Shown piece after piece: positions 1 to 64,000 of a stretch of 64,000 nucleotides of DNA. Below the pieces are notes generated by a model. The model worked only from the letters and a program-made list of their open reading frames with translations. It made no database searches and was not told the DNA's origin. A program made the position numbers and the translations under genes. Positions within the stretch are counted from its first letter, which is position 1. Each line of letters opens with the position of its first letter. This DNA comes from Astropecten irregularis (lineage: Eukaryota; Echinodermata; Asteroidea; Paxillosida; Astropectinidae): NCBI GenBank assembly GCA_963971285.1, contig OZ020262.1, positions 2,482,082 through 2,546,081 on the forward strand, read 5' to 3'.

Positions 1-17
1 TTGGCAACAGACACCTG

Positions 18-75
18 TCTAGGGAAACATGCAAAAGTAGTGGCTCTACAGGTAAGATGAGTGACATAGACCACA
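18..75 (+). mobile_element. DIRS-like element terminal fragment
   Basis: This stretch closely matches the right inverted terminal repeat and outer extension of the DIRS-like element at 25974-31130: TCTAGG, then GTAGTGGCTCTACAGGTAAG, then GAGTG and TAGACC. It shows that the DIRS family has at least one more copy here, either a truncated end or the edge of an element lying mostly off the window. No coding sequence of the element follows it. Confidence 0.7.
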
Positions 76-107
76 CTTTTCACAAACTTGGTCTAAAAAA
101 AAATTGA

Positions 108-510
108 AAGGTGAATAAAGAAAAATCGACAGGAGAAGGAAGCGAACTGGCGACCTCTTACCAACTGAGCTGTCCAGCCCTACGTTAGTGGTGTCCCTAA
201 AAGTAAATTATCTTTGTTCTCAGTGAGAGGAACCAACCTTTTAATTGTTAAACATGTTAAAACAAAATGATCCTTGGGATATAGCAGTATGTGCATGGTT
301 TCATGGCTTCTGACTGCCAAACGAACAAAGATAATTGACTATATGGATTATTAGGGACACCACTAATGTAGGGGTGGGTAGCTCACTTGGTAGAGCGTCT
401 GTACAGTATTGAGGTCTTCAGTTTGAATTCTGCTCCATTTAATTTTTCTTTGATCACCTTTCAATGACTTAAAAATCCAGCCAGTTTACCTTGTGGAATT
501 ATTTCATGAT
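108..510. repeat. tRNA-headed palindromic retroposon, head-to-head copy
   Basis: Two degenerate tRNA-like modules face away from each other: a minus-strand copy near 137-180 and a plus-strand copy near 374-440. Each is followed outwards by the family tail (AATTTTTCTTTG, TTCACTTTTCAATGACTT and, on the right, a TTATTTCA end). The centre carries the family body (GGTTTCATGGCTTCTGACTG). The module keeps an A-box-like segment and a poor B-box. It is the oldest-looking copy of a family also seen at 11505-12140, 20367-20666 and 33643-34090. No target-site duplication is clear here. Confidence 0.7.
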
Positions 511-700
511 TAAAAAAAATATTAAGTAGGTTTTGAAGCTTTGCATGGTGGAAGTCACGTAATAAGGAAAGGTTTGCGGAGGCACCATGTATAATCTCTT
601 TTAATGGATGTGGTTCTGAAAAGAACCGGTGAGAATTGTTCTCGACGTTCCGGCCAGTGTACTCTGGCCGTCCTCAGGAGGGTGTGTGTCGTGAAGCGAG
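511..700 (-). mobile_element. Penelope-like element terminal region
   Basis: This stretch matches 32610-32780 along about 160 bp: a GCATGGTGGA block, CACCATGTATAA, AATCTCTTTTA, CTGAAAAG with ACCGGTGAGA, then a short stem block and CCTCAGGAG. On the minus strand the block reads CTGAGGA, a stem of about 7 bp, then GAAC/GAAAC GTC. Penelope-like terminal regions are known to carry hammerhead-ribozyme-like motifs, and this has the look of such a core. It is probably the terminus of the Penelope-like element whose coding part lies at 2020-3838. Confidence 0.5.
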
Positions 701-899
701 ACGTCAGTGGGTGATAAAGGAAACCGGATGCAATGGAGTGTGGAGATGGGATTCTAGATAGAGTGCAGTCAGCTGTGGATGGCGGGAAGTTGGTTTGGGT
801 ATAGGAGACCCTAGCCAGGATGAAGGGGGGGGGGGGGGGGGGGGGCTAGAGACTAGAGTGTGAGGAGGGGGGGGGGGTTTTCGGGTATAGATGACCCTA
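701..899. repeat. spacer with poly-G runs
   Basis: No gene is seen. Two G homopolymers (about 826-846 and 867-878) are embedded in a purine-rich stretch. Similar long G or C runs recur at about 6563, 9110, 21598, 47698, 49687 and 59290. Their exact lengths are probably unreliable in the assembly. Confidence 0.6.
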
Positions 900-1990
900 C
901 TTCCCGGGGGTGGTTGTGTTCAGGAGTGGGCGCCAGATGTCACTCAGCTTGAAGCCCACGTCTTGGGTGACGGTGTTGTGGCTGAAGATTTCGATGGCCT
1001 CTCTGATCCTGCGTGGAAACCAGTTCTTGATGAGGGTGATGAGTTCTGTGTTGTCCCATATGATGTTGTGATCCGAGGATATTGTGAAAAGCCATGTGAA
1101 AGAGACAGTCGCATTGAATCCTGCTCAATGTGCGCCAGCAGACGATTTAGGAGGACACGTGAGAAGACTTGCCCGCTATCGACAGTAGTGAGATGCCTCG
1201 GTGATTGTTGCTGGTTGTCCTTTTTCTTGTACAGGTGGACAATGGATGCATCTTTGAACTCCAGCGGAATGGTCTCTTTCTAGAACAGCTCCATAAGCTT
1301 GGAGACGAGGTGCGAACAAGCCACGGGGATAGCATCCTGTCCAGGTGCCTTGTTGGTGGAGAGGAGGAAAATGGCTTTTTCACCTCAACCTCTTCAGGTA
1401 AGCCAGCAAAGAACATGTTGTTGGTGTCTGCGTAGAGCTGGATCTTCAAGGACTATCACTTCCGAGTGACATGCTATATACAAGGTCTCTGAAGGAAGAC
1501 CATACTTCCTAAAAGGTACAAGAGTTCAGCTGGAGGTCTTCAAGCTAAAAGCTCCTGGCAGAGTTTCTTATATGACATTCCAGACAGCAGCTTGGTGGTG
1601 TTCAATCTCTTTGCCATCTGATAGACTTTGATGACAAAGTGTATCAGATGTCAATGCTTGGAGCGGGGGTGCATCCAGGTTGTCCTGTTTTGGTGAGGAA
1701 GACAGAAGGTTGTGTTGGAGATGAGCAGGCTGTGCTTAGCACACAGCTCCAGGAGCAGGAGGCCATTGCTTTTGCACTTCCCGACCCTGTTTCTTCCAAT
1801 GACGCCCTCCCAGGTGCGTTAGTCGAGCACTGAAATCCTCCAAGAGGAGGAGTTTGTTTGTGCTTAGTACCAATCGGATAGCAGAATCCAGGTCTTCATA
1901 AAACCTCACTTTTGTTTCACAAGGGTTTGACATGGTGGGCGATAAGCACTGATGAGTGTGATATGGCATTTGTCTGCTACAGGGAGCCAA
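900..1990 (-). pseudogene. LINE fragment: endonuclease and reverse transcriptase remains
   Basis: Read on the minus strand, shifting frames give pieces typical of an endonuclease/reverse-transcriptase LINE. Near 1850-1670 are [27 protein letters not shown] and [10 protein letters not shown] from the apurinic endonuclease region. Near 1430-1150 are VKKAIFLLSTNKAPGQDAIP, IPLEFKDASIVHLYKKK and SVDSGQVFSRVLLNRL-like text from the RT fingers and palm. The order endonuclease then RT is as expected. Several frameshifts and stops are present and the catalytic YADD region is missing, so the copy is dead. The family resembles RTE/CR1-type LINEs common in invertebrates and fish; the clade is not certain. 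It sits between the Penelope-like coding region and its likely terminal block. Confidence 0.7.
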
Positions 1991-2183
1991 AGTGTCATGA
2001 GTCTTTGTAGTGCAACAACTACTTCATCAGATGCAAAGAAGTGCCATCATCAGGTAATGTATATACATATGGGGATAGTCTGGAGTATAGACAAAAGGTA
2101 ATGATGAGTCAATGATGTAGTGTGAAAAAAAAACTCTGTTTAATCCTCTATTGATACAGTCTAGTCTTTGGATGATCTTTTGT

Positions 2184-2474
2184 TCAGCTGCTTCTCTCTC
2201 CATCCAGTTCTTGAATCCCCTTTGTTGTAGTACTCCAACTGATAATTGGCTGAGTGAGAGGCCTGGAGTTAAGGTTGAAGTGTTCAGCCACAGGTTTTTC
2301 TGTGTTTCTGTTCCTGATGTCAAACTTGTAGTTAAACTTGTGGTTGTTCATGCGTTGCCTTAGTGACTGTCCAGTCTGTCCAATGTACACAGCAGTGGGG
2401 CACAGTCTGCAGGTTATGGCATAAACAACATTGCTGGATGTGCAGTCGAATAACCTTGATGGAGTACATGGCAT
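2184..2474 (-). pseudogene. GIY-YIG endonuclease domain of the Penelope-like element
   Basis: The minus-strand frame reads NVVYAITCRLCPTAVYIGQT followed by GQSLRQRMNNHKF. VVYAI and VYIGQTG form the paired GIY and YIG strands, and the arginine in LRQRMNNH matches the conserved catalytic region of this nuclease family. The CRLC pair is part of the zinc-binding-like insert typical of Penelope endonucleases. The segment follows the RT remains with the expected spacing. It is 96 codons open but out of frame with the RT, so it is a relic. Confidence 0.85.
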
Positions 2475-2924
2475 TGTTAGGTCCAGTAATGTCCCTGCTG
2501 GTGTTTACCGGTATGTGTACGCAAAGTTGGCATCTGGGCCTATTGCATGCATGAGGTGGTACCATTGTTGGTGGGGAGGGTGAGAGTATGTCCAGATGGG
2601 CTCAAAGGTTAGGTGAGGCTGTTTGTAGGCCATGTTGGGTTGTTTATTAAAGATGTGCTTTAGGGTGTCGACATATTGAAGGATGGGATTCAGCTCATTA
2701 ATTATGCATTGTGGGGGTTTGAGTATAGGGCTGTGACAACAAGTGGGATCCAGTATTTGCTGTTCATGTGACTTGTACTGAAGTAGCTCATTACAGGGTT
2801 TGGATTTATTGATTTGATCAGCCACAGACCAGGGGTTATAATTCAAATCCAAGAACAAGTTCTGCAGTTGGGCTAGGCAGTTGTCTCTATCCAGTGGGTC
2901 AGAGCACATCTGGTTGTATCGTAG

Positions 2925-3838
2925 GGCTTGGCTATATACTATCGATCTGGTGGTATGAGGTGGGTAAAAGCTGGAAGCATGGAGATAACTACCAGTATTG
3001 TGGTCTGTGGGTTCTTGTATACGGTGGACTCAAGGTGGTCGCCACTGAACTTGGTGGTGTCCAGAAAATGGACCTGCTGATCAGAATAGTCTAAAGTGAG
3101 TTGGATGGTTGGGTGGAATGCATTAAGGTTTTGATGGAACTGTTCCAGCGATTCTTTCCCATGTGTCCAGATCATAAGATGTCGTCAATGTAGCGGACAT
3201 ACAGCAGGGGTTGCAGGGGATGGCTTTGCATAAAGAAATCACTGTGCAAGGTCTGCCATGAATAGGTTGGCATATTAAGGGGCCATTCGTGTACCCATGG
3301 CAGTCCCACTGGTTACTTTGTAGGTAGAGTTAGTCCCCAAAAACAAAGTAATTGTGTGTGAGAACAAACTCCGCAAGCTTCCAGGTGGTTGTGCCGATGT
3401 TGCTGTCAGGAATGATGTTCCTTTTTGCCTGTAGTCCATCAGCATGTGAAATATTCGTGTAGAGTGAGGTGACGTCCATAGTGGCTAGAATAGTGTTCTC
3501 AGGGAGGTTGTTGATGGTTTTGAGTCGACAAAGAAAGTCAGTGGTGTCCTGGATGTAGCTAGGAGTACTGTGAACATAGAGTCGGAGGATACCATCCACA
3601 ACATAACCAGAAACACATTCCGTGACAGTGCCAATTACGGAGACAATCGGTCGGACTGGATTGCCCTGTTTATGTATTTTGGGCAGAAAATAAAACAACT
3701 GGATTTGGGTCGTTAGCTGTCATACAGATTTTCTGTTGAGTGTCAGCTGGGAGTGGGAGTGTGCTGAGGAGGGATTTCAGTTCCTTTTTGAAGCTGGATG
3801 TGGGGTCATTCTTGATGCGTGTGTAGAAGGCATCAGAT
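2925..3838 (-). pseudogene. Penelope-like reverse transcriptase (broken)
   Basis: In order on the minus strand: DAFYTRIKNDPTSSFKKELK (about 3838-3780), FYFLPKIHKQGNPVRPIVS (about 3697-3640), ATMDVTSLYTNISH (about 3485-3445), GTAMGTRMAP with a stop just after it (about 3310-3275), the catalytic LLYVRYIDDIL (about 3215-3183), and the IWTHGKESLEQFHQNLNAF thumb motif (3172-3115). These are the hallmark blocks of Penelope-like RT. The frame shifts near 3690 and 3340 and again around 3180, and a stop follows GTRMAP, so no intact enzyme is encoded. The aspartate pair of the active site is still visible. Confidence 0.85.
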
Positions 3839-4131
3839 AAGATAAGATAAGATATTAAAGATTTTTTATTATATCCCATAACAGGGTAATTAAAATGCTT
3901 GTAAAAGATTCAGAATAGTAAAAACAGTTACATACAGGTTACAGATACAATCACATTTAAAAGATAGATAAAACTCCTTCCGCTAAAACATATTCACAAT
4001 AATTATAATTACGATAAAATACGATAAAATGGTACGACAATAAATAGTACAAGGTGTCTTGTCCCCCCTCTGCAATACAGAACAATTAACGTTGGAATAT
4101 TTCATTATGATGTTTTATTGCACGAGGAAGG
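3839..4131. other. AT-rich stretch, no gene seen
   Basis: The sequence starts with GATAA repeats (3836-3854) and continues AT-rich, with ACGATAAAAT repeats near 4010. It could be the 3-prime untranslated part of another minus-strand retroelement. I can support no coding sequence. Confidence 0.5.
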
Positions 4132-4484
4132 AAACATACAATACAAATACAAATACAAATTTGGGAGGCTAATCATCCTTATTGGCAGCTGGGGTGCTGA
4201 ATTGCGAAGGATGCGACTACAACGTGATCGAGTAGCAGGCTTTCATGGGCGCCCTTGGCTGCCAGCCACATCAACCCATACATGTATATGATCACAGAGA
4301 ACAGCCTGAGATCGAAAGTGTTTTATTTTTGTGGAGGGAGGAAAACCGGATCACCTGGAGAAAACCCCTCGTAGCATAGGAGAGAACCAACGCACAACTC
4401 TACTCACATATGACCCAAGCCGGGATCGAACCCAGGCCAAATTGGTGAGAGGAGAGTGCCTAACGCACTTGCCACCTATGCCCC
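4132..4484 (-). repeat. tRNA-derived SINE with TTTGTA tail
   Basis: On the minus strand the element starts with a tRNA-like head: an A-box-like GGTGGCAAGTGCGTTAGGC and a B-box GGTTCGATCCC about 50 nt later. It continues through GGTTTTCTCCAGGTGATCCG, a core seen in many invertebrate SINEs, and ends in a TTTGTA repeat (4132-4162). It is a non-coding pol III retroposon. A target-site duplication is not obvious. Confidence 0.75.
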
Positions 4485-4499
4485 CATAAACAATAACTG

Positions 4500-4717
4500 A
4501 ATAGCGTTCTGCACTTGTGCTAAAAAAAGCAGGCTAAATGTTGTGACGTCACATTGGATCCAGTCAGACAAACATGCAAACGTGTGGGTGGTGTGCTTGT
4601 GTGCATGCATGGTTTACACTACGTGTGTGAGTCAATGTTTGTCTGACATCCGGGGATTTTGTACATGCACGCACTGGCCAAATCACTTGTGTGACGTCAT
4701 TAGTGCGGAGCGCTATT
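4500..4717. mobile_element. AATAGC-family MITE, copy 1
   Basis: The ends are inverted: AATAGCGTTCTGCACT on the left and AGTGCGGAGCGCTATT on the right. The interior shares CAGACAAACAT, CATGCAAACGTG, GTGTGAGTCAATG, TTGTCTGACATCCGGGGATT and TGTGACGTCATTAGTGC with the copies at 7723, 16082 and 23013. There is no coding capacity. No clear target-site duplication is seen, so the superfamily is left open. Confidence 0.8.
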
Positions 4718-4734
4718 AGGTGAATTTGTCTGTC

Positions 4735-5000
4735 TGTTGAAAACATGAGGCTTTTCAGAATTATTCACAAAATGTTTTTGAATTGACTCAATGTCATCAT
4801 TTGGTACTGTGCATTGGTTCTCCGCATGTACTCGGTATTCGGGACTTGGCCCAGTACTCAACATTGAATGTACTCGTATGTCGCAATCCGGACTTGCCAA
4901 CAATGTACTCAGACTCGGCCCAGAACTCAGCCCTTGAAGTACTTGGAATAATCTGTACTTGACCTTGAAAACTCGACTCCAACACTGCCAATGATCATTG
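4735..5000. repeat. degenerate TACTCG-rich repeat
   Basis: Imperfect repeats of TGTACTCGTA, TACTCGGTATTC, CCCAGTACTCA and TGTACTCAGACTCG run through this segment. A similar series lies at 17150-17310. It looks like a decayed minisatellite or the inside of a MITE. The open frames here on the minus strand follow the repeat and have no family resemblance. Confidence 0.5.
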
Positions 5001-5275
5001 GAAGAGTGCACTAATTTGTCCCGGGGGTAAACGGTGTAAATTTCGTGTGGGGAAAAATTCCTCAAACATTGTGAAAATAATACTGCAGCTGGGCTCACCA
5101 GCAATAATTATGAAGGCTGTATATTTCTCAGGTAGTTAAGATCATGTCAAAAGAAATAATTTGGCCACATGACCATGGATAATAAGTGTTAAAACATTGT
5201 GATTACCATTTGTCTACGAATGAAAACAAACATTTTTCTTTAATAAAATGTACATAAGATCTAATATGAAATTAC

Positions 5276-5405
5276 CATGGACACCAGCAGCTAGAGCATC
5301 TCAGGGCACGGTTCAAATGCACAACTTCCCTTGTTGCATTATCCAAAATCTTCATATCAAAACACCTCCTGTTCCCCAGGCAGTTACGAGTGCAGCAGTT
5401 TGTAT
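5276..5405 (-). CDS. PLSCR: Phospholipid scramblase, coding exon (core and cysteine-rich region)
   Basis: This is a 130-nt exon with acceptor TTTTTTCTTAG before 5405 and donor GTAATT after 5276. It encodes (D)TNCCTRNCLG, then FDMKILDNATREVV, then RALRCSSCWCP. Vertebrate scramblases have the matching series TDCCTRNCCG, a LRIIDNMGQEV-like strand and RPLRCSSCCCPCC. The scramblase family moves phospholipids between membrane leaflets in a calcium-dependent way, and the cysteine cluster here corresponds to the palmitoylated, membrane-targeting segment. The exon enters in phase 1 (G from the previous exon plus AT gives Asp) and ends after two bases of a Cys or Trp codon. The conserved hydrophobic C-terminus and calcium site are not in the window; the gene continues beyond position 1. 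No stop or frameshift is present, so it looks functional. Confidence 0.93.
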
Positions 5406-5559
5406 CTAAGAAAAAAGAAATTCAAAGAATTTATTTACATTTAAAGGTACAATACATGATTGGTAAAGGTCACAGGACACCACTCATACTTTGTCTGATC
5501 AAACATGTACATGAAATAATAAACCTGTGAAAACTTTAGCTCATTCGGACATCTGAGTC

Positions 5560-6260
5560 ACGGGTAAATAGCGAAAATCCGACTCAATTTTTCTTATAAA
5601 ACATGAAGAATGGTTTCGATCTTACCCCAAGATCAAAACTGTTTTTGGTTTTTGTTTTACAAATTTCTGGATAAATACAGCATTTCAGGTGGAAAAAGTT
5701 TAACAGTATGTTTCTACCAGCACCATCTTCATACCTTGGGTGAAAGGGGATAACTAAAACAACAAGTGAGGGTGTCCTTTATGTTTGTTCCAAAGATCGT
5801 TCATCCGAACGATCTTTGGAAAAGACACTAAATCTTGATTTCCTTGAAAAACCCAGCATCTGATGAACTAAGATTTCCCATGTAGTAGAGTCAATCTATG
5901 ACAAAATGTGCACTAACCCCCAAAAAATTGCAACAGAAGGTTTTATGGCATTTTCTTGTAGTATGAGGTCAGACAAACAAAATATCAAAAATCGAGAAAA
6001 ATCCAACTTCAGGAAGGGGTCTAACTGTGACGTCATCAAAATGGCCGCCCAAACCCCAGTATTCAGGTATTGGGCAAAATAATCATGTTCAAATCGCTTG
6101 TATTCCAAATAATTCACCTCTCAGAGTGAGATTTGTATCCATGATATTCATTGTAGTGACTTTTACTTATGGACATAATTATTTAGGATGATTATTTTGA
6201 AGGCAACGTATTGAAGTTGTAATTTTACGTGGCGGCCATATTGAATTTTAAATGACCGCT
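5560..6260 (-). repeat. dispersed repeat R1, minus copy
   Basis: Reversed, this stretch parallels 8050-8885: GGCGGCCATTTTGATGACGT, then a block that in one frame reads LLKLDFSRFLIFCLSDLIL, then the GCTGGTAGAAAC block with GAAGATGGTG, then AAAGATCAAAA-type text. Pieces of the same family occur at 17565-17860, 37700-37890, 39640-39910, 59530-59745 and 63425-63615. The shared translated block comes from DNA conservation; I see no sign of protein selection. A perfect hairpin (5788-5821) lies inside. Confidence 0.65.
5788..5821. repeat. perfect hairpin, 15-bp arms
   Basis: TTCCAAAGATCGTTC and its exact reverse complement are separated by ATCC. A terminator role makes no sense in this eukaryotic, gene-free setting, so it is recorded only as a palindrome, perhaps the core of a small MITE. 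Confidence 0.8.
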
Positions 6261-6569
6261 TTCTCCTTAATGCAAACTTTCATCTCATTGCATTCAAAGA
6301 AATTATATGTCATGTCAGCATGTGAAAAACATGATTGTAGATTTGTGTAATGACAATATTGGTTTGTCTTGTATGGGATGTTTGTGAAAACATGGACTAA
6401 GAACAAGCGTCAGATGAGCCTCAGACCTGGGGCTATGATCATGTAGCTGGGTCGCACTTCCATAGACGTTTGTGCACATAGGCTAATACATATATATATA
6501 CATCCATACGTACAAAAATACAAAATGAAAACCTGCGGGTGTACAACCCCCGCCTCACACCGACACCCC
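6261..6569. other. no gene seen
   Basis: AT-rich DNA with a short TA-repeat (6488-6500) and a C homopolymer just to its right (about 6563-6580). No feature is recognised. Confidence 0.5.
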
Positions 6570-7480
6570 CCCCCCCCCCTATCAGACTGTCCAAAGAATT
6601 GGTTTTACATAGTCCAGCCGACTTGTATGAAAGACTTTCAACCGCCTTACTGGCAGAGGCCCCACACTGACCAGATGTCCAGTGACATCTTATTTCATCA
6701 CAGTAACCCATTCCTGACAAATGGACGGTTCTATGACACCAGCAAGGTCCACGCACTTGCAGTTAAAACACTTGACGGTCATCTCTAGGAGCCCTTCTCT
6801 GCAGAGGAAATCACTAGTTGCTAGCTACCAAATCAAGAGACAACATTTTTGTTCTATGTGCATATTACCAGGCATGGCAATAGCCAAGATCTGGCCCAAA
6901 GCTGCAATTATTACCATTCCAAAGCCTAACAAGCCCGTTGAAAATCCCAAGAAGTATTGCCACCATCTTGCTCCTTTGTGTGCCAGTCAACTTGCTGAGA
7001 CAACTTCTCCTTGCCCGTCTTGATTAACCATGGAGGTAGAACATGCTTGAACCTATGGTCAAACCTCAGCTCCCATACACAAGAGGGCTGGTTTCCGGAA
7101 AAGACACAACACAGTCCATCAAGTCATGCAGCTATCAGATGACATTGAGGAAGCCTTCAAGGCAGGCCACAAGGCGAACGTTTTCCTGTTGGATCTCCTG
7201 ATGCTTCTACAAATGCTACCCGACTGACTCTTCGTCGAATGCATCTCAACCATCATCTAATACTGGATACTTCGGCCTACATCCATAAAGCTTCTTCCAC
7301 TCCTAACAGGCATTGTCCACAGCGCTCCCAATATTTCTGCATGAGCGCATCAAAGATGCTTGAGGCCTTGGGCAGAAAACGCCTCATCAGCTCTCGTCAG
7401 CCCTTCAACCGTCATGCCCCGTCTCTCCACAATGTTCCAACTTCAACCTTGTACCTTGTAGTACTTACTTCCGAAAGGCA
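6570..7480 (+). pseudogene. LINE reverse transcriptase fragment (decayed)
   Basis: Frame-shifting plus-strand text reads KIWPKAAIITIPKPNKPVEN at about 6893-6950, a signature of the RT fingers in jockey-like and related LINEs. AGFRKRHNTVHQVMQLSDDI follows at about 7088-7147, and ANVFLLDL (7177-7200) matches the start of the palm motif A. Several stops and frameshifts separate them and no YADD box remains. The segment is a short inactive LINE relic in the scramblase intron, antisense to that gene. Confidence 0.75.
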
Positions 7481-7504
7481 CTCAAGGAAGTTGAGAAGAT
7501 GAGA

Positions 7505-7680
7505 AGAAGATACGGTTTTAGAGGTGGGAGGAAAACTCCAGAAAAATATTTTAGGTAAAACCCACAGAATCAGGTAGGGACTGAAAACCCAATCCACTTA
7601 TTGTGGACTGAGCCGGACTTGAACCCGGTCCGCAGAGGTGAAAGGCGAGGAAAGAACCACTACGCCAACCTGACTTCCCT
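7505..7680 (-). repeat. tRNA-derived SINE, second type
   Basis: The minus strand reads GTTGGCGTAGTGGTTC (A-box) and, about 40 nt on, CGGGTTCAAGTCC (B-box), then a GGATTGGGTTTTCAGTCCCT core and a GTGGGTTTTACC block. This is the layout of a tRNA-headed SINE with a conserved core. It differs in head sequence from the SINE at 4132-4484. Confidence 0.7.
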
Positions 7681-7722
7681 CATTGAATATTAGAAAAACA
7701 ACCGGCAAGAGATTGAAAGACC

Positions 7723-7867
7723 AATAGCGTTCAGCATTATTAATGACGTCACACCATGCATGCACGCGCACACATACCCCACTCGGCACTCACCACACGT
7801 TTGCACGGCCGGTTGCAATGTTTGTCTGAGGTTCGGTGCTATTTTTAGCGCAAGTGCGCAGTGCTAT
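7723..7867. mobile_element. AATAGC-family MITE, copy 2
   Basis: It begins AATAGCGTTCAGCATTATTA next to a TGACGTCA and ends AGTGCGCAGTGCTAT. CACTCACCACACGTTTGCA and TTGCAATGTTTGTCTGAGGT run inside. It is shorter than copy 1 and inverted relative to it. Confidence 0.75.
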
Positions 7868-8049
7868 CCAGTTCATCACCCATCAGAAGCCCTTGAAATT
7901 GCCATATAGAAATCACTAACACAACGCCGGCGACTGTCACATGGCAACATTAGCTGCATGAAGTTGTACATTCACATGTATATTGGTTAGAAGTATTTCT
8001 AGCGCATAAAGTTTTCCCTTACAGTGCAATTTTGACATAATTAAGCAAA

Positions 8050-8885
8050 ATTACTAAATTGGCGGCCATTTTGAAATCCAATATGGCTGTCAAATCGATT
8101 CACCTGAACTGTTATGTAACAATTATTCATTACTTCATCCAGAAATTTGCTTCTGAACAAACATTGTCACCTGAGGAATCCACAACAATGAGTGAAATCA
8201 ACATGTTTATGGATAAAATTTTGACATTTTCAGCGTTTTGGCGGCCATTTTGATGACGTCACAGTTAGAGCACTTGCTGAAGCTGGATTTTTCTCGATTT
8301 TTGATATTTTGTTTGCCAGGCCTCATACTACCAGAAAATGCCATAAAACCTTCTGTTGCAATTTTTTTGGGGTCAAGTGGTAATTTGACCCTACTAATGG
8401 TGACTGTTTGCACTGATTACAAAACTGTTGAGTCCATTTTCTGTCTCAAACTCAATAATATTTTTTTGGAAGCCTTGCAAATCCTATATGCTTCCTTTAA
8501 GACTAATAAGAATATTCAATATCAAACACCTTTCTCATGGATATTATTTAAAGGTAGTATCAACCAAAACAGAAATGTTGACAGATTTATGTATAACTTG
8601 CAGGGTATGAAGATGGTGTTGATAGAAACATACTGTTAACATTTTTCCACCTGAAATTGTCTATTTATCAAGAAATTAGTAAAACAACGACCGAAATACT
8701 TTTTGATCTTTTAAAAGATGAAAATAAAAAAGAAAAGACTTGAGAAATACTGTGGCTGTTTTTCACTGTTTACTCAAAAAGTGGGCACCGTATGGGACTG
8801 AAATTTTCACAGATGACTATTACTGTATCTATATCTGTATTTTTGCCCATGAATCTGTATTTCTTGGATAAAAACCAAAGTATGA
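8050..8885 (+). repeat. dispersed repeat R1, longest copy
   Basis: The longest copy of family R1. It starts near GGCGGCCATTTTGAAATCC, repeats GGCGGCCATTTT immediately followed by GATGACGTCAC at 8240-8262, and goes through a 133-codon open frame (8238-8639). It ends with the CCGTATGGGACTGAAAT and GCCCATGAATCTGTATTT blocks that recur in all other copies. The open frame resembles nothing known, and its partner copy at 5560-6260 is interrupted. It is treated as non-coding. The YY1-like and CRE-like motifs side by side are noted as possible promoter elements. Confidence 0.65.
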
Positions 8886-9659
8886 AATTACCTTTAAAAC
8901 CAACCATTGAAAAGCGACAAAGAAAAATTGTACCATGGTTGTACCATCACTTTTCAATGACTTGAAATTCAGTCAGTTTCCCTTTTGGTTATTTCATGAT
9001 AGAAACAATCCAGAGTTTTTCGGAACTAGAGATAGATGCTATGTGTTGCGTCTGGCCAGATGAAAGGGGCTACCTGTACATTTTATAGATGTTGTGGCGC
9101 ATCCTGGAAGGGGGGGGGGGGGGGGTTGGAAGCATGATGGGTATAGACATGTGCAAATCCTATTATGCGTGGATATCTCAACAATAATGAAAATTCTAAA
9201 TAACTTCCTAGGGCCCTTGGGGTTTTTTGTACGTGTTGGAATTTGTGCTTAAAACAAACCTTTACATGGTGTTCTTGAGGTGAAGGATATGCAGGATGGT
9301 AAGAATGTGGATAAGATATCCCTCCCCGCCAGTGACCAATAAAAGACAATGACACCATGGACCATGTGTTGAGTGGCCTGACATAAGAGTAATGTTTATA
9401 TTTGGGAAAAGTCTGTTGACCTCCGAAGTATATACAGTATTTAAGATAATTATTTTTTTTTTATCAATGAGGTTCCAAACGTGAAGCTTTTGTGGAGGAG
9501 AACATGTATGGTCCAGCAGGAAGTATACTCCCCTCGCAATGGCGATTTCTTCATTGACATAATTATGTATGTCATCACTCACACGTGAAGCAAGTATGGG
9601 AGCAAGGGAACAACCTCTCGAGAGGAGTATAGGGGGAAGTGTCGTGGCAGTATTGGGAT
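8886..9659. other. no gene seen; tail-like fragment and poly-G
   Basis: A fragment of the tRNA-headed family tail (CACTTTTCAATGACTTGAAA, TTATTTCATGAT) lies at about 8949-9003. A G run lies at about 9108-9126. The rest is AT-rich and unrecognised. Confidence 0.5.
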
Positions 9660-9702
9660 GCCCTTATAGGTACACTCCCCTGGAGAGTGTACCTATAAGG
9701 GC
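9660..9702. repeat. perfect hairpin, 18-bp arms
   Basis: GCCCTTATAGGTACACTC, a 7-nt loop and the exact reverse complement. It stands alone between AT-rich flanks and is too perfect to be old. Confidence 0.85.
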
Positions 9703-9866
9703 AATGTGAACATCAGAATTCTGCACCAGATGTATGCATATTTACTGTACGGTGTAAATTGATGACCCGAAATTTCCCGATATTTGAGTATACTTTGGCG
9801 TTATAAATCAACATTTTCTCTAAGCATGACAGGCTGCTGAATTTGGTACGAGATGAACACGTAGGG

Positions 9867-10544
9867 TAAATGTGCCATGATTCGGACACTTAAGCAATTT
9901 TGGATTATTTGACCTTCTTAGTGTTTGTTTCTCTCAAATATTTTCACTTATGAACAACAAGTGTAGTTATTATATCCAAGTTGATATTTTATGAAAGTTT
10001 TTTGTGTCCGAAATGAAATTGACTTGAAAATAACCTTAATTTTTGCCATGATTCGGACACACATGAAAAAATGCTACAAAAAAAAACATGCCTTGCAAAA
10101 TAAAATAATACCTCATCAATGCAGTAGGCAAATTCTTAAGTTGCCACCATTTATTTTGCCCAAAAAGTTTAATTTGACTGCTCAGAACTCAAAAAAGAAA
10201 ATTTGTGCATGGACACATCCAGGACTTATTTTCAGAGTTTTTGAAGGGAACGCCCTGATAAAAACGGGCCATTTCAGCCATATCGTGAAATTGGACTCCA
10301 TTCCGTCCGTGTGCTCCCGTGCGCACGACTCTAGTGTGTACAAAGTCAATGGCGTAGATATTAGACTCCAGCCATTGACGAAATGAACGGCAGTCAATGG
10401 AGTGGAGTGTAAATTCGGGAGATGCCGGCATTTCTTCTAAAATGGAACATACACAAGCCACAAAATTATTTTGGCATATTTTTAGCGATTCTGGGGGCCT
10501 GGGTAGCATAAATCAATGGAGTGTCAGAAATCATGGCACATATA
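9867..10544. mobile_element. MITE with ATGTGCCATGATT ends
   Basis: The left end reads AATGTGCCATGATTCGGACA and the right end, reversed, reads TATGTGCCATGATTTCTGAC, giving an imperfect inverted repeat of about 20 bp. A further GCCATGATTCGGACACACAT repeat lies inside at about 10037. TA on both sides would fit a Tc1/mariner-type target duplication. Open frames inside (for example 9991-10386) have no recognised homology. Confidence 0.65.
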
Positions 10545-10871
10545 CCTTGGCTTCTGGACAAGGAAATTTATGCAAGTTCAAATCGGCAAAGCAGCTTTCC
10601 ATAATTTGGACCTTGATGGTATATTGATGAACAGAATATACCAGTTTCATATAAAAAAAATCCTGCTAAATGTAATTTATTTTCTGTGTTTTTAAATAAT
10701 GCATTTTCTCACAACCCTATTTTTAACAGGGCTCTTAAGTTAAGGATCACACTTTTTTTAAACTTGAGGTTGCGCCCCAATTTCCTATCAGAAAATGTGA
10801 CATTTTATGATAGGAATTGGATCATGTATGTGGCACCGTTGTTTAGTCTAATAGGCCCTAGTGCACCTATC
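10545..10871. other. no gene seen
   Basis: AT-rich single-copy-looking sequence between two MITEs. No motif or plausible exon is recognised. Confidence 0.5.
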
Positions 10872-11112
10872 GGAAAGAATTCCACCGATGACCATAATTT
10901 GTGCACAACTCTATAGAACCAACAGAGGGCGTTTTGAGCAAACTGGCTTTGTACAGTTTGTAGGTAAAAGAACCCTGTAAAACTCACTTTTCAGATATTC
11001 TACGCAAGTTTTCCACACCTGAGATTGAAGTTTATCATAATTTGTATCCAATAAGTTAACTCTTGGAGGATATAATACTTTTTCCGTAATGGTGATCAGT
11101 GGAATTCTTTCC
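10872..11112. mobile_element. GGAAAGAATTCC-family MITE, copy 1
   Basis: The left end GGAAAGAATTCCACCGATGA and right end, reversed, GGAAAGAATTCCACTGATCA are inverted repeats. The family recurs at 46455-46729, with related blocks (ACAGAGGGCGTT, GAGATTGAAGTT, GAGTTAACT) running in the opposite orientation. It is non-coding. Confidence 0.75.
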
Positions 11113-11504
11113 CATTTGCATTTGCACATTTCCGAGCATCCGAATACTTCCGAAAAGGTTGCTTCCGAAGACCTGCCGAAGATGACGTTCGTTGTGACGT
11201 CACAGGTCATTTAAATAAAGCAATAAAATTCACTTTTTGGCTCAGATATACTGTTTCGTATATTTTTCAGCGTATCCAACCCTCTTGAAACAATTCTAAG
11301 GCGTTCCATGCGATACAATGTCAAAATGTTCGCTACAACATACATATCTGGGGCATTTTTGGTCATTACCTGTTTTTTTTTTCTACGAAAGGAATTAACA
11401 GTGTTCCGATAAAGCACTAGTCGTGTACAGCGCCACCTACCGGTGGTTCCGGGAACATTGCGTCCAGTGGTTTGACACATACTGCTAAATAAATATATTA
11501 AATC
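11113..11504. other. no gene seen
   Basis: Contains one TGACGTCA palindrome (about 11194) and T-rich tracts. No coding or RNA feature is supported. Confidence 0.5.
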
Positions 11505-12140
11505 AAACTTAATGAAAAGTGAACAAAGAAATATTTACTGGACCTGGATTCGACCCGGCGACCTCCTGAATACCGTACAGGCGCTCTACCAACTGACCCA
11601 TCCAGCCCTACGTTGGTGGTGACCCCAATAGTCAATTATCTTGGTTCATTTGGCAGCCAGAAGCAATGAAACCACGCACACACCACCATACCCCAAGGAT
11701 CATTTCACCGATACATGCAGCAATGCTGCAACCTGGGAACGGGGGATCACTCAAAGAGGATACGGCTCTTTTATTAATATAATTAATATAATCATCAAAT
11801 AACCACAAGGGAAACTGACTGAAAAGTGAACAAAGACAAATTGACTGGAGTGGGATTCGAACTCGCAACCTCCTGAATACCGTACAGGCGCTCTACCAAC
11901 AGAGCCATCCAGCCCTACGTTGGTGGTAACCCCAATAGTCAATTATCCACTCACCACACGTTTGCATGGCCGGTTGCAATATTTGTCTGAGGTTTAGCGC
12001 AAGTGCGCAGCGCTATTGATTATTGGGGTCACCACTAACGTAGGGCTGGATGGCTCAGTTGGTAGAGCACATGTACGATATTCAGGAGGTCGCCGGTTCA
12101 AATCCTGCTCCAATAAATTTTTCTTTGTTCACTTTTCAAC
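11505..12140. repeat. tRNA-headed retroposon, three-module compound copy
   Basis: Three tRNA-like modules occur: minus at about 11537-11611, minus at about 11843-11918 and plus at 12044-12115. The first two are head-to-tail, about 305 bp apart, with the family body between them. The second and third are head-to-head. The third is exactly 72 nt with A-box TGGCTCAGTTGG and B-box GGTTCAAATCC. The palindrome centre (AATAGTCAATTAT / ATTGATTATTGGGG) has been interrupted by a truncated AATAGC-family MITE (11946-12017), so the retroposon is older than that MITE. Confidence 0.8.
11946..12017. mobile_element. AATAGC-family MITE, truncated copy nested in retroposon
   Basis: CACTCACCACACGTTTGCAT, GGTTGCAATATTTGTCTGAG and GCGCAGCGCTATT match the right half of copy 2 at 7723-7867. 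The left half is missing. It splits the head-to-head junction of the tRNA-headed element. Confidence 0.75.
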
Positions 12141-12151
12141 GACAATAAAAT

Positions 12152-12814
12152 GGATACATTGAGAGATGGATCAACATTTGTGGTCAACGACAGAGTAATC
12201 CAATGCAGACAGATGCGGTTGAAGTTGTAGCCTTCCTAACTTCATTGTTTGAACTAGGACTGGGTTACGGTTCTCTTAATGTTGCCAGGGGTGCAATGGC
12301 ATCATTTGTTGTGTTAAAAGATTATGCTAGTGTAGATTGTCACCCTATGATTTCACAGTTTTTTAAGGGTGTTTACACACTTAGGCCACAAGTACCACAT
12401 TACAGTCACATTTGGGATGTTAAACTTGTGTTTGATGTGTTACGGAAGTGGGCACCAGCAAATACTCATGATCTTAAACACCTCACCCTGAAATTGGTCA
12501 TGTTGGTGGCACTTGTTTCTGCAAGTATTCATAAACTGAGCCTAGACAATATGTCTTGTAAAGGAAGCACATGTTTATTCCGAATCAGTGACTTAATTAA
12601 GCAAAGTAGACCAGGACACACCAGGCTCACACTCACACTAAAGGCATTATGCCCAGCTGACAGACAGCTCTGTGTATTTACCTACATGTACCTCAAGCAC
12701 TACCTCAGCCTCACTATTTGCTTCGGGGGGGCACAAAGGGTTGACATCAAGCCAACTTTTCATCAGCTCCAAGAAGCCTCATGCCAAAACCAATCGGATG
12801 CGCACCTACTATAG
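12152..12814 (+). pseudogene. Tyrosine recombinase fragment
   Basis: The frame is open from about 12152 and reads YIERWINICGQRQSNP, then a SAM-like core-binding domain with FLTSLFELGLGYGSLNVARG and HPMISQFFKGVYTLRP, then WDVKLVFDVLRKWAP and LTLKLVMLVALVS at the start of the catalytic domain. Related recombinases of DIRS-like and Crypton-like elements have a GQR-type motif with the first catalytic arginine right after this point. Here the text is SASIHKLSL, so that arginine is gone. The frame ends at about residue 220, before the HxxR and tyrosine boxes. It is a truncated, inactive piece of a mobile recombinase, different in sequence from the one in the DIRS-like element at 25974-31130. Confidence 0.75.
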
Positions 12815-12859
12815 TGTGGTAGATCGGTGCAATATACAGCTAGAATTGCTCAGTAAATG

Positions 12860-14500
12860 ATAAAAGCATGAAACTTGGCACAGTTATACTTGGGCCTATA
12901 CTGAATATTTTCAAAGGTGGAGCTAATGGATACGGTCTGTTCCTTAGCAACGGTTGCTAAGAAACTGATTGACCCTAGCAACGAGCCATTTAAGCATGTC
13001 TAATCCTTTCCGAAAGGGTGATAATATGTGTTTTAGCATCAAAACTACCCAAAGACATGTTTTAGGGCATTATAAGTGACAACAGAAAAAACTAAGCAAC
13101 AGATGTACCACATAAAACTGTCTATTTATATCTACATTTTCTTTTTGTAAATGATGTTTCCAAATAAAATTGCCTAAAACGTACAGCTGGAGAAAAATTT
13201 CTCTGTGTATTACAATCTGTACAGATTGGCATTACTGTTGATAGCCAAATCATAACGTTTATTAGTTGCTTAGTAACCTATATTCCATAGCAACAAGCTG
13301 CGTACACATAGAAAACAATGCCTGCACATGGGGTCCGTTTTACTCAATGTTCTTATCAATAGAAGGCATGTCCGAGAATCAAATAGGGATACGGTATTTT
13401 AAACTGACCAAATATCAAATTGAAACAATGTTGCTAAGCAATGTTCCTAGGCAATGCATTCATTAAAGCAACCACTTATTTTGGCTCAGATGGATTGCCT
13501 CAATAATACGGATTATTCTGTGTAAGAGAAAATGTAAGATAAACGTTGGCCCTATGTCACTTCTCTTGTCTTGTTTTACTCAATAAAAAAACCTGGAAGA
13601 TGTTCACTGTTCCCCTATAGTGTAAAGTGAGTATCTGGAGCAAGGTATCATCGATAGTAACAGTGAAAGATTGATCATTCTCCTGTAGGTTGAGTTTAAC
13701 TCTGATATAAGGTTCTCTCACTTCCCTGGGAATATATTATTTCCTTCCATATATGCAATGACGGGTGGTTTGAGACAAGTTTTCTTTGAGATGCATTGCC
13801 TGAAATTAAGGGCAAATGTTTGAGAAGGGTTTGCCTGATATCATTACCGGTATGTTTGTTAGTAGTTGAACAGACGAGAGGTGGTTCTTGGGTGGTTTTC
13901 ACTTGAAATTTATGTTCAGGATGAATCGGGGTATTTCTCTGAGAAAAAATCGACACGATTCCGTGGGTTTGTTTAATACTTTTGTGTGTAGGGTTCCCAT
14001 CCTTGAGAAACGTGGATCTTTGAAAATGGTAATACATGTTTCCAAAATTTGGATATGTAGGTTTTGGAGGCCTCAGAAGTGAGCTTGAGTGTGGTATGCA
14101 AAAATTGATACATTTGATGAAAACAATGAGAATGTCACCTCTGTGACGTGCCCAGAAAGGAATCTTTCCTAGCGTTGCCTAGCAACCATAACAAAGCCAT
14201 TGCAGTTGACTTCAGTTCCAAATTGGAAAGATCACGAATACTTAAGCAATATGTATCAAAATACATTATAATGTTCAGTAAAAATGGCCTGCAGACATCA
14301 AATATGCTCGGTTGCTAAGGAAAATGTGTTGCCTAGCAACTGTTGATTTTATGTGTTTATTGCAATTGCGCCAGGGTGTTGGTATGAAGAGTAAAGTGGC
14401 AGATATTGAAATCCATTAAAAATGGTCCGAAAAATTAGTCGCCAGGCATTTTACATGTTGGTTTCTATGGAAAATATGTTGCCTAGCAACCATGCTATGC
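12860..14500. repeat. gene-free stretch with recurring GTTGCC/GCAAC palindromes
   Basis: GTTGCCTAGCAAC occurs at about 14174, 14329 and 14479. Relatives occur at about 12947 (AGCAACGGTTGCTAAG), 12977, 13266 (GTTGCTTAGTAAC), 13287 and 13430. The motif resembles the X-box bound by RFX factors (GTNRCC, short spacer, RGYAAC). Frames at 13696-14037 (minus) and 13266-13466 (plus) show no known domain, so no gene is called. Confidence 0.5.
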
Positions 14501-14514
14501 TATGGACATTGACG

Positions 14515-14690
14515 CAATGTTTGCGAGTTGAGGCAATTAATGTTTGCGAGTTGAGGCAATTAATGTTTGCGAGTTGAGGCAATGATTGCGAGTTGACGTA
14601 ATGTTTGCGAGTTGACGTAATGTTTGCGAGTTGACACAATGTTTGTGAGTTGTCGCAATGTTTGCGAGTTGACGCAATGTTTTGGAATTT
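14515..14690. repeat. minisatellite, 19-23 bp unit
   Basis: About eight copies of GCAATGTTTGCGAGTTGAC occur, with the first two carrying an extra 4 bp (AATTAATG). Some units change GACGC to GACGT or GACAC. Confidence 0.9.
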
Positions 14691-15536
14691 GGGGGCATGA
14701 TCGATGAAACAATTTCGATCTTTTCCTAGCTCTATGTTTTGAGGGACCGAAAAGATTTTGAAGGCATGAAATGATTTTCATGTATGACAAGAAATTGTCT
14801 CTATAGGCTTTCCCGCCCCGCTCGAATATCCCCCTCCCCCCCAAAAATGCAACGGGGACCGGGTGACTGACTCAGTCAACTTGCTGGCCGTGCAGTCTCG
14901 CATAAAAAATACTACACGAATGTCCGTGCGTGGATGGACCGCACTGGTTATCACGGGCCCATGCCTCGGGCTGAATGCATCGCAAGCCCCCGGCCCCACG
15001 CGCTGTGTCTGCACCAGTGGTAATGCACCCGCAGCATGATTTGTGCCTACCGATCATATCGAGCATCATTATTTCGTGTAGGCCTACATACAGTTTTCCT
15101 ACATGGTTTTACCATGGAAATTCCTTCACAGTTTTACAAAACTTTGTGAAGTACAATATACCTGTACATACCTCCATGGTATAGGTACAGTGTACGTTTA
15201 TGTACATGGGATATGTATGTACATGTATATGTACTAGTACTGTACTGTACAGTACATTACATGCAGTGCATTATAGACGGTGTGAGGTAAGTCAGGGGAC
15301 TAGACATATGAATATGCATTGATTGACCTAATTATGCATGATATATTATGCATACATCATATAATTAGGCACGGTAGGTGCGCGCGCATACGGTAAATAA
15401 TAGCAGATCATCTAGACGTAATTACCGAAGTCCAAGTTAGTAGTCGTGCACTCGTGCGTCGCTAGCGGATTGTCACGATACGCCCTCATGTGGTGGCGGG
15501 TACGATTACTACATGTACGTCTAGCAATCTAGACTA
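14691..15536. other. left flank of the gypsy-like element, no gene seen
   Basis: It holds a GTAC/TACATGTA-rich segment (about 15070-15260) and an inverted CATATGAATATGCATTGATT / ATAATTAGGC-type AT-rich stretch (15300-15370). A 5-prime LTR would be expected here, but no sequence matching the 3-prime side of the element is visible, so none is called. Confidence 0.45.
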
Positions 15537-16067
15537 GTGCAAACGCTGAATGCGGCCTTTTATGCCAGGCATCAGCAGGAAGGCGACAGCTTAGCCGACT
15601 TCAGTCGCGCATTGATATTATTCTATAATCAGGTAGAGGCTGCTGCTGCAAACCACCATGAGTCCCAGGCCTTCGCCCGACTCAAGAAAAAGGCATTACG
15701 TGAACAATTCATCACAGGCGCTACTCAACCTTTTGTTACACGCGAATTGCGTAAAATCGAGATGGATAACCCTGACATGAGTTTTTTTTGAGTTTAGGGA
15801 CAAGTCATTGAAACTGTACCAAGACCATGATGGTGTGTCACCCAGTAGCAAGGCATATGATGAGCAGGCATGTATGGATAAAGTTGCAACTACCAAGATG
15901 TGATAGTATTCAGATGTTGGTGGAAAGTCAAGTCAAGCTTATAGAAAAGATGTGTGCCCATCAAGAGCAGACAACTAATGCACTGAAAGACCACACTAAG
16001 GTTATCAAACAGTTTAACAGTAAACCAAGATCCCAAGGAATCCCAACTTGCAGTGCTCTTAGTGTTT
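15537..16067 (+). pseudogene. Ty3/gypsy-like gag fragment
   Basis: The frame reads QTLNAAFYARHQQEGDSLAD, then ALREQFITGATQPFVTREL and, after a frameshift at a T run (15780-15788), EFRDKSLKLYQDHDG. This is the capsid-like region of gag from Ty3/gypsy elements: a retrotransposon-gag domain of alpha helices that assembles the particle. One frameshift at about 15785 and an early end (SALSV, 16067) show it is broken. The nucleocapsid part resumes only at about 18015, beyond two insertions. Confidence 0.75.
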
Positions 16068-16081
16068 AAAACGAGGGTATG

Positions 16082-16238
16082 AATAGCGCTCCGCACTTGC
16101 GCTAAAAATAGCACCGGATCTCAGACAAACATTGCAACCATGCAAACGTGTGTGGGTGTGCATAGTGCACTACGTGTGTGAGACAATGCTTGTCTGACAT
16201 CCAGGGATTTTGTGACGTCATTAGTGCGGAGTGCTATT
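16082..16238. mobile_element. AATAGC-family MITE, copy 4, inside gypsy-like element
   Basis: The ends are AATAGCGCTCCGCACT and AGTGCGGAGTGCTATT, a 16-bp inverted repeat with one mismatch. This is the cleanest copy in the window. It sits just after the gag frame, so it post-dates the retrotransposon. Confidence 0.85.
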
Positions 16239-17149
16239 GGCAAATTGCTAAAGGCGAAAAAATGACGAAGCTAGAAAGATGAATGAGTCCCATTCAAACC
16301 CAAGCAGTGTACCGTACCGCGTGCTTTAGTTCGTAGGCTCTAGCTGCACAATCGATCGTTGATGCGTATTATAGCATCAGGCGAACAGCGACCTCTCACG
16401 GTCCGGGAATATGCAAATTGGTAGAGCTCAAATGAATGCCTTGGATCTTCGTCCACGGGAAGTGTAGTGGGCGGAGCTCATTATGCTAATAGCGATAGGC
16501 AGCCTTTTAAATACACTCTTGGATTGGCTCGTTGCGGTTCATTAACAGACTACATTATTCAAACAGTGCATAGGACATTATGTGGCGTGCCGTTTTGTAA
16601 CGGACGGAACGTATATGTTCTGCCAGTTGATCGGTGATCAAATTGATATTTTCACAAGTATTCAAATCACATAATTATGATAGGTCAACCGCCATTTGGC
16701 TTCATCTATTTGTTCAAAATTCATATAGGCCCTCTATACATTGTATACGGTTTCTATGATTTTGCTGCCTGACATGGAGTTTTCAACTTGTCAAATTGCG
16801 TTCCGGGACCGTTGTCTATCGGTTAATTCACGAAAGGCGACATGATGTCCTGCAGAAGTATTAAAGGTTTGCTGCTGCTGATCGCCACGAAAATGTCCCA
16901 ACAGTAATTCAAACAACATACATGTATTATGATGTACAACATAGGCCTGCTGTACGTTGTGCGACATCAACAGCTTGACTCAGAAATGCCATTCATACAT
17001 TGTTTATGCTTGTATACTGTGCTGTGATTGGACACTGCACAAACATGGCCCGCCCCCACATTTCATATTCGTATATGAGGGCTTCGCTGGAAATCCGGCG
17101 AAAATATAAAGAAACACATAAGCTTTCGTCGACGAAAGGTCAGTGTTGT

Positions 17150-17310
17150 AGTACTCGTACTCGTACAACTCGAGTCCACCAAAGTACTTGGCCCGTACTC
17201 GATTAAAAGTACTCAAAAAGAAAATAAACTTGGCCGTACTCGATCCGATGTACTTGATTTTTAGACGTACTCGATGTTAAGTACTCGGTACTCGATCCCA
17301 GTACTCGACA
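17150..17310. repeat. TACTCG-rich repeat
   Basis: GTACTCGTACTCG, CCGTACTCGATT, CCGTACTCGATCC, ACGTACTCGATG and GGTACTCGATCCCAGTACTC follow one another, resembling 4735-5000. Confidence 0.7.
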
Positions 17311-17564
17311 ATTTCCGATAAATTTTTTTGGAATAAATTCACCTTTTCGTCGATGACATTGCTCAACCTCGAACATATCGTAAGCGCGGTAGCATGATAT
17401 CCATTTAATTATAACGTGTAGAAGGCTTTCCTTGCACTGGGTATGGTGTGCGTGCGTGCACGTGCAAGGAGCACGGAGATAGTGGAGTTAGTAGTTAGCG
17501 CGGCCCGAATTGGGATGTCGGGCCCAAATGCCCAATTATGGTTGGGTCAAAATGATGTACATGT

Positions 17565-17860
17565 TCAGTCCATGGTACATTCTTAATCGGTACATAATTG
17601 TGTTTACTCCATACACTTCGTTTTTGTCAAAGAAGTACAGATTTATGGGCAAAAATATCCAGGAAGATACAGCAAATATCCAGTCCCTTACAGTGCCCAT
17701 TTTTTGTTTTTAGAAAACAAAGGAATTTTGATCTCACCCTGAGATCCAAAGTGTTTTTGGCTTGTGATTTTTTTTTTCTTTCCTTTTTAAAAACAACATT
17801 TTAGGCAGAAAAGGTTTTACCATTATATTTGTGCCATCAACATCTTTATACCCTGTAACG
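17565..17860 (-). repeat. dispersed repeat R1, nested minus copy
   Basis: The minus strand carries the GAAGATG, AAAGATCAAA-like and GGGACTG / GCCCATAAATCTGTAC series of R1. It lies inside the inverted-end element. Confidence 0.6.
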
Positions 17861-18014
17861 GATTTAAGGACTTGACTCCAACATTGCGAAAGGTACAAGG
17901 CTTTGAAACCAGTATACCTAATTTGCATATTTCACACAGTACCGCGAGAGGTCGCTGTTTGCCTAATGTGCATTATATTATTGTACGCGCAAACGATCGT
18001 GCGGGGATATCCGG

Positions 18015-18390
18015 ATCGGGAGCGCTGTGAACAAAATAATAATGCACATGGTACGAATACGATCAAAGCCTTGAACAAGGCTATGTGTAACCTAATTCGG
18101 GAAATGCCAAACCTCTGTCATAAATGTAAATGGGGGCGATGGGGCAGAGGTTGTGACAGAGCCTAATGCTAATGTCACAGTAGCCATAGATAATACAATT
18201 GGTGCACGTAATCTTTGTAAGCAACTTTTAGCTGAAAGTCCCACCGCTGAAATTCACATAGGGGGTATTAAGAAAACAATTTGTATACTTGACACGGGAG
18301 CCGAGACCTCACTGATAACCTCCCAATACTACCATAAGTACTTGAAGAGTTCAGTCGGGAACTTTAATAGGAGATGTGGGTACTTTCATT
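18015..18390 (+). pseudogene. gypsy-like gag C-terminus and aspartic protease
   Basis: LCHKCKWGRWGRGC (about 18115-18156) looks like a damaged CCHC zinc knuckle of the nucleocapsid. After a frame change, IHIGGIKKTICILDTGAETS (about 18254-18313) is the protease active-site region: DTGA is the DTG/DSG triad with the catalytic aspartate, preceded by the hydrophobic strand. The frame then ends at 18390. In an active element this protease cuts the Gag-Pol polyprotein. Frameshifts on both sides make it inactive. Confidence 0.8.
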
Positions 18391-19494
18391 AACCTTAGAG
18401 GGGCTAATAACCTAGAGATTCCAGTTGAAGGAAATCTCACCACTTGAATAACAGTCTTAGGGCAGACAATAAATGCTAGCTTTTTGGTTATGTCATGTGA
18501 TGACCGTGATGCAAATCAGTGTAGAGAGAAATATCCCATTTTGTTGGGATGCAATGTGCTGAGGGCTGTGTCTCACAACCAAAGATGCATGACTTGTGTA
18601 GCGACAGGGTCGGATTGGGACCTGGCTCTGAAATTTGTTGACACTGTTAAGAACTCTAGTTTTGATGAAACTCGAACCACATCTAATTCACACCGAGATG
18701 TGTTTGACGTCAGAGTATGTGAGCATGATACTGTTCCACCGGAATATGTTTAACAGATAAATTGTGATGTTGTTGGACTTCCCATTTCTACCGATGGCAA
18801 ACCAATTTAAGTAAAGCCACAATCTTTTTGCTCTAGCTGTAATAGAAATTATGTTAGCGACGAGCGTTGTTGTGATCACACCTATGGGTTGTGTCACGTT
18901 CTTGATGGTGTTCAGCAACTTAAAGGAACTCAACTCACTTTATTCGTTGTGAATTATGGCGAGGAATCGTTTGTCTTATCTCCCAACTCTAAAGTAGCTA
19001 TTGCTACTATTGTAGATTGTTCAGAAGAAATATCAGTAGACTTGACTAATGATGTGTATGATGTATCTGTACATCGCATTGTCCCCGATAGCATGCATAA
19101 GGGTGACATGATTGACGTTGATGTGGAGACTGAGTGTAATCATGTGGAGGACATGGGGGATTCCTCAGTAGACATGGTAGAGGATCCCTTGAGTCAGCCA
19201 GTTGAGACTATTGATTTCGGATGGAACAGAGTATGTTTTCCTCTTGGCTTGAGTTTGAAGAAGCTCATCAGTAACATACAGTAGACGGCTGAGACGGCAG
19301 CACGATAAATCCAGAAACATTCAAAGGCTTTTTCGGCTGGTCCATTGAACTTCGGCTATTGTGACCTCATACCGCATGAGAACAAGGTCAGCAACACGAA
19401 CTCAATAAACCTGCCTTACAGGCGCGTTATTCCCAGTCAGATGGCTGAAGTGAAAGAATTAGTACAAGATCTACTAGATCGCAAAGTCATCTGA
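18391..19494 (+). pseudogene. gypsy-like protease-RT linker region
   Basis: Open pieces at 18484-18753 (YPILLGCNVLRAV, the C-terminal protease strand typical of gypsy elements, where ILLGxN is conserved) and 18889-19284 (acidic linker) are separated by stops. NYGEESFVLSPNSKVAIATI resembles the linker found before RT in many Ty3/gypsy pols. A trace of the region leading into RT (about 19400-19490, RVIPSQMAEVKELVQDLLD in a shifted frame) follows. Confidence 0.7.
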
Positions 19495-20086
19495 AGATCT
19501 GTGAGTTTGTACGCAAGCCCAGTTGTTCTTGTTCGCAAGAAGAATGGACAACTCCACCTATGTATAGATTACCGCTGCCTTAATGCGAAGACTCAGAAGG
19601 ACGCTTTCCCCATGCCAAGGATAGACGAAACATTGGAGTCACTGGGGGGAGCTAAGCTATTTTCCTCACTGAATTTAACTCATGGGTATTTCCAGGTGAC
19701 TATGCATCCAGATTCCATTGCCAAAACAGCATTCCACGTGCCATGGGGACTGTATGAATTTCTACGGTTGCAACAGGGACTTACGAATAGCCCCAGCACT
19801 TTTCAACAAGTGATGGAGCTCATATTTGGGAATTTGAACCTCTCTGAAGTGGTATTGTATTTGGATGACGTGTTAGTGTTTTCCTCGACCTTCGAGGAAC
19901 ATATTGAACGACTTGACAGGGTTCTTACTCGCATTGAGGAGAATGGATTGAAATTGACCGGGTCTAAGTGCAATTTGTTTTGGACCTCCGTTTCACATGT
20001 GGGTCACATTGTCAGTAGCAGTGGTATCTCAGTTGACCCAAACAAAGTGGCTCGAATAAAAGCTCCATCAAATGGAAGCCAGCTCA
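19495..20086 (+). pseudogene. gypsy-like reverse transcriptase
   Basis: The longest open part of the element. SPVVLVRKKNGQLHLCIDYR, AFPMPRIDETLESLGGAKLF, the motif A region SSLNLTHGYFQV (normally LDLxxGY), FLRLQQGLTNSPSTFQQVM and the catalytic VLYLDDVLVFSSTFEEHIE are in order, with VGHIVSSSGISVDP at the thumb. Motif A carries N in place of the catalytic aspartate (SLNLTHGY), so the enzyme would be dead even without the other breaks. The frame is split at 20087 by a MITE and picks up as SFLGLASYYRR at 20957. Confidence 0.9.
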
Positions 20087-20087
20087 G

Positions 20088-20953
20088 GGGCCGATTTCAC
20101 TAATGCTTTGCGATCATCGCTGAAGCCCAAATCCATCGCTAAATGGAAAATCGATCAAAAAGTAGCGATTGATTTTAAAGATGGATTTCACTAAAACTTT
20201 GCGATGAATTTCTCATCGCAATGGGTCCACTTAGCGATGAATATCTTGCGATGACCATTTAGTGCCCGCAAAGCTATAATTTCATCGCAAAAAATAATGT
20301 CAAGGTGATAAGTCACGTCATTTTAACTTATATGTTCGTTGTTCTGTAACGTGTAAATAATGAATTCGTGAAATAACCACAAGGGAAACAGACTGAGTTT
20401 TTTTAAGTCATTGAAAAGTGAACAAAGAAAAATTGACAGGAGTGGGATTCGAACCGGCGACCTCCTGAATACCGTACAGGCGCTCTACCAACTGAGCCAT
20501 CCAGCCCTACGTTGGCGGTGACCCCAATAGTCAACTATCTTTGTTCGTTTGGCAGCCAGAAGCCATGAAACCACGCACACACCGCCACACCCCAGGGATC
20601 GTTTCAATGATACACCCCATCATCGAATCCCGCTAAAGTCAATTTTTCTTTGTTCACTTTTCAATGGTGTAAATAATGAATTAGATATATGTATTAACAT
20701 CTATTGTGCATAAACAATGCTCAGGCTTTACACGGAGAGCAGGTTTTCATGGATAAAAAAAGTTTTTGTTGCGTTTCGCTTAGTTGTCACGGACAGTATG
20801 GAGAAAGTGACATCCTCATGGTCCTCATTATTCCGATGACTTTAGTGAAACGTAAAATCAACGCCATCGCAAGTGCGATGGATTTGCAGTTAGCCATCGC
20901 ATCGCTAGCTCAATAGCGATGATCGCAAAACAAGACTTTAGTGAAATCGGCCC
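20088..20953. mobile_element. MITE inserted in the gypsy-like pol, with 3-bp target duplication
   Basis: The ends GGGCCGATTTCACTAA and TTAGTGAAATCGGCCC are perfect inverted repeats, flanked on both sides by CAG. Removing the insert joins QLR and SFLGLASYYRR of the RT-RNase H connection, so the insertion site is certain. The interior repeats AGCGATGA-type words and carries a nested tRNA-headed retroposon (20367-20666). A 3-bp duplication and a GGGCC end would fit a PIF/Harbinger-like or related family, although the target is not TWA. Confidence 0.88.
20367..20666. repeat. tRNA-headed retroposon, complete copy with 16-bp target duplication
   Basis: GTGTAAATAATGAATT occurs at 20351-20366 and again at 20667-20682, framing exactly 300 bp. 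The insert has a minus tRNA-like module (about 20437-20508) with its tail outward to the left, the family body, and a short plus-strand module remnant with tail (GTCAATTTTTCTTTG, TTCACTTTTCAATG) on the right. The two ends are thus inverted repeats of 29 bp. The long target duplication indicates target-primed reverse transcription, not a cut-and-paste transposase. Confidence 0.88.
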
Positions 20954-20956
20954 CAG

Positions 20957-21400
20957 GTCATTCCTTGGTCTGGCATCATATTATAGGAGATATATGATAA
21001 ATTTCTCAGCAATCGCTGCTCCTCTGCATGTACTTAGCGTTAAGGGACAGGAAAATGCAGGGAAGGCCGGAGGGTCCTTCACGTGGACTACTGAGGCTGA
21101 CGAGGCCTTCCAAACTTTGAAGCGAGCTTTGTGTGAAATGCCACTTTTGGCGTTTCCCCAATTTGATAGGGATTTTTGTCCACACAATAGACGCATCATT
21201 GAGAGGACTTCCTTCATTGAGGGTAACCTCCATCCAGTCGCCTATGCAAGTAGAGGGCTACGCAGACCTGAGAAAAATTATAGAGACAAGCTTCAAAATG
21301 GAGCTGCTTGCCCTAAAATGGGCAGTATCAGATAAGTTCAAATAGTACCTACTTGGGCGAAAGACCGTTGTTTGGACTGATAACAACCCAGTCACTCACC
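20957..21400 (+). pseudogene. gypsy-like RT thumb and RNase H
   Basis: SFLGLASYYRRYMINFSAIA, FTWTTEADEAFQTLKRALCE and PLLAFPQFDRDF mark the connection and the start of RNase H. After a frameshift, VDASLRGLG-like text and HPVAYASRGLRRPEKNY follow (about 21190-21280), then LLALKWAVSDKF and TVVWTDNNPVTHL in shifting frames. The RNase H aspartates are partly visible, but at least two frameshifts break the domain. Confidence 0.85.
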
Positions 21401-23012
21401 TCTGAACGGCAAAGTTGGGTGCCACCGAGCAATGCTGGGCTGCCCAACTTGCGCTGTTTGGCCTCGAGATAAGGTACCGCACTGGCTGATCAAACAAATG
21501 CGCAGATGTACAATGATGGTGAATCTGAAGTGGGTATCTGTGTTGCCGAGTCGGTTGTACCTCCTGTGTCCTTGGAGGGTGGTGACTTGCCAGAATCCCC
21601 CCCCCCCACCCCCGTCAGTCTTGCCATCATTCAATTTTGATGAATTGTCTTCCTTGCAAAAGAAAGACCCTATACTGTCTAAAGTTTGGTCTCTCTGGGA
21701 CAGTAGATGGAAACCAGGCGAGGCAGTTTTAGACCCTGACTTTTAGTCAACTGAGATTAAAGGCTGGGTCACAGAGTGGTCTTGTTTCACAGAGGGTTAT
21801 GGTGTTCTAGATACAGTTCTGTTGAGGAGCCTAGATTAGGGCGGGTATACCAGCTGCTCGTCCCAAAATCACTCCGTTCAACCATACTTGAATCAGCTCA
21901 TGATCAATGGGGACATCAAGGGTTTGGCAGAACACTTGCATTAGCCAAAAAAGGCGCTGTTTTTGGCCAGGCATGAATGTACACATTAAGGAACACATAC
22001 AAAACTGCTATCAGTGTGTCACTAAACCTCCAACGCCTAACATCCGTCCTCCCATGAGAAACATGCTTTCCTCCCCTTGAAAGGTTGGCCATTGATTTCT
22101 TGAAACTCAATCGTGGTCGAGGTAATTTAGAAGACGTCTTAGTGATGACTGATTCCTTCACTAAGTTTGCTGTAGCTACACTCTGTAGAGATCAGAAGGC
22201 ATCAACTGTGGCAAAAGTACTTTAGGGATCATTGGTTTGCGCGTTACGGAATTCCGATGCAGCTCCAATCTGATCGGGGTAGGAACTTTGAGAGTAACAT
22301 AGTTAGGGAGTTGTGTGGACTTTACAGCATACGAAAGACTAGGACCACCCCTTATCACGCGCAAGGAAACGCTCAGAATGAACGTTTCAATAAGACGCTT
22401 TGCAGTCTAATAAAATCACTAGACTCCAAGAATCGCAGCCAGTGGCCAGAATTGCTTCCCCACTTGGTGTTTATCTACAACTCAACTCCACATAGTGTGA
22501 CAGGGTCAGCTGTTGAGTAATACCCGCAGTGACTGGGCCGAGGATATCATTGCAAGCCAGGCTAATAAATTGATATGGGAAGCTCACAAAATTGCATCAG
22601 ACCGTCTTATATACCAAAGCTGCTACAAAGAGCAAACGCCGCTATGATAAGCGTGCATATGCCAAGCCTTTACCTGTGGGTAGTAGGGTTATCATCAAGC
22701 ACTGTGCCTTTACTGAGAGATACTGCTAGATGAAATGACAATGGTGATTTGTATGCAGTTAGGCCTCCCTTTGGTGGAAAAGAGCGTTGGGTTAATCGGA
22801 AGATGCTTATCCTCGATCCCAGAGGGGAAACAACTGATCATGATTGTGTGGAGCCCACCTTTGGACTTCCACAATTATTTGAGAGTGACGATAATCATGA
22901 TAGTGAACCTGACACCAACACCTCCCAAGATGGATGCAATTAAGCCTGAGGCCAAGGCCTCTGTCCCAACATCGGTAGAACAAATCCCAGACCTAAAGTC
23001 ACCAAGCCTGCC
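21401..23012 (+). pseudogene. gypsy-like integrase region
   Basis: YQLLVPKSLRSTILESAHDQ and WGHQGFGRTLALAKK (21850-21955) form the HHCC-side region, with HxxxGHxG-like spacing and the cysteines further on (NCYQCVTKPP in a shifted frame, about 22000). The core follows: LAIDFLKLNRGRGN (22086-22127), VMTDSFTKFAVATLCRDQKA, then QSDRGRNFESNIVREL with TTPYHAQGNAQNERFNKTL (22262-22400), holding two of the DDE residues and the glutamate near NER. A C-terminal GSRVIIKH and YAVRPPFGGKERWVNRKML (about 22680-22808) completes it. Stops, frameshifts and a C run (21598-21610) make it inactive. Confidence 0.88.
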
Positions 23013-23172
23013 AATAGCACTCCGCACTTGTGCTAAAAATAGCACATGGATCTCAGACAAACATTGCTAATGTGTGTGGGTGTGATTGTGTGCATGCATG
23101 AAGTTTGTCTGACATCCGGGGATTTTGTACATACAAATCAATCGTGTGACATCATTAGTGCAGAGCGCTATT
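23013..23172. mobile_element. AATAGC-family MITE, copy 5, at the 3-prime end of the gypsy pol
   Basis: AATAGCACTCCGCACT and AGTGCAGAGCGCTATT are inverted ends. The frame on its right (VRRVDWNEFVNGCLAGQTP, ending about 23252) may be the last part of the pol product, so this MITE also sits inside the retrotransposon. Confidence 0.8.
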
Positions 23173-23468
23173 GAATAAGGTGCGCCGCGTAGATTGGAAC
23201 GAATTCGTAAATGGATGTCTGGCCGGCCAAACGCCATTACTTGAGTCGAAACCCAAGTAATGTAAATGTATATGTACGTGTTAAAGCAAGGGAAAACAGA
23301 AATAAACACACGTACGTATTCATATAGCTTACTAATGTTCATTATTGTTGTTATTGTTTGTTACCAGTTTAGCGGTTATGAGGCTGCCTGGAAAGGTTAG
23401 GGTGACAATTACCTCAGACCTGCTAAACATCTCGTTGGATTCTTGTTTGGAAACAAGGACTTTGCATT
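23173..23468. other. end of the gypsy-like element and AT-rich flank
   Basis: A short open stretch to about 23252 may finish pol. A 3-prime LTR could not be recognised by comparison with the left flank. Confidence 0.4.
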
Positions 23469-23894
23469 TTGCCAGATTTTCTTGGCTGTTTGTATTCTTT
23501 GAAGTATTTGATGATTATGTCAAGTAAAACAAGGATGTTTCTTTTTGTACACTCATTCCCAGCTAGGCTCTTGAGACACTCACGAGACCAAGGGAAAGAG
23601 GTTTCGGAGATACTTGGATTAAATGATAATTTTACCATTTTTGTGGAAGGTCATCCTGGACTGACCTATGCTCTTATCCTCGATAATTTGCCAAATCTCA
23701 CCAAACTGAAGTCAAATCCAATAGACATATTGTTACTTGATATAGGGACAAATGATTTGTGCCAACCAGACAATCTCCCTGAAACTGTTGTCGACCAAGC
23801 CTTAAGGTTTTTGGATGAACTTAAGTCTCATAATGTCATTCCGAAACAAACAATTTTCTTCTCTGTTATCAAGGTCAGCAATTACGAGACCTAG
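23469..23894 (+). pseudogene. SGNH-hydrolase-like fragment of a mobile element
   Basis: The frame reads LFVHSFPARLLRHSRDQ, ILGLNDNFTIFVEGHPGLTY, then PIDILLLDIGTNDLCQPDNL and VDQALRFLDELKSHNVIPKQ. HSF stands where SGNH/GDSL hydrolases have the GDS nucleophile block, and IGTNDLC is the block III GxND motif with the oxyanion Asn. Domains of this type accompany tyrosine-recombinase retroelements in many aquatic invertebrates. The C-terminal DxxH block is missing: the frame ends at 23894 in KVSNYET. It is therefore a fragment, and a host esterase gene is unlikely. Confidence 0.65.
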
Positions 23895-24088
23895 ACAAGT
23901 GACATGTTCAAGTTTCAATCACCGAATTAAAATATTTAATTAAAATGTATACTTAATTAAAATAAGGCTTTTCCGCATATGACATAAAAAGCTTCTCAAC
24001 TTAATATTAATAAGATGCTACTTCAGGTTTTCTGATTCTTCTTATAACCTCTTATAAGATAATAAGGAGCTTCTTCTAGGGTTTGTTA
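23895..24088. other. AT-rich spacer
   Basis: TTAATTAAAAT repeats and CTTATAA repeats; nothing coding. Confidence 0.5.
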
Positions 24089-24096
24089 ATTAGCAT

Positions 24097-24609
24097 TAGT
24101 GCTGTGCATTTTCGGAGCTTTTGAAAACCGGAAAACGCTTTGAAAAAATTAGCGGTTGCCCTAGCTCCGATTTATAAAAATGAATGATAGCGCTATATAT
24201 TGCGCACCTGTCGATAATGTGCACGATCAATCATGTCAATGGATGCATAGCGCTGTATGTAGGAGTGTGTAAAACATGCTACAACGATCGTTGCGCCGAT
24301 GTATACATTCAGTTTCTGGTCTCGATCTACATGCGTGTTTGGGAATCTTGCAATGATTTGGTGCCGGCAACCTTACAGAATGTTCAGTCAGAATCGTTCA
24401 TAACTTGTTCAGCGTGACATGTCACATTTCTTACAGAAAAATTTGCATTGAAGTCTTTTTTCGAGCGATTGTCGCTTTCGGAAGGCTGTACGAAATATTT
24501 TTTTAATCAAGTTTGCGAAAAAATTTGTTATACCGTTTTTGAAATTTTGAAACCGGATGGCTAGATTTTAAGCGGGTGCCTGGAAATCCGTTTTTAATGC
24601 ACAGCACTA
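24097..24609. mobile_element. hAT-like MITE with 8-bp target duplication
   Basis: TAGTGCTGTGCATT at the left and AATGCACAGCACTA at the right are perfect inverted repeats. The flanks are ATTAGCAT (24089-24096) and ATTAGCAG (24610-24617), an 8-bp duplication with one change, as in the hAT superfamily. The 513-bp interior has no transposase. Confidence 0.85.
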
Positions 24610-24624
24610 ATTAGCAGATAAAGT

Positions 24625-24835
24625 TTTCCCCTTTAAGCCGCTGTCAAAATAACTTCATTGCAATTTTTTTTTAACATACTGTAACACTTCCCAACTTAGT
24701 TACATACCAAGTTTCAACCCAATCGGATATAGTGTTTGTTCTTAATTGGCATGTGAAGTTTACCCCTTTATTAAAGGTGCTGTCACGTGACGAACGATGA
24801 TGTCACAATGACGTAATTGCAAATTTTTGATAACA
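24625..24835 (-). repeat. CRE-rich dispersed repeat, copy
   Basis: Reversed, it matches the units at 47880-48280: AAAGGGGTAAACTTC, AACTTGGTATGTAACTAAGT, GGGAAGTGTTA and a TGACGTCA-like end with CACGTGAC. Confidence 0.65.
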
Positions 24836-24847
24836 CTTAGATATTTA

Positions 24848-24959
24848 GGGCAAAGATCAAAAGTATTTTTCCCGTTCACCTGCGGGCGCCCACGGCTGCT
24901 GCCACGGCTGCTGTGAGCGCCCACGGGCAAACGGGTAAAATACTTTTGATCTTGGCCCT
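24848..24959. repeat. palindromic element, about 112 bp
   Basis: GGGCAAAGATCAAAAGTATT on the left is inverted as AATACTTTTGATCTTGGCCC on the right. A GC-rich centre (GCGGGCGCCCACGGCTGCTG / GAGCGCCCACGGGC) continues the hairpin. Confidence 0.8.
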
Positions 24960-25973
24960 TACCAGGTTTCTCTTGTTTGCTATGGAAAGCATCGCCGGAC
25001 TCCACAGCCGTTTCCCTCCCGTGTCAATGGCGAGGCCTTTTGTCTTTGCTCACTCAACCACAGAGCTTTGAGTCAACTGCTACTCCCGTACTTCTCCTCT
25101 CCTTTCCACAGTGGCTCTCGACACAAATTAAGCGGGTGTTATTGAAAGCCCCTTTCTTCCGTAACCGCAATCACAAAGCCTGGCAGAATTCCCATTATAC
25201 TTGTAGAGTTTATAATCGGCTTATAGGATTACTGCACTGGGCTCTTCACCATTACCAGTCACGGATGAGGCCCTTTTTGTAGAAAAAATCGTCATGCATT
25301 CCGCGGTTGACGAGATATCACGCATCAGACGAAACCACACAAATCGTCCGTGACAGCGAAATCCAGAGTAAAAAATCAAAATACCGCTACCAATGATCTA
25401 TGGAAGAGTCCACTAAATGGTCCCAGGGAAAGCAGTGTGAAATTCGGATAAACATTTTTTTCGCTTAAGCACGGTGAAAATAATACCGTGGGCGGGCTTG
25501 TTTTTTATTTTGTAATACTGTCATGAAGTGGTTAAAAGTGACCAAAGTGGGATCCACGAAGTCCCGGATATAAAGAAAAGGTCCAATAATTGAATTATTC
25601 ATATAAAATCACACGATGACGTCATCAACACGTGACCGCAATTTTTGTCTATAACATGTCCCCATATACTTGCATACCAAGTTTGAGTTGCATCGGACTT
25701 GCAGCTCTGGAGATAAAGAGTACTGAAATTTGCACTTTTATGACGTCACGATGACGTACATATGCGGGACACTATTTGAGGTGGTGGTCTAACTATGTGC
25801 CAAGTACAAAGTTATCGGAATTGGCATAGATGTGACTTGGAGAAAAACCCTGTGTTATGTCTATGGGAAAAAAAGTGGGGAAAAAAAAGGAAAGAAGAAA
25901 AAACAAAAAAAACAAAAAAACAAAAGCTGTTCCGCTGTATGCGAAACAGCTAATAAATAAACAAATTAATGAA
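24960..25973. other. no confident gene; CRE-rich repeat at 25600-25780
   Basis: A 101-codon plus frame (24977-25282) has no recognised motif. A further relative of the CRE-rich repeat (TGACGTCATCAACACGTGAC, CATACCAAGTTTGAGTTGCA, TGACGTCACGATGACGTA) lies at about 25615-25760. An A-rich tract follows at 25865-25925. Confidence 0.45.
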
Positions 25974-26003
25974 AGAAGTGTGGTAGGGTTCTACGAACGA
26001 GTA

Positions 26004-26143
26004 CTTACCTGTAGAGCCACTACTTATGCATATTTCCCTAGACCGTCAGGTATTCACGCTAAGAATTAAATACAACAGCGCCCCCTATCGACCTACCCAC
26101 AGTGCCCCGCGGCATGAATGCCACGTAGGCGTCCTCTTTTCTC
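26004..26143. repeat. DIRS left inverted terminal repeat
   Basis: About 140 bp inverted with respect to 30974-31114. It includes CTTACCTGTAGAGCCACTAC, CTAGACCGTCAGG, GCGCCCCCTATCGACCTACC and GTAGGCGTCCTCTTTTCTC. Few mismatches separate the two arms. Confidence 0.92.
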
Positions 26144-26164
26144 GGTTAAGCTCAGGGCGGAATG

Positions 26165-26229
26165 CCACACTTCTGTGGGGGGGAGTCTACTTCACTCGTC
26201 TTACCTGTAGATCCACAACTTATGCATAG
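26165..26229. repeat. DIRS internal complementary region
   Basis: CCACACTTCT complements the left outer tip (25974-25983), and GTCTACTTCACTCGTCTTAC with CTGTAG complements the right outer tip (31100-31129). A G run lies at the junction. Such a region is diagnostic for DIRS-type replication. Confidence 0.85.
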
Positions 26230-26491
26230 ACTGGCACCGGCAGAAAGGCGGTGGGTATGCGAGATGCTATTGTGTACAGGAAGGGGCACCCTAAGCTTCA
26301 AACATCTATGAAGCTGCAGCCTCTGAAAAACATGAAAGCCAATTGCGGGCCCGACAAGATACCCGCGTTGGATAAAAAACCAGCGCCCGCCGCGCCGACC
26401 TTCGTGGCAGGGAGGGAATAAGGTTAGTAAAGACATTGCCAAATGCAAATGTATATACAAAGGGCAAGAGCAAGGAAATGAGGGAACTCAC

Positions 26492-27600
26492 CTATTGCTG
26501 TGGGGTCCTTGTTGGGAGCGGGTCACGGGGTGCAGACCTGGCAACCGACTCCAGCAGCGCTCTCCCTGCCCTGGCCTCTGCCTGGAGAACATCCTTCAAG
26601 TAGCACTCCGTAAAGGTGTTCGGGGTCTTCCAGCATGCAGCCTGGATGATATCACCTATAGAAATACCCTTAAAGAAGGCCCACGAGGTGGATGCCACCC
26701 TGATATCATGCGCCCGGGCCGAGCCAGTGGCTCCTGCGGGCGGCGCATGCGGGGATGCGTTAATAGCCGAAACTAGCCAGCAAGCGATCGTGTCGCGAGA
26801 AGCCGGTCCATACGGCGGGGTCGTTGAAATAAAAAGTTGGGAACAAGCCACCCTGAGCGGTTTGGTCCGGTTGATGTACCACTTAAGGGCCCTGACAGGG
26901 CACCAAAACTTGTCGTCTGGGACAGACAAAAAAGACTTGATGTCAGGGACAAAGATATCAGGAGGAGAGAACGACTCTGACCGATTCTTTGTCAAAAACC
27001 CGACCCTCGGTATTAGGTGGACACCTCCTGGCTCCCATCGGATTTGACCAGCCTCTATCAAGAGGGAGTGAAGTTCACTACGTCGCCTAGACGTAGCCAC
27101 AGCCACCAGAAAAGCAACCTTCATTGACAGGTGCAGCAAGGTGGAACCACCCAAGGGTTCGAACGGGGGGCTAGAGAGCACCGTCAGAACGCTGAATAGA
27201 TCCCACGCAGGGACAAGACTGCGTGACGGGGGTCGTGAAACAAACATACCCTTGAGCAACAAGTGAAGGGCCTGGTTGTCCGACACTGAGGAGCCATCTG
27301 GGAAACCTCTGTGGACAGCCGCTATGGCCAACCGATAGTTCTTAATCGTAGAGGACGCGAGGTCGCTCTCGAAGAGGTATACCAGAAAATCTGCAACCTC
27401 TCCTACAGAAGTATTGGGGGGATGCAGAGATCGGATTCGGCACCATTTGGAAAAATGACGTAGTCTGCTGTCATAGATTTTCCAGGTGGAATCCCTGCGG
27501 CTGCAGGCTGCAATAGCCGCAGCTCGCTGAGAAAGGCCAGCTGCGCGGAGGGATTGCTTGACAGCACCCAGCACGTCAAGTGGAGATCCTGCGGAGCCGG
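26492..27600 (-). CDS. DIRS tyrosine recombinase (open frame)
   Basis: The catalytic recombinase that inserts the circular DNA copy of the element. The open frame continues upstream without a stop into the RNase H tail (VHQPVILPQRADILL, SPLDVLGAVKQ), so no separate start codon is obvious. The core-binding domain (YDSRLRHFSKWCRIR, VGEVADFLVYLFESDLASST, LLKGMFVSRPP) is followed by the catalytic boxes: R in AVATSRRRSELHSLL, HxxR in AHDIRVAST, W in WAFFKGISIGDIIQAACWKT, and the tyrosine nucleophile in FTECYLKDV. All four are present and there is no internal stop in about 360 codons, so this may be the one protein of the element that could still fold. Confidence 0.9.
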
Positions 27601-29174
27601 GTGAAATAAAACCCGAGCTCGGCTGGAGCAGAATGTCTGCTCTCTGCGGAAGAATTACTGGCTGATGAACTAGAAGTTTGGTCAGCCTCGGAAACCAAGG
27701 CTGACGGGGCCAGAATGGAGCTATGAGGAGGACCTTGCAATCCTCCTATTCCAGCTTGGTCACCATGCGAGGGATTAGAGAAAAACGGGGGGGGAAGGCA
27801 TAAGCCAGCAGCCCGTCCCACCGTTTCGCCAGAGCGTCTGTCTGCCACGCTCGAGGATCAGGGGTCCTCGTGCAGTTGGTCGGCAGCTGGGGGTTGTCCT
27901 GTGATGCAAATAGATCAACATGAGGACGATCTATCAGTTGGAAGAGAGTCTGGGCAACCTGTGGATGTAGAGACCACTCTGTTTTTAGGGGATCCATCCC
28001 CTCGAGAGGGCTTCGGCAGCGGAGTTCTCCTCCCCCGGGAGGTGAACCGCTGAGAGAATCACACTGTGACGCATGCACCACTGGAAGATGGACCACGTGA
28101 TCACACACAGCTGGGCGGACCCCGTGCCTCCCTGGCGGTTGATGTAGGCCACCACGGTTGTATTGTCGCAGAGGATCAGGACAGAACGACCTGTCACGGA
28201 GGACCGAAAGTGCTGGAGAGCATTGGAGACTTCCAGCATCTCGAGCACATTGATGTGGTTTGAGCGATGATCGGGGCCCCACTGGCCCGCCACTTGGCCT
28301 GGGTGGAGGGTGGACCCCAACCAGAAAGTGACGCATCTGTGGCGATGATAAGTGATGGATGGGCTCTGCGAAAGGCACGGCCCGCCATGATGTTTGAGAC
28401 GTCCAGCCACCAACGAAGGTGCTGCAACAGCCAAGGTGTCACTGGCACGGGAAGACTTAAGCGATGAAGTTTTGGCCGGAATAAGGAGAGGAGGTGTAGC
28501 TGGATGGGGCGCATCCGCAACCTGCAAAAATTAACCACGTCTACCAGGCTGGCCATGAGACCCAGCAGTCTGAGCCGAGCGCTGGGGCCACCGAAACCGG
28601 GAGAAAAAGAGAAACGCATTGGTGAAGGTTCAACATGCGATCCCAAGTAGGTCTGGCCAGCCCAGCCCGCAGGTCGAGTGACGCTCCCAGAAAGGTTGGG
28701 GACTGGGAGGGACACGGGCGGGACTTCTCTACATTGATGATAAACCCGAGGTCCTCCGTGAGGTTCCAGGTTAAGGTTGAGTGCCACCACTGTGGCCTCG
28801 CGAGATTGTCCCACGATGAGCCAATCGTCGAGGTACATAAATAACATCACACCTTGTCTCCGCAGCGCGGCCCCGACCGCCTTCACGACTCTTGTAAAGA
28901 CTCGGGGCGAGGTGGAGAGGCCAAACGGGAGAGCCGTGAACTCGTACACGATGTCCTGGTACTGAAACCGCAGGAACTTCCTGTGATCTGGCCTGATAGG
29001 AACGTGGAGGTAGGCGTCCTTCAGGTCTATGCTTGCTCCCCACGCTGGCGTCCGGATGGATTCGAGAATAATTTTCAGCGTATCCATACGGAAGCGACGA
29101 GGCCGAATGAATTTGTTGAGGGGTTTCAGGTTTAGGATCGGACGCCAAACGCGGGCGAACTGGTCGAGAACCGA
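27601..29174 (-). pseudogene. DIRS reverse transcriptase and RNase H (frameshifted)
   Basis: Minus-strand text in order: RPILNLKPLNKFIRPRRFRM, ASIDLKDAYLHVPIRPDHRK (motif A with its aspartate), TALPFGLSTSPRVFTRVVKA, the catalytic LFMYLDDWLIVGQS, then RNase H with ATDASLSGWG, HINVLEMLEVSNAL, LILCDNTTVVAYINRQGG, VHLPGEENSAAEALSR and HVDLFASQDNPQLP. A frameshift at the A/T-poor GWG site (about 28350-28330) and another at about 28015 split the product. An upstream change of frame around 28780-28640 also affects the RT thumb. The motifs identify a DIRS-family pol with certainty. No methyltransferase domain is present. Confidence 0.9.
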
Positions 29175-30826
29175 CCGGAGACCATTATCAAGGCAGTGAA
29201 AAGCGGCCGTCAGCATGTCCGGGGGAACTGCCGACTCCTCCTCACAGCCGGAAACCAAATATTCCGTGAGGAGAAGCAAGAAGGAGGTCGCGGCCAAGCC
29301 ATGGCGGAGGCTGTGTCCAGCTTCTTCAGCGTGTCCCCCAACGTGGTGCGGGTCTTATCCGCGAAGGGCCGCTTCGAAGAGGGGCACCCCTCGTCCGCTG
29401 CCAACTTGTCCTTTGTCGCATCGGAGAGAGACGGGGTGGAGAAGAACTTCTCAAAATCTGACGGGGGGAAGCGATAGTAGTCGAGCTCCCGTTTCAAGGA
29501 AGCTCGCCAATTACCAGGGGACATAATCCCAGAAATCTTCTCGACACACACTTGGTCCAGAGGGATAACTGGAAAAACCTTGTCACCAGTCCCAGCTACG
29601 CCCGTCTTGCGTTTGAAAGACTTGTGTTCCGGCTGGGGGGCTCCTCAGTCTAAGCTCCGTCTCGGCAATAGACAGCCGCTTCAGCTGGGCCACGCCCAGG
29701 TCGTCAGCTGAGCCGTCCGATGAATGGGAAGACCGCGAGTCGGGATAATCCCGGGCGGCGGCGGGCTGGCCAGATGAATGGGCCTGTGGCTGGACGACCT
29801 CCTCAGACACAAGGGACATTGAAGGGTGAAGGCTTACAGCTGGAGGGGATGCCGGCGCACGGCTAACAGTGTGCGGTAGGTCCCTTTGTCCTTGTGCAGC
29901 CCAACCGTGACCAACGATCAGCGGGACCTGTGTGTGGGCCACGGGATCGGTATGCTGAACAATAGAGCCCGACTGGTGGGAGGCAGCAAGGGCTGATATT
30001 GATGCCGAAATGGACTGGAAGGCTTGAAGGAACTCACCCTGTGAAACCACGTCCTCGCCCCTTGCAGCATTTGCTGCGACGGGACAGGGAGGAAGAGTCC
30101 CCGGAACTCGGTGAAGATTCGCGCGATCTTCGGCCCAACTTCTTCTTTTTCTTGCCCTTCTTCGACGGACGGCCCCGTGGGGTATCAGAGGAAGAGTCCG
30201 CTGCAGCCTGGGTCAATGGAACCCCGGAGCAGTGGATAAAGTCCGACGAGCCCGAGACGAGCAAGGCCGACGGCCCGGGGTAGGCCCAGGCCGGGCCACC
30301 CGCGCCGTCCACAGCCTGCCCGGCCAACGGCGCTCCGAGCCCCACGGGCTGAGCGTGCGTTGCGCGGTCGGGGAGACCGGACAAAAGCCCATACCGGCAG
30401 CGCGTGGCGTTCGCCATCGTGCCAGGAAGGCCAGGGTGCACCATATCCGCGGAGCCTCGGAGGCCAGCCGGTTGTGACTGCCCCGGGTCCGGGGGTGCAG
30501 GGCACATGGTCGAACCGCGTTTGCCTCTTGGGTTTGGCTCTGGCAGAGGAGGTTAGTTTTACGGGAACCTTGCCAGAGCCCCCCTTTATTTTCTTTGTGC
30601 CTTCCGAACTATCCGCAGACGGGGACCGGTTGTGGCCCCCGACCCGACCGACGGAACTGCCAGCGTCCCCGGCCGGTTGTGGCTGGGGATGCCTAGCAGG
30701 GGACTGCCGCCCGGGTAACGGGTTGTTGTACACGGCGGAGTCCGTGCACGAGAGCACCACGGTCCGCCCTGGGGAATGGTTGTTTTCCCCAGGATTTGCG
30801 GATCCGGCTCTATCAGATCGTCTCAT
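29175..30826 (-). pseudogene. DIRS gag-like region, fused to RT by deletion
   Basis: A start at 30826 gives MRRSDRAGSANPGEN, a low-complexity basic and serine-rich N-terminus with RPSKKGKKKKKLGRRSRESS (a nuclear-localisation-like patch, about 30180-30110 in a second frame). After it comes FLQAFQSISASISALAASH (about 30025-29970), and then CVEKISGIMSPGNWRASLKR with SDATKDKLAADEGCPSS (29547-29380). In a third frame ATSFLLLLTEYLVSG and LTAAFHCLDNGLRSVLDQFA run straight into RPILNLKPLNKF of the RT. The usual gag C-terminus and RT N-terminus are missing, which indicates an internal deletion at about 29150-29175 as well as frameshifts. Confidence 0.75.
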
Positions 30827-30973
30827 CTTTACTGCACAACACAATACAAATAAACACGAAGAAATACCAAAAACTCTACAAACGTTATAATAGGATTACC
30901 TTTATTACAAAAAGATTCACTAGCGTGAAAAAGCGGAGTGAACGAAATACACGTCCTTCCGCGTCTGACGCTA

Positions 30974-31114
30974 AGAGAAAAGAGGACGCCTACATGGCAT
31001 TCATGCCGCGGGGCACTGTGGGTAGGTCGATAGGGGGCGCTGTTGTATCTTATTCTTAGCGTGAATACCTGACGGTCTAGGAAAATATGCATAAGTAGTG
31101 GCTCTACAGGTAAG
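30974..31114. repeat. DIRS right inverted terminal repeat
   Basis: Inverse of 26004-26143, beginning GAGAAAAGAGGACGCCTAC and ending GTGGCTCTACAGGTAAG. The outer tip ACGAGTGAAGTAGACC follows to 31130 and is found again, mutated, at 60-75. Confidence 0.92.
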
Positions 31115-31130
31115 ACGAGTGAAGTAGACC

Positions 31131-31491
31131 TAATATTTTCTACTCGTACAACAGGCCAAGCAAAATGTAAGCGCAAACTCTTTTTCTCTGATACTGAAAA
31201 TAGCAAGCGAAAACACAGTTGGAGCACAGCACAAGATCGAGTATGTCAAGTGGATGTGGACGTACATACATACCGGGTACCTGTTTTTGTACACTGCAAG
31301 CTCCAGACATGCATGTACACATTTCACTTAAGAATGTTGTGATTGTTCAATTAATTATCAAACCCTGTGTCTGGGGCCATTATTTTGTTCCCATCAGGAA
31401 TCATCATCATGGGTAACAACATCATTTTCGCGACAGCATTAACCTGCAATGTCAACCGCCATTTTGATTTGCTTCATTGTAAGATCCACTT
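31131..31491. other. no confident gene
   Basis: A short plus-strand frame (about 31141-31340) holds KCKRKLFFSDTENSKRKHSW, a basic stretch that could be a scrap of a DNA-binding mobile-element protein. There is no supporting context. Confidence 0.35.
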
Positions 31492-31549
31492 AGCCAATCA
31501 CAAAATTTGTTATGCGTTATTCAGTGGATGACAAATTTTGTGATTGGCT
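31492..31549. repeat. inverted repeat, 19-bp perfect arms
   Basis: AGCCAATCACAAAATTTGT and its exact complement surround 20 bp. It is probably a short MITE; flanking bases show no target duplication. Confidence 0.85.
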
Positions 31550-31864
31550 CAATGCGCCTCAGATCAACAATCGTGCCACGCTATGTCAGCCCTATACGTA
31601 GTCCTGAACACATGCATTGTGTAGACATTTCGTGTAAGGAAAATGCGGAATAGCCTTATAGGCCTATCGAGCCGATATGGTCATAATTAGCTGGACACGC
31701 AGCGCTTGCATCACATAATTTGTATCAAATACTATGGTAGAGATACTGTTTTGCACGTGTGCACGATGCATACCGTTGCGAGTTGGATTAAGGAATTAAT
31801 TTTTTTTTTTTTTCTTAAATTCTCAATTATAAATTTAAAACAAATTAACAATGAGTGAAGAAAA
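31550..31864. other. no gene seen
   Basis: Single-copy-looking sequence with a T run (31799-31813). Confidence 0.5.
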
Positions 31865-32116
31865 ATGAGTGCTGCAGTTTTCCAGACTTTTCTGGTTGTC
31901 CAGACATGGTTATGTCTAGGTGTTTTTTTTTCTCTCAGCCAATGTCAAAAGTATATGTGGCATATATGTAGGTACAGAGATGCAACTGACCTATGCCAAA
32001 AAAATCTGAAAATGACCGCGAGTATGAATGCAGACATCAAAGGAGACTTGAACAATACATGTAGTAAATTCAAAACATTTGAAGGGGACAAAACTTGGAA
32101 TTGGGGTGAAGAATAA
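31865..32116 (+). CDS. small open frame with signal-like start, doubtful
   Basis: 83 codons starting MSAAVFQTFLVVQTWLCLGV and continuing FFSLSQCQ, a hydrophobic N-terminus that would pass as a signal peptide, then four cysteines among charged residues. No family is recognised, no splice or polyadenylation context is evident, and the A-rich flank could produce such a frame by chance. It lies inside the scramblase intron on the opposite strand. Confidence 0.15.
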   Translation: MSAAVFQTFLVVQTWLCLGVFFSLSQCQKYMWHICRYRDATDLCQKNLKMTASMNADIKGDLNNTCSKFKTFEGDKTWNWGEE

Positions 32117-32441
32117 AACAAAAAAATCAGATATGTTAATTTTATAAAGAACTTGTGCCTTAACTCTGCATGACTTACACATGTACACTGTACATGTACA
32201 TGTATAAGGAAGGTTATATACATGTTTATGTCTGTGATCTGTGCTAGGCTGTGGTCATAGTCAGACCATTGGTAACACAAACATTTCGAAATCAAATCAA
32301 ATCAGGCGCTAGGCCTGCAAGCATTAAAACGTGCATACATGCATTTCAATGTACACGCTGTGCAGTCGGCTAGGATAGGGAGACGAAAGTTCTTTCACAA
32401 TTGCATGTATGATAAGTTGCAGCTTGAGTTGCATTTTACTT

Positions 32442-32809
32442 AAGAATTATGAACATACGTGACAAACTTTTCCGCCCAAGAACTAACTGAGGCAGCGTCC
32501 TACCTGGCAAACAAAGTTTTCTTACGTGGTAGGCCCATAATAGAGGAAGGAAGGCCTGTATTGCGTTACATGTAGGCCTAAAACTTAACTTAGAAATCTC
32601 CATTTACACATGTAAGTAAGGTTTGAAGTTTTTGCATGGTGGAGACACTAGAATGAGTAAGGCTTGCGGTGACACCATGTATAAAAATCTCTTTTATGAA
32701 GATGTGTGGTCCTGAAAAGGACCGGTGAGAGTGGATTCTTGACGTTTCAACTAGTGTGCTCTAATCATCCTCAGGAGAGAAAGAATTATGAACACATGTG
32801 ACAAACATG
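32442..32809 (-). mobile_element. solo Penelope-like terminus with flanking repeats
   Basis: Positions 32610-32780 match the block at 511-700. The minus strand reads CTGAGGA, a stem (ATTAG...CTAGT), GAAACGTC and later CTCTCACCGGTCC. AAGAATTATGAACA and GTGACAAAC occur on both sides (32442-32468 and 32783-32809, about 24 of 27 positions identical), as if this were a long target duplication around a short insert. Confidence 0.55.
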
Positions 32810-33629
32810 ACACAATGACCCTGTATGACTGACTTTAAAGGGTTGCTGCAGTGCTTTTTTCAGTCATGTTATTTTATTGCCTTCATACAGAAAATATACT
32901 GACAGATAATGAATGGCAATTCTCATTGTGGTTTCAAACCAGCATTTGGTTTTCCTTTGAATAGCTTTGTAAAACGAGGGATTTTCACGCATAATCATGT
33001 AGGGAACCAACAGCAAAAATATAATGAAAAAACATAAAAAATTAAGAGGCAAACTTGACCTACAGAAATGGTTTGGAAAAAAAATTACACCACCAGTTGA
33101 GTGAAGGAACATATTTGGCAAAATAAAACCCATTGAGAAGGAAAAGGTCTGTCAGAAAACCTATAAACAACGGCAACTTTTTGTGCACAAATCAATTGGG
33201 TTACTGCTCCCAGTTCCAAGATAACATCACAGTTTTGCTCATGAATATGGAAATGCTAATTAGCATACAAAAAAAAAAAACCTGTTTTTAACCCTGAATC
33301 AGTGTGAGGAAGTGGGTCACAGTCCCCATGTACAGTTTTTTAATTGGCACATGTTCAAGCCATAATATTCCCATTGCAGAGACCCTTTAACACTGTAATG
33401 GCCACTACGCGCGAGATTAAATACGGTACTCATTTGCGCGGTGCTGGTCCTGCGGGCATGATAAGTTGGTTCCAATCTTTAGTTTTTTTCAAAATAAATT
33501 GTACAATTCTCAAAGCATTTTACGAGAGTAGACTGATGCTGAAAAAAAAAGGAAATCGTGGAAAATAAAAAAAAGTCGGATTTCTGATTAAACTCAGGAA
33601 AGTTGCATCTCTAAAGGTAATAATCCACC
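32810..33629. other. no gene seen
   Basis: AT-rich, with an A run (33270-33281). Minus frame 32864-33133 is hydrophobic, low-complexity text with no homology recognised. Confidence 0.5.
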
Positions 33630-33642
33630 AATTTGAGATATA

Positions 33643-34090
33643 GGAGGTCGGAGTCAGGAGTCCGGAGGTCGCCGGTTCGAATCCCGCTCCAGTAAATTTT
33701 TCTTTGTTCACTTTTCAACGACTTAAAAATACTCAGTCAGTTTCCCTTGAGGTTATTTCACGAATATATTAATTAAAAAGCCGTATCCTCTTTGAGTGAT
33801 CCCCCATGTGCCATTCCCAGGTTGCAGCATTGTTGCGTGTATCATTGAAATGATCCCTGGGGTGTGGCAGTGTGTGCGTGGTTTCATGGCTTCTGACTGC
33901 CAAACGAACAAAGATAGTTGACTATTGGGGTCACCTCCAACGTAGGGCTGGATGGCTCAGTTTGTAGAGCGCCTGTACGGTATTCAGGAGGTCGCCGGGT
34001 CGAATCCAGCTCCAGTCAATTTTTCTTTGTTCACTTTTCAACGACTTAAAAATACTCAGTCAGTTTCCCTTGTGGTTATTTCACGAATAT
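33643..34090 (+). repeat. tRNA-headed retroposon, head-to-tail dimer with 13-bp target duplication
   Basis: AATTTGAGATATA occurs at 33630-33642 and 34091-34103. Between them is a 5-prime-truncated tRNA-like module with its tail (33643 to about 33771), then the family body, then a full tRNA-like module at 33946-34017 with tail to 34090 (TTATTTCACGAATAT). The second module is exactly 72 nt and folds on paper as a cloverleaf: 7-bp acceptor with one G-U, 4-bp D stem, 5-bp anticodon stem with one mismatch, 5-bp T stem with one mismatch. Its A-box is TGGCTCAGTTTG and its B-box is GGGTCGAATCC. The anticodon position reads GGT, but position 33 is C, so it is not expected to work as a tRNA. Confidence 0.9.
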
Positions 34091-34103
34091 AATTTGAGAT
34101 ATA

Positions 34104-34403
34104 CACAAATCCGACTAGCGATTCATGTAATTGGTCCTGCGGTGTATCAGGGGACATAGAGTAGTAAAGAGTGTGGCGGAGCGTAACTTCTTTTTTTACC
34201 ACACTAAAGGGGAGTGGGGACACTGCAGTGGTATGGCGGGTGGTATTTCGTGCCGTAGGATCAGTGTATAGATCAGGATCATATCCAATTATCGGGATGA
34301 GATCTATGTTATTAACATTTGGTATAATATTGGCGTTGGCGTAGCCCCATACATAGGACTGTAGATGGCTCTCTTTTGAAATCTGTCTTTCTCTGGTCGC
34401 CAT
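34104..34403 (-). CDS. unrecognised open frame, doubtful
   Basis: A minus frame begins MATRERQISKESHLQSYVWG at 34403, is open through ADANIIPNV-like text and IIGYDPDLYTDPTARNTT, and runs into the tRNA-headed retroposon at its end. Its first 25 codons are repeated in inverted orientation at about 34503-34586. No domain is recognised. It could be a fragment of a mobile-element gene or a chance frame. Confidence 0.2.
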
Positions 34404-34586
34404 TCACAGCCCAACTTCAACACATGACGTTGAGAAGATATTGAAATTGAAAGTTTGTGACAACTCTGCTCATTGGATCTCGCGTGTTTAAGTCATGCCT
34501 TGATGTTGGGCTGTGAATGACGACCAGAGAGAGACAGATTTTAAAAGAGAGCCATCTACAGCCCTATGTGTGGGGCTAGGCATTGG
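34333..34586. repeat. inverted duplication, about 85-bp arms
   Basis: GTAGATGGCTCTCTTTTGAA, AATCTGTCTTTCTCTGGTCG and CATTCACAGCCCAAC (34361-34416) recur in reverse at 34505-34561 with a few changes, around an 85-bp spacer. Confidence 0.8.
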
Positions 34587-34745
34587 CTTTGGTATAATAC
34601 ATTCCCATATTGCTGAGAACATAACCATTGGTCTATTTCAATCTGTGTAGTCTTGTTCTGCTCATTTGTTTTATGATCCATTACTGTCATAATGATCAGG
34701 TATGCAATGTAGTATATTTTGCACTATGTTCAAGTGGTTTCTTAC

Positions 34746-34823
34746 CTTCAACAGCATGAAAAACTTGTTGCCCAAGTGTGTTTTTCACAGTGTACTTGTT
34801 GGCCGTTTCGAAACCCACAAATG
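34746..34823 (-). CDS. PLSCR: Phospholipid scramblase, coding exon
   Basis: A 78-nt exon with acceptor TTTAATTGCAG before 34823 and donor GTAAG after 34746. It encodes FVGFETANKYTVKNTLGQQV followed by FHAVE, aligning with the GFETNNKYEIKNSFGQRVYF segment of vertebrate scramblases, at the start of the beta-barrel core. The incoming phase (two bases, CA) completes GCA from the G left by the exon at 39162, and the outgoing G completes Asp with the next exon. The exon is very small and lies between introns of 4.3 kb and 29.3 kb. No stop or frameshift is present. The residue order of the three exons leaves no room for a missing exon. Confidence 0.93.
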
Positions 34824-35149
34824 CTGCAATTAAAGAAAATATAAGTGTTTAATGAATCCACCATCACACAATGTTAAAAGGTTTACTGTAATCCAAACTC
34901 ATATGAAGTAAATGTGTATTGTTATAAAACTCCACATGTCTATCATTGTTTGTGCTAAAAAAATATTGTATATGTTCATACTCATAAAGGTTTTATTTTT
35001 GCTGTACATTGTTGTCATGTACTTATTAATGGGACAATAATTATTTAGTAGAAATCAGAACAATACCTGGTTTGTTTGTAATGTAAGCGGGATTATTTTG
35101 ACACCTTATACCCAATTTCATGAAAGTGGGGTACATGTATGAGACCTTG

Positions 35150-35665
35150 CACCATATCGTCAACGTTTTCACGAACTGACGAATCAGCCGAAAATCACTC
35201 AAATTTTCATTTTCCCTTTTTTGGGCTATTTCGGTATACCTTAACGTCCTTTACGTTTGAGTGAAAGTAGTTTTAGTAAAAATTTGCTAATTATGCTAAT
35301 TGTAAAAAAGTGACGAATGTGCTGGAAATGAACTTTGTGTTTTCACGAACCGGCGAATCTGTACACACAGCCACGCAAACTATGAACTGAGAAAATCGCG
35401 TTTGAAGTTTTAGGTTTTTTAAATCACCATCTCGGCGAATTTTAAGCTTCAAATCCCAACAATTTTAGCAAGTTTGGAAAGGACATGAGTTACTTGAGAT
35501 CTTGAACATACTTTAATATGCAGTTGCTTATTAATTAAGACGCTAATCATTACGAAACAGATTCATCAGTTCGTGAAAACGCAAAACCATGACTGACACA
35601 CGGTAGCACGGCGATTCGTCACTGCGCACGCTCGATTCGTCAGTTCGTGAAAACGCAAAAGCCTG
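35150..35665. repeat. inverted-repeat element with GATTCGTCAGTTCGTG motifs
   Basis: CGTTTTCACGAACTGACGAA (35163-35187) and TTTTCACGAACCGGCGAATC (35340-35362) point one way. GATTCATCAGTTCGTGAAAA (35567) and GATTCGTCAGTTCGTGAAAA (35633) point the other. The arrangement suggests a MITE or foldback of about 500 bp in intron 2. Confidence 0.65.
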
Positions 35666-36554
35666 AATGCCACGCATATAGGGCATCTAAGTAGGACAGT
35701 TACCTTCATTGCCACTGTAAAGTATAGGCTTGATAGTTTGTTAAAAGTGGCATTTTAAAGGTAAAATTAATTCCTGAATGAAAAAATAAATACACGCACA
35801 TTTGATGTGTTACATGATGAGAAAGATTTTAGTGACTATTCCATGCTTTAATTTTTGTGTCAATATAATTATTATAAAAATCTAATCTTTAAGATTTCCT
35901 TGCCACACTATTTCAGAGACAAAGTGCTACACTTTCAGAAAGATTATCAAGAAAAAGAAGTCAGTATTTTCAAACATCTTCATCAATCTTTATTCAATAA
36001 ATAAACTCTTCAAATCATATTAAAAACAATTTCATCAAAACTGGGGAGGCACTCATTAAAATAATCAGATTTTTTTAATTAGCCAAAAGACTACTAAAGT
36101 ATTGGGAAGTGGGGTTTTGAGAAGGAAACCCGTATAAAACTTTCTAGTGGATGACTCATGAATGTACATTACAAAAGGATTTCTGTCATGTACAAGTACA
36201 ATAGCCTAATTACGTGCAATGGGGCGAGTTTGTCTGATACGCTGTGAAATTGGTGGCAAAATTCACGGGAGTGAAGTGACTTGGGGGCGAAATTTTCATA
36301 GAGTGCACGCGAAAAATCCCAACTCGACCCATATGTCCATCTTCAAGTGCTTTTGCCCCCAACCTTTTTTGCCGTATTTTTCCCAAACGTGCCACTTTTG
36401 CAAGCGGGAAGAAGCAAATATGTGATCAGCATGTCCTAATGGTCACCTGGTGCAAAATTCAGCCCCTCCCTCTGTGGTGGCCACGAAAATAATTTTCTAG
36501 ACGACTTTTTGCACTTCGTCCCATAGTCTAATACCCTTAAAGAAAAAAATCACA
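35666..36554. other. no gene seen
   Basis: AT-rich intron sequence. The frames at 36210-36425 on either strand are short and featureless. Confidence 0.5.
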
Positions 36555-37680
36555 ATGTACAAAAAAATTGTACATGTACATGAACAGGTTTTAAGCTTTG
36601 GAACGGCGAGCAAAATAATCATGAAGATACATGTAGGAAAAGGAGAACGAAAGTTGCAAGTACCAATTATCAAGGTACTTATCAAGGTCAAGGTCAATCG
36701 AGGTCCCAGATCAAAGACCAGCATCGCCAGCCACATGAGTGACCTGCATCCACTGATCAAGGAGAGCGGAAGGACCTGCATCACAATCCTGGCTGATGGG
36801 GCCCTGATTTCAATGTGAATCACTTGAATCACCAATGAATGGTTCTACATGAGGTTGTGACCAGCTCAATAAAGATTCGTTGTTTGGCTCGCGACGCCTT
36901 TCTGGCGGTCCCGACATAGTAGTAGTAGTAGTAGTAGTAGAGGTTGTGACTTAAACCTGGATGTCCTGATGGCAACTGCACACTGCTCGGGGGATTCTCT
37001 GCTCGAAACCCCATCGAGCATGTGTGGTAAGTTCTTACCAGGGCATCAGTCTCCATTTACCTGCCAGACCAAATCCCAGATGAAGCCCCACCATCAAAGC
37101 TACCGCATGGAGAACGGAAAACAGCAGAGGAGAACCAGGTCTTTGATGCTGCCCTGGAGAGACTTGATAAGTATTGGCAAGATCTCTCCTATGGTGGCTT
37201 ACCAATTGATATTGCACACTGCAAGTTAGGGCAGGCAGACACCCCATACACCTCCACCGACTATGAGCGAGTGCATTTAGCTTCTGACTGGCTCATATAA
37301 ACAGGTACAAAAAGAAGCAGATATGTGTGAAGAAATAAAATTTCTTTAAACAACACATTGACAGGCGAGTGGGCATGGTCATATTTACAAAATGTCTTCC
37401 ACCAAAGAAGTACGTCCACTGTGCGTCCCAGCCAGTCCATAATGAAGATGCAATCGGCTTCTACAAGAAGTTTCCTACGCCAGTTCCTTCGGACACCCAC
37501 CCAGGGCCTTTTGTATCTTTCCTTGAGGCTGTAAGAATGGATACTGGTTCTCCCTATGAAGACATGGTACATGTATTTGTAAAAAGCAAGGAGCTGGGAA
37601 GATGTTCACTCTGCAGCTGACAAAAGTGACTGGCAAACTCATGGCCGATTTTTTCATTCCCAGAGGAGACAGCTCCAAGG
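36555..37680 (+). pseudogene. DDE-type transposase-like gene, decayed
   Basis: Plus-strand text in shifting frames: SKTSIASHMSDLHPLIKESG and CITILADG-GPDFN (about 36710-36810), LNLDVLMATAHCSGDSLLN (about 36953-37008) leading to a damaged IEHVW, DQIPDEAPPSKLPHGERKTA (37070-37128), ERLDKYWQDLSYGG, DIAHCKLG, and YVHCASQPVHNEDAI with KKFPTPVPSDTHPGPFVSFL (37408-37525). The ADGGPD, LDVLxxxxCAPGxSxxNPIEHxW and CxSxP series recurs in an uncharacterised family of transposase-like proteins in invertebrate genomes. Stops and frameshifts are frequent, and a small retroposon (36862-36939) interrupts it. It lies antisense in intron 2 of the scramblase gene. Confidence 0.6.
36862..36939 (+). repeat. short retroposon tail with (TAG)n, 11-bp target duplication
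   Basis: GAGGTTGTGAC occurs at 36851-36861 and 36940-36950. The 78-bp insert ends in (TAG)n after GGCGGTCCCGACA. It is a strongly 5-prime-truncated LINE or SINE copy inserted in the transposase relic. Confidence 0.85.
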
Positions 37681-37699
37681 ACCTTAATTTTATTCTAAG

Positions 37700-37890
37700 T
37701 GGGTAGTATCATACTTTGGTAAGAAACATAAACAAAAACGTTCACAAATTTACCTATAACTTTGTGGGTATAAAGATGGTGCTGATAGAAACACGAAATT
37801 GGAAAAAGCAACGACCACAAATATTTTTGATTTTTAAAAGATCAAAAATAACAGAGAACAGATTGAAGATATACCATGGGCGTTGCAATT
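37700..37890 (+). repeat. dispersed repeat R1 fragment
   Basis: Contains ATAAAGATGGTGCTGATAGA, ACGACCACAAATATTTTTGA and AAAAGATCAAAAATAACAGA, matching 8580-8740. Confidence 0.65.
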
Positions 37891-39161
37891 TACACTGAAA
37901 ATTGGAAAATTAAATGAATAATCTGCTCACCAATATGCCTAGTGGATCCTGGATGGTAAGGGTCAGAGAAGAGCGACGTTTCCCAATAATTATAAGATGA
38001 ACGAAAAAGAAATTAACCATTAGCAAACTCAGGGAATGCAAAAAAAGAAGAAGACGACATCCTTCTTACACGGTGGCAAATGCAGGAGTGCCTGTCCATG
38101 GACTACGCCCAACATCGTGACCCATGCTTGGGTGCACACAGGCACTAGCTCACATATTTCCCAATGCAAATGAATAGGTAGCATGCAAATTAAGTTACCC
38201 AGTAGGGTGGGTGCATAATATGCAAATTCAGTTACACAAAAGCTCAAGTATGTGTCCCCATACTAATTAGCCAAATGAAGTAACGGTACGTTAATTCAGT
38301 TGCTTACACTAGGCAGCCATTGTTGAGAGGCGTCACAATTGCTGAGCCATGGGCGCTGCCATGTTGACTGTATGCTGCCTGTTTCGCTAGTGGTGGCAGT
38401 TGATGGTGGAACACTCCATTGCTGGCCGGGGTAAAATCCAGGCCATGGCTGATTTGGAGGGACAACCCAAGTCGAGGTCTGCTCTGGTCTACCGTGCGTA
38501 TGCGTAAGGTGGGGAGCCTGTGTACAGAGCTTGGGGTACCGGAGAGACCAGGCGTGGCGGCTATGGCGGAGAAGGTGGATCTTCCACGGAAATTGGGCTA
38601 TGCAAGCGTGCCACTGCCTTATCAACCCGAGGCGGGGTCGAAGTAGACGGTCTTGACAATACTACTTTGCCCTGTTTGTCAAAGATTTTCCTTTCTTGGA
38701 TGACGACATTATCGAAGTTGGATGTACAAATATGCCGAATGTTGAATGTAGTTGTAGTCATTATTACTATGAAGTCTTGATGTTTAATGAAAACCTGCAT
38801 GCGTGCCAAACTATACCACAAAGAACAAAGATGTGCTTCAGTGGTTCGTGGCGGGGTTTATACCCTCTGAGCCGGGGCTCATTTGCATTTTTATGAATGA
38901 AGCAATGAATCATTTTCTTCAAAGGGTGGTGCAAACTATATTACATGGAACAATAATACAGTGAATCTGACGACTGGGACGAAATATTGTTATGTTTTGC
39001 GTGTTGATGTTAAAATACTTTTTTGGCTTTTCGATGTCTACAGGTAGGTTCAATCTGGTAGGGTAAGCATTTTTGACAAAACCTAAGGTGAATGTGCTAC
39101 ATATATATCAGTCCATCCCACTGAGTTAATTAACCACTGAGACCATAACCACATGACCTAC
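37891..39161. other. intron 2 sequence with a proline/tryptophan-rich frame
   Basis: The minus frame at 38625-38296 reads QTSTWVVPPNQPWPGFYPGQ and then QWSVPPSTATTSETGS. The overlapping frame holds VEDPPSPP and VSPVPQALYTGSPPYAYAR. Scramblase N-termini are proline-rich, so this could be an unused or alternative N-terminal exon, but no clean splice pair was found. The rest of the interval is unremarkable. Confidence 0.3.
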
Positions 39162-39371
39162 CTTCAAGAAGTTCAACCTGTTGATGTACCAACAACTGAT
39201 CGATTTGTGTGAGATACTCTAATCCGGGAGGGCAATCTGATGGCACCTGTGATTGTTGTATTTGTAATCCTGCTTCTAAACTTCCAGGAGCAGGTGGAGG
39301 AGCTCCAGCTGGCCAATTGCTTGGTGGTGGAGCACCAACACCACTTTGTTGAGGGGTATCCATTGTTATGT
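39162..39371 (-). CDS. PLSCR: Phospholipid scramblase, first coding exon
   Basis: The exon opens after acceptor TTTGTCTTCCTCCAG with 8 nt of 5-prime UTR (ACATAACA) and an ATG at 39363-39361, and ends at donor GTAGGT after 39162. It encodes 67 residues plus one base: [28 protein letters not shown], then [20 protein letters not shown] and [15 protein letters not shown](S/T)QIDQ with HQQxELLE is the signature that begins the scramblase domain in animals. The proline-rich stretch before it is the usual disordered region that binds SH3 or WW domains. The N-terminus is short compared with mammalian PLSCR1. An upstream non-coding exon must exist because the exon starts with an acceptor; I could not place it or the promoter. 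Confidence 0.93.
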
Positions 39372-39639
39372 CTGGAGGAAGACAAATTGTCATATAGAGG
39401 ATTAATTTTGTAACATGTTTGTTAAGGGTTTTTTTGGTAAACAAGAAAATTCCTTCGTCGTGTGTAAACTTCACAAAATAAACTTCACAACCAGTGTTAC
39501 ACTGGTTACACCAGTTTCACTAAATAGTAAATGAAAGAATTTAGGCCCATACTTAAGACAAATGGATGAAATGCAATTTAAGCTTATTGTCCTTTAATTG
39601 ATAGATAAAAATGAATTTATTACATGCTCCAAGCCTCCA
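39372..39639. other. intron sequence, no gene seen
   Basis: AT-rich first-intron sequence of the scramblase gene. Confidence 0.5.
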
Positions 39640-39910
39640 ACATAAACAATTGTTTGTAATTTTACACTTTGGTTTTTATGCAGATTCATGGGCAAAAATA
39701 TCAAGAAAGATAATGTATAGTAACAGTCTCTGTGAATTTCCCAGTCCCATACAGTGACAACTTTTTTAGAAAAAGTGGAAAATGCTTACAGTATTTTTCT
39801 TTAAATGTCACCGTTATTTTTTATCTTTGGAAGAACACTGGCCATTGGTTTTGCTCTTTTCTGGATATTTCAGGCAAACAAATTTCAATGGTATGTTCCT
39901 ACCATCACCA
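39640..39910 (-). repeat. dispersed repeat R1 fragment
   Basis: The minus strand has GATGGTGATGGTAGGAACAT, TTTTATCCAAAGATAAAAAA-type text and the CCCATGAATCTGCAT block of R1. Confidence 0.55.
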
Positions 39911-40225
39911 TCGGTTAGTTCGCAGTGTGCTCAAAAGTGCTTCTGTTCATTTTCAACATATGCACAACTGGGTTGATATGAATATTTAATGAGATCGGTG
40001 ATCATATTTTAAAAATTTACTTTCTTGTAGATTTGTCTTTGAAAGTAAAGGTATGAATTTTATTGAAATAGCACTAGGAAAGGTTTGATTCTTGTCACTT
40101 CAAGCAAAGGAGCTTCATGGGTCAATATGGAAACGATGAAGCTAAGGGTATTAGCACACCCAACCGTGAATTCCTAAAAAGCTAGAACTACATGTACTTG
40201 TGAGAAAACCTTGCATTTTGCCTGC

Positions 40226-40467
40226 TCGTCATGACCTACTTTCTCTTCCATTTTCAGACGGACAGACTCCACCCTTTAAGGGATCGCCTTTGGCTGATTG
40301 TCTGCCTCTTATCGGGGAAACACTCTGAAAACAAGGAATTTCAAGGGAAGATTCCAGATCATCCTTTCATCCTGGAGAACCTCTACCAGGAAGTGCTATC
40401 AGCGATTCAGAAATTGATTTCTTTCTGTAGTAAGCCAGGGACTGATCAAGTGTTCTCCAACGTGTAG
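40226..40467 (+). CDS. possible terminal exon or mobile-element fragment, doubtful
   Basis: After a good acceptor (TCTCTTCCATTTTCAG, ending at 40258) a frame encodes TDRLHPLRDRLWLIVCLLSG, then PDHPFILENLYQEVLSAIQK, stopping at 40465-40467. Another frame reads GQTPPFKGSPLADCLPLIGE and ends SAISDSEIDFFL. I recognise neither. A CCGCCACG repeat follows immediately (40490-40560), so a mobile-element origin is as likely as a host exon. Confidence 0.2.
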
Positions 40468-40479
40468 AACAGACGTGGC

Positions 40480-40565
40480 GCACCGCCACGCTTTCTGCGG
40501 CAGCTGCCATTTTCCGCCACGTTTAAAAATCACCGCCACGCTTTAAAATCATGCCGCCACGTTTA
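40480..40565. repeat. CCGCCACG(C/T)TT repeat
   Basis: Four imperfect copies of CCGCCACGCTT or CCGCCACGTTT with AT-rich spacers. Confidence 0.75.
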
Positions 40566-40609
40566 CATTTTTTACTGTACAAGTGTACAAATTTGCCATT
40601 TCAGCAAAC

Positions 40610-40611
<2 letters not shown>

Positions 40612-40640
<29 letters not shown>

Positions 40641-40923
40641 TATTCGGCCAGAATCACACAGCAAATGAATACAGTAAACAAGTACAAGACTATAAAAGCA
40701 AGAAGACAAAAAATACAGTTCACATTAAATAAACAACATACAGGAACAACTCTAATTGTGATGGCCAGGATCAACACAATTACAGTGTATAATGAAACAC
40801 TGTAGCTCAAGAGCCTGTTGATCCACTCACAAAAAGAGACATAAAATAAATAATGTAATGTATATACATGTACATATAAATATATTCAATCTACAAATAA
40901 ATAAATTAAAGTAAACAAACAAG
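40612..40923 (-). mobile_element. LINE 3-prime end with (AAT)n tail
   Basis: On the minus strand this is untranslated LINE sequence ending in an AAT repeat (40612-40640 on the plus strand as TTATTATT). Blocks such as GAGCCTGTTGATCCACTCAC and AATTGTGATGGCCAGGATCA are shared with 41740-41900, so two LINE tails lie one behind the other. Confidence 0.7.
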
Positions 40924-40926
40924 TAA

Positions 40927-41736
40927 AGCCGCGTTCGGACTGGACTTAAATTTAACTGGGACGATGGTTAAATTTCAAATGGGTAAATTTTACCGCCGTT
41001 CGCGCTTGGACTTTTTTGAGTCGGGAAAATTTACCGAGACCGTGGTTAAAGTAACCGAGCTGGCGCGCTGGCGCAAAATTAAAAAATGCTGACTTCCGTT
41101 CGGTCATCGGGCATGATTCGGGGAAGTCCAGATCGAGCAGCTTACCTGTTTGTATGCCAACTACTTTATAATTCGAACATCAATTACATGTATAATTCCA
41201 TTATTCCAATATGATTTTAAAAAAATAGTCCAGTCAAGTTAGGTCGTAAGTAACCTCAATAGCCCGCGAAATACTACTTCCTGCTTGAGGAAAATACGCG
41301 TCACCCATCATCTAATCGTGTATAATATGTACGTTGCATGCAACTTATCGACATGGCCGAAAACAATACTAACCGTAACGTGAGTGCAACCAAAAAGTAA
41401 ACAAAAACACCAGAAAACTGATGGCTTGCGTGTTGTCAAACTCGTCATGGTATACTATACATTACATACACTAGCCTTCAGGCTATCACGTGACCGGATA
41501 TTGGGCTTTACCGAGTGGCGTTTTCCCGAGTCGCGCATTCGGACTGGATTTATTGTCTCGGTTAAATTGACCTGGTCACTTTTACCGGGCAGAAGTTGGC
41601 CGGTTAAAGTAACCACTGGACTCGGTTAAAGTAACTGAGAGGAAAATTTTCTGGCAGTTCGGACTGGACTTAAAATGGGAAAAGTTACCATTCTCTCGGT
41701 GAGTTTGACCAAAAAAAGTCCCGTCCGAATGGTGCT
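40927..41736. mobile_element. Harbinger-like MITE with TAA target duplication
   Basis: The ends AGCCGCGTTCGGACTGGACT and, reversed, AGCACCATTCGGACGGGACT are inverted repeats. TAA flanks both sides (40924-40926, 41737-41739), as expected for PIF/Harbinger elements. The GTTCGGACTGGA theme is repeated internally near 41538 and 41660. It separates the two LINE tails. Confidence 0.8.
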
Positions 41737-42238
41737 TAAGAGACAATAAAAGCAAGAAGACAGCAAGAAAATACAGTTCACATAAACTAAACAACATACA
41801 ACTTTTACAGGAACAACTCTAATTGTGATGGCCAGGATCAACACAAGTATAATGAAACACTGTAGCTCGAGAGCCTGTTGATCCACTCACAACAGGAGAC
41901 ATAAAATAAATAATTATATATAGAGAATAGAGATAGCATATAAATAAATTCAATCTACAAATAAATAAATAAACAAGGGAAAATCAATAATCAAAGTGAA
42001 ACCTTCATGACTGCCCCTCCCCATCTCCCTGATCAATAAATCTCACTTTGCACAACAACAATATGGCAGAACGAGGCGAAAACAATCATGAATACTGTAT
42101 ATAACACATAACTGAAATAAATCAATAAATAATAAATCAATCAGTAAATAATATATAAATAAATAAGCAATAAATACTGTAAGCTGAGTTCAAAACAATC
42201 AAAGGGATGCTAGAGATGACCAAGGTAAATAAAGGTAG

Positions 42239-44164
42239 CTAACAAATTGAATCCTTGTTGTGAAAATAAGAAGAAAGGAGTTTACAACAAACTTTAAACT
42301 TATCCAAAATCAGAGAGTCTTTAATGTGTGGTGGTAGATCGCTCCATAATCGGGGGAAATTATTTATAGGTGTGAATTTAAGAGCTTGGGTCCTGGCATA
42401 GTGATGGTGAAAAGTGATATAGTCTAGATGGCGGGTGTTGATGAGGGTGTTACATTTAATGGCTTGACAATCAATGAGACCAAACAAAGACTTGACACTG
42501 AACATAATAATATTATATTGTCTTCTATGGTCCAGACTGATCCAATTAAGGGATTTCAGGCATTCATCATAAGGCATGGCTTGACGCTTTTGTTTCAAGC
42601 ACATTCTGCTTGCTCGGCGTTGAACCCTTTCCAGCTTGGCAGATAATGTGGCAGTGATTGGGTACCAGGCAGGCAGACCATGTACTCTAACACTGGCAAG
42701 ACCAACGACATATACAATGATCTGAGGGCTTGAGTTGATGCTCCACCAGCTACTTGCCAAATAAATCCTAAAGTTCTATTTGCTTTAGACACAATAGAGT
42801 TCACATGGTCATTCCAGTTCAGATTGTTATTAACAGTTAATCCAAGGTACTTATAAGTTGAAACAACACCAAGAGGTGAACCTTGCAGTGTGTAGAGGGG
42901 AGGATGATCAGGTGATTTGCAGCGTGACATGTGCATTACTTTGGATTTGTTTATGTTGATCTGCACGCCATTTGCCACGCTCCATTGCCCAAGTGCTGTG
43001 AGTTCGGACTGAAAAATGAGTTCATCAGCAGGAGATCTTATTGGACGGTAGATTAGGGTGTCGTCGGTGAAGAGAAGGGATGTTGAAGCAAGGTTCAAAG
43101 AAATGTCACTGATGAAAAGGTTGAAGAGAAGGGGACCAAGAACACTCCCCTGAGGAACTCCGGATGTTACGGGTTCCCAGGAAGAAACATGCGTCCATTA
43201 CACGGTACATAACCCGCTGTTGCCGATTTGTGAGGAACGACTTAAGCCATGACCAAGTCGGACCCTGAATGTTGAAGTTACGAGCCAATTTGTCAAGAAG
43301 GATGTGGTGAGGCATGAGGTCAAAGCTTTGCTGAAGTCCAGAAAGATGATGTCAAGGCGAGGTGGCCGTGGCTTGTCGAGAATGGCTGCCCAATCATGAA
43401 TAGCGTTGGTGAGTTGGGTGACAAATGATTTACGAGCTGTAAAACCATGTTGTTTCTCATTACCAAGGCATAGAGAATTTACATGGGCATTAATGTTATC
43501 TGCAATGGCTCTTTCAAGGATCTTACAAACCACATATGTTAGAGCAACAGGCCGATAATTTGAGATGATGTTGCGACTGCCAGCTTTGAAGACGGGGTTA
43601 TTTGAGAGAGTTTCCAATCCATTGGAATAGTGCCTTTAGCAAGAGATGAATTCATTAGCCGTAATAATGGTGGAGCAAGTGATGAGTTTGCCGCTCGAAG
43701 AATTGTTGGTGATAATGAGTCTGGACCAGGTGCCTTATGCGCTGACAGTGTAGACAAGGTTTTTGTTAACCAGCCCAGACTGACTGTATTTTGTGGAAGT
43801 TAAGGTATAGGAAGAGAACAAGCTGGTGATTCAGAGCAGGTTGAAGCTGGAGAATGGACTGACGTGAAGAAGTCATTGAAGGCCTGGGCGATTTCCTGCG
43901 GCTTATGGGTGAGGGTACCTTCTGATAGCAAACCAGATGGGCATTTGGACTTTCTTTGGTCAAGAACGAAGCACCAAAAACTTTGTTTGTTATCATCAGC
44001 AGAAAATAAATGGTTGACATAGTTCCAGTAAGAAGCTTTGGTCGCGTTTTTCACTTGGTTCCATACCTTCTTGTAGTTCAGCCAGGCAGATCTTGAATTC
44101 ACACAGTTAGCTTTTGAAACAAAGTGTGTTTCAACAAGATAAGCTTTTTGAGTTCTGCAGTGAT
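42239..44164 (-). pseudogene. LINE reverse transcriptase (frameshifted)
   Basis: Text in order: SWLNYKKVWNQVKNATKASY (44100-44040), HKAPGPDSLSPTILRAAN (about 43740-43690), MDWKLSQITP, ISNYRPVALTYVVCKILERA, GNEKQHGFTARKSFVTQLTN, IIFLDFSKA, FLTNRQQRVMYR, VPQGSVLGP-like text in a shifted frame (about 43165-43130), SLLFTDDTLIYRP and VSTYKYLGLTVNNNLNWNDH. The catalytic box is FTDD instead of FADD. Several frameshifts prevent translation. Confidence 0.88.
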
Positions 44165-45142
44165 TCAAGGTGATGATTTGCAACAACGCACCTTCTGTGG
44201 AATACTGTCACGAATGGCTGCATCAAGGATGTCATTGAATCCTTCCCAGGAAGCATTGGGATCATCATCTTCCATGAATGCAGACCAAGGAGCTAGATGT
44301 AATAAGTGCTGAAGGTGGTCAAAATCAGCTTTCCTATATTGAAGGAAAGAGCGGATAACATTTGGTTGTGGGGAAGCTCTGGTGGCACGTAACGTAAAGC
44401 AGACAGCATGATGATCACTGTTGACTGGGTTGCCAAAAGACCCTACATCAGTGAATTTTTCTGGTCGATTGGTGAAAATAAGGTCAATTACAGTCCCAGT
44501 CAGAGGTGAATTGTTTGAAGGGCGAGTGACATCATTGAACAATTGGTCAAGACCCATGGAGTCTGATATTTCTTGAAGGTTTGTCAAAGAAGTGGATTCA
44601 CTTTTCCAGTTGATATTAAAGTCGCTAAGTAGAAAGCAACCTTCATAGCTGTGAAGTTCAGGCTGGATAGCGTCACAAGCATCTTGTAATTTGTTGAAGA
44701 AAGTTTGGTCTGCATTTGGTGGTCTGTAGATGAGTCCAACAAGCCATTTGGATGTTTTGATGTTTATCGAAAGCCAGGTCAGTTCAATGTCAACGGGATC
44801 AAACTGGTTGAGATGAATTGGAAGCAGCGAATCATTCACAATCGCCATGATGCCACCACCATGACTGTCTCGATCCCGCCGAAAAGAAGAATAATCAGGC
44901 AACCGTGGGGAGACAGTGTCAACATCACAATCTGACATCCAAGTCTCTGTGATGCAAACAATGTCCGATAGATGTAGTTGAAGAAATGCCAGTAAATCAT
45001 GTTGTTTGTTGCGGATACTTCTGGCATTTAGAAGTAACCAAGTGTTATAGTCCGGTATCCTAATCCTCCGCGGTCCACCTGAAGTTAGAAATACTTTACT
45101 AAGCAGGGCACGAAGTGTGGCCTTTAAATTTTCTAACCGCAA
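44165..45142 (-). pseudogene. LINE endonuclease domain (APE type)
   Basis: LLLNARSIRNKQHDLLAFLQ, DIVCITETWMSDCD, RDRDSHGGGIMAIVNDSLLP, VGLIYRPPN, CFLLSDFNINW, TGTVIDLIFTNRPEKF and PVNSDHHAVCFTL are the successive boxes of the apurinic-like endonuclease, with the ExW, DFN and SDHH active-site motifs present. The frame is open for 325 codons. In life this nuclease nicks the target so that reverse transcription can be primed. The frame continues with changes into the RT part, so the whole is a decayed copy, but this domain is intact as text. Confidence 0.88.
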
Positions 45143-45145
45143 TCA

Positions 45146-45447
45146 GCTGTAAAGAATGTGCAGTGTATTGTACTTAGGGTTGGGCTAGCGTATAAATTTG
45201 GGCGTCAGTTCGCCGGAGGCATGCCCACTTCCCTTCGCCGCTGAGATGTGTGTCCGCCCCAAGATGATGCCAGCTCGAGCTCGCCTTTAGCCCACGACTA
45301 TACCACCTGGTATAGGTCCGCCACTTCGATGACTGTGAGCCGTCCCAAGGCTCTGACCGAGAACTCGGGCTTGCCTATATAGCCAAAACTCCACTGTGAC
45401 GTCAAGCTTGCTTTTAGCCCATGCTCCCCCGAGAACTCAGGCTCGCC
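45146..45447. other. GC-richer flank of the minisatellite
   Basis: Sequence with GAGCTCGCC and CTTTAGCCC words; nothing coding recognised. Confidence 0.45.
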
Positions 45448-46187
45448 CTAGATGGCTTGGGTCAGACCGACTCAGTACTCTTCCTAGATGGCTTGGGTCA
45501 GACCGACCCAGTGCTCTTCCTAGATGGCTTGGGTCAGACCGACTCAGTGCTCTTCCTAGATGGCTTGGACCAGACCGACTCAGTGCTCTTCCTAGATGGC
45601 TTGGACCAGACCGACTCAGTGCTCTTCCTAGATGGCTTGGGTCAGACCGACTCAGTGCTCTTCCTAGATGGCTTGGACCAGACCGACTCAGTGCTCTTCC
45701 TGGCTTGGGTCAGACCAACTCAGTGCTCTTCCTAGATGGCTTGGGTCAGACCGACTCAGTGCTCTTCCTAGACGGCTTGGGTCTGACCGACTCAGTGCTC
45801 TTCCTAGACGGCTTGGGTCTGACCGACTCAGTGCTCTTCCTAGATGGCTTGGGTCAGACCGACCCAGTGCTCTTCCTAGATGGCTTGGGTCAGACCGACT
45901 CAGTGCTCTTCCTAGATGGCTTGGGTCAGACCGACCCAGTGCTCGCCCTAGATGGCTTGGGTCAGACCGACTCAGTGCTCTTCCTAGATGGCTTGGGTCA
46001 GACCGACTCAGTGCTCTTCCTAGATAGCTTGGGTCAGACCGACTCAGTGCTCTTCCTAGATGGCTTGGACCAGACCGACTCAGTGCTCTTCCTAGATGGC
46101 TTGGGTCAGACCGACTCAGTGCTCTTCCTAGATGGCTTGGGTCAGACCGACCCAGTGCTCGCCCTAGATGGCTTGGGTCAGACCAGT
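45448..46187. repeat. 36-bp minisatellite, about 20 copies
   Basis: The unit begins CTAGATGGCTTGGGTCAGAC and continues CGACTCAGTGCTCTTC. Because 36 is a multiple of three, frames stay open on both strands, giving spurious proteins of 12-residue repeats (DGLGQTDSVLFL on the plus strand). Variants GGACCAGAC, GACGGCTTGGGTCTGAC and GACCCAGTGCTCGCC alternate. One unit near 45700 lacks 6 bp. Confidence 0.95.
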
Positions 46188-46454
46188 CTCGACCACCTGT
46201 GGGCAGGAAGACTACATGCACATAGTACGTACTGTGTGTATGCACTGTGTACATGGTGTAGGATCGGTCGGTTCCGAAGATCTGCCGTACGCGGTAGAAT
46301 TTTTGGTCGGTATGGAACATGTATATCGCGGCCGGGCAGCGTATGGTTTTATTCCAACCTTCCCCATTCACATAGTGTGGTTCATAGGGATGTTTCGTTC
46401 TCTAAGTAATAATAAGCTGTACACACTGCAGTACTGTAATGTACTTGGTAGAAT
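46188..46454. other. no gene seen
   Basis: Sequence between the minisatellite and a MITE, with GTAC-rich words. Nothing is recognised. Confidence 0.45.
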
Positions 46455-46729
46455 GGGGTAAGAATTCCACCGACGGCCATAACAGAAACAGGGTTATTTC
46501 CTCCAAGGCAAGAGTTAACTTATTTGATGCAAGTCATAATGAACTTCAATCTCAGGTGTGTAAACTGGGGTAGCTTATCAAAAAAGTGAGATTTTCAGGA
46601 TTTTTTTACCTACAATTTTTTATACACTTCGAATGCAGCGGTAGCCATTTTTCTCAGAACACCCTCTGTCGGTCCCATAGGTTTGTGCACAAGTGATGGC
46701 CGTCAGTGGTTTTCTTTCCTAGAATTCTT
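46455..46729. mobile_element. GGAAAGAATTCC-family MITE, copy 2
   Basis: The left end GGGGTAAGAATTCCACCGAC and right end, reversed, GGAAAGAAAACCACTGACGG, followed on both sides by GGCCAT, are inverted. TAGAAT flanks both sides (46449-46454, 46730-46735). The interior resembles copy 1 at 10872 in reverse. Confidence 0.78.
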
Positions 46730-46735
46730 TTTCGC

Positions 46736-47457
46736 CATTTGTGATTCACTCGACCTCGTATCCATTGAATTTTAGGGGTTGTTTTCGCGTGCCGGGTACA
46801 TATTCTGCAATTGCTCCATCATTTTTGAGGAGTAGCCTAGACCCATGCTAGAAGCTATTTTAAGACTGAGCTAGCATACATATAAAATTAGCTGCAGTAA
46901 CTGTAGCCCAATAGAATTCTCAATCTCGAGAATTCTGCACGTGTAGATCAGGGAGTAGACTGGTGCCGTTCGCTCCATTGCACGTAAATGGAATGTAGAC
47001 TGGACAGGGTACTAAGGTAGAGTTAAATTCTTATGTATTTCCTTATATTATTTCGCAAAGCACTGTGGGAGATTTGACTCAGAATCCAAGTCATTTTTGT
47101 ATGTACTGAGATTTGGGCCGAAAATTGCTCGTTTTGTTGAAATCCGAAATGATAATTGAATTTTGTTTCTTCTGAATGCTTCTTCACGACATCAGGAACA
47201 CCAGGGTGAGTCATTATGCCACAGATCGCTGAATAACAGTCATTTTAGGGGTGGGGAATTCTCAACAGATGATTTCCATATATCTTCCTGTAGCCCTATA
47301 TACGACAACAACGTCCTGCGCTGCCCCCGGTCATGTGTACAACTCCGCAAATTGACACGACCAACCTGACACCGCGGCCCGCAAATAGTCTGTTTTTTAC
47401 ATGCCGACAAGCAGCCTTTTGCTTTTTTATTTACTACTATCAAAACAGTCTTTTTTT
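46736..47457. other. no gene seen
   Basis: Contains AGCTGCAGTAACTGTAGCCC at about 46890, a half of the palindrome found at 58218-58340. No coding sequence is recognised. Confidence 0.5.
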
Positions 47458-47879
47458 GGTAATCCTGGGTTTTAGGTGGCTAAATTATTTTGGTCGCTAA
47501 CTTCAGCCAATGCATCACAGCATAGCGGACTGTTGTATGGAGGGCCAAAATGACAAAATTTGATTGTCAGATTTGTTTTCATTTTTGGCGAGCTGCAGTA
47601 AAGCATGCAGTGCGAGTCTATGTAATGCCGATAAATTTCCGTCCGTCTGTTGGGCCGGCCGTCCGCGTGAAACGTTTAAGTGTTTTTTTTTTTTTTAGGG
47701 GGGGGGGGGGGGGGGGGTTTGTCTTAAAATTTATTAGCGGTATTTCAATCTGGAAAGACAATAATTGGGTTTTCCGCGCAAGCGAAAACCCTTTATTTTT
47801 GTTCTGTTTTTTTTTTTTTTTTCTTCCTCTTCTTCCTGCAGATTTCGTATAGACTTTGTACAGGGGCATTCTACACGCC

Positions 47880-48580
47880 ACTTTGGTCACTTTTAAACGG
47901 CTGATCTTAACCAAACTTGGTATGTAGGAAGTCCATATAGGGTAGTTGTCTCCCGAACCTTTTCGTCATTATGACGTCATCAGGTGTCACGTGACAGTGT
48001 CTTAAAGGGGCAAACTTCAGAAATCAATTATGAACGAACCCTAAGTTTGATTGAGTTGAAACTTGGTATGTATCTAAGTCGGGAAGTGTTATATCGAAAA
48101 ATTTCAATGACGTTATCATGACGTAATCAAGTGTCCCGTGTCAGTTTCTTAAAGGGGCAAACTTCAGACATCAATTATGAACGAACCTTAAGTGTGATTG
48201 AGTTGAAACTTGGTATGTATCTAAGTCGGGAAGTGTTATATCGAAAAATTGCAATGACGTCATCATGACGTCATTTTCTGATTTTTTATGATTTATTGAA
48301 ATTTTGGGTTATTAAAGTTCTTTTAACGATATCAAGTAAACAAAACAAGATATCTTTGAATTTCTTTTTGATAATTCTTAAGCATACACCATAGATGAAC
48401 ACTGCATAGACAAAAAAATCGGTGATGTCATCATGACGTCATAAAAATTTCATTTTTTATAACACCCATTAGAAACGGCCGATCGCCTCGAAAATTGGTA
48501 GGTTGGGGAAATGGAAGTTGCGGATCGTTATTATGAAGTTACGTCACGACGGCGTCATCACTTGAATTTTTATGATTTAT
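47880..48580 (+). repeat. CRE-rich tandem repeat, about 139-bp unit
   Basis: Units at about 48000-48138 and 48140-48278 are nearly identical (TTAAAGGGGCAAACTTCAGA, TGAAACTTGGTATGTATCTA, GGGAAGTGTTATATCGAAAA). Degenerate partners lie before and after. Each ends in TGACGTCA or a one-base variant. Relatives are at 24625-24835 and 25615-25760. Confidence 0.85.
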
Positions 48581-48831
48581 TAAATCTTTCTCACGCTAGC
48601 CCAATGACTTGTACAGAGCTCTGTACGTGAAAATATTGGTCATAAAATGAAACATATGATTGAAACACCATTCATGCCAGGCGCGCGAAAGGTTGTTTGC
48701 CTGCTTTATATATGCCGTGTTCTCCTTCTTTTCCTTATCATAGTTGCCTACAGCGTAAATGCTGTTTTTGACAAGACAACCACGCACGCGCAACAATCTA
48801 CTTAGACCGTTTTCAGTAATGCATGAATCGG

Positions 48832-48941
48832 TAATCCGAGCACACGGTTTTGAATGGCGCCCTCTTTTGATTAATCAAAGTACATAGTTGCTTGTTTTAA
48901 TCAAAAGAGGGCGCCATTCAAAACCGTCTGCTCGGATGACT
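48832..48941. repeat. palindromic element, arms about 40 bp
   Basis: CGGTTTTGAATGGCGCCCTC followed by TTTTGATTA is inverted as TAATCAAAAGAGGGCGCCAT followed by TCAAAACCG around a 20-bp spacer. Outer bases (CCGAGCA / TGCTCGG) continue the pairing. Confidence 0.9.
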
Positions 48942-49679
48942 GTTATTCGTTAGGCCATGCCAGGGGTGCTTTGTTGTCAGACAGCAGTGTTTACCCGTTT
49001 GCATCTATATGGCACACAGTCACACATAGTTTTATAAAACCACTTTATGTGGCCAAGACACCTGACGTAAGATTAAAGGCTGAAAGGGGCACACTTCCAA
49101 ACTCCAAAAGTGATTTGTTTAACTCAAGTTTTCTACATTTAGATACGGTCACTTTTAAAAAATCTGTCTCAATCAAACAAAATAAGTGATGTGTTTTAAT
49201 TGGAGAAATATTTTATATCATTATGCGGAAAAGCCATGTGTTCTGTTTTAAACAGACACAACCTCTAGTTTTTATTTTTTTTATTTGCTATCCGTGTTTG
49301 TCATTCCATGTAGTAAGGCCGCAGCTAGCCATGACAGCTTCGCTGTTCTAGTTTTGGTTTATGTGACTGATGAAGTGCAACAAAAAGCACAGAAAATATG
49401 CTTTGAACCCCCCGTAAAAGGATACAAACAAAGGGCTCAGCATATTATCACCAGAATAAAGTTGTTCTTTAAAAGTTCTTTTCTTCCCGTCCTCTTTCCT
49501 TCTTTGCTAGCGTTCCACTGGTATGATTTTGTATTTATCTGGTTGATTGATATTTTCTGACTACTTTTTCAAGCATGGAGGTAGAAATAGAGGCAGAACA
49601 ACAACCCTGTTCTTCTCAGTTGGAATGTCAGTCGGCTGTTTTCACTACTATAAATCATGTTAGTTCCGCTGGTTTCAAT

Positions 49680-49860
49680 TCCTTCTCCCCCCCCCCCCCC
49701 CCCCCCCGTCCACTGCCTGTGGTTTAGCTATGGTGGGGCGTCGTAAGTTTGTTAGACTACTGGTGCAGGCACTTTTCCTCACCTTTTTTCCTACTCACCA
49801 CGACCCTCTCCCATCCCTTTACCCATCTTCCAAACCCCCCCCCCCCTCCCCCCACCTTCC
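49680..49860. repeat. poly-C tracts
   Basis: C runs at about 49687-49707, 49838-49845 and 49848-49853 in pyrimidine-rich sequence. Confidence 0.8.
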
Positions 49861-50454
49861 ACCATCTAAAGAACTATAGTAGGCCTATGCCTCTTCAAGT
49901 TTTTTTGAGCTCGATCACACTAATATAAGCTCTTTAAACTTCTAAGAGAGCAGTCCGGTTTTTCCTTTTTCTGAGCTATCATGGAGGTAGAAATAGAAAC
50001 CCAAGATGACTCTATAACTATGTATGTGTCCGTCATTTTGTTGGCATTGTGGTAAGACCATTTGGGTCCGCTCTCCTGATTTGTGTAACACGGCTATGAT
50101 ATTGCCTTTCCCTCCACAAAAAAAAAAAAAAATATTGTCTTTCCAGATTGAAATACCGCTAATTAATAAATTTAAAGACAAAACCAACCCCCCCCCCAAA
50201 AAAAAACAAAACAAAAACACTTAAACATTTCACGCGGACGGCCGGCCTGACGGACGGACGGAAATTTTGTCATTTTGGCCCTCCATACAACAGTCCGCTA
50301 CGCTGTGATGCATTGGCTGAAGTTAGCGACCAAAATAATTAAGCCACCTAAAACCCAGGATTACCCTTTTTTTTTTTTTAATTTTTTTTATTCACAATAA
50401 TCACATACATTTTCGTTTATATAATTATTGTTTCGTCGCGCGCAAACCCAGCCT

Positions 50455-50585
50455 AGCGTCGCGGTGACATGGAGTCGAGTTGTCTATGAGTCGAGTTGTC
50501 TTTGGAGTCGAGCTGTCTCGGAGTCGAGTTGTCTTTGGAGTCGAGTTGTCTCGAGTCGAGTTGTCCCGCGGTCGACTTGTCTGAC
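50455..50585. repeat. GAGTCGAGTTGTC minisatellite
   Basis: About seven units of GGAGTCGAGTTGTCT(TT) with changes. The wording recalls the ACGAGTTGACTTGGGT arrays at 53470 and 58065, but it is not the same unit. Confidence 0.8.
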
Positions 50586-50928
50586 ATTCCCTACTAGCCT
50601 AGTAGGCCTACTACTAGTACTACTACTAGTAATAGGCCCTAGTAGGGGATTGTAGCTTTACGGGTCCTAAAACTATAAAGGAAAGGAAACTTCTTTTTGA
50701 AAAGTAACTTACCTACATATACTTTGTTGGTCTACTCCTCTATATTACCAAGGTTAATTTTTTGGAAAGAGGGCATGGCTTTGATTTTTGAGGGAAATTA
50801 TGGGGTAAAAACGGTAACCAAGATTGTAACATTTCACCGCTGCACGGACGGCCGCACACGAGAATAGTCTGGTTTCCACTCTGACATTTTGAGGACTCTT
50901 GATATGTTGGGTCTGGGCACTAGACTAA
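50586..50928. other. no gene seen
   Basis: CTAG/TAGTA-rich words (50590-50650), otherwise featureless. Confidence 0.45.
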
Positions 50929-53185
50929 GGGAGCTCATCCAAAAGGTTACACCGCGGTGTCACCGCAATCACCGCGGTTTGGGCGGGTCCTTAACAACCA
51001 GCCCACTTTCGACAGTCCTTGCTTATTTAGCATATTAAAAGAACTGACTAACAAAACTCCCTATTGTTATTTTAACTACCCACTGAACGCGGTGGCCGCG
51101 GCGCAACCGCAGACGCCACAAACTCATTTCTGTCTGCCGCGGCCACCGCGTCTGATCTTGGAGACAAAAAACCAAACTATTACTTCCTCCCTGAAAATAC
51201 ATTTTTGGGGGACTTGGCTTGGACCATTTTCTCTGGGACCTGCATTATTTTGTCTCTACCAAACTATTATTTAATGCCCCCGGCTAAAAATACGTGTTTT
51301 TTTTTTCGGGGACTTGGCCGACCATTTTCTCTGCGATCTGCATTATTTTGTCTCTACCAAACTATTATTACCCTCGCTGAAAATACGTTTTTTAAGGACT
51401 TGGCCGACCATTTTCTCTGGGACCTGCATTATTTTGTCTCTACCAAACTATTATTTCCCCGGGGGAAAATGTGTTTTTTAGGGACTTGGCCGACCATTTT
51501 CTCTGGGACCTGCATTATTTTGTCTCTACCAAACTATTATTACCCCAGCTGAAAATACGTTTTTTTAAAGACTTGGCCGACCATTTTCTGTGGGACCTGC
51601 ATTATTTTGTCTCTACCAAACTATTATTACCCCCGGGGGAAAATACGTCTTTTAGGGACTTGGCCGACCATTTTCTCTGGGACCTGCATTATTTTGTCTC
51701 TACCAAACTATTATTACCCCCGGGGGAAAATACGTTTTTTAGGGACTTGGCCGACCATTTTCTCTGGGACCTGCATTATTTTGTCTCTACCAAACTATTA
51801 TTACCCCCGGGAGAAAATACGTCTTTTAGGGACTTGGCCGACCATTTTCTCTGGGACCTGCATTATTTTGTCTCTACCAAACTATTATTACCCCCGGGGG
51901 GAAAATACGTCTTTTAGGGACTTGGCCGACCATTTTCTCTGGGACCTGCATTATTTTGTCTCTACCAAACTATTATTACCCCCGCTGAAAATACGTTTTT
52001 TAAGGACTTGGCCGACCATTTTCTCTGGGACCTGCATTATTTTGTCTCTACCAAACTATTATTACCCCCGCTGAAAATACGTTTTTTAAGGACTTGGCCG
52101 ACCATTTTCTCTGGGACCTGCATTATTTGTCTCTACCAAACTATTATTACCCCCGGGGGAAAATACGTCTTTTAGGGACTTGGCCGACCATTTTCTTTGG
52201 GACCTGCATTATTTTGTCTCTACCAAACTATTATTACCCCCGGGGGAAAATACGTCTTTTAGGGACTTGGCCGACCATTTTCTCTGGGACCTGCATTATT
52301 TTGTCTCTACCAAACTATTATTACCCCCGGGGAAAAATACGTCTTTAAGGGACTTGGCCGACCTTTTTCTCTGGGACCTGCATTATTATGTCTCTACCAA
52401 ACTATTATTACCCCCGGGGGAAAATACGTCTTTTAGGGACTTGGCCAACCGTTTTCTCTGGGACCTGCATTATTTTGTCTCTACCAAACTATTATTACCC
52501 CCGGGGGAAAATACGTCTTTTAGGGACTTGGCCGACCATTTTCTCTGGGACCTGCATTATTTTGTCTCTACCAAACTATTATTACCCCCGCTGAAAATAC
52601 GTTTTTTAAGGACTTGGCCGACCATTTTCTCTGGGACCTGCATTATTTGTCTCTACCAAACTATTATTACCCCCGGGGGGAAATACGTCTTTTAGGGACT
52701 TGGCCAACCATTTTCTCTGGGACCTGCATTATTATGTCTCTACCAAACTATTATTACCCCCGGGGGAAAATACGTCTTTTAGGGACTTGGCCAACAATTT
52801 TCTCTGGGACCTGCATTATTTTGTCTCTACCAAACTATTATTACCCCCGGGGAAAATACGTTTTTAAGGGACTTGGCCGACCATTTTATCTGGGACCTGC
52901 ATTATTTTGTCTCTACCAAACTATTATTTCCCTGGCTGAATACAGGATACAGTTTCGGCCAGCGGGAAATTTCATTGATGAACCGCGACCACCGCGACCA
53001 CTAGTGCATAATTCATAAGTATCAACATAACAATAGCACTCGTCTTGAGGCTCTGCCTCATTAACTTGTCTCCGCATGGGTGATTTTTTGTGCAAAGGGC
53101 CGCGTTCCCCGCGGTCCTTGGCAACAAGCCTAAACCGCGGTGGCCGCGTGCGGTCAGACCGCGGCGACCTTTTGGATGAGCTCCC
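50929..53185. mobile_element. Harbinger-like non-autonomous element carrying a tandem array
   Basis: GGGAGCTCATCCAAAAGGT and ACCTTTTGGATGAGCTCCC are perfect 19-bp inverted ends, each flanked by TAA (50926-50928, 53186-53188). Just inside both ends are clusters of CCGCGGT-type words (ACACCGCGGTGTCACCG, GCGGTGGCCGCGG / GCCGCGGCCACCGCG, AAACCGCGGTGGCCGCG), possible transposase sites. The 2,257-bp element has no transposase. Most of it is an 87-bp tandem array. Confidence 0.9.
51165..52938 (+). repeat. 87-bp minisatellite, about 20 copies
   Basis: The unit contains GGACTTGGCCGACCATTTTC, TCTGGGACCTGCATTATTTT, GTCTCTACCAAACTATTATT and ACCCCCGGGGGAAAATACGT. Units differ by one or two bases and by the CCCCGGGGG versus CCCCGCTG variant; edge units are the most diverged. 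Since 87 is 29 codons, long repetitive frames appear on the plus strand. They are not genes. Confidence 0.95.
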
Positions 53186-53617
53186 TAACCAGACCAGACA
53201 AAATGGCCTCACGTGATCAGACGGCCTGTTTTAAAGTTTACAAGAAGCGCGTAAGAAAATTGAATTTTAACCCTGAAATGTTTAACAAATTTCTTCAATC
53301 TAGGCTTTTAAGGACCCAGGAACATTTGCTGGAAGTCAAAAGTATCATTTTTGAGGAGTAGAAGTTAGTTCAGAGCCAAACAAATCAATGTGTTTTGGGA
53401 TCCCGTCAACCCACAATCGCCCCCTAGTAAGTAGTAGGCCTAACGTTAGGCCCCTACTGCCCTAGTACGAAATGGGTCAAGTCGTACCCAAGTTAACTCG
53501 TACCCAAGTCAACTCGTACCCCAAAAATGACACCCAAGTCAACTCGTACCCAAGTCATCTCGTACCCAAGTTAACTCGTACCCAAGTTAAGTCGTACCCG
53601 AGTCAAGTCGTACCCCA

Positions 53618-53975
53618 TTATTGCACAAGGCATGCGGCTGCCGCCAACAGACTTCGAAGCTGTCATACTCCGTACTTGTATTAAATTGACATCTATGTAA
53701 AGGTTGAATTAAGATGAATATATAAAACTACAACTCTTGAACTAGGCTTACTGTCTGTTTGTTTTAATTTTGCTGTGTTTTAATAGTTTATTAATTTTGA
53801 TACGGACGGTGAGGGGTGGGATGTTGTTCAATTGATTCTGAAATAGGAATTTTTTGGAGGCGGATAAATAATAATTTTGAAGTTAATGGATTTTTTCGAT
53901 TAAAAGAGACATTAAAATACGATAACTAAAATGTCACGGTCTACACGAACGGGATTTTATTCACAATTGCATAGG
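53618..53975. other. interior of the minisatellite-ended element, no gene
   Basis: AT-rich, with no open frame of note. Confidence 0.5.
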
Positions 53976-54018
53976 GGTACGTTGACTTGGGTACGAGTTG
54001 ACTTGGGTAACCTCCATC

Positions 54019-55887
54019 ATGTCAACACATAGTATGGACTCCACGACAGGCACGACTGAAGCATGGAGGGTCCTTCCTCCATGCTCAAGCTCACCGATCC
54101 ATCAACTTGAAGATGCGTATGTTAGAAAATATTTTCCTAAATCTGGATCGAAGAAACCCTGTAAAACCTTATCTATTGCAATAATTAACTTTCAAAGTAT
54201 CAGGAGAAAGGTTGCTGAGCTCCATGCTTTTACCCAAAATAAATCCCCTGACATAATTCTTGGTTCAGAATCATGGTTAGACGACAATATCTCCTCATCT
54301 GAAATCTTCCCTGGTCATTACCAGGTGACTAGGAAAGACAGGATCGCCAGAGGAGGAGGAGGTGTTTTCATCGCCATTAAAGAAACCATACCTCGAATAG
54401 AAAGATTAGACCTCTCCCCAAATAGCAGTGAACAAGTTTGGTGCCAATTACAATTAGGATCTGAGAATGTGTTCATTGGAAGTTACTACAGACCACCTAC
54501 TGAGAAGGATGACCTGGAATTGTTGGACTCCAGCCTTAGTAAGATCAAACAGGAAATCAAGTCACCCTACATCATAGTAGGCGGGGATTTCAACATACCA
54601 AATATGGTATGGTCTTCTGACATTGTTAACATCCAAGGACCGTTACATGAACAGATAATTAGTATTGCTGATGATCATAATCTGGAGCAAGTTGTAAATT
54701 TTCCATCACGTAGGAACCCAAATGGAACAGAAAACTTTTTGGACCTCTGCTTCACAACACGACCGTCGCTAATGGTTAATGTATATCCCTACATGCCATT
54801 TGCTGATCACAGTACTGTAATGATTGAAATGCAAATCAAGTCTGCCATTCCTGTGAAACCACAAAGAACAGTGCTTCTCTGGAGCAAGCTGGATGAACAA
54901 GAATTCAAGAAAGATGCCCAAAACTTCACTGAAGACTTTCTGGAAAGCATCCCGGAAGAGAAAACCGTTAATGAAAATTGGTGCACCTTCAGAGATACCA
55001 TCACGAACCTTGTTAAGAAGCATGTCCCGACTAAGCAAACCAGAGGCAAACAACGACCTCCGTGGTTTACACAGAGACATAAGAGACTTTGTAGAAGAAA
55101 GGAACGATATTACCTCAAAGCAGTCAAGAAAAACACTGAACAATACTGGGAACAGTTCAAGAAAATCCGCAAAGAGGTCGACAAGGAACTCCGTAGAGCA
55201 AACAGAGACTATGTTGCCAAATTATCCTCTTCTGAAGACACCAAGAAATTTTGGAACTACATCAGATCTCGAAGAAAAGATAGTATTGGCATCCAAACCC
55301 TGAAGATAGGGGATGAAACAATTGTTGACGACCAGCTGAAGGCTGAAAAACTTGCGGACCAGTTCCAAAGTGTCTTCTCCGATGAAGACCCTGTTTTGCC
55401 TCAACTGCCACCTAGCCCACACCCTGATATGCCCGACTTAGATATCACTACAGATGGTATCAAGAAATTACTCCAATCCATCCAGGTAAATAAGGCCATA
55501 GGACCAGATGAAATACCAAATGCTGCCCTGAAGATTGCTTCTTCTGAACTAGCCCCTGCACTGAAGTTCATTTTTCAGCAGAGCCTAGACCAGGGCGTCC
55601 TGCCAGGTGACTGGAGAAAAGCAAACATCTCACCTATCTACAAAAAGCCGGGAGCGAAATCAGACCCAGCAAATTATCGCCCGATATCACTGACATGCAC
55701 ATGTTGTAAACTCATGGAACACATCATTGACAGTCATATCATGAAATTCCTGTCCGCCCACAAGATCCTTACGGATGCTCAACACGCATTTAGGAAACTG
55801 CGGTCATGTGACACGCAACTTATTACTACCCTGCACGACCTGACTTCAAACCATAACTATCACAAAACAGATATCGCCAAATTCTAG
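54019..55887 (+). CDS. LINE endonuclease and N-terminal reverse transcriptase
   Basis: The frame starts MSTHSMDSTTGTTEAWRV. The endonuclease boxes are IINFQSIRRKVAEL, IILGSESWLDDNI, RIARGGGGVFIAIKETIP, IGSYYRPPTEKDD, YIIVGGDFNIPNM, TENFLDLCFTTRPSLM and MPFADHSTVMIEM, so the catalytic E, D-x-N and D-H residues are all present. A basic linker (RPPWFTQRHKRLCRRKERYY) precedes the RT fingers: NKAIGPDEIPNAALK, GDWRKANISPIYKKPG, ANYRPISLTCTCCKLMEHII and DAQHAFRKLRSCDTQL. A frameshift after DIAKF at 55884-55887 ends the open text. The endonuclease half is intact, unlike the other LINEs in the window, so this copy is young. Confidence 0.92.
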   Translation: MSTHSMDSTTGTTEAWRVLPPCSSSPIHQLEDAYVRKYFPKSGSKKPCKTLSIAIINFQSIRRKVAELHAFTQNKSPDIILGSESWLDDNISSSEIFPGHYQVTRKDRIARGGGGVFIAIKETIPRIERLDLSPNSSEQVWCQLQLGSENVFIGSYYRPPTEKDDLELLDSSLSKIKQEIKSPYIIVGGDFNIPNMVWSSDIVNIQGPLHEQIISIADDHNLEQVVNFPSRRNPNGTENFLDLCFTTRPSLMVNVYPYMPFADHSTVMIEMQIKSAIPVKPQRTVLLWSKLDEQEFKKDAQNFTEDFLESIPEEKTVNENWCTFRDTITNLVKKHVPTKQTRGKQRPPWFTQRHKRLCRRKERYYLKAVKKNTEQYWEQFKKIRKEVDKELRRANRDYVAKLSSSEDTKKFWNYIRSRRKDSIGIQTLKIGDETIVDDQLKAEKLADQFQSVFSDEDPVLPQLPPSPHPDMPDLDITTDGIKKLLQSIQVNKAIGPDEIPNAALKIASSELAPALKFIFQQSLDQGVLPGDWRKANISPIYKKPGAKSDPANYRPISLTCTCCKLMEHIIDSHIMKFLSAHKILTDAQHAFRKLRSCDTQLITTLHDLTSNHNYHKTDIAKF

Positions 55888-56899
55888 ACTTCAGCAAGGC
55901 ATTCGATGTTGTCCCACATCAACGCCTCCTGCAAAAGATAAATCATTATGGTGTTAGAAATAAACTGTTGAAATGGATTCAATCTTTCCTCACAAATCGT
56001 CTTCAAAGAGTAGTCGTCGGTGGAAAAACATCACCCTGGAAACCAGTCATAAGCGGTGTCCCCCAGGGAACAGTACTAGGACCGCACCTCTTTATTCTCT
56101 TCATCAATGATATTGCACAAACTGTTACATCAACCACGAGGCTGTTTGCTGATGACTGCATCCTATACCAGACCATTAACACCCAGGCGGATGAGAAGTT
56201 GTTGCAATCTGACCTTGACAGCCTTGTAAATTGGTCAAGCCAATGGGGTATGAGATTCAACGCCTCTAAGTGCAAAGTGATGAGAATCTCCAGGAAGCGC
56301 AATCCAGGTATGGCAAAATACAAAATGCTTGGCGAGACCCTGGAGGAAGTCACCGAAGACAAGTACCTCGGCATCGTCATCCAAAATAATCTTAAATGGG
56401 ACAAGCAAACTCAATCAAAATACAGCAAAAGCCACCAAGATGCTAAACTTCATCCAAAGAAACTTTAACCAGTGTTCCAAAACAGTCAAGGAAAACCTGT
56501 ACCATACAATTGTTCAACCACATCTCGAATATCCGCTGCATGGAACCCAGGCACCAAGAAAAATAAACAATCGATCCAAAAAGTCCAAAGACGGGCAGCT
56601 AGGTTTGTGTGCGGCGATCATAAACCAACATCAAGCGTTACTAAGATGCTCGCTGACCTTAAATGGGACCCAATGGAGACCAGACGCCAAACTCAGAGGC
56701 TGACCACTCTTCATAAGATATTCAACCACGAACTTGACATTAACGCTGACCTGTTTGTTAAGCAGAAACCCAGCAGATCTAGAAGAGGCAACAACAAACA
56801 ACTTAAAGTTCTACATTCAACATCAACTCCATATTCTCAATCCTTCTTCCCTGAAACCACCCAAATTTGGAATAAATTACCCCAGTCAACTGTCGATAT
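55888..56899 (+). pseudogene. LINE reverse transcriptase, C-terminal part (frameshifted)
   Basis: After the frameshift the text resumes with LDFSKAFDVVPHQRLLQKI (motif A), LTNRLQRVVVGG, SGVPQGTVLGPHLFILFIND, the catalytic TTRLFADDCILYQTI, MRFNASKCKVMRISRKRN and VTEDKYLGIVIQNNLKWDKQ. A second frameshift near 56410 and a third near 56520 follow. The end of the product (NPGTKKNKQSIQKVQRRAAR, FPETTQIWNKLPQSTVDI) runs to the insertion at 56900. All the RT motifs are present, so only small indels and the insertion break it. Confidence 0.92.
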
Positions 56900-57884
56900 C
56901 GTCCGGTCATGTGTTTTCACCCGGCATGTGTTTTCGCTCCCCAAATTTGACTCCTGTTTACCGCAAGATCGTGCAAGATTCTTTGTGATTAGTATCCCTG
57001 AAGTAATCACTACACTCAGGGCTATCTCCAACATTCAGGATGTTGAAAATAAAGTTTCCAGTCGTGAGTGATAGTCAAAAGTTACAAAACTATGTAATTT
57101 TGGGTGTATATTACTAATGCATTCTTAAGGCTAATGTTCAAACGTTTATAAAAGACTCAATCTGTGGACAAATATTCCAAACTAAACTGTCGTCTGCTCA
57201 AGCAACTTTCATTTTTCTGATGTCAGACGGCAGGTTATGTGACCCTGTTGCGATCAGGGTTTTTATGGCGTGCCAACGAGACAAAAGTGTTAAAGTCTTT
57301 CTCTAATGGGAGTGACAGTGTTTTGTTTTTCTCCTTTAAATTTTAACTTTGATAAGCTGATGTATCCATGTTTAGGCCGCTCATAATGATGCCAGATATT
57401 ATAAAAAAAGCTGTGATAATATTTCGCATCAAGATAAACAATTAGATTTAATTTTATTTGGCTTTAAATATGTCATGCATGATATTGTTGATAAATTATC
57501 TATAATTCACACTCTTGGAATCAAGACTGTTTTAGAACCTTTTTAAAATAAACTCAATTGACCCAGTAAGAAGAATCGAGTCAGGACAATATTCCAGCCG
57601 TTTTTGAGTGACTTGGTGCGCCATAGCTACCCCGATGTCAATGAACTTTGCCGCTCTGCCAAGGGGTTGAAAACACATGACGTCGCGTTTACATGGCGGA
57701 ATTGGTGTCCCTTTAAATGACGGACAATATTTTCAAAGAAAAGACTTGAACTTCAAGGATTTTTACAGATAATAATCTGGAAGTGTCCAGTTGAAAGGTT
57801 TGATGAGTGATTTTCTGATATTCCATTTCGTTTTCATTTTTGAGAAACTTTCCTGTTCATCGGAGCGAAAACCGATAACTGCAG
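56900..57884. mobile_element. 985-bp insertion in the LINE, absent from the second copy
   Basis: GATAT is found at both junctions (56895-56899, 57885-57889). At 61985-62000 the same LINE reads through the site with a single GATAT, an empty site. The ends share GTTTTCGCTCC / GGAGCGAAAAC, and internal TCATGTGTTTTCACCC / GGGTTGAAAACACATGA is inverted. The interior has no recognised protein. A 5-bp duplication would fit an LTR-type or other element; the class is unresolved. Confidence 0.85.
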
Positions 57885-58217
57885 GATATAACTTCAACCA
57901 CAGCCTTCAAAAGCTCCATTAAGCCTATATTACTACAACTTTAAAATAATACATAGCACTTTTAGCAGATTAGATCCCGATCCACTCTCGGCAACTTCCA
58001 GTATAGTCCCTAGAGGACCTTTCGGAAGTGTTTTCTACAAGGTACAAGGTACAAGGTACAAGGTACGACTTGACTTGGGTACGAGTTGACTTGGGTACGA
58101 CTTGACTTGGGTACGAGTTAACTTGGGTACGAGATGACTTGGGTACGAGTTAACTTGGGTACGAGATGACCCAAAATCCCCTAGTACTAACATTATGGCC
58201 TACTCATAGCTGCAGTA

Positions 58218-58340
58218 ACTGAAGCTGCAGTAACTGTAGCCCAATATTACTCCTGACGTTGTTGTCGTAGCCTATAATATACTAGGCCTACGACAACAAC
58301 GTCAGGAGTTATATTGGGCTACAGTTACTGCAGCTAGCCT
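58218..58340. repeat. large palindrome, arms about 55 bp
   Basis: AGCTGCAGTAACTGTAGCCC, AATATTACTCCTGACGTTGT and TGTCGTAGCC are inverted after a short AT-rich loop (ACTAGG at the centre). The copy at 62306-62440 is the same apart from two extra bases (ATAT) in the loop. Confidence 0.9.
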
Positions 58341-59301
58341 ACTCACTGCACTGCTACGGGAGTTATAGGCTACCTACCGGCCTACGGGAAAAACGCAAAG
58401 AAACAATGCGTGCCACGTACCGTTCAAAGAATTTTTAGGCTCCCGGAGTCACTTTCAGCATAGGCATAGATCAACTTGCTTCAGAAATTCTGTTTAATCC
58501 AGCACAGCAGGTCAGGTCAGACTCTCTGAGTCACTCAATTATGTGTACACATCGGCACACCCATATCTGTTCAGTCTGTATGATGTCGCCGTACATGTAA
58601 TGTACACATGTACGAGTACCACACGTACCACTACCACTACCAGTACAGTATAATGCAGAAGAAGATCTTTGATGTAGATACGTAGACTTTACACGAGTCG
58701 TTATTTTGAGGTTAATAGGAGCATCTCCATTAGGCCATAAAAAAAAATTGTTGTATTGGCGTAACGGAGGTTTGGAAAATAGGGTAGGGCGGGCGGATTT
58801 TTTTTTTTTTATTTAATTTTTCCTGGGGTATTAAATGCTTTTTCCCCTGTATATCACAGTATTTGACGTGTCAAATAAAGACAAGAAATGACATAACAAC
58901 TTTAACCAGTCTGGTTTCCATCTTTTACTCCTTTTAAGCTTTTAATCTGCATACAAATTTGCGATTTTTTTATTTAATTTAATTTTTTTCCCGATTTTTA
59001 TTTATTTATTTATTTTTATTTATTTTTTTGTTTAAAATGTTTACGGTCGGGGCATATTTTTGGGTCGGGCGGGTTACGCAAATACAACAATTGTTTTTTT
59101 ATGGCCTTATTAGCCATAACAAAGTTGGCTCGTGCTGCATTGAAAAGCAAGACGTATACACACACAACTGGCGTAGCGAGTGACGGGGCGCAGTGGGCGC
59201 GAATAAGACCGCTCAATTACAGACTGGATTTCAAGTCTAATTAAATTGTCGGGGGGGATGGGGGGGTGGAGGGGGATTGGGTGAGGGTGGGGGGGGGGGG
59301 G
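58341..59301. other. no gene seen; AT-rich and homopolymer sequence
   Basis: Contains T-rich runs (58799-58810, 58983-59030) and G runs near 59250-59300. The same sequence occurs at 62441-63400. Confidence 0.5.
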
Positions 59302-59309
59302 GTTGTTCT

Positions 59310-59521
59310 CAGTGGCGTCACCAGACTTTTGAGTCTGGGGGGGCACAAGGGGGGCACTAGCAATTGTTGGGGGGGCAAACTTTTTATATATTATATTTTT
59401 TTTCACCAACCCAAATTTCAAATGGGGGGCACGAGGGGGGGCACGAGGTTTTCCAGGGGGGGCACGTGCCCCCCCTGGCCCCCCCCCCCCCCCCCCCCCC
59501 CCCCCCTTGGTGACGCCACTG
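59310..59521. mobile_element. hAT-like MITE with 8-bp duplication, absent from the second copy
   Basis: CAGTGGCGTCACCA and TGGTGACGCCACTG-type ends (last base at 59521) are inverted. GTTGTTCT flanks both sides (59302-59309, 59522-59529). At about 63404-63411 the second copy has one GTTGTTCT and no insert. The interior is rich in G and C homopolymers and GGGGGGCAC words. Confidence 0.92.
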
Positions 59522-59529
59522 GTTGTTCT

Positions 59530-59745
59530 ACGCCCCTGGAAACGAAAATATTGTTGATCTTTAAAAGATCAAAAATAAAAGAGAAAAGAAATACTGTGGC
59601 TGTTTTTTCACTGTTTTCTCAAAAGTGGGCATGCACACCGTATGGGACTGAAATATTCACAGATGTCTGTTACTGTATTTGTCTTGATTTAATGATATGT
59701 TTGCCCATGAATCTGTATTATTTTCTTTGATAAAAACAATTACTT
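59530..59745 (+). repeat. dispersed repeat R1 fragment
   Basis: AAAGATCAAAAATAAAAGAG, ACTGTGGCTGTTTTTTCACT, CCGTATGGGACTGAAATATT and GCCCATGAATCTGTATT match 8700-8870. Confidence 0.75.
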
Positions 59746-60053
59746 TTAAACAAAATAATAATTGTTAATTTTCCTGCGCCCCACTAATAGTGCGTCTTTT
59801 TTTGCAAATACTCGCGATTTTTTGCCTTGGGATTCGGGAAGTGTGTGTGAATGCAACGAATGGTCCGCAACATTTTTTTGTGTAGGCCTTATAGCTATAA
59901 GTATATCCCATCGTGCAAGACGTGCACTATCCGAACTTCCTGTTAGCACAATGTTGAATGTGTAAACTGTACAACACATCAACTCAATCACGCTTTTTCA
60001 GTGTGTGTGAACATGGTAACTTTGTGTGAAAAAAAAAAACCTCGGACACCTAC

Positions 60054-60166
60054 CTTTCATCGTCTCCACAACTAGTGGATCTATAGCATCCCTTGCAGCC
60101 CCACTGCCTCTGCTTGGAATGCGCCCATCAAGAGATGAATTCCTCAGTTTCTCTGACCCAATGAGG
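60054..60166 (-). CDS. BEN-domain-like internal exon
   Basis: A 113-nt minus exon with acceptor AATCTCTGTTTCAG before 60166 and donor GTAGGT after 60054. The frame with no stop reads LIGSEKLRNSSLDGRIPSRG then SGAARDAIDPLVVETMK. The pattern L-x-S-S-L-x-G-R and A-I-D-P-x-V-V-E resembles the C-terminal half of BEN domains, small DNA-binding modules in chromatin and transcription regulators. The similarity is recalled and weak to moderate in strength; flanking exons were not found, so the gene cannot be named. BEN domains also occur in mobile elements. The same exon lies at 63933 and beyond in the second copy. Confidence 0.45.
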
Positions 60167-61584
60167 CTGAAACAGAGATTCTTTGTAAATAACGAAGGCT
60201 TCCCTTTTCCTGTCCAGAACTCTCAGTTCTTCAGGATCCGACAACTGAGAAAATGATAGGAATACATACTACGATCAGTTGTGGGCTTGGGTACTTCGCA
60301 AAACCAAGTCCGAAGAGGGTCAAAAGTTTCACACAACTCTACGGCTGTTTTATGCCTTTGGCTGTTTTGTGGGTATTCGGAAGTGGAGAATGCATTTGAA
60401 TAAAAAACATTTGGAATTGCATCCAAAATGCAAACATGTTCGATTTTTGAAAAATTATTTGATTCGCAACAACATTCAAAACTTGAATATGTTCGGTCGT
60501 TAAATTTGGTTAGGTTTTTGGAAATACATCCGAGTCTAAAAAAATGTTTGATTATGTTAGCTTCTGACAAATACATCCGATTTCAATCTTTTTGACCCGA
60601 TTTCTGCTTCGTATGACACAAGCCCAAGCACCCCCAACCCCCCCCCCCACCCCGGTCTGTGTACCAGCGCCCACAAAAGGGAATATATAATGAAAATTTG
60701 TTATAGAATTACTGCTTGTACTTTTTCCGAATGATCTTTCCAGAAAATGACCCCTTCTGACCACTGATGAAGACCCAAGATAAAGGAGTAACCAAACTTA
60801 ATAAAAAAAAATCAGCTAAAGAAAGTGCTAGTATAGGTTTTCCCGGTCATTTTCTGCACTATGAACGTCATTCCATTTCTCATGAAACTGCAAGGCACCT
60901 CAAAATAGTCATTCAATTTCACTTCAAGTGCAAGGAAATGTTCACAAATGTTGAATGTTTCAATTTAAAATTCTATTCAAACAGCATTCAATTTCACAAC
61001 GGCTTTTGGCAGTGTGTGCATAGTCATTCAAATTCATTTTGGGGCAGGCATTTCTGCGAATTGTTCAGCAAATTTGAGTTTAAATCTGCAATAATGTACT
61101 GCGAGAATAAAAAGGGTACAAAAATGGTTCACTTCTTGTATGTCCTCCGACAACGATTGTTTGTAATTGAAAAATCCTCGAAATTAAAAGAATGACAACT
61201 TTACCGGTTCCAATATGAGAAAATATCTAATGTTGACGGCTGATTGATGCATTTGAATGATTTAGATTACATTGAGCTTGCAGACAATTTAAAATCATGA
61301 TCAACGGGTCTGTTTGCACGTTATATGAGGTTTGTTCCATGGATGTTTCACAGTGTTAAACACACCAAGATTAACTCTGTTTTATAAGATGAAGCATTTG
61401 CTACATAAAGAATGTCATGGCTCAGTGTGAGAAAGAAGAAAGACGCAGCAGGACAACAGTATGTCGGTCATTGCATCAGCTGATGTAAAGTAAGACCTTT
61501 CTTTTGTCTTCGGACATTCCACCAAAAGCAGTGCATGTACAGTCGCTGGATGGCAAGTTGTGTTATCTACTTGTCTGTGTAAGA
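60167..61584. other. no confident gene
   Basis: A 142-codon plus frame (60767-61195) is rich in F, H, N and K and follows repeated ATTCAA/TTCAAAT words at the DNA level, so it looks like a chance frame over a decayed repeat. A short conserved-looking stretch just left of the gap (61500-61580) encodes DIPPKAVHVQSLDGKLCYLL but lacks context. Confidence 0.4.
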
Positions 61585-61784
61585 NNNNNNNNNNNNNNNN
61601 NNNNNNNNNNNNNNNNNNNNNNNNNNNNNNNNNNNNNNNNNNNNNNNNNNNNNNNNNNNNNNNNNNNNNNNNNNNNNNNNNNNNNNNNNNNNNNNNNNNN
61701 NNNNNNNNNNNNNNNNNNNNNNNNNNNNNNNNNNNNNNNNNNNNNNNNNNNNNNNNNNNNNNNNNNNNNNNNNNNNNNNNNNNN
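61585..61784. other. assembly gap, 200 N
   Basis: Exactly 200 undetermined bases, a conventional scaffold gap of unknown true size. Any open frame crossing it is an artefact. Confidence 0.99.
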
Positions 61785-64000
61785 AAACTCAGAGGCTGAC
61801 CACTCTTCATAAGATATTCAACCACGAACTTGACATTAACGCTGACCTGTTTGTTAAGCAGAAACCCAGCAGATCTAGAAGAGGCAACAACAAACAACTT
61901 AAAGTTCTACATTCAACATCAACTCCATATTCTCAATCCTTCTTCCCTGAAACCACCCAAATTTGGAATAAATTACCCCAGTCAACTGTCGATATAACTT
62001 CAACCACAGCCTTCAAAAGCTCCATTAAGCCTATATTACTACAACTTTAAAATAATACATAGCAGATTAGATCCCGATCCACTCTCGGCAACTTCCAGTA
62101 TAGTCCCTAGAGGACCTTTCGGAAGTGTTTTCTACAAGGTACAAGGTACAAGGTACAAGGTACGACTTGACTTGGGTACGAGTTGACTTGGGTACGACTT
62201 GACTTGGGTACGAGTTAACTTGGGTACGAGATGACTTGGGTACGAGTTAACTTGGGTACGAGATGACCCAAAATCCCCTAGTACTAATATTATGGCCTAC
62301 TCATAGCTGCAGTAACTGAAGCTGCAGTAACTGTAGCCCAATATTACTCCTGACGTTGTTGTCGTAGCCTATATAATATACTAGGCCTACGACAACAACG
62401 TCAGGAGTTATATTGGGCTACAGTTACTGCAGCTAGCCTACTCACTGCACTGCTACGGGAGTAGGCTACCTACCGGCCTACGGGAAAAACGCAAAGAAAC
62501 AATGCGTGCCACGTACCGTTCAAAGAATTTTTAGCCTCCCGGAGTCACTTTCAGCATAGGCATAGATCAACTTGCTTCAGAAATTCTGTTTAATCCAGCA
62601 CAGCAGGTCAGGTCAAACTCTCTGAGTCACTCAATTATGTGTACACATCGGCACACCCATATCTGTTCAGTCTGTACGATGTCGCCGTACATGTAATGTA
62701 CATACATGTACGAGTACCACTACCACTACCAGTACAGTATAATGCAGAAGAAGATCTTTGATGTAGATACGTAGACTTTACACGAGTCGTTATTTTGAGG
62801 TAAATAGGAGCATCTCCATTAGGCCATAAAAAAAAAATTGTTGTATTGGCGTAACGGAGGTTTGGAAAATAGGGTAGGGCGGGCGGATTTTTTTTTTTTT
62901 ATTTAATTTTTCCTGGGGTATTAAATGCTTTTTCCCCTGTATATCACAGTATTTGACGTGTCAAATAAAGACAAGAAATGACATAACAACTTTAACCAGT
63001 CTGGTTTCCATCTTTTACTCCTTTTAAGCTTTTAATCTGCATACAAATTTGCGATTTTTTTATTTTATTTAATTTTTTTCCCGATTTTTATTTATTTATT
63101 TTTAATTTTTTTTTTTTTTGGTTTAAAATGTTTACGGTCGGGGCATATTTTTGGGTCGGGCGGGTTACGCAAAAACAACAATTGTTTTTTTATGGCCTTA
63201 TTAGCCATAACAAAGTTGGCTCGTGCTTCATTGAAAAGCAAGACGTATACACGTACACACACAACTGGCGTAGCGAGTGACGGGGCGCAGTGGGCGCGAA
63301 TAAGACCGCTCAATTACAGACTGGATTTCAAGTCTAATTAAATTGTCGGGGGGGATGGGGGGGGGGGGGTGGAGGGGGGATTGGGTGAGGGTGGGGGGGG
63401 GTGTTGTTCTACGCCCCTGGAAACGAAAATATTGTTGATCTTTTAAAAGATCAAAAATAAAAGAGAAAAGAAATACTGTGGCTGTTTTTCACTGTTTTCT
63501 CAAAAAGTGGGCATGCACACCGTATGGGACTGAAATATTCACAGATGTCTGTTACTGTATTTGTCTTGATTTAATGATATGTTTGCCCATGAATCTGTAT
63601 TTGATAAAAACAATTACTTTTAAACAAAATAATAATTGTTAATTTTCCTGCGCCCCACTAATAGTGCGTCTTTTTTTGCAAATACTCGCGATTTTTTGCC
63701 TTGGGATTCGGGAAGTGTGTGTGAATGCAACGAATGGTCCGCAACATTTTTTTGTGTAGGCCTTATAGCTATAAGTAAAGTATATCCCATCGTGCAAGAC
63801 GTGCACTATCCGAACTTCCTGTTAGCACAGTGTTGAATGTGTAAACTGTACAACACATCAACTCAATCACGCTTTTTCAGTGTGTGTGAACATGGTAACT
63901 TTGTGTGAAAAAAAAAAACCTCGGACACCTACCTTTCATCGTCTCCACAACTAGTGGATCTATAGCATCCCTTGCAGCCCCACTGCCTCTGCTTGGAATG
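61785..64000. repeat. second copy of 56689-60121
   Basis: From AAACTCAGAGGCTGACC at the gap edge to the window end, the sequence repeats 56689-60121 nearly base for base: LINE 3-prime end, ACAAGGT repeats, right minisatellite array, palindrome, T-rich block, R1 fragment and the exon-like sequence. It lacks the insertions at 56900-57884 and 59310-59521 and differs by scattered substitutions and short indels (for example CTTTTAG missing after CATAGCA near 62062). Confidence 0.95.
63933..64000 (-). CDS. BEN-domain-like exon, second copy, cut by window end
   Basis: The same donor (GTAGGT) and 68 nt of the same exon as at 60054-60166, identical in the visible part. The acceptor side lies beyond the window. 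Confidence 0.4.

What the first reader, a model, noticed from the sequence alone, without database searches (positions are those of the whole stretch)
33643..34090. tRNA-headed retroposon occurs as head-to-tail dimers and head-to-head palindromes
Four loci hold the same building block: body, 72-nt tRNA-like module and tail. It is arranged head-to-tail (33643-34090; first two modules at 11505-11920) or head-to-head (108-510; 11843-12115; 20367-20666). Two loci have long target duplications (13 bp and 16 bp), so each compound unit was inserted as one piece by a retroposition mechanism. Ordinary SINEs carry the tRNA head at the 5-prime end and are monomers. Here the tRNA sits inside a circularly permuted unit of about 305-324 bp, as though a circular or concatemeric RNA, or template switching at reverse transcription, produced the inserted copy.
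Basis: partly seen in the sequence, partly recalled or inferred. Interest (0 to 1): 0.75.

Follow-up and report, generated by a model that had tools for sequence, protein, structure and literature searches.

The report
tRNA-bearing repeat inserted by Penelope-like machinery
A 324-base repeat that carries a transfer-RNA sequence is present in thousands of copies in this animal's genome, and the shape of the copies examined suggests that they were pasted in by the enzyme of a Penelope-like transposon rather than by the usual helper of such short elements.

Summary
The window carries copies of a 324-nt unit ("U") with an internal tRNA-Thr, head-to-tail or head-to-head. The tRNA core occurs 7,758 times genome-wide (up to 3 mismatches; control 0). 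The host is probably an echinoderm (inferred).

In 78 insertions reverse transcription began mostly at two sites: B (about U97) and A (about U144). Of 39 head-to-head loci, 23 have both outer ends in these windows; all 23 (22 without a segmental copy) pair A with B. A target duplication of 9 bp or more encloses 22 of the 23 (null 1.7%). 5' ends are spread over the unit and 29 of 121 arms exceed one unit.

This matches the published signature of Penelope-like elements (PLEs): both strands primed, two internal start sites. A resident PLE shows the same architecture (three insertions read), and one PLE piece sits at the same position of a host repeat as a U copy.

So U is best read as a PLE-mobilised, retrozyme-like element with a tRNA where the PLE has a hammerhead-like motif. 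The U and PLE tails do not match significantly, so the helper is not identified. A circular template is possible, not shown.

The parts
33643..34094 (+). U copy, single orientation, U39 through one full unit to site A (U149); two partial units head-to-tail; first 18 nt do not align to U
33631..33642 (.). left copy of the target duplication ATTTGAGATATA
34092..34103 (.). right copy of the target duplication (overlaps the end of the tiled copy by 3 nt)
20354..20615 (-). left arm of a head-to-head compound, outer end at site A (U154)
20623..20666 (+). right arm of the same compound, outer end at site B (U98)
20351..20366 (.). left copy of the 16-bp target duplication GTGTAAATAATGAATT (overlaps the tiled arm)
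20667..20682 (.). right copy of the 16-bp target duplication
20434..20506 (-). tRNA-Thr(GGT) module of the compound
   Evidence: 42.2 bits
103..219 (-). left arm of an old head-to-head compound, outer end at site B (U97)
265..515 (+). right arm, outer end at site A (U147); 9-bp low-complexity duplication around the compound
8905..8930 (-). left arm (27 nt) of a miniature head-to-head compound, outer end at site B
8947..8999 (+). right arm (56 nt), outer end at site A; no duplication seen
11513..11947 (-). U copy with two tRNA modules head-to-tail, outer end at site B (U95)
11842..11914 (-). tRNA-Thr(GGT) module
   Evidence: 45.7 bits
12016..12151 (+). U copy inverted to the previous one across 68 bp of another repeat, outer end at site B (U107)
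12044..12116 (+). tRNA module
   Evidence: 32.5 bits

Best explanation
U is a short non-coding element mobilised by the machinery of a Penelope-like retrotransposon (PLE). Shown here: a 324-nt unit with a tRNA-Thr; two preferred reverse-transcription start sites, B (about U97, 24 nt after the tRNA) and A (about U144); AT-rich targets with 11-16 bp duplications; one A end and one B end at the outer edges of every head-to-head copy whose two ends could be classed; no fixed 5' end; arms up to 1.5 kb. Inferred: the PLE endonuclease makes staggered cuts in AT-rich DNA; the two 3'-OH ends prime on U RNA, one at A and one at B, as reported in vitro for the Anolis PLE; the two cDNAs are extended for variable lengths and their far ends are joined, giving a head-to-head compound in one step. 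If only one cDNA is kept the product is a single-orientation copy. The template RNA spans more than one unit, either a circle or a transcript of a tandem array. The tRNA probably supplies an internal Pol III promoter, and since it sits where the resident PLE has a hammerhead-like motif it may also serve as a processing site.
For: 23 of 23 head-to-head loci with both outer ends classed are A-B (22 after removing the segmental copy L043), 0 A-A, 0 B-B; 10 of the 23 come from L031-L080, looked at after the windows were set by eye on the first 30 loci. Duplications of 9 bp or more in 22 of 23 A-B compounds against a null of 1.7%. Duplications are 81% AT against 57% in the window. Resident PLE family P1: RVT_1 29.3 bits (just under the cut-off 29.6) and GIY-YIG 27.2 bits; three P1 head-to-head insertions with B' on one side, A' on the other and 12, 12 and 13 bp duplications, read by eye (L084, L093, L094). 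L009 (U) and L094 (P1) share the same position in two copies of a host repeat. Published PLE protein cuts and extends both strands and starts at two adjacent internal sites (PMC11167929); head-to-head inverted pLTR arrangements are the most frequent in rotifer PLEs (PMC3846280, passages).
Against: The tails of U and P1 are not significantly alike (p 0.134), so the helper is not identified. 16 of 39 head-to-head loci have at least one outer end outside A/B, and only 12 of 38 single-orientation loci show a duplication of 9 bp or more. Several duplications are low-complexity. The 11.5-12.15 kb locus may be a B-B compound. U's A-B distance (about 45 nt) and P1's (about 60 nt) exceed the published 30-40 nt tail, and duplications exceed the 8-10 bp reported in the rotifer passages. 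No LINE survey of the genome was made.
Confidence: 0.75

Rival explanations
1. Within the PLE reading: the template is a true circular RNA, as proposed for retrozymes, rather than a linear transcript of a tandem array.
For: 29 of 121 arms exceed one unit and 5' ends show no preferred place. Units within some loci are identical (0/324 differences in L067, L071 and the right-hand array of L027). Metazoan retrozymes of 150-450 bp are expressed as circles (PMC7229834).
Against: Homogeneous tandem loci could supply the same RNA. No ribozyme was recognised in U, though Rfam also missed the PLE's hammerhead-like motif. A mild excess of 5' ends at the tRNA start (10 against 4.5, post hoc) hints at some linear transcripts.
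Confidence: 0.35
2. An ordinary tRNA SINE moved by a LINE; the head-to-head copies are twin-priming products as in L1.
For: tRNA with a recognisable promoter region, target-primed insertion with duplications, 5' truncation and inversion are all known for LINE/SINE insertions (recalled).
Against: The second start site is not variable but falls at B in 23 of 23 compounds with both ends classed; the tRNA is not at the 5' end of most copies; arms run past a full unit.
Confidence: 0.1
3. DNA-level origin: a satellite or SINE-derived tandem repeat spread by circular DNA, recombination or nested secondary insertions.
For: Long arrays exist (at least four to seven units in L016, L029/L030); SINE-derived satellites are described (PMC10702118, abstract).
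Against: Whole compounds lie within one duplication and outer ends fall at two fixed sites; an uninterrupted host site exists for L009.
Confidence: 0.05

Closest known systems
Penelope-like elements (Penelope/Poseidon type; PAc of Anolis, PMC11167929; rotifer Penelope, PMC3846280)
   Same: Two adjacent internal start sites with a tail between them; both strands primed; AT-rich target; tandem and head-to-head inverted copies; duplications
   Different: U has no room for an RT/endonuclease gene and carries a tRNA; A-B distance about 45 nt against 30-40 nt; duplications 11-16 bp against 8-10 bp in the passages seen
Metazoan non-LTR retrozymes (PMC7229834)
   Same: Non-coding unit of 150-450 bp, monomers to long tandems, duplications longer than 4 bp, PLEs proposed as movers
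   Different: No hammerhead recognised in U and a tRNA instead; circles not shown here; in the text searched the words inverted and head-to-head do not occur
tRNA-derived SINEs
   Same: tRNA-derived module, non-coding, high copy number, target-primed retroposition
   Different: tRNA internal to a circularly permuted unit, 5' ends not at the tRNA, PLE-type rather than LINE-type ends
Helenus (TRIM with a tRNA in its LTR; PMC10886601, abstract)
   Same: tRNA-like promoter in a non-autonomous element moved by something other than a LINE
   Different: Helenus has LTRs, a primer-binding site, a polypurine tract and 4-5 bp duplications

Membership tests
PLE-mobilised (insertion signature of PLEs) | two adjacent preferred start sites of reverse transcription | tested here: met
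   ends cluster at U91-109 and U142-158
PLE-mobilised (insertion signature of PLEs) | both target strands primed, head-to-head copy within one duplication | tested here: met
   22 of 23 A-B compounds with a duplication of 9 bp or more, null 1.7%
PLE-mobilised (insertion signature of PLEs) | AT-rich target | tested here: met
   27 duplications of 11 bp or more are 81% AT; window 57% AT
PLE-mobilised (insertion signature of PLEs) | tail sequence shared with a resident PLE | tested here: inconclusive
   not significant against P1 (p 0.134); other PLE families of the genome not examined
Penelope-like element (as a member) | ORF with RT and GIY-YIG domains | tested here: not met
   the unit is 324 nt with a 73-nt tRNA; a 600-aa ORF cannot fit
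Metazoan retrozyme | non-coding tandem unit of 150-450 bp | tested here: met
   324-nt unit, up to at least four tandem units
Metazoan retrozyme | type I hammerhead ribozyme | tested here: inconclusive
   Rfam finds only tRNA in U at E up to 5, but also misses the hammerhead-like motif of P1
Metazoan retrozyme | expressed as circular RNA | not testable with these tools
   no RNA data
tRNA-derived SINE | tRNA-derived module | tested here: met
   52.8 bits to the Rfam tRNA model
tRNA-derived SINE | tRNA at the 5' end of the copies | tested here: not met
   5' ends of 121 arms spread over the unit (chi2 13.0, 11 df); 10 lie at the tRNA start (4.5 expected)
tRNA-derived SINE | 3' tail shared with a LINE | not tested
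   LINEs of this genome were not surveyed
L1-type twin priming | second priming site variable along the RNA | tested here: not met
   second site is B in 23 of 23 compounds with both ends classed; 13 further compounds have one end elsewhere and 3 have neither end in a window

The most novel reading that the evidence does not exclude
A new class of PLE-dependent SINE in which a tRNA has taken the place of the hammerhead ribozyme: Pol III transcribes it from the tRNA, tRNA-processing and ligating enzymes make monomer circles from multi-unit RNA, and the PLE enzyme copies those circles by priming both target strands at two fixed sites.
Probability: 0.25. Interest if true: 0.82.

Novelty: new variant of a known kind. 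Interest (0 to 1): 0.58.

Why it matters
SINEs are textbook passengers of LINEs (recalled). A tRNA-carrying element with the insertion fingerprint of a Penelope-like enzyme, in thousands of copies, would mean that PLEs have SINE-like passengers too. It would also be a large natural record of the two-strand, two-site priming so far shown biochemically for one PLE, and would make the open question of what moves retrozymes directly testable.

Tried and rejected
Separate secondary insertions as the origin of compounds: rejected for the A-B loci with duplications, because one duplication surrounds both arms.

Sequence homology between U's tail and that of PLE P1: not significant (p 0.134). A stem enclosing the tRNA folds with z -2.14 (4 of 200 shuffles as good); only a remark. 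The whole unit folds no better than shuffles (z -1.03, 16 of 100 as good). Rfam found no ribozyme in U but missed the PLE motif too, so it is not used as proof. A claim of constant unit length within but not between loci was dropped, since 323 is simply the mode (34 of 45 spacings). Possible enrichment of U inside PLE 3' ends (L004, L085, L086) was noticed, not tested.

First statistics were redone: one search counted nothing because of a type error; searches removed duplicates by sequence prefix and so wrongly dropped L009 and L022. One search uses genome coordinates and collapses L040 and L079. L043 and L078 (segmental copies seen) and the L053 2482-2823 micro-array were dropped before (75 loci); they are still in the counts. 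The loci are best BLAST hits or exact matches to the tRNA core, so they lean to young copies with a tRNA; 44 of the 100 places listed were not fetched by place. Sharing of variants between opposite arms leans on a few divergent loci (in one search, L053, L069 and the window's 103-515 give 64 of 120), so it may partly reflect old subfamilies.

Paper searches showed no PLE-mobilised tRNA element in their listings and abstracts; Repbase and SINEbase could not be searched.

Full report
What was checked. The window lies at G000:C27:2482082-2546081 of a 475.7-Mb genome in 168 contigs. The 16.3-kb contig C168 carries COX1 with TGA read as Trp; its five AAA codons fall where I expect Asn and ATA where I expect Ile (expected residues recalled), which points to the echinoderm mitochondrial code. 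The host is therefore probably an echinoderm (inference).

The unit. A tandem array on C8 gives a 324-nt unit, U. It holds a tRNA-Thr(GGT) at U1-73 (52.8 bits; anticodon), then 24 nt, site B, about 45 nt, site A, and about 180 nt more. The tRNA core is present 3,881 + 3,877 times with up to 3 mismatches (reversed-pattern control 0), the tail U115-144 7,474 times (control 0) and U206-235 1,593 times (control 0). The profile is highest next to the two start sites, as 5' truncation would give, although unequal conservation of the probes also affects it.

Loci. I tiled 30 best BLAST loci (40 of 2,068 candidates scored), 30 exact-core loci (of 100 places listed), 20 loci fetched by place, two loci that turned up inside PLE copies (L085, L086) and the window. 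This gave 80 non-overlapping insertions, 78 after collapsing two segmental copies: 39 head-to-head, 38 single orientation, 1 tail-to-tail. By exact marks alone, 100 clusters on C1:1-26.39 Mb include 16 with two or more units head-to-tail, 17 with both strands and 69 with neither; these are lower bounds for the compound forms.

The A/B rule. Ends that look like starts of reverse transcription cluster at U91-109 (B) and U142-158 (A). With duplications of 11 bp or more as guides (27 loci), A ends at ...TTATTTCACGAA and B at ...TTCACTTTTCAA, mostly within a few nt. Among the 39 head-to-head loci, 23 have both outer ends in the windows and all 23 are A-B; 13 have one end in a window and 3 have none. 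The windows were set after seeing the first 30 loci; the later loci L031-L080 give 10 such compounds (9 without the segmental copy L043), all A-B. Single-orientation loci end at A (18), B (16) or elsewhere (4).

One-piece insertion. Duplications of 9 bp or more enclose 22 of 23 A-B compounds and 12 of 38 single loci; mismatched pairs of ends reach 9 bp in 1.7% and 12 bp in 0.1%, against 17 of 23 and 6 of 38 at 12 bp. Some are low-complexity (L011, L012, L066, window 103-515). The count misses the duplication at 33643-34090, which lies 18 nt outside the tiled start. Tandem arrays are included: L067 (three units plus an inverted arm) lies in a 14-bp duplication and L050 (3.2 units plus an inverted arm) in a 13-bp one.

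Template. 121 arms have median 188 nt; 29 exceed 324 nt; the longest is 1,507 nt. Their 5' ends do not depart from an even spread (chi2 13.0, 11 df), with a mild post hoc excess at the tRNA start (10 against 4.5). Non-consensus states recur between same-strand copies of a locus in 228 of 631 comparisons (63.7 expected; 25 of 28 loci) and between opposite arms in 138 of 538 (25.3 expected; 15 of 26 loci). For states rarer than 5% elsewhere the figures are 56 of 381 (4.5 expected; 13 of 25 loci) and 64 of 423 (5.6 expected; 7 of 23 loci). A few divergent loci carry much of the opposite-arm signal, so subfamily structure may contribute. The result fits one circular RNA, or one transcript of a homogeneous array.

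The likely mover. A GIY-YIG search of the genome listed 60 matches (150 of 158 candidates scored). 8 of the 12 loci fetched belong to one young family, P1. Its ORF hits RVT_1 (29.3 bits, cut-off 29.6) and GIY-YIG (27.2 bits, cut-off 22.6). P1 copies end at B' (...CTTTAAGCA; for example L089, L090, L092) or A' (...TTTATTACTTGTATT; L088, L091). Three head-to-head P1 insertions have B' on one side, A' on the other and duplications of 12, 12 and 13 bp, read by eye (L084, L093, L094). A hammerhead-like stretch (recalled motif; not scored by Rfam) ends about 22 nt before B', much as U's tRNA ends 24 nt before B. L009 (U, 879 bp, A-B) and L094 (P1) sit at the same position of two copies of a host repeat; 40 of 40 scored matches to the joined L009 flanks run through the site uninterrupted (498 candidates). 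Two other U copies in the same repeat family (L049, L076) lie at other positions. In L054 a U copy and a P1 piece lie within several bp of the same position in two copies of a local repeat.

Literature. The Anolis PLE protein cuts and extends both strands and starts at two adjacent internal sites that bound the tail (PMC11167929, parts 1-2 of 4 read). Rotifer PLE copies are bounded by inverted pLTRs, one optionally tailed; head-to-head is called the most frequently observed inverted arrangement, and self-priming is proposed there (PMC3846280, passages). Metazoan retrozymes are tandem units of 150-450 bp with hammerheads, expressed as circles, with PLEs proposed as movers (PMC7229834, two sections and passages; PMC7761336, passages). 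U matches the first two in the way it inserts and the third in format, and differs by carrying a tRNA.

Results against. The U and P1 tails do not match significantly (p 0.134). 16 of 39 head-to-head loci have an end outside A/B. Most single-orientation loci show no clear duplication. The 11.5-12.15 kb locus may be B-B around a 68-bp foreign piece. The sample leans to young copies. Circularity is unproven and LINEs were not surveyed.

Verdict. U is best explained as a PLE-mobilised, tRNA-bearing, retrozyme-like element.

Noticed in passing
window 587-632 (-) and 32683-32728 (-): Two histone 3' UTR stem-loops (Rfam RF00032, 34.2 and 37.4 bits).
   Followed up: no
window 45435-46184 and 51193-52932: Tandem arrays of a 36-bp unit (21 copies) and an 87-bp unit (19.9 copies).
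   Followed up: no
window 58036-58240 and 62133-62337: The same three short tandem repeats recur at an offset of 4,097 bp, suggesting a direct duplication.
   Followed up: no
L037 1847-2496; L033 1562-1800: Tandem arrays of about 60 bp made of the PLE's hammerhead-like module.
   Followed up: partly
L054 2206-2722: The P1 3' region occurs as two 220-bp head-to-tail copies ending at A', i.e. a P1-derived tandem of retrozyme format.
   Followed up: partly
window 11948-12015; also next to U in L042, L048, L072: A short repeat lies between or beside pieces of U at several loci.
   Followed up: partly
L039 1300-1600: A PLE hammerhead-like stretch runs directly into an inverted U arm at GAAAC, as in a chimeric insertion; no duplication seen.
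   Followed up: no
L053 2482-2823: Micro-array of alternately inverted pieces (about 30 nt) of the tRNA module.
   Followed up: no
L008, L027-L030, L058-L060: Runs of N (200 bases where both sides are seen) fall inside U arrays or palindromes, as if these arrays broke the assembly.
   Followed up: no
G000:C131:32162-33484: A second COX1 match without TGA codons (552-aa open frame) on a small contig, possibly a bacterial contaminant or symbiont.
   Followed up: no
G000:C86:764-9831: The host repeat around L009 recurs four times about 2,970 bp apart, a possible long-period array.
   Followed up: no
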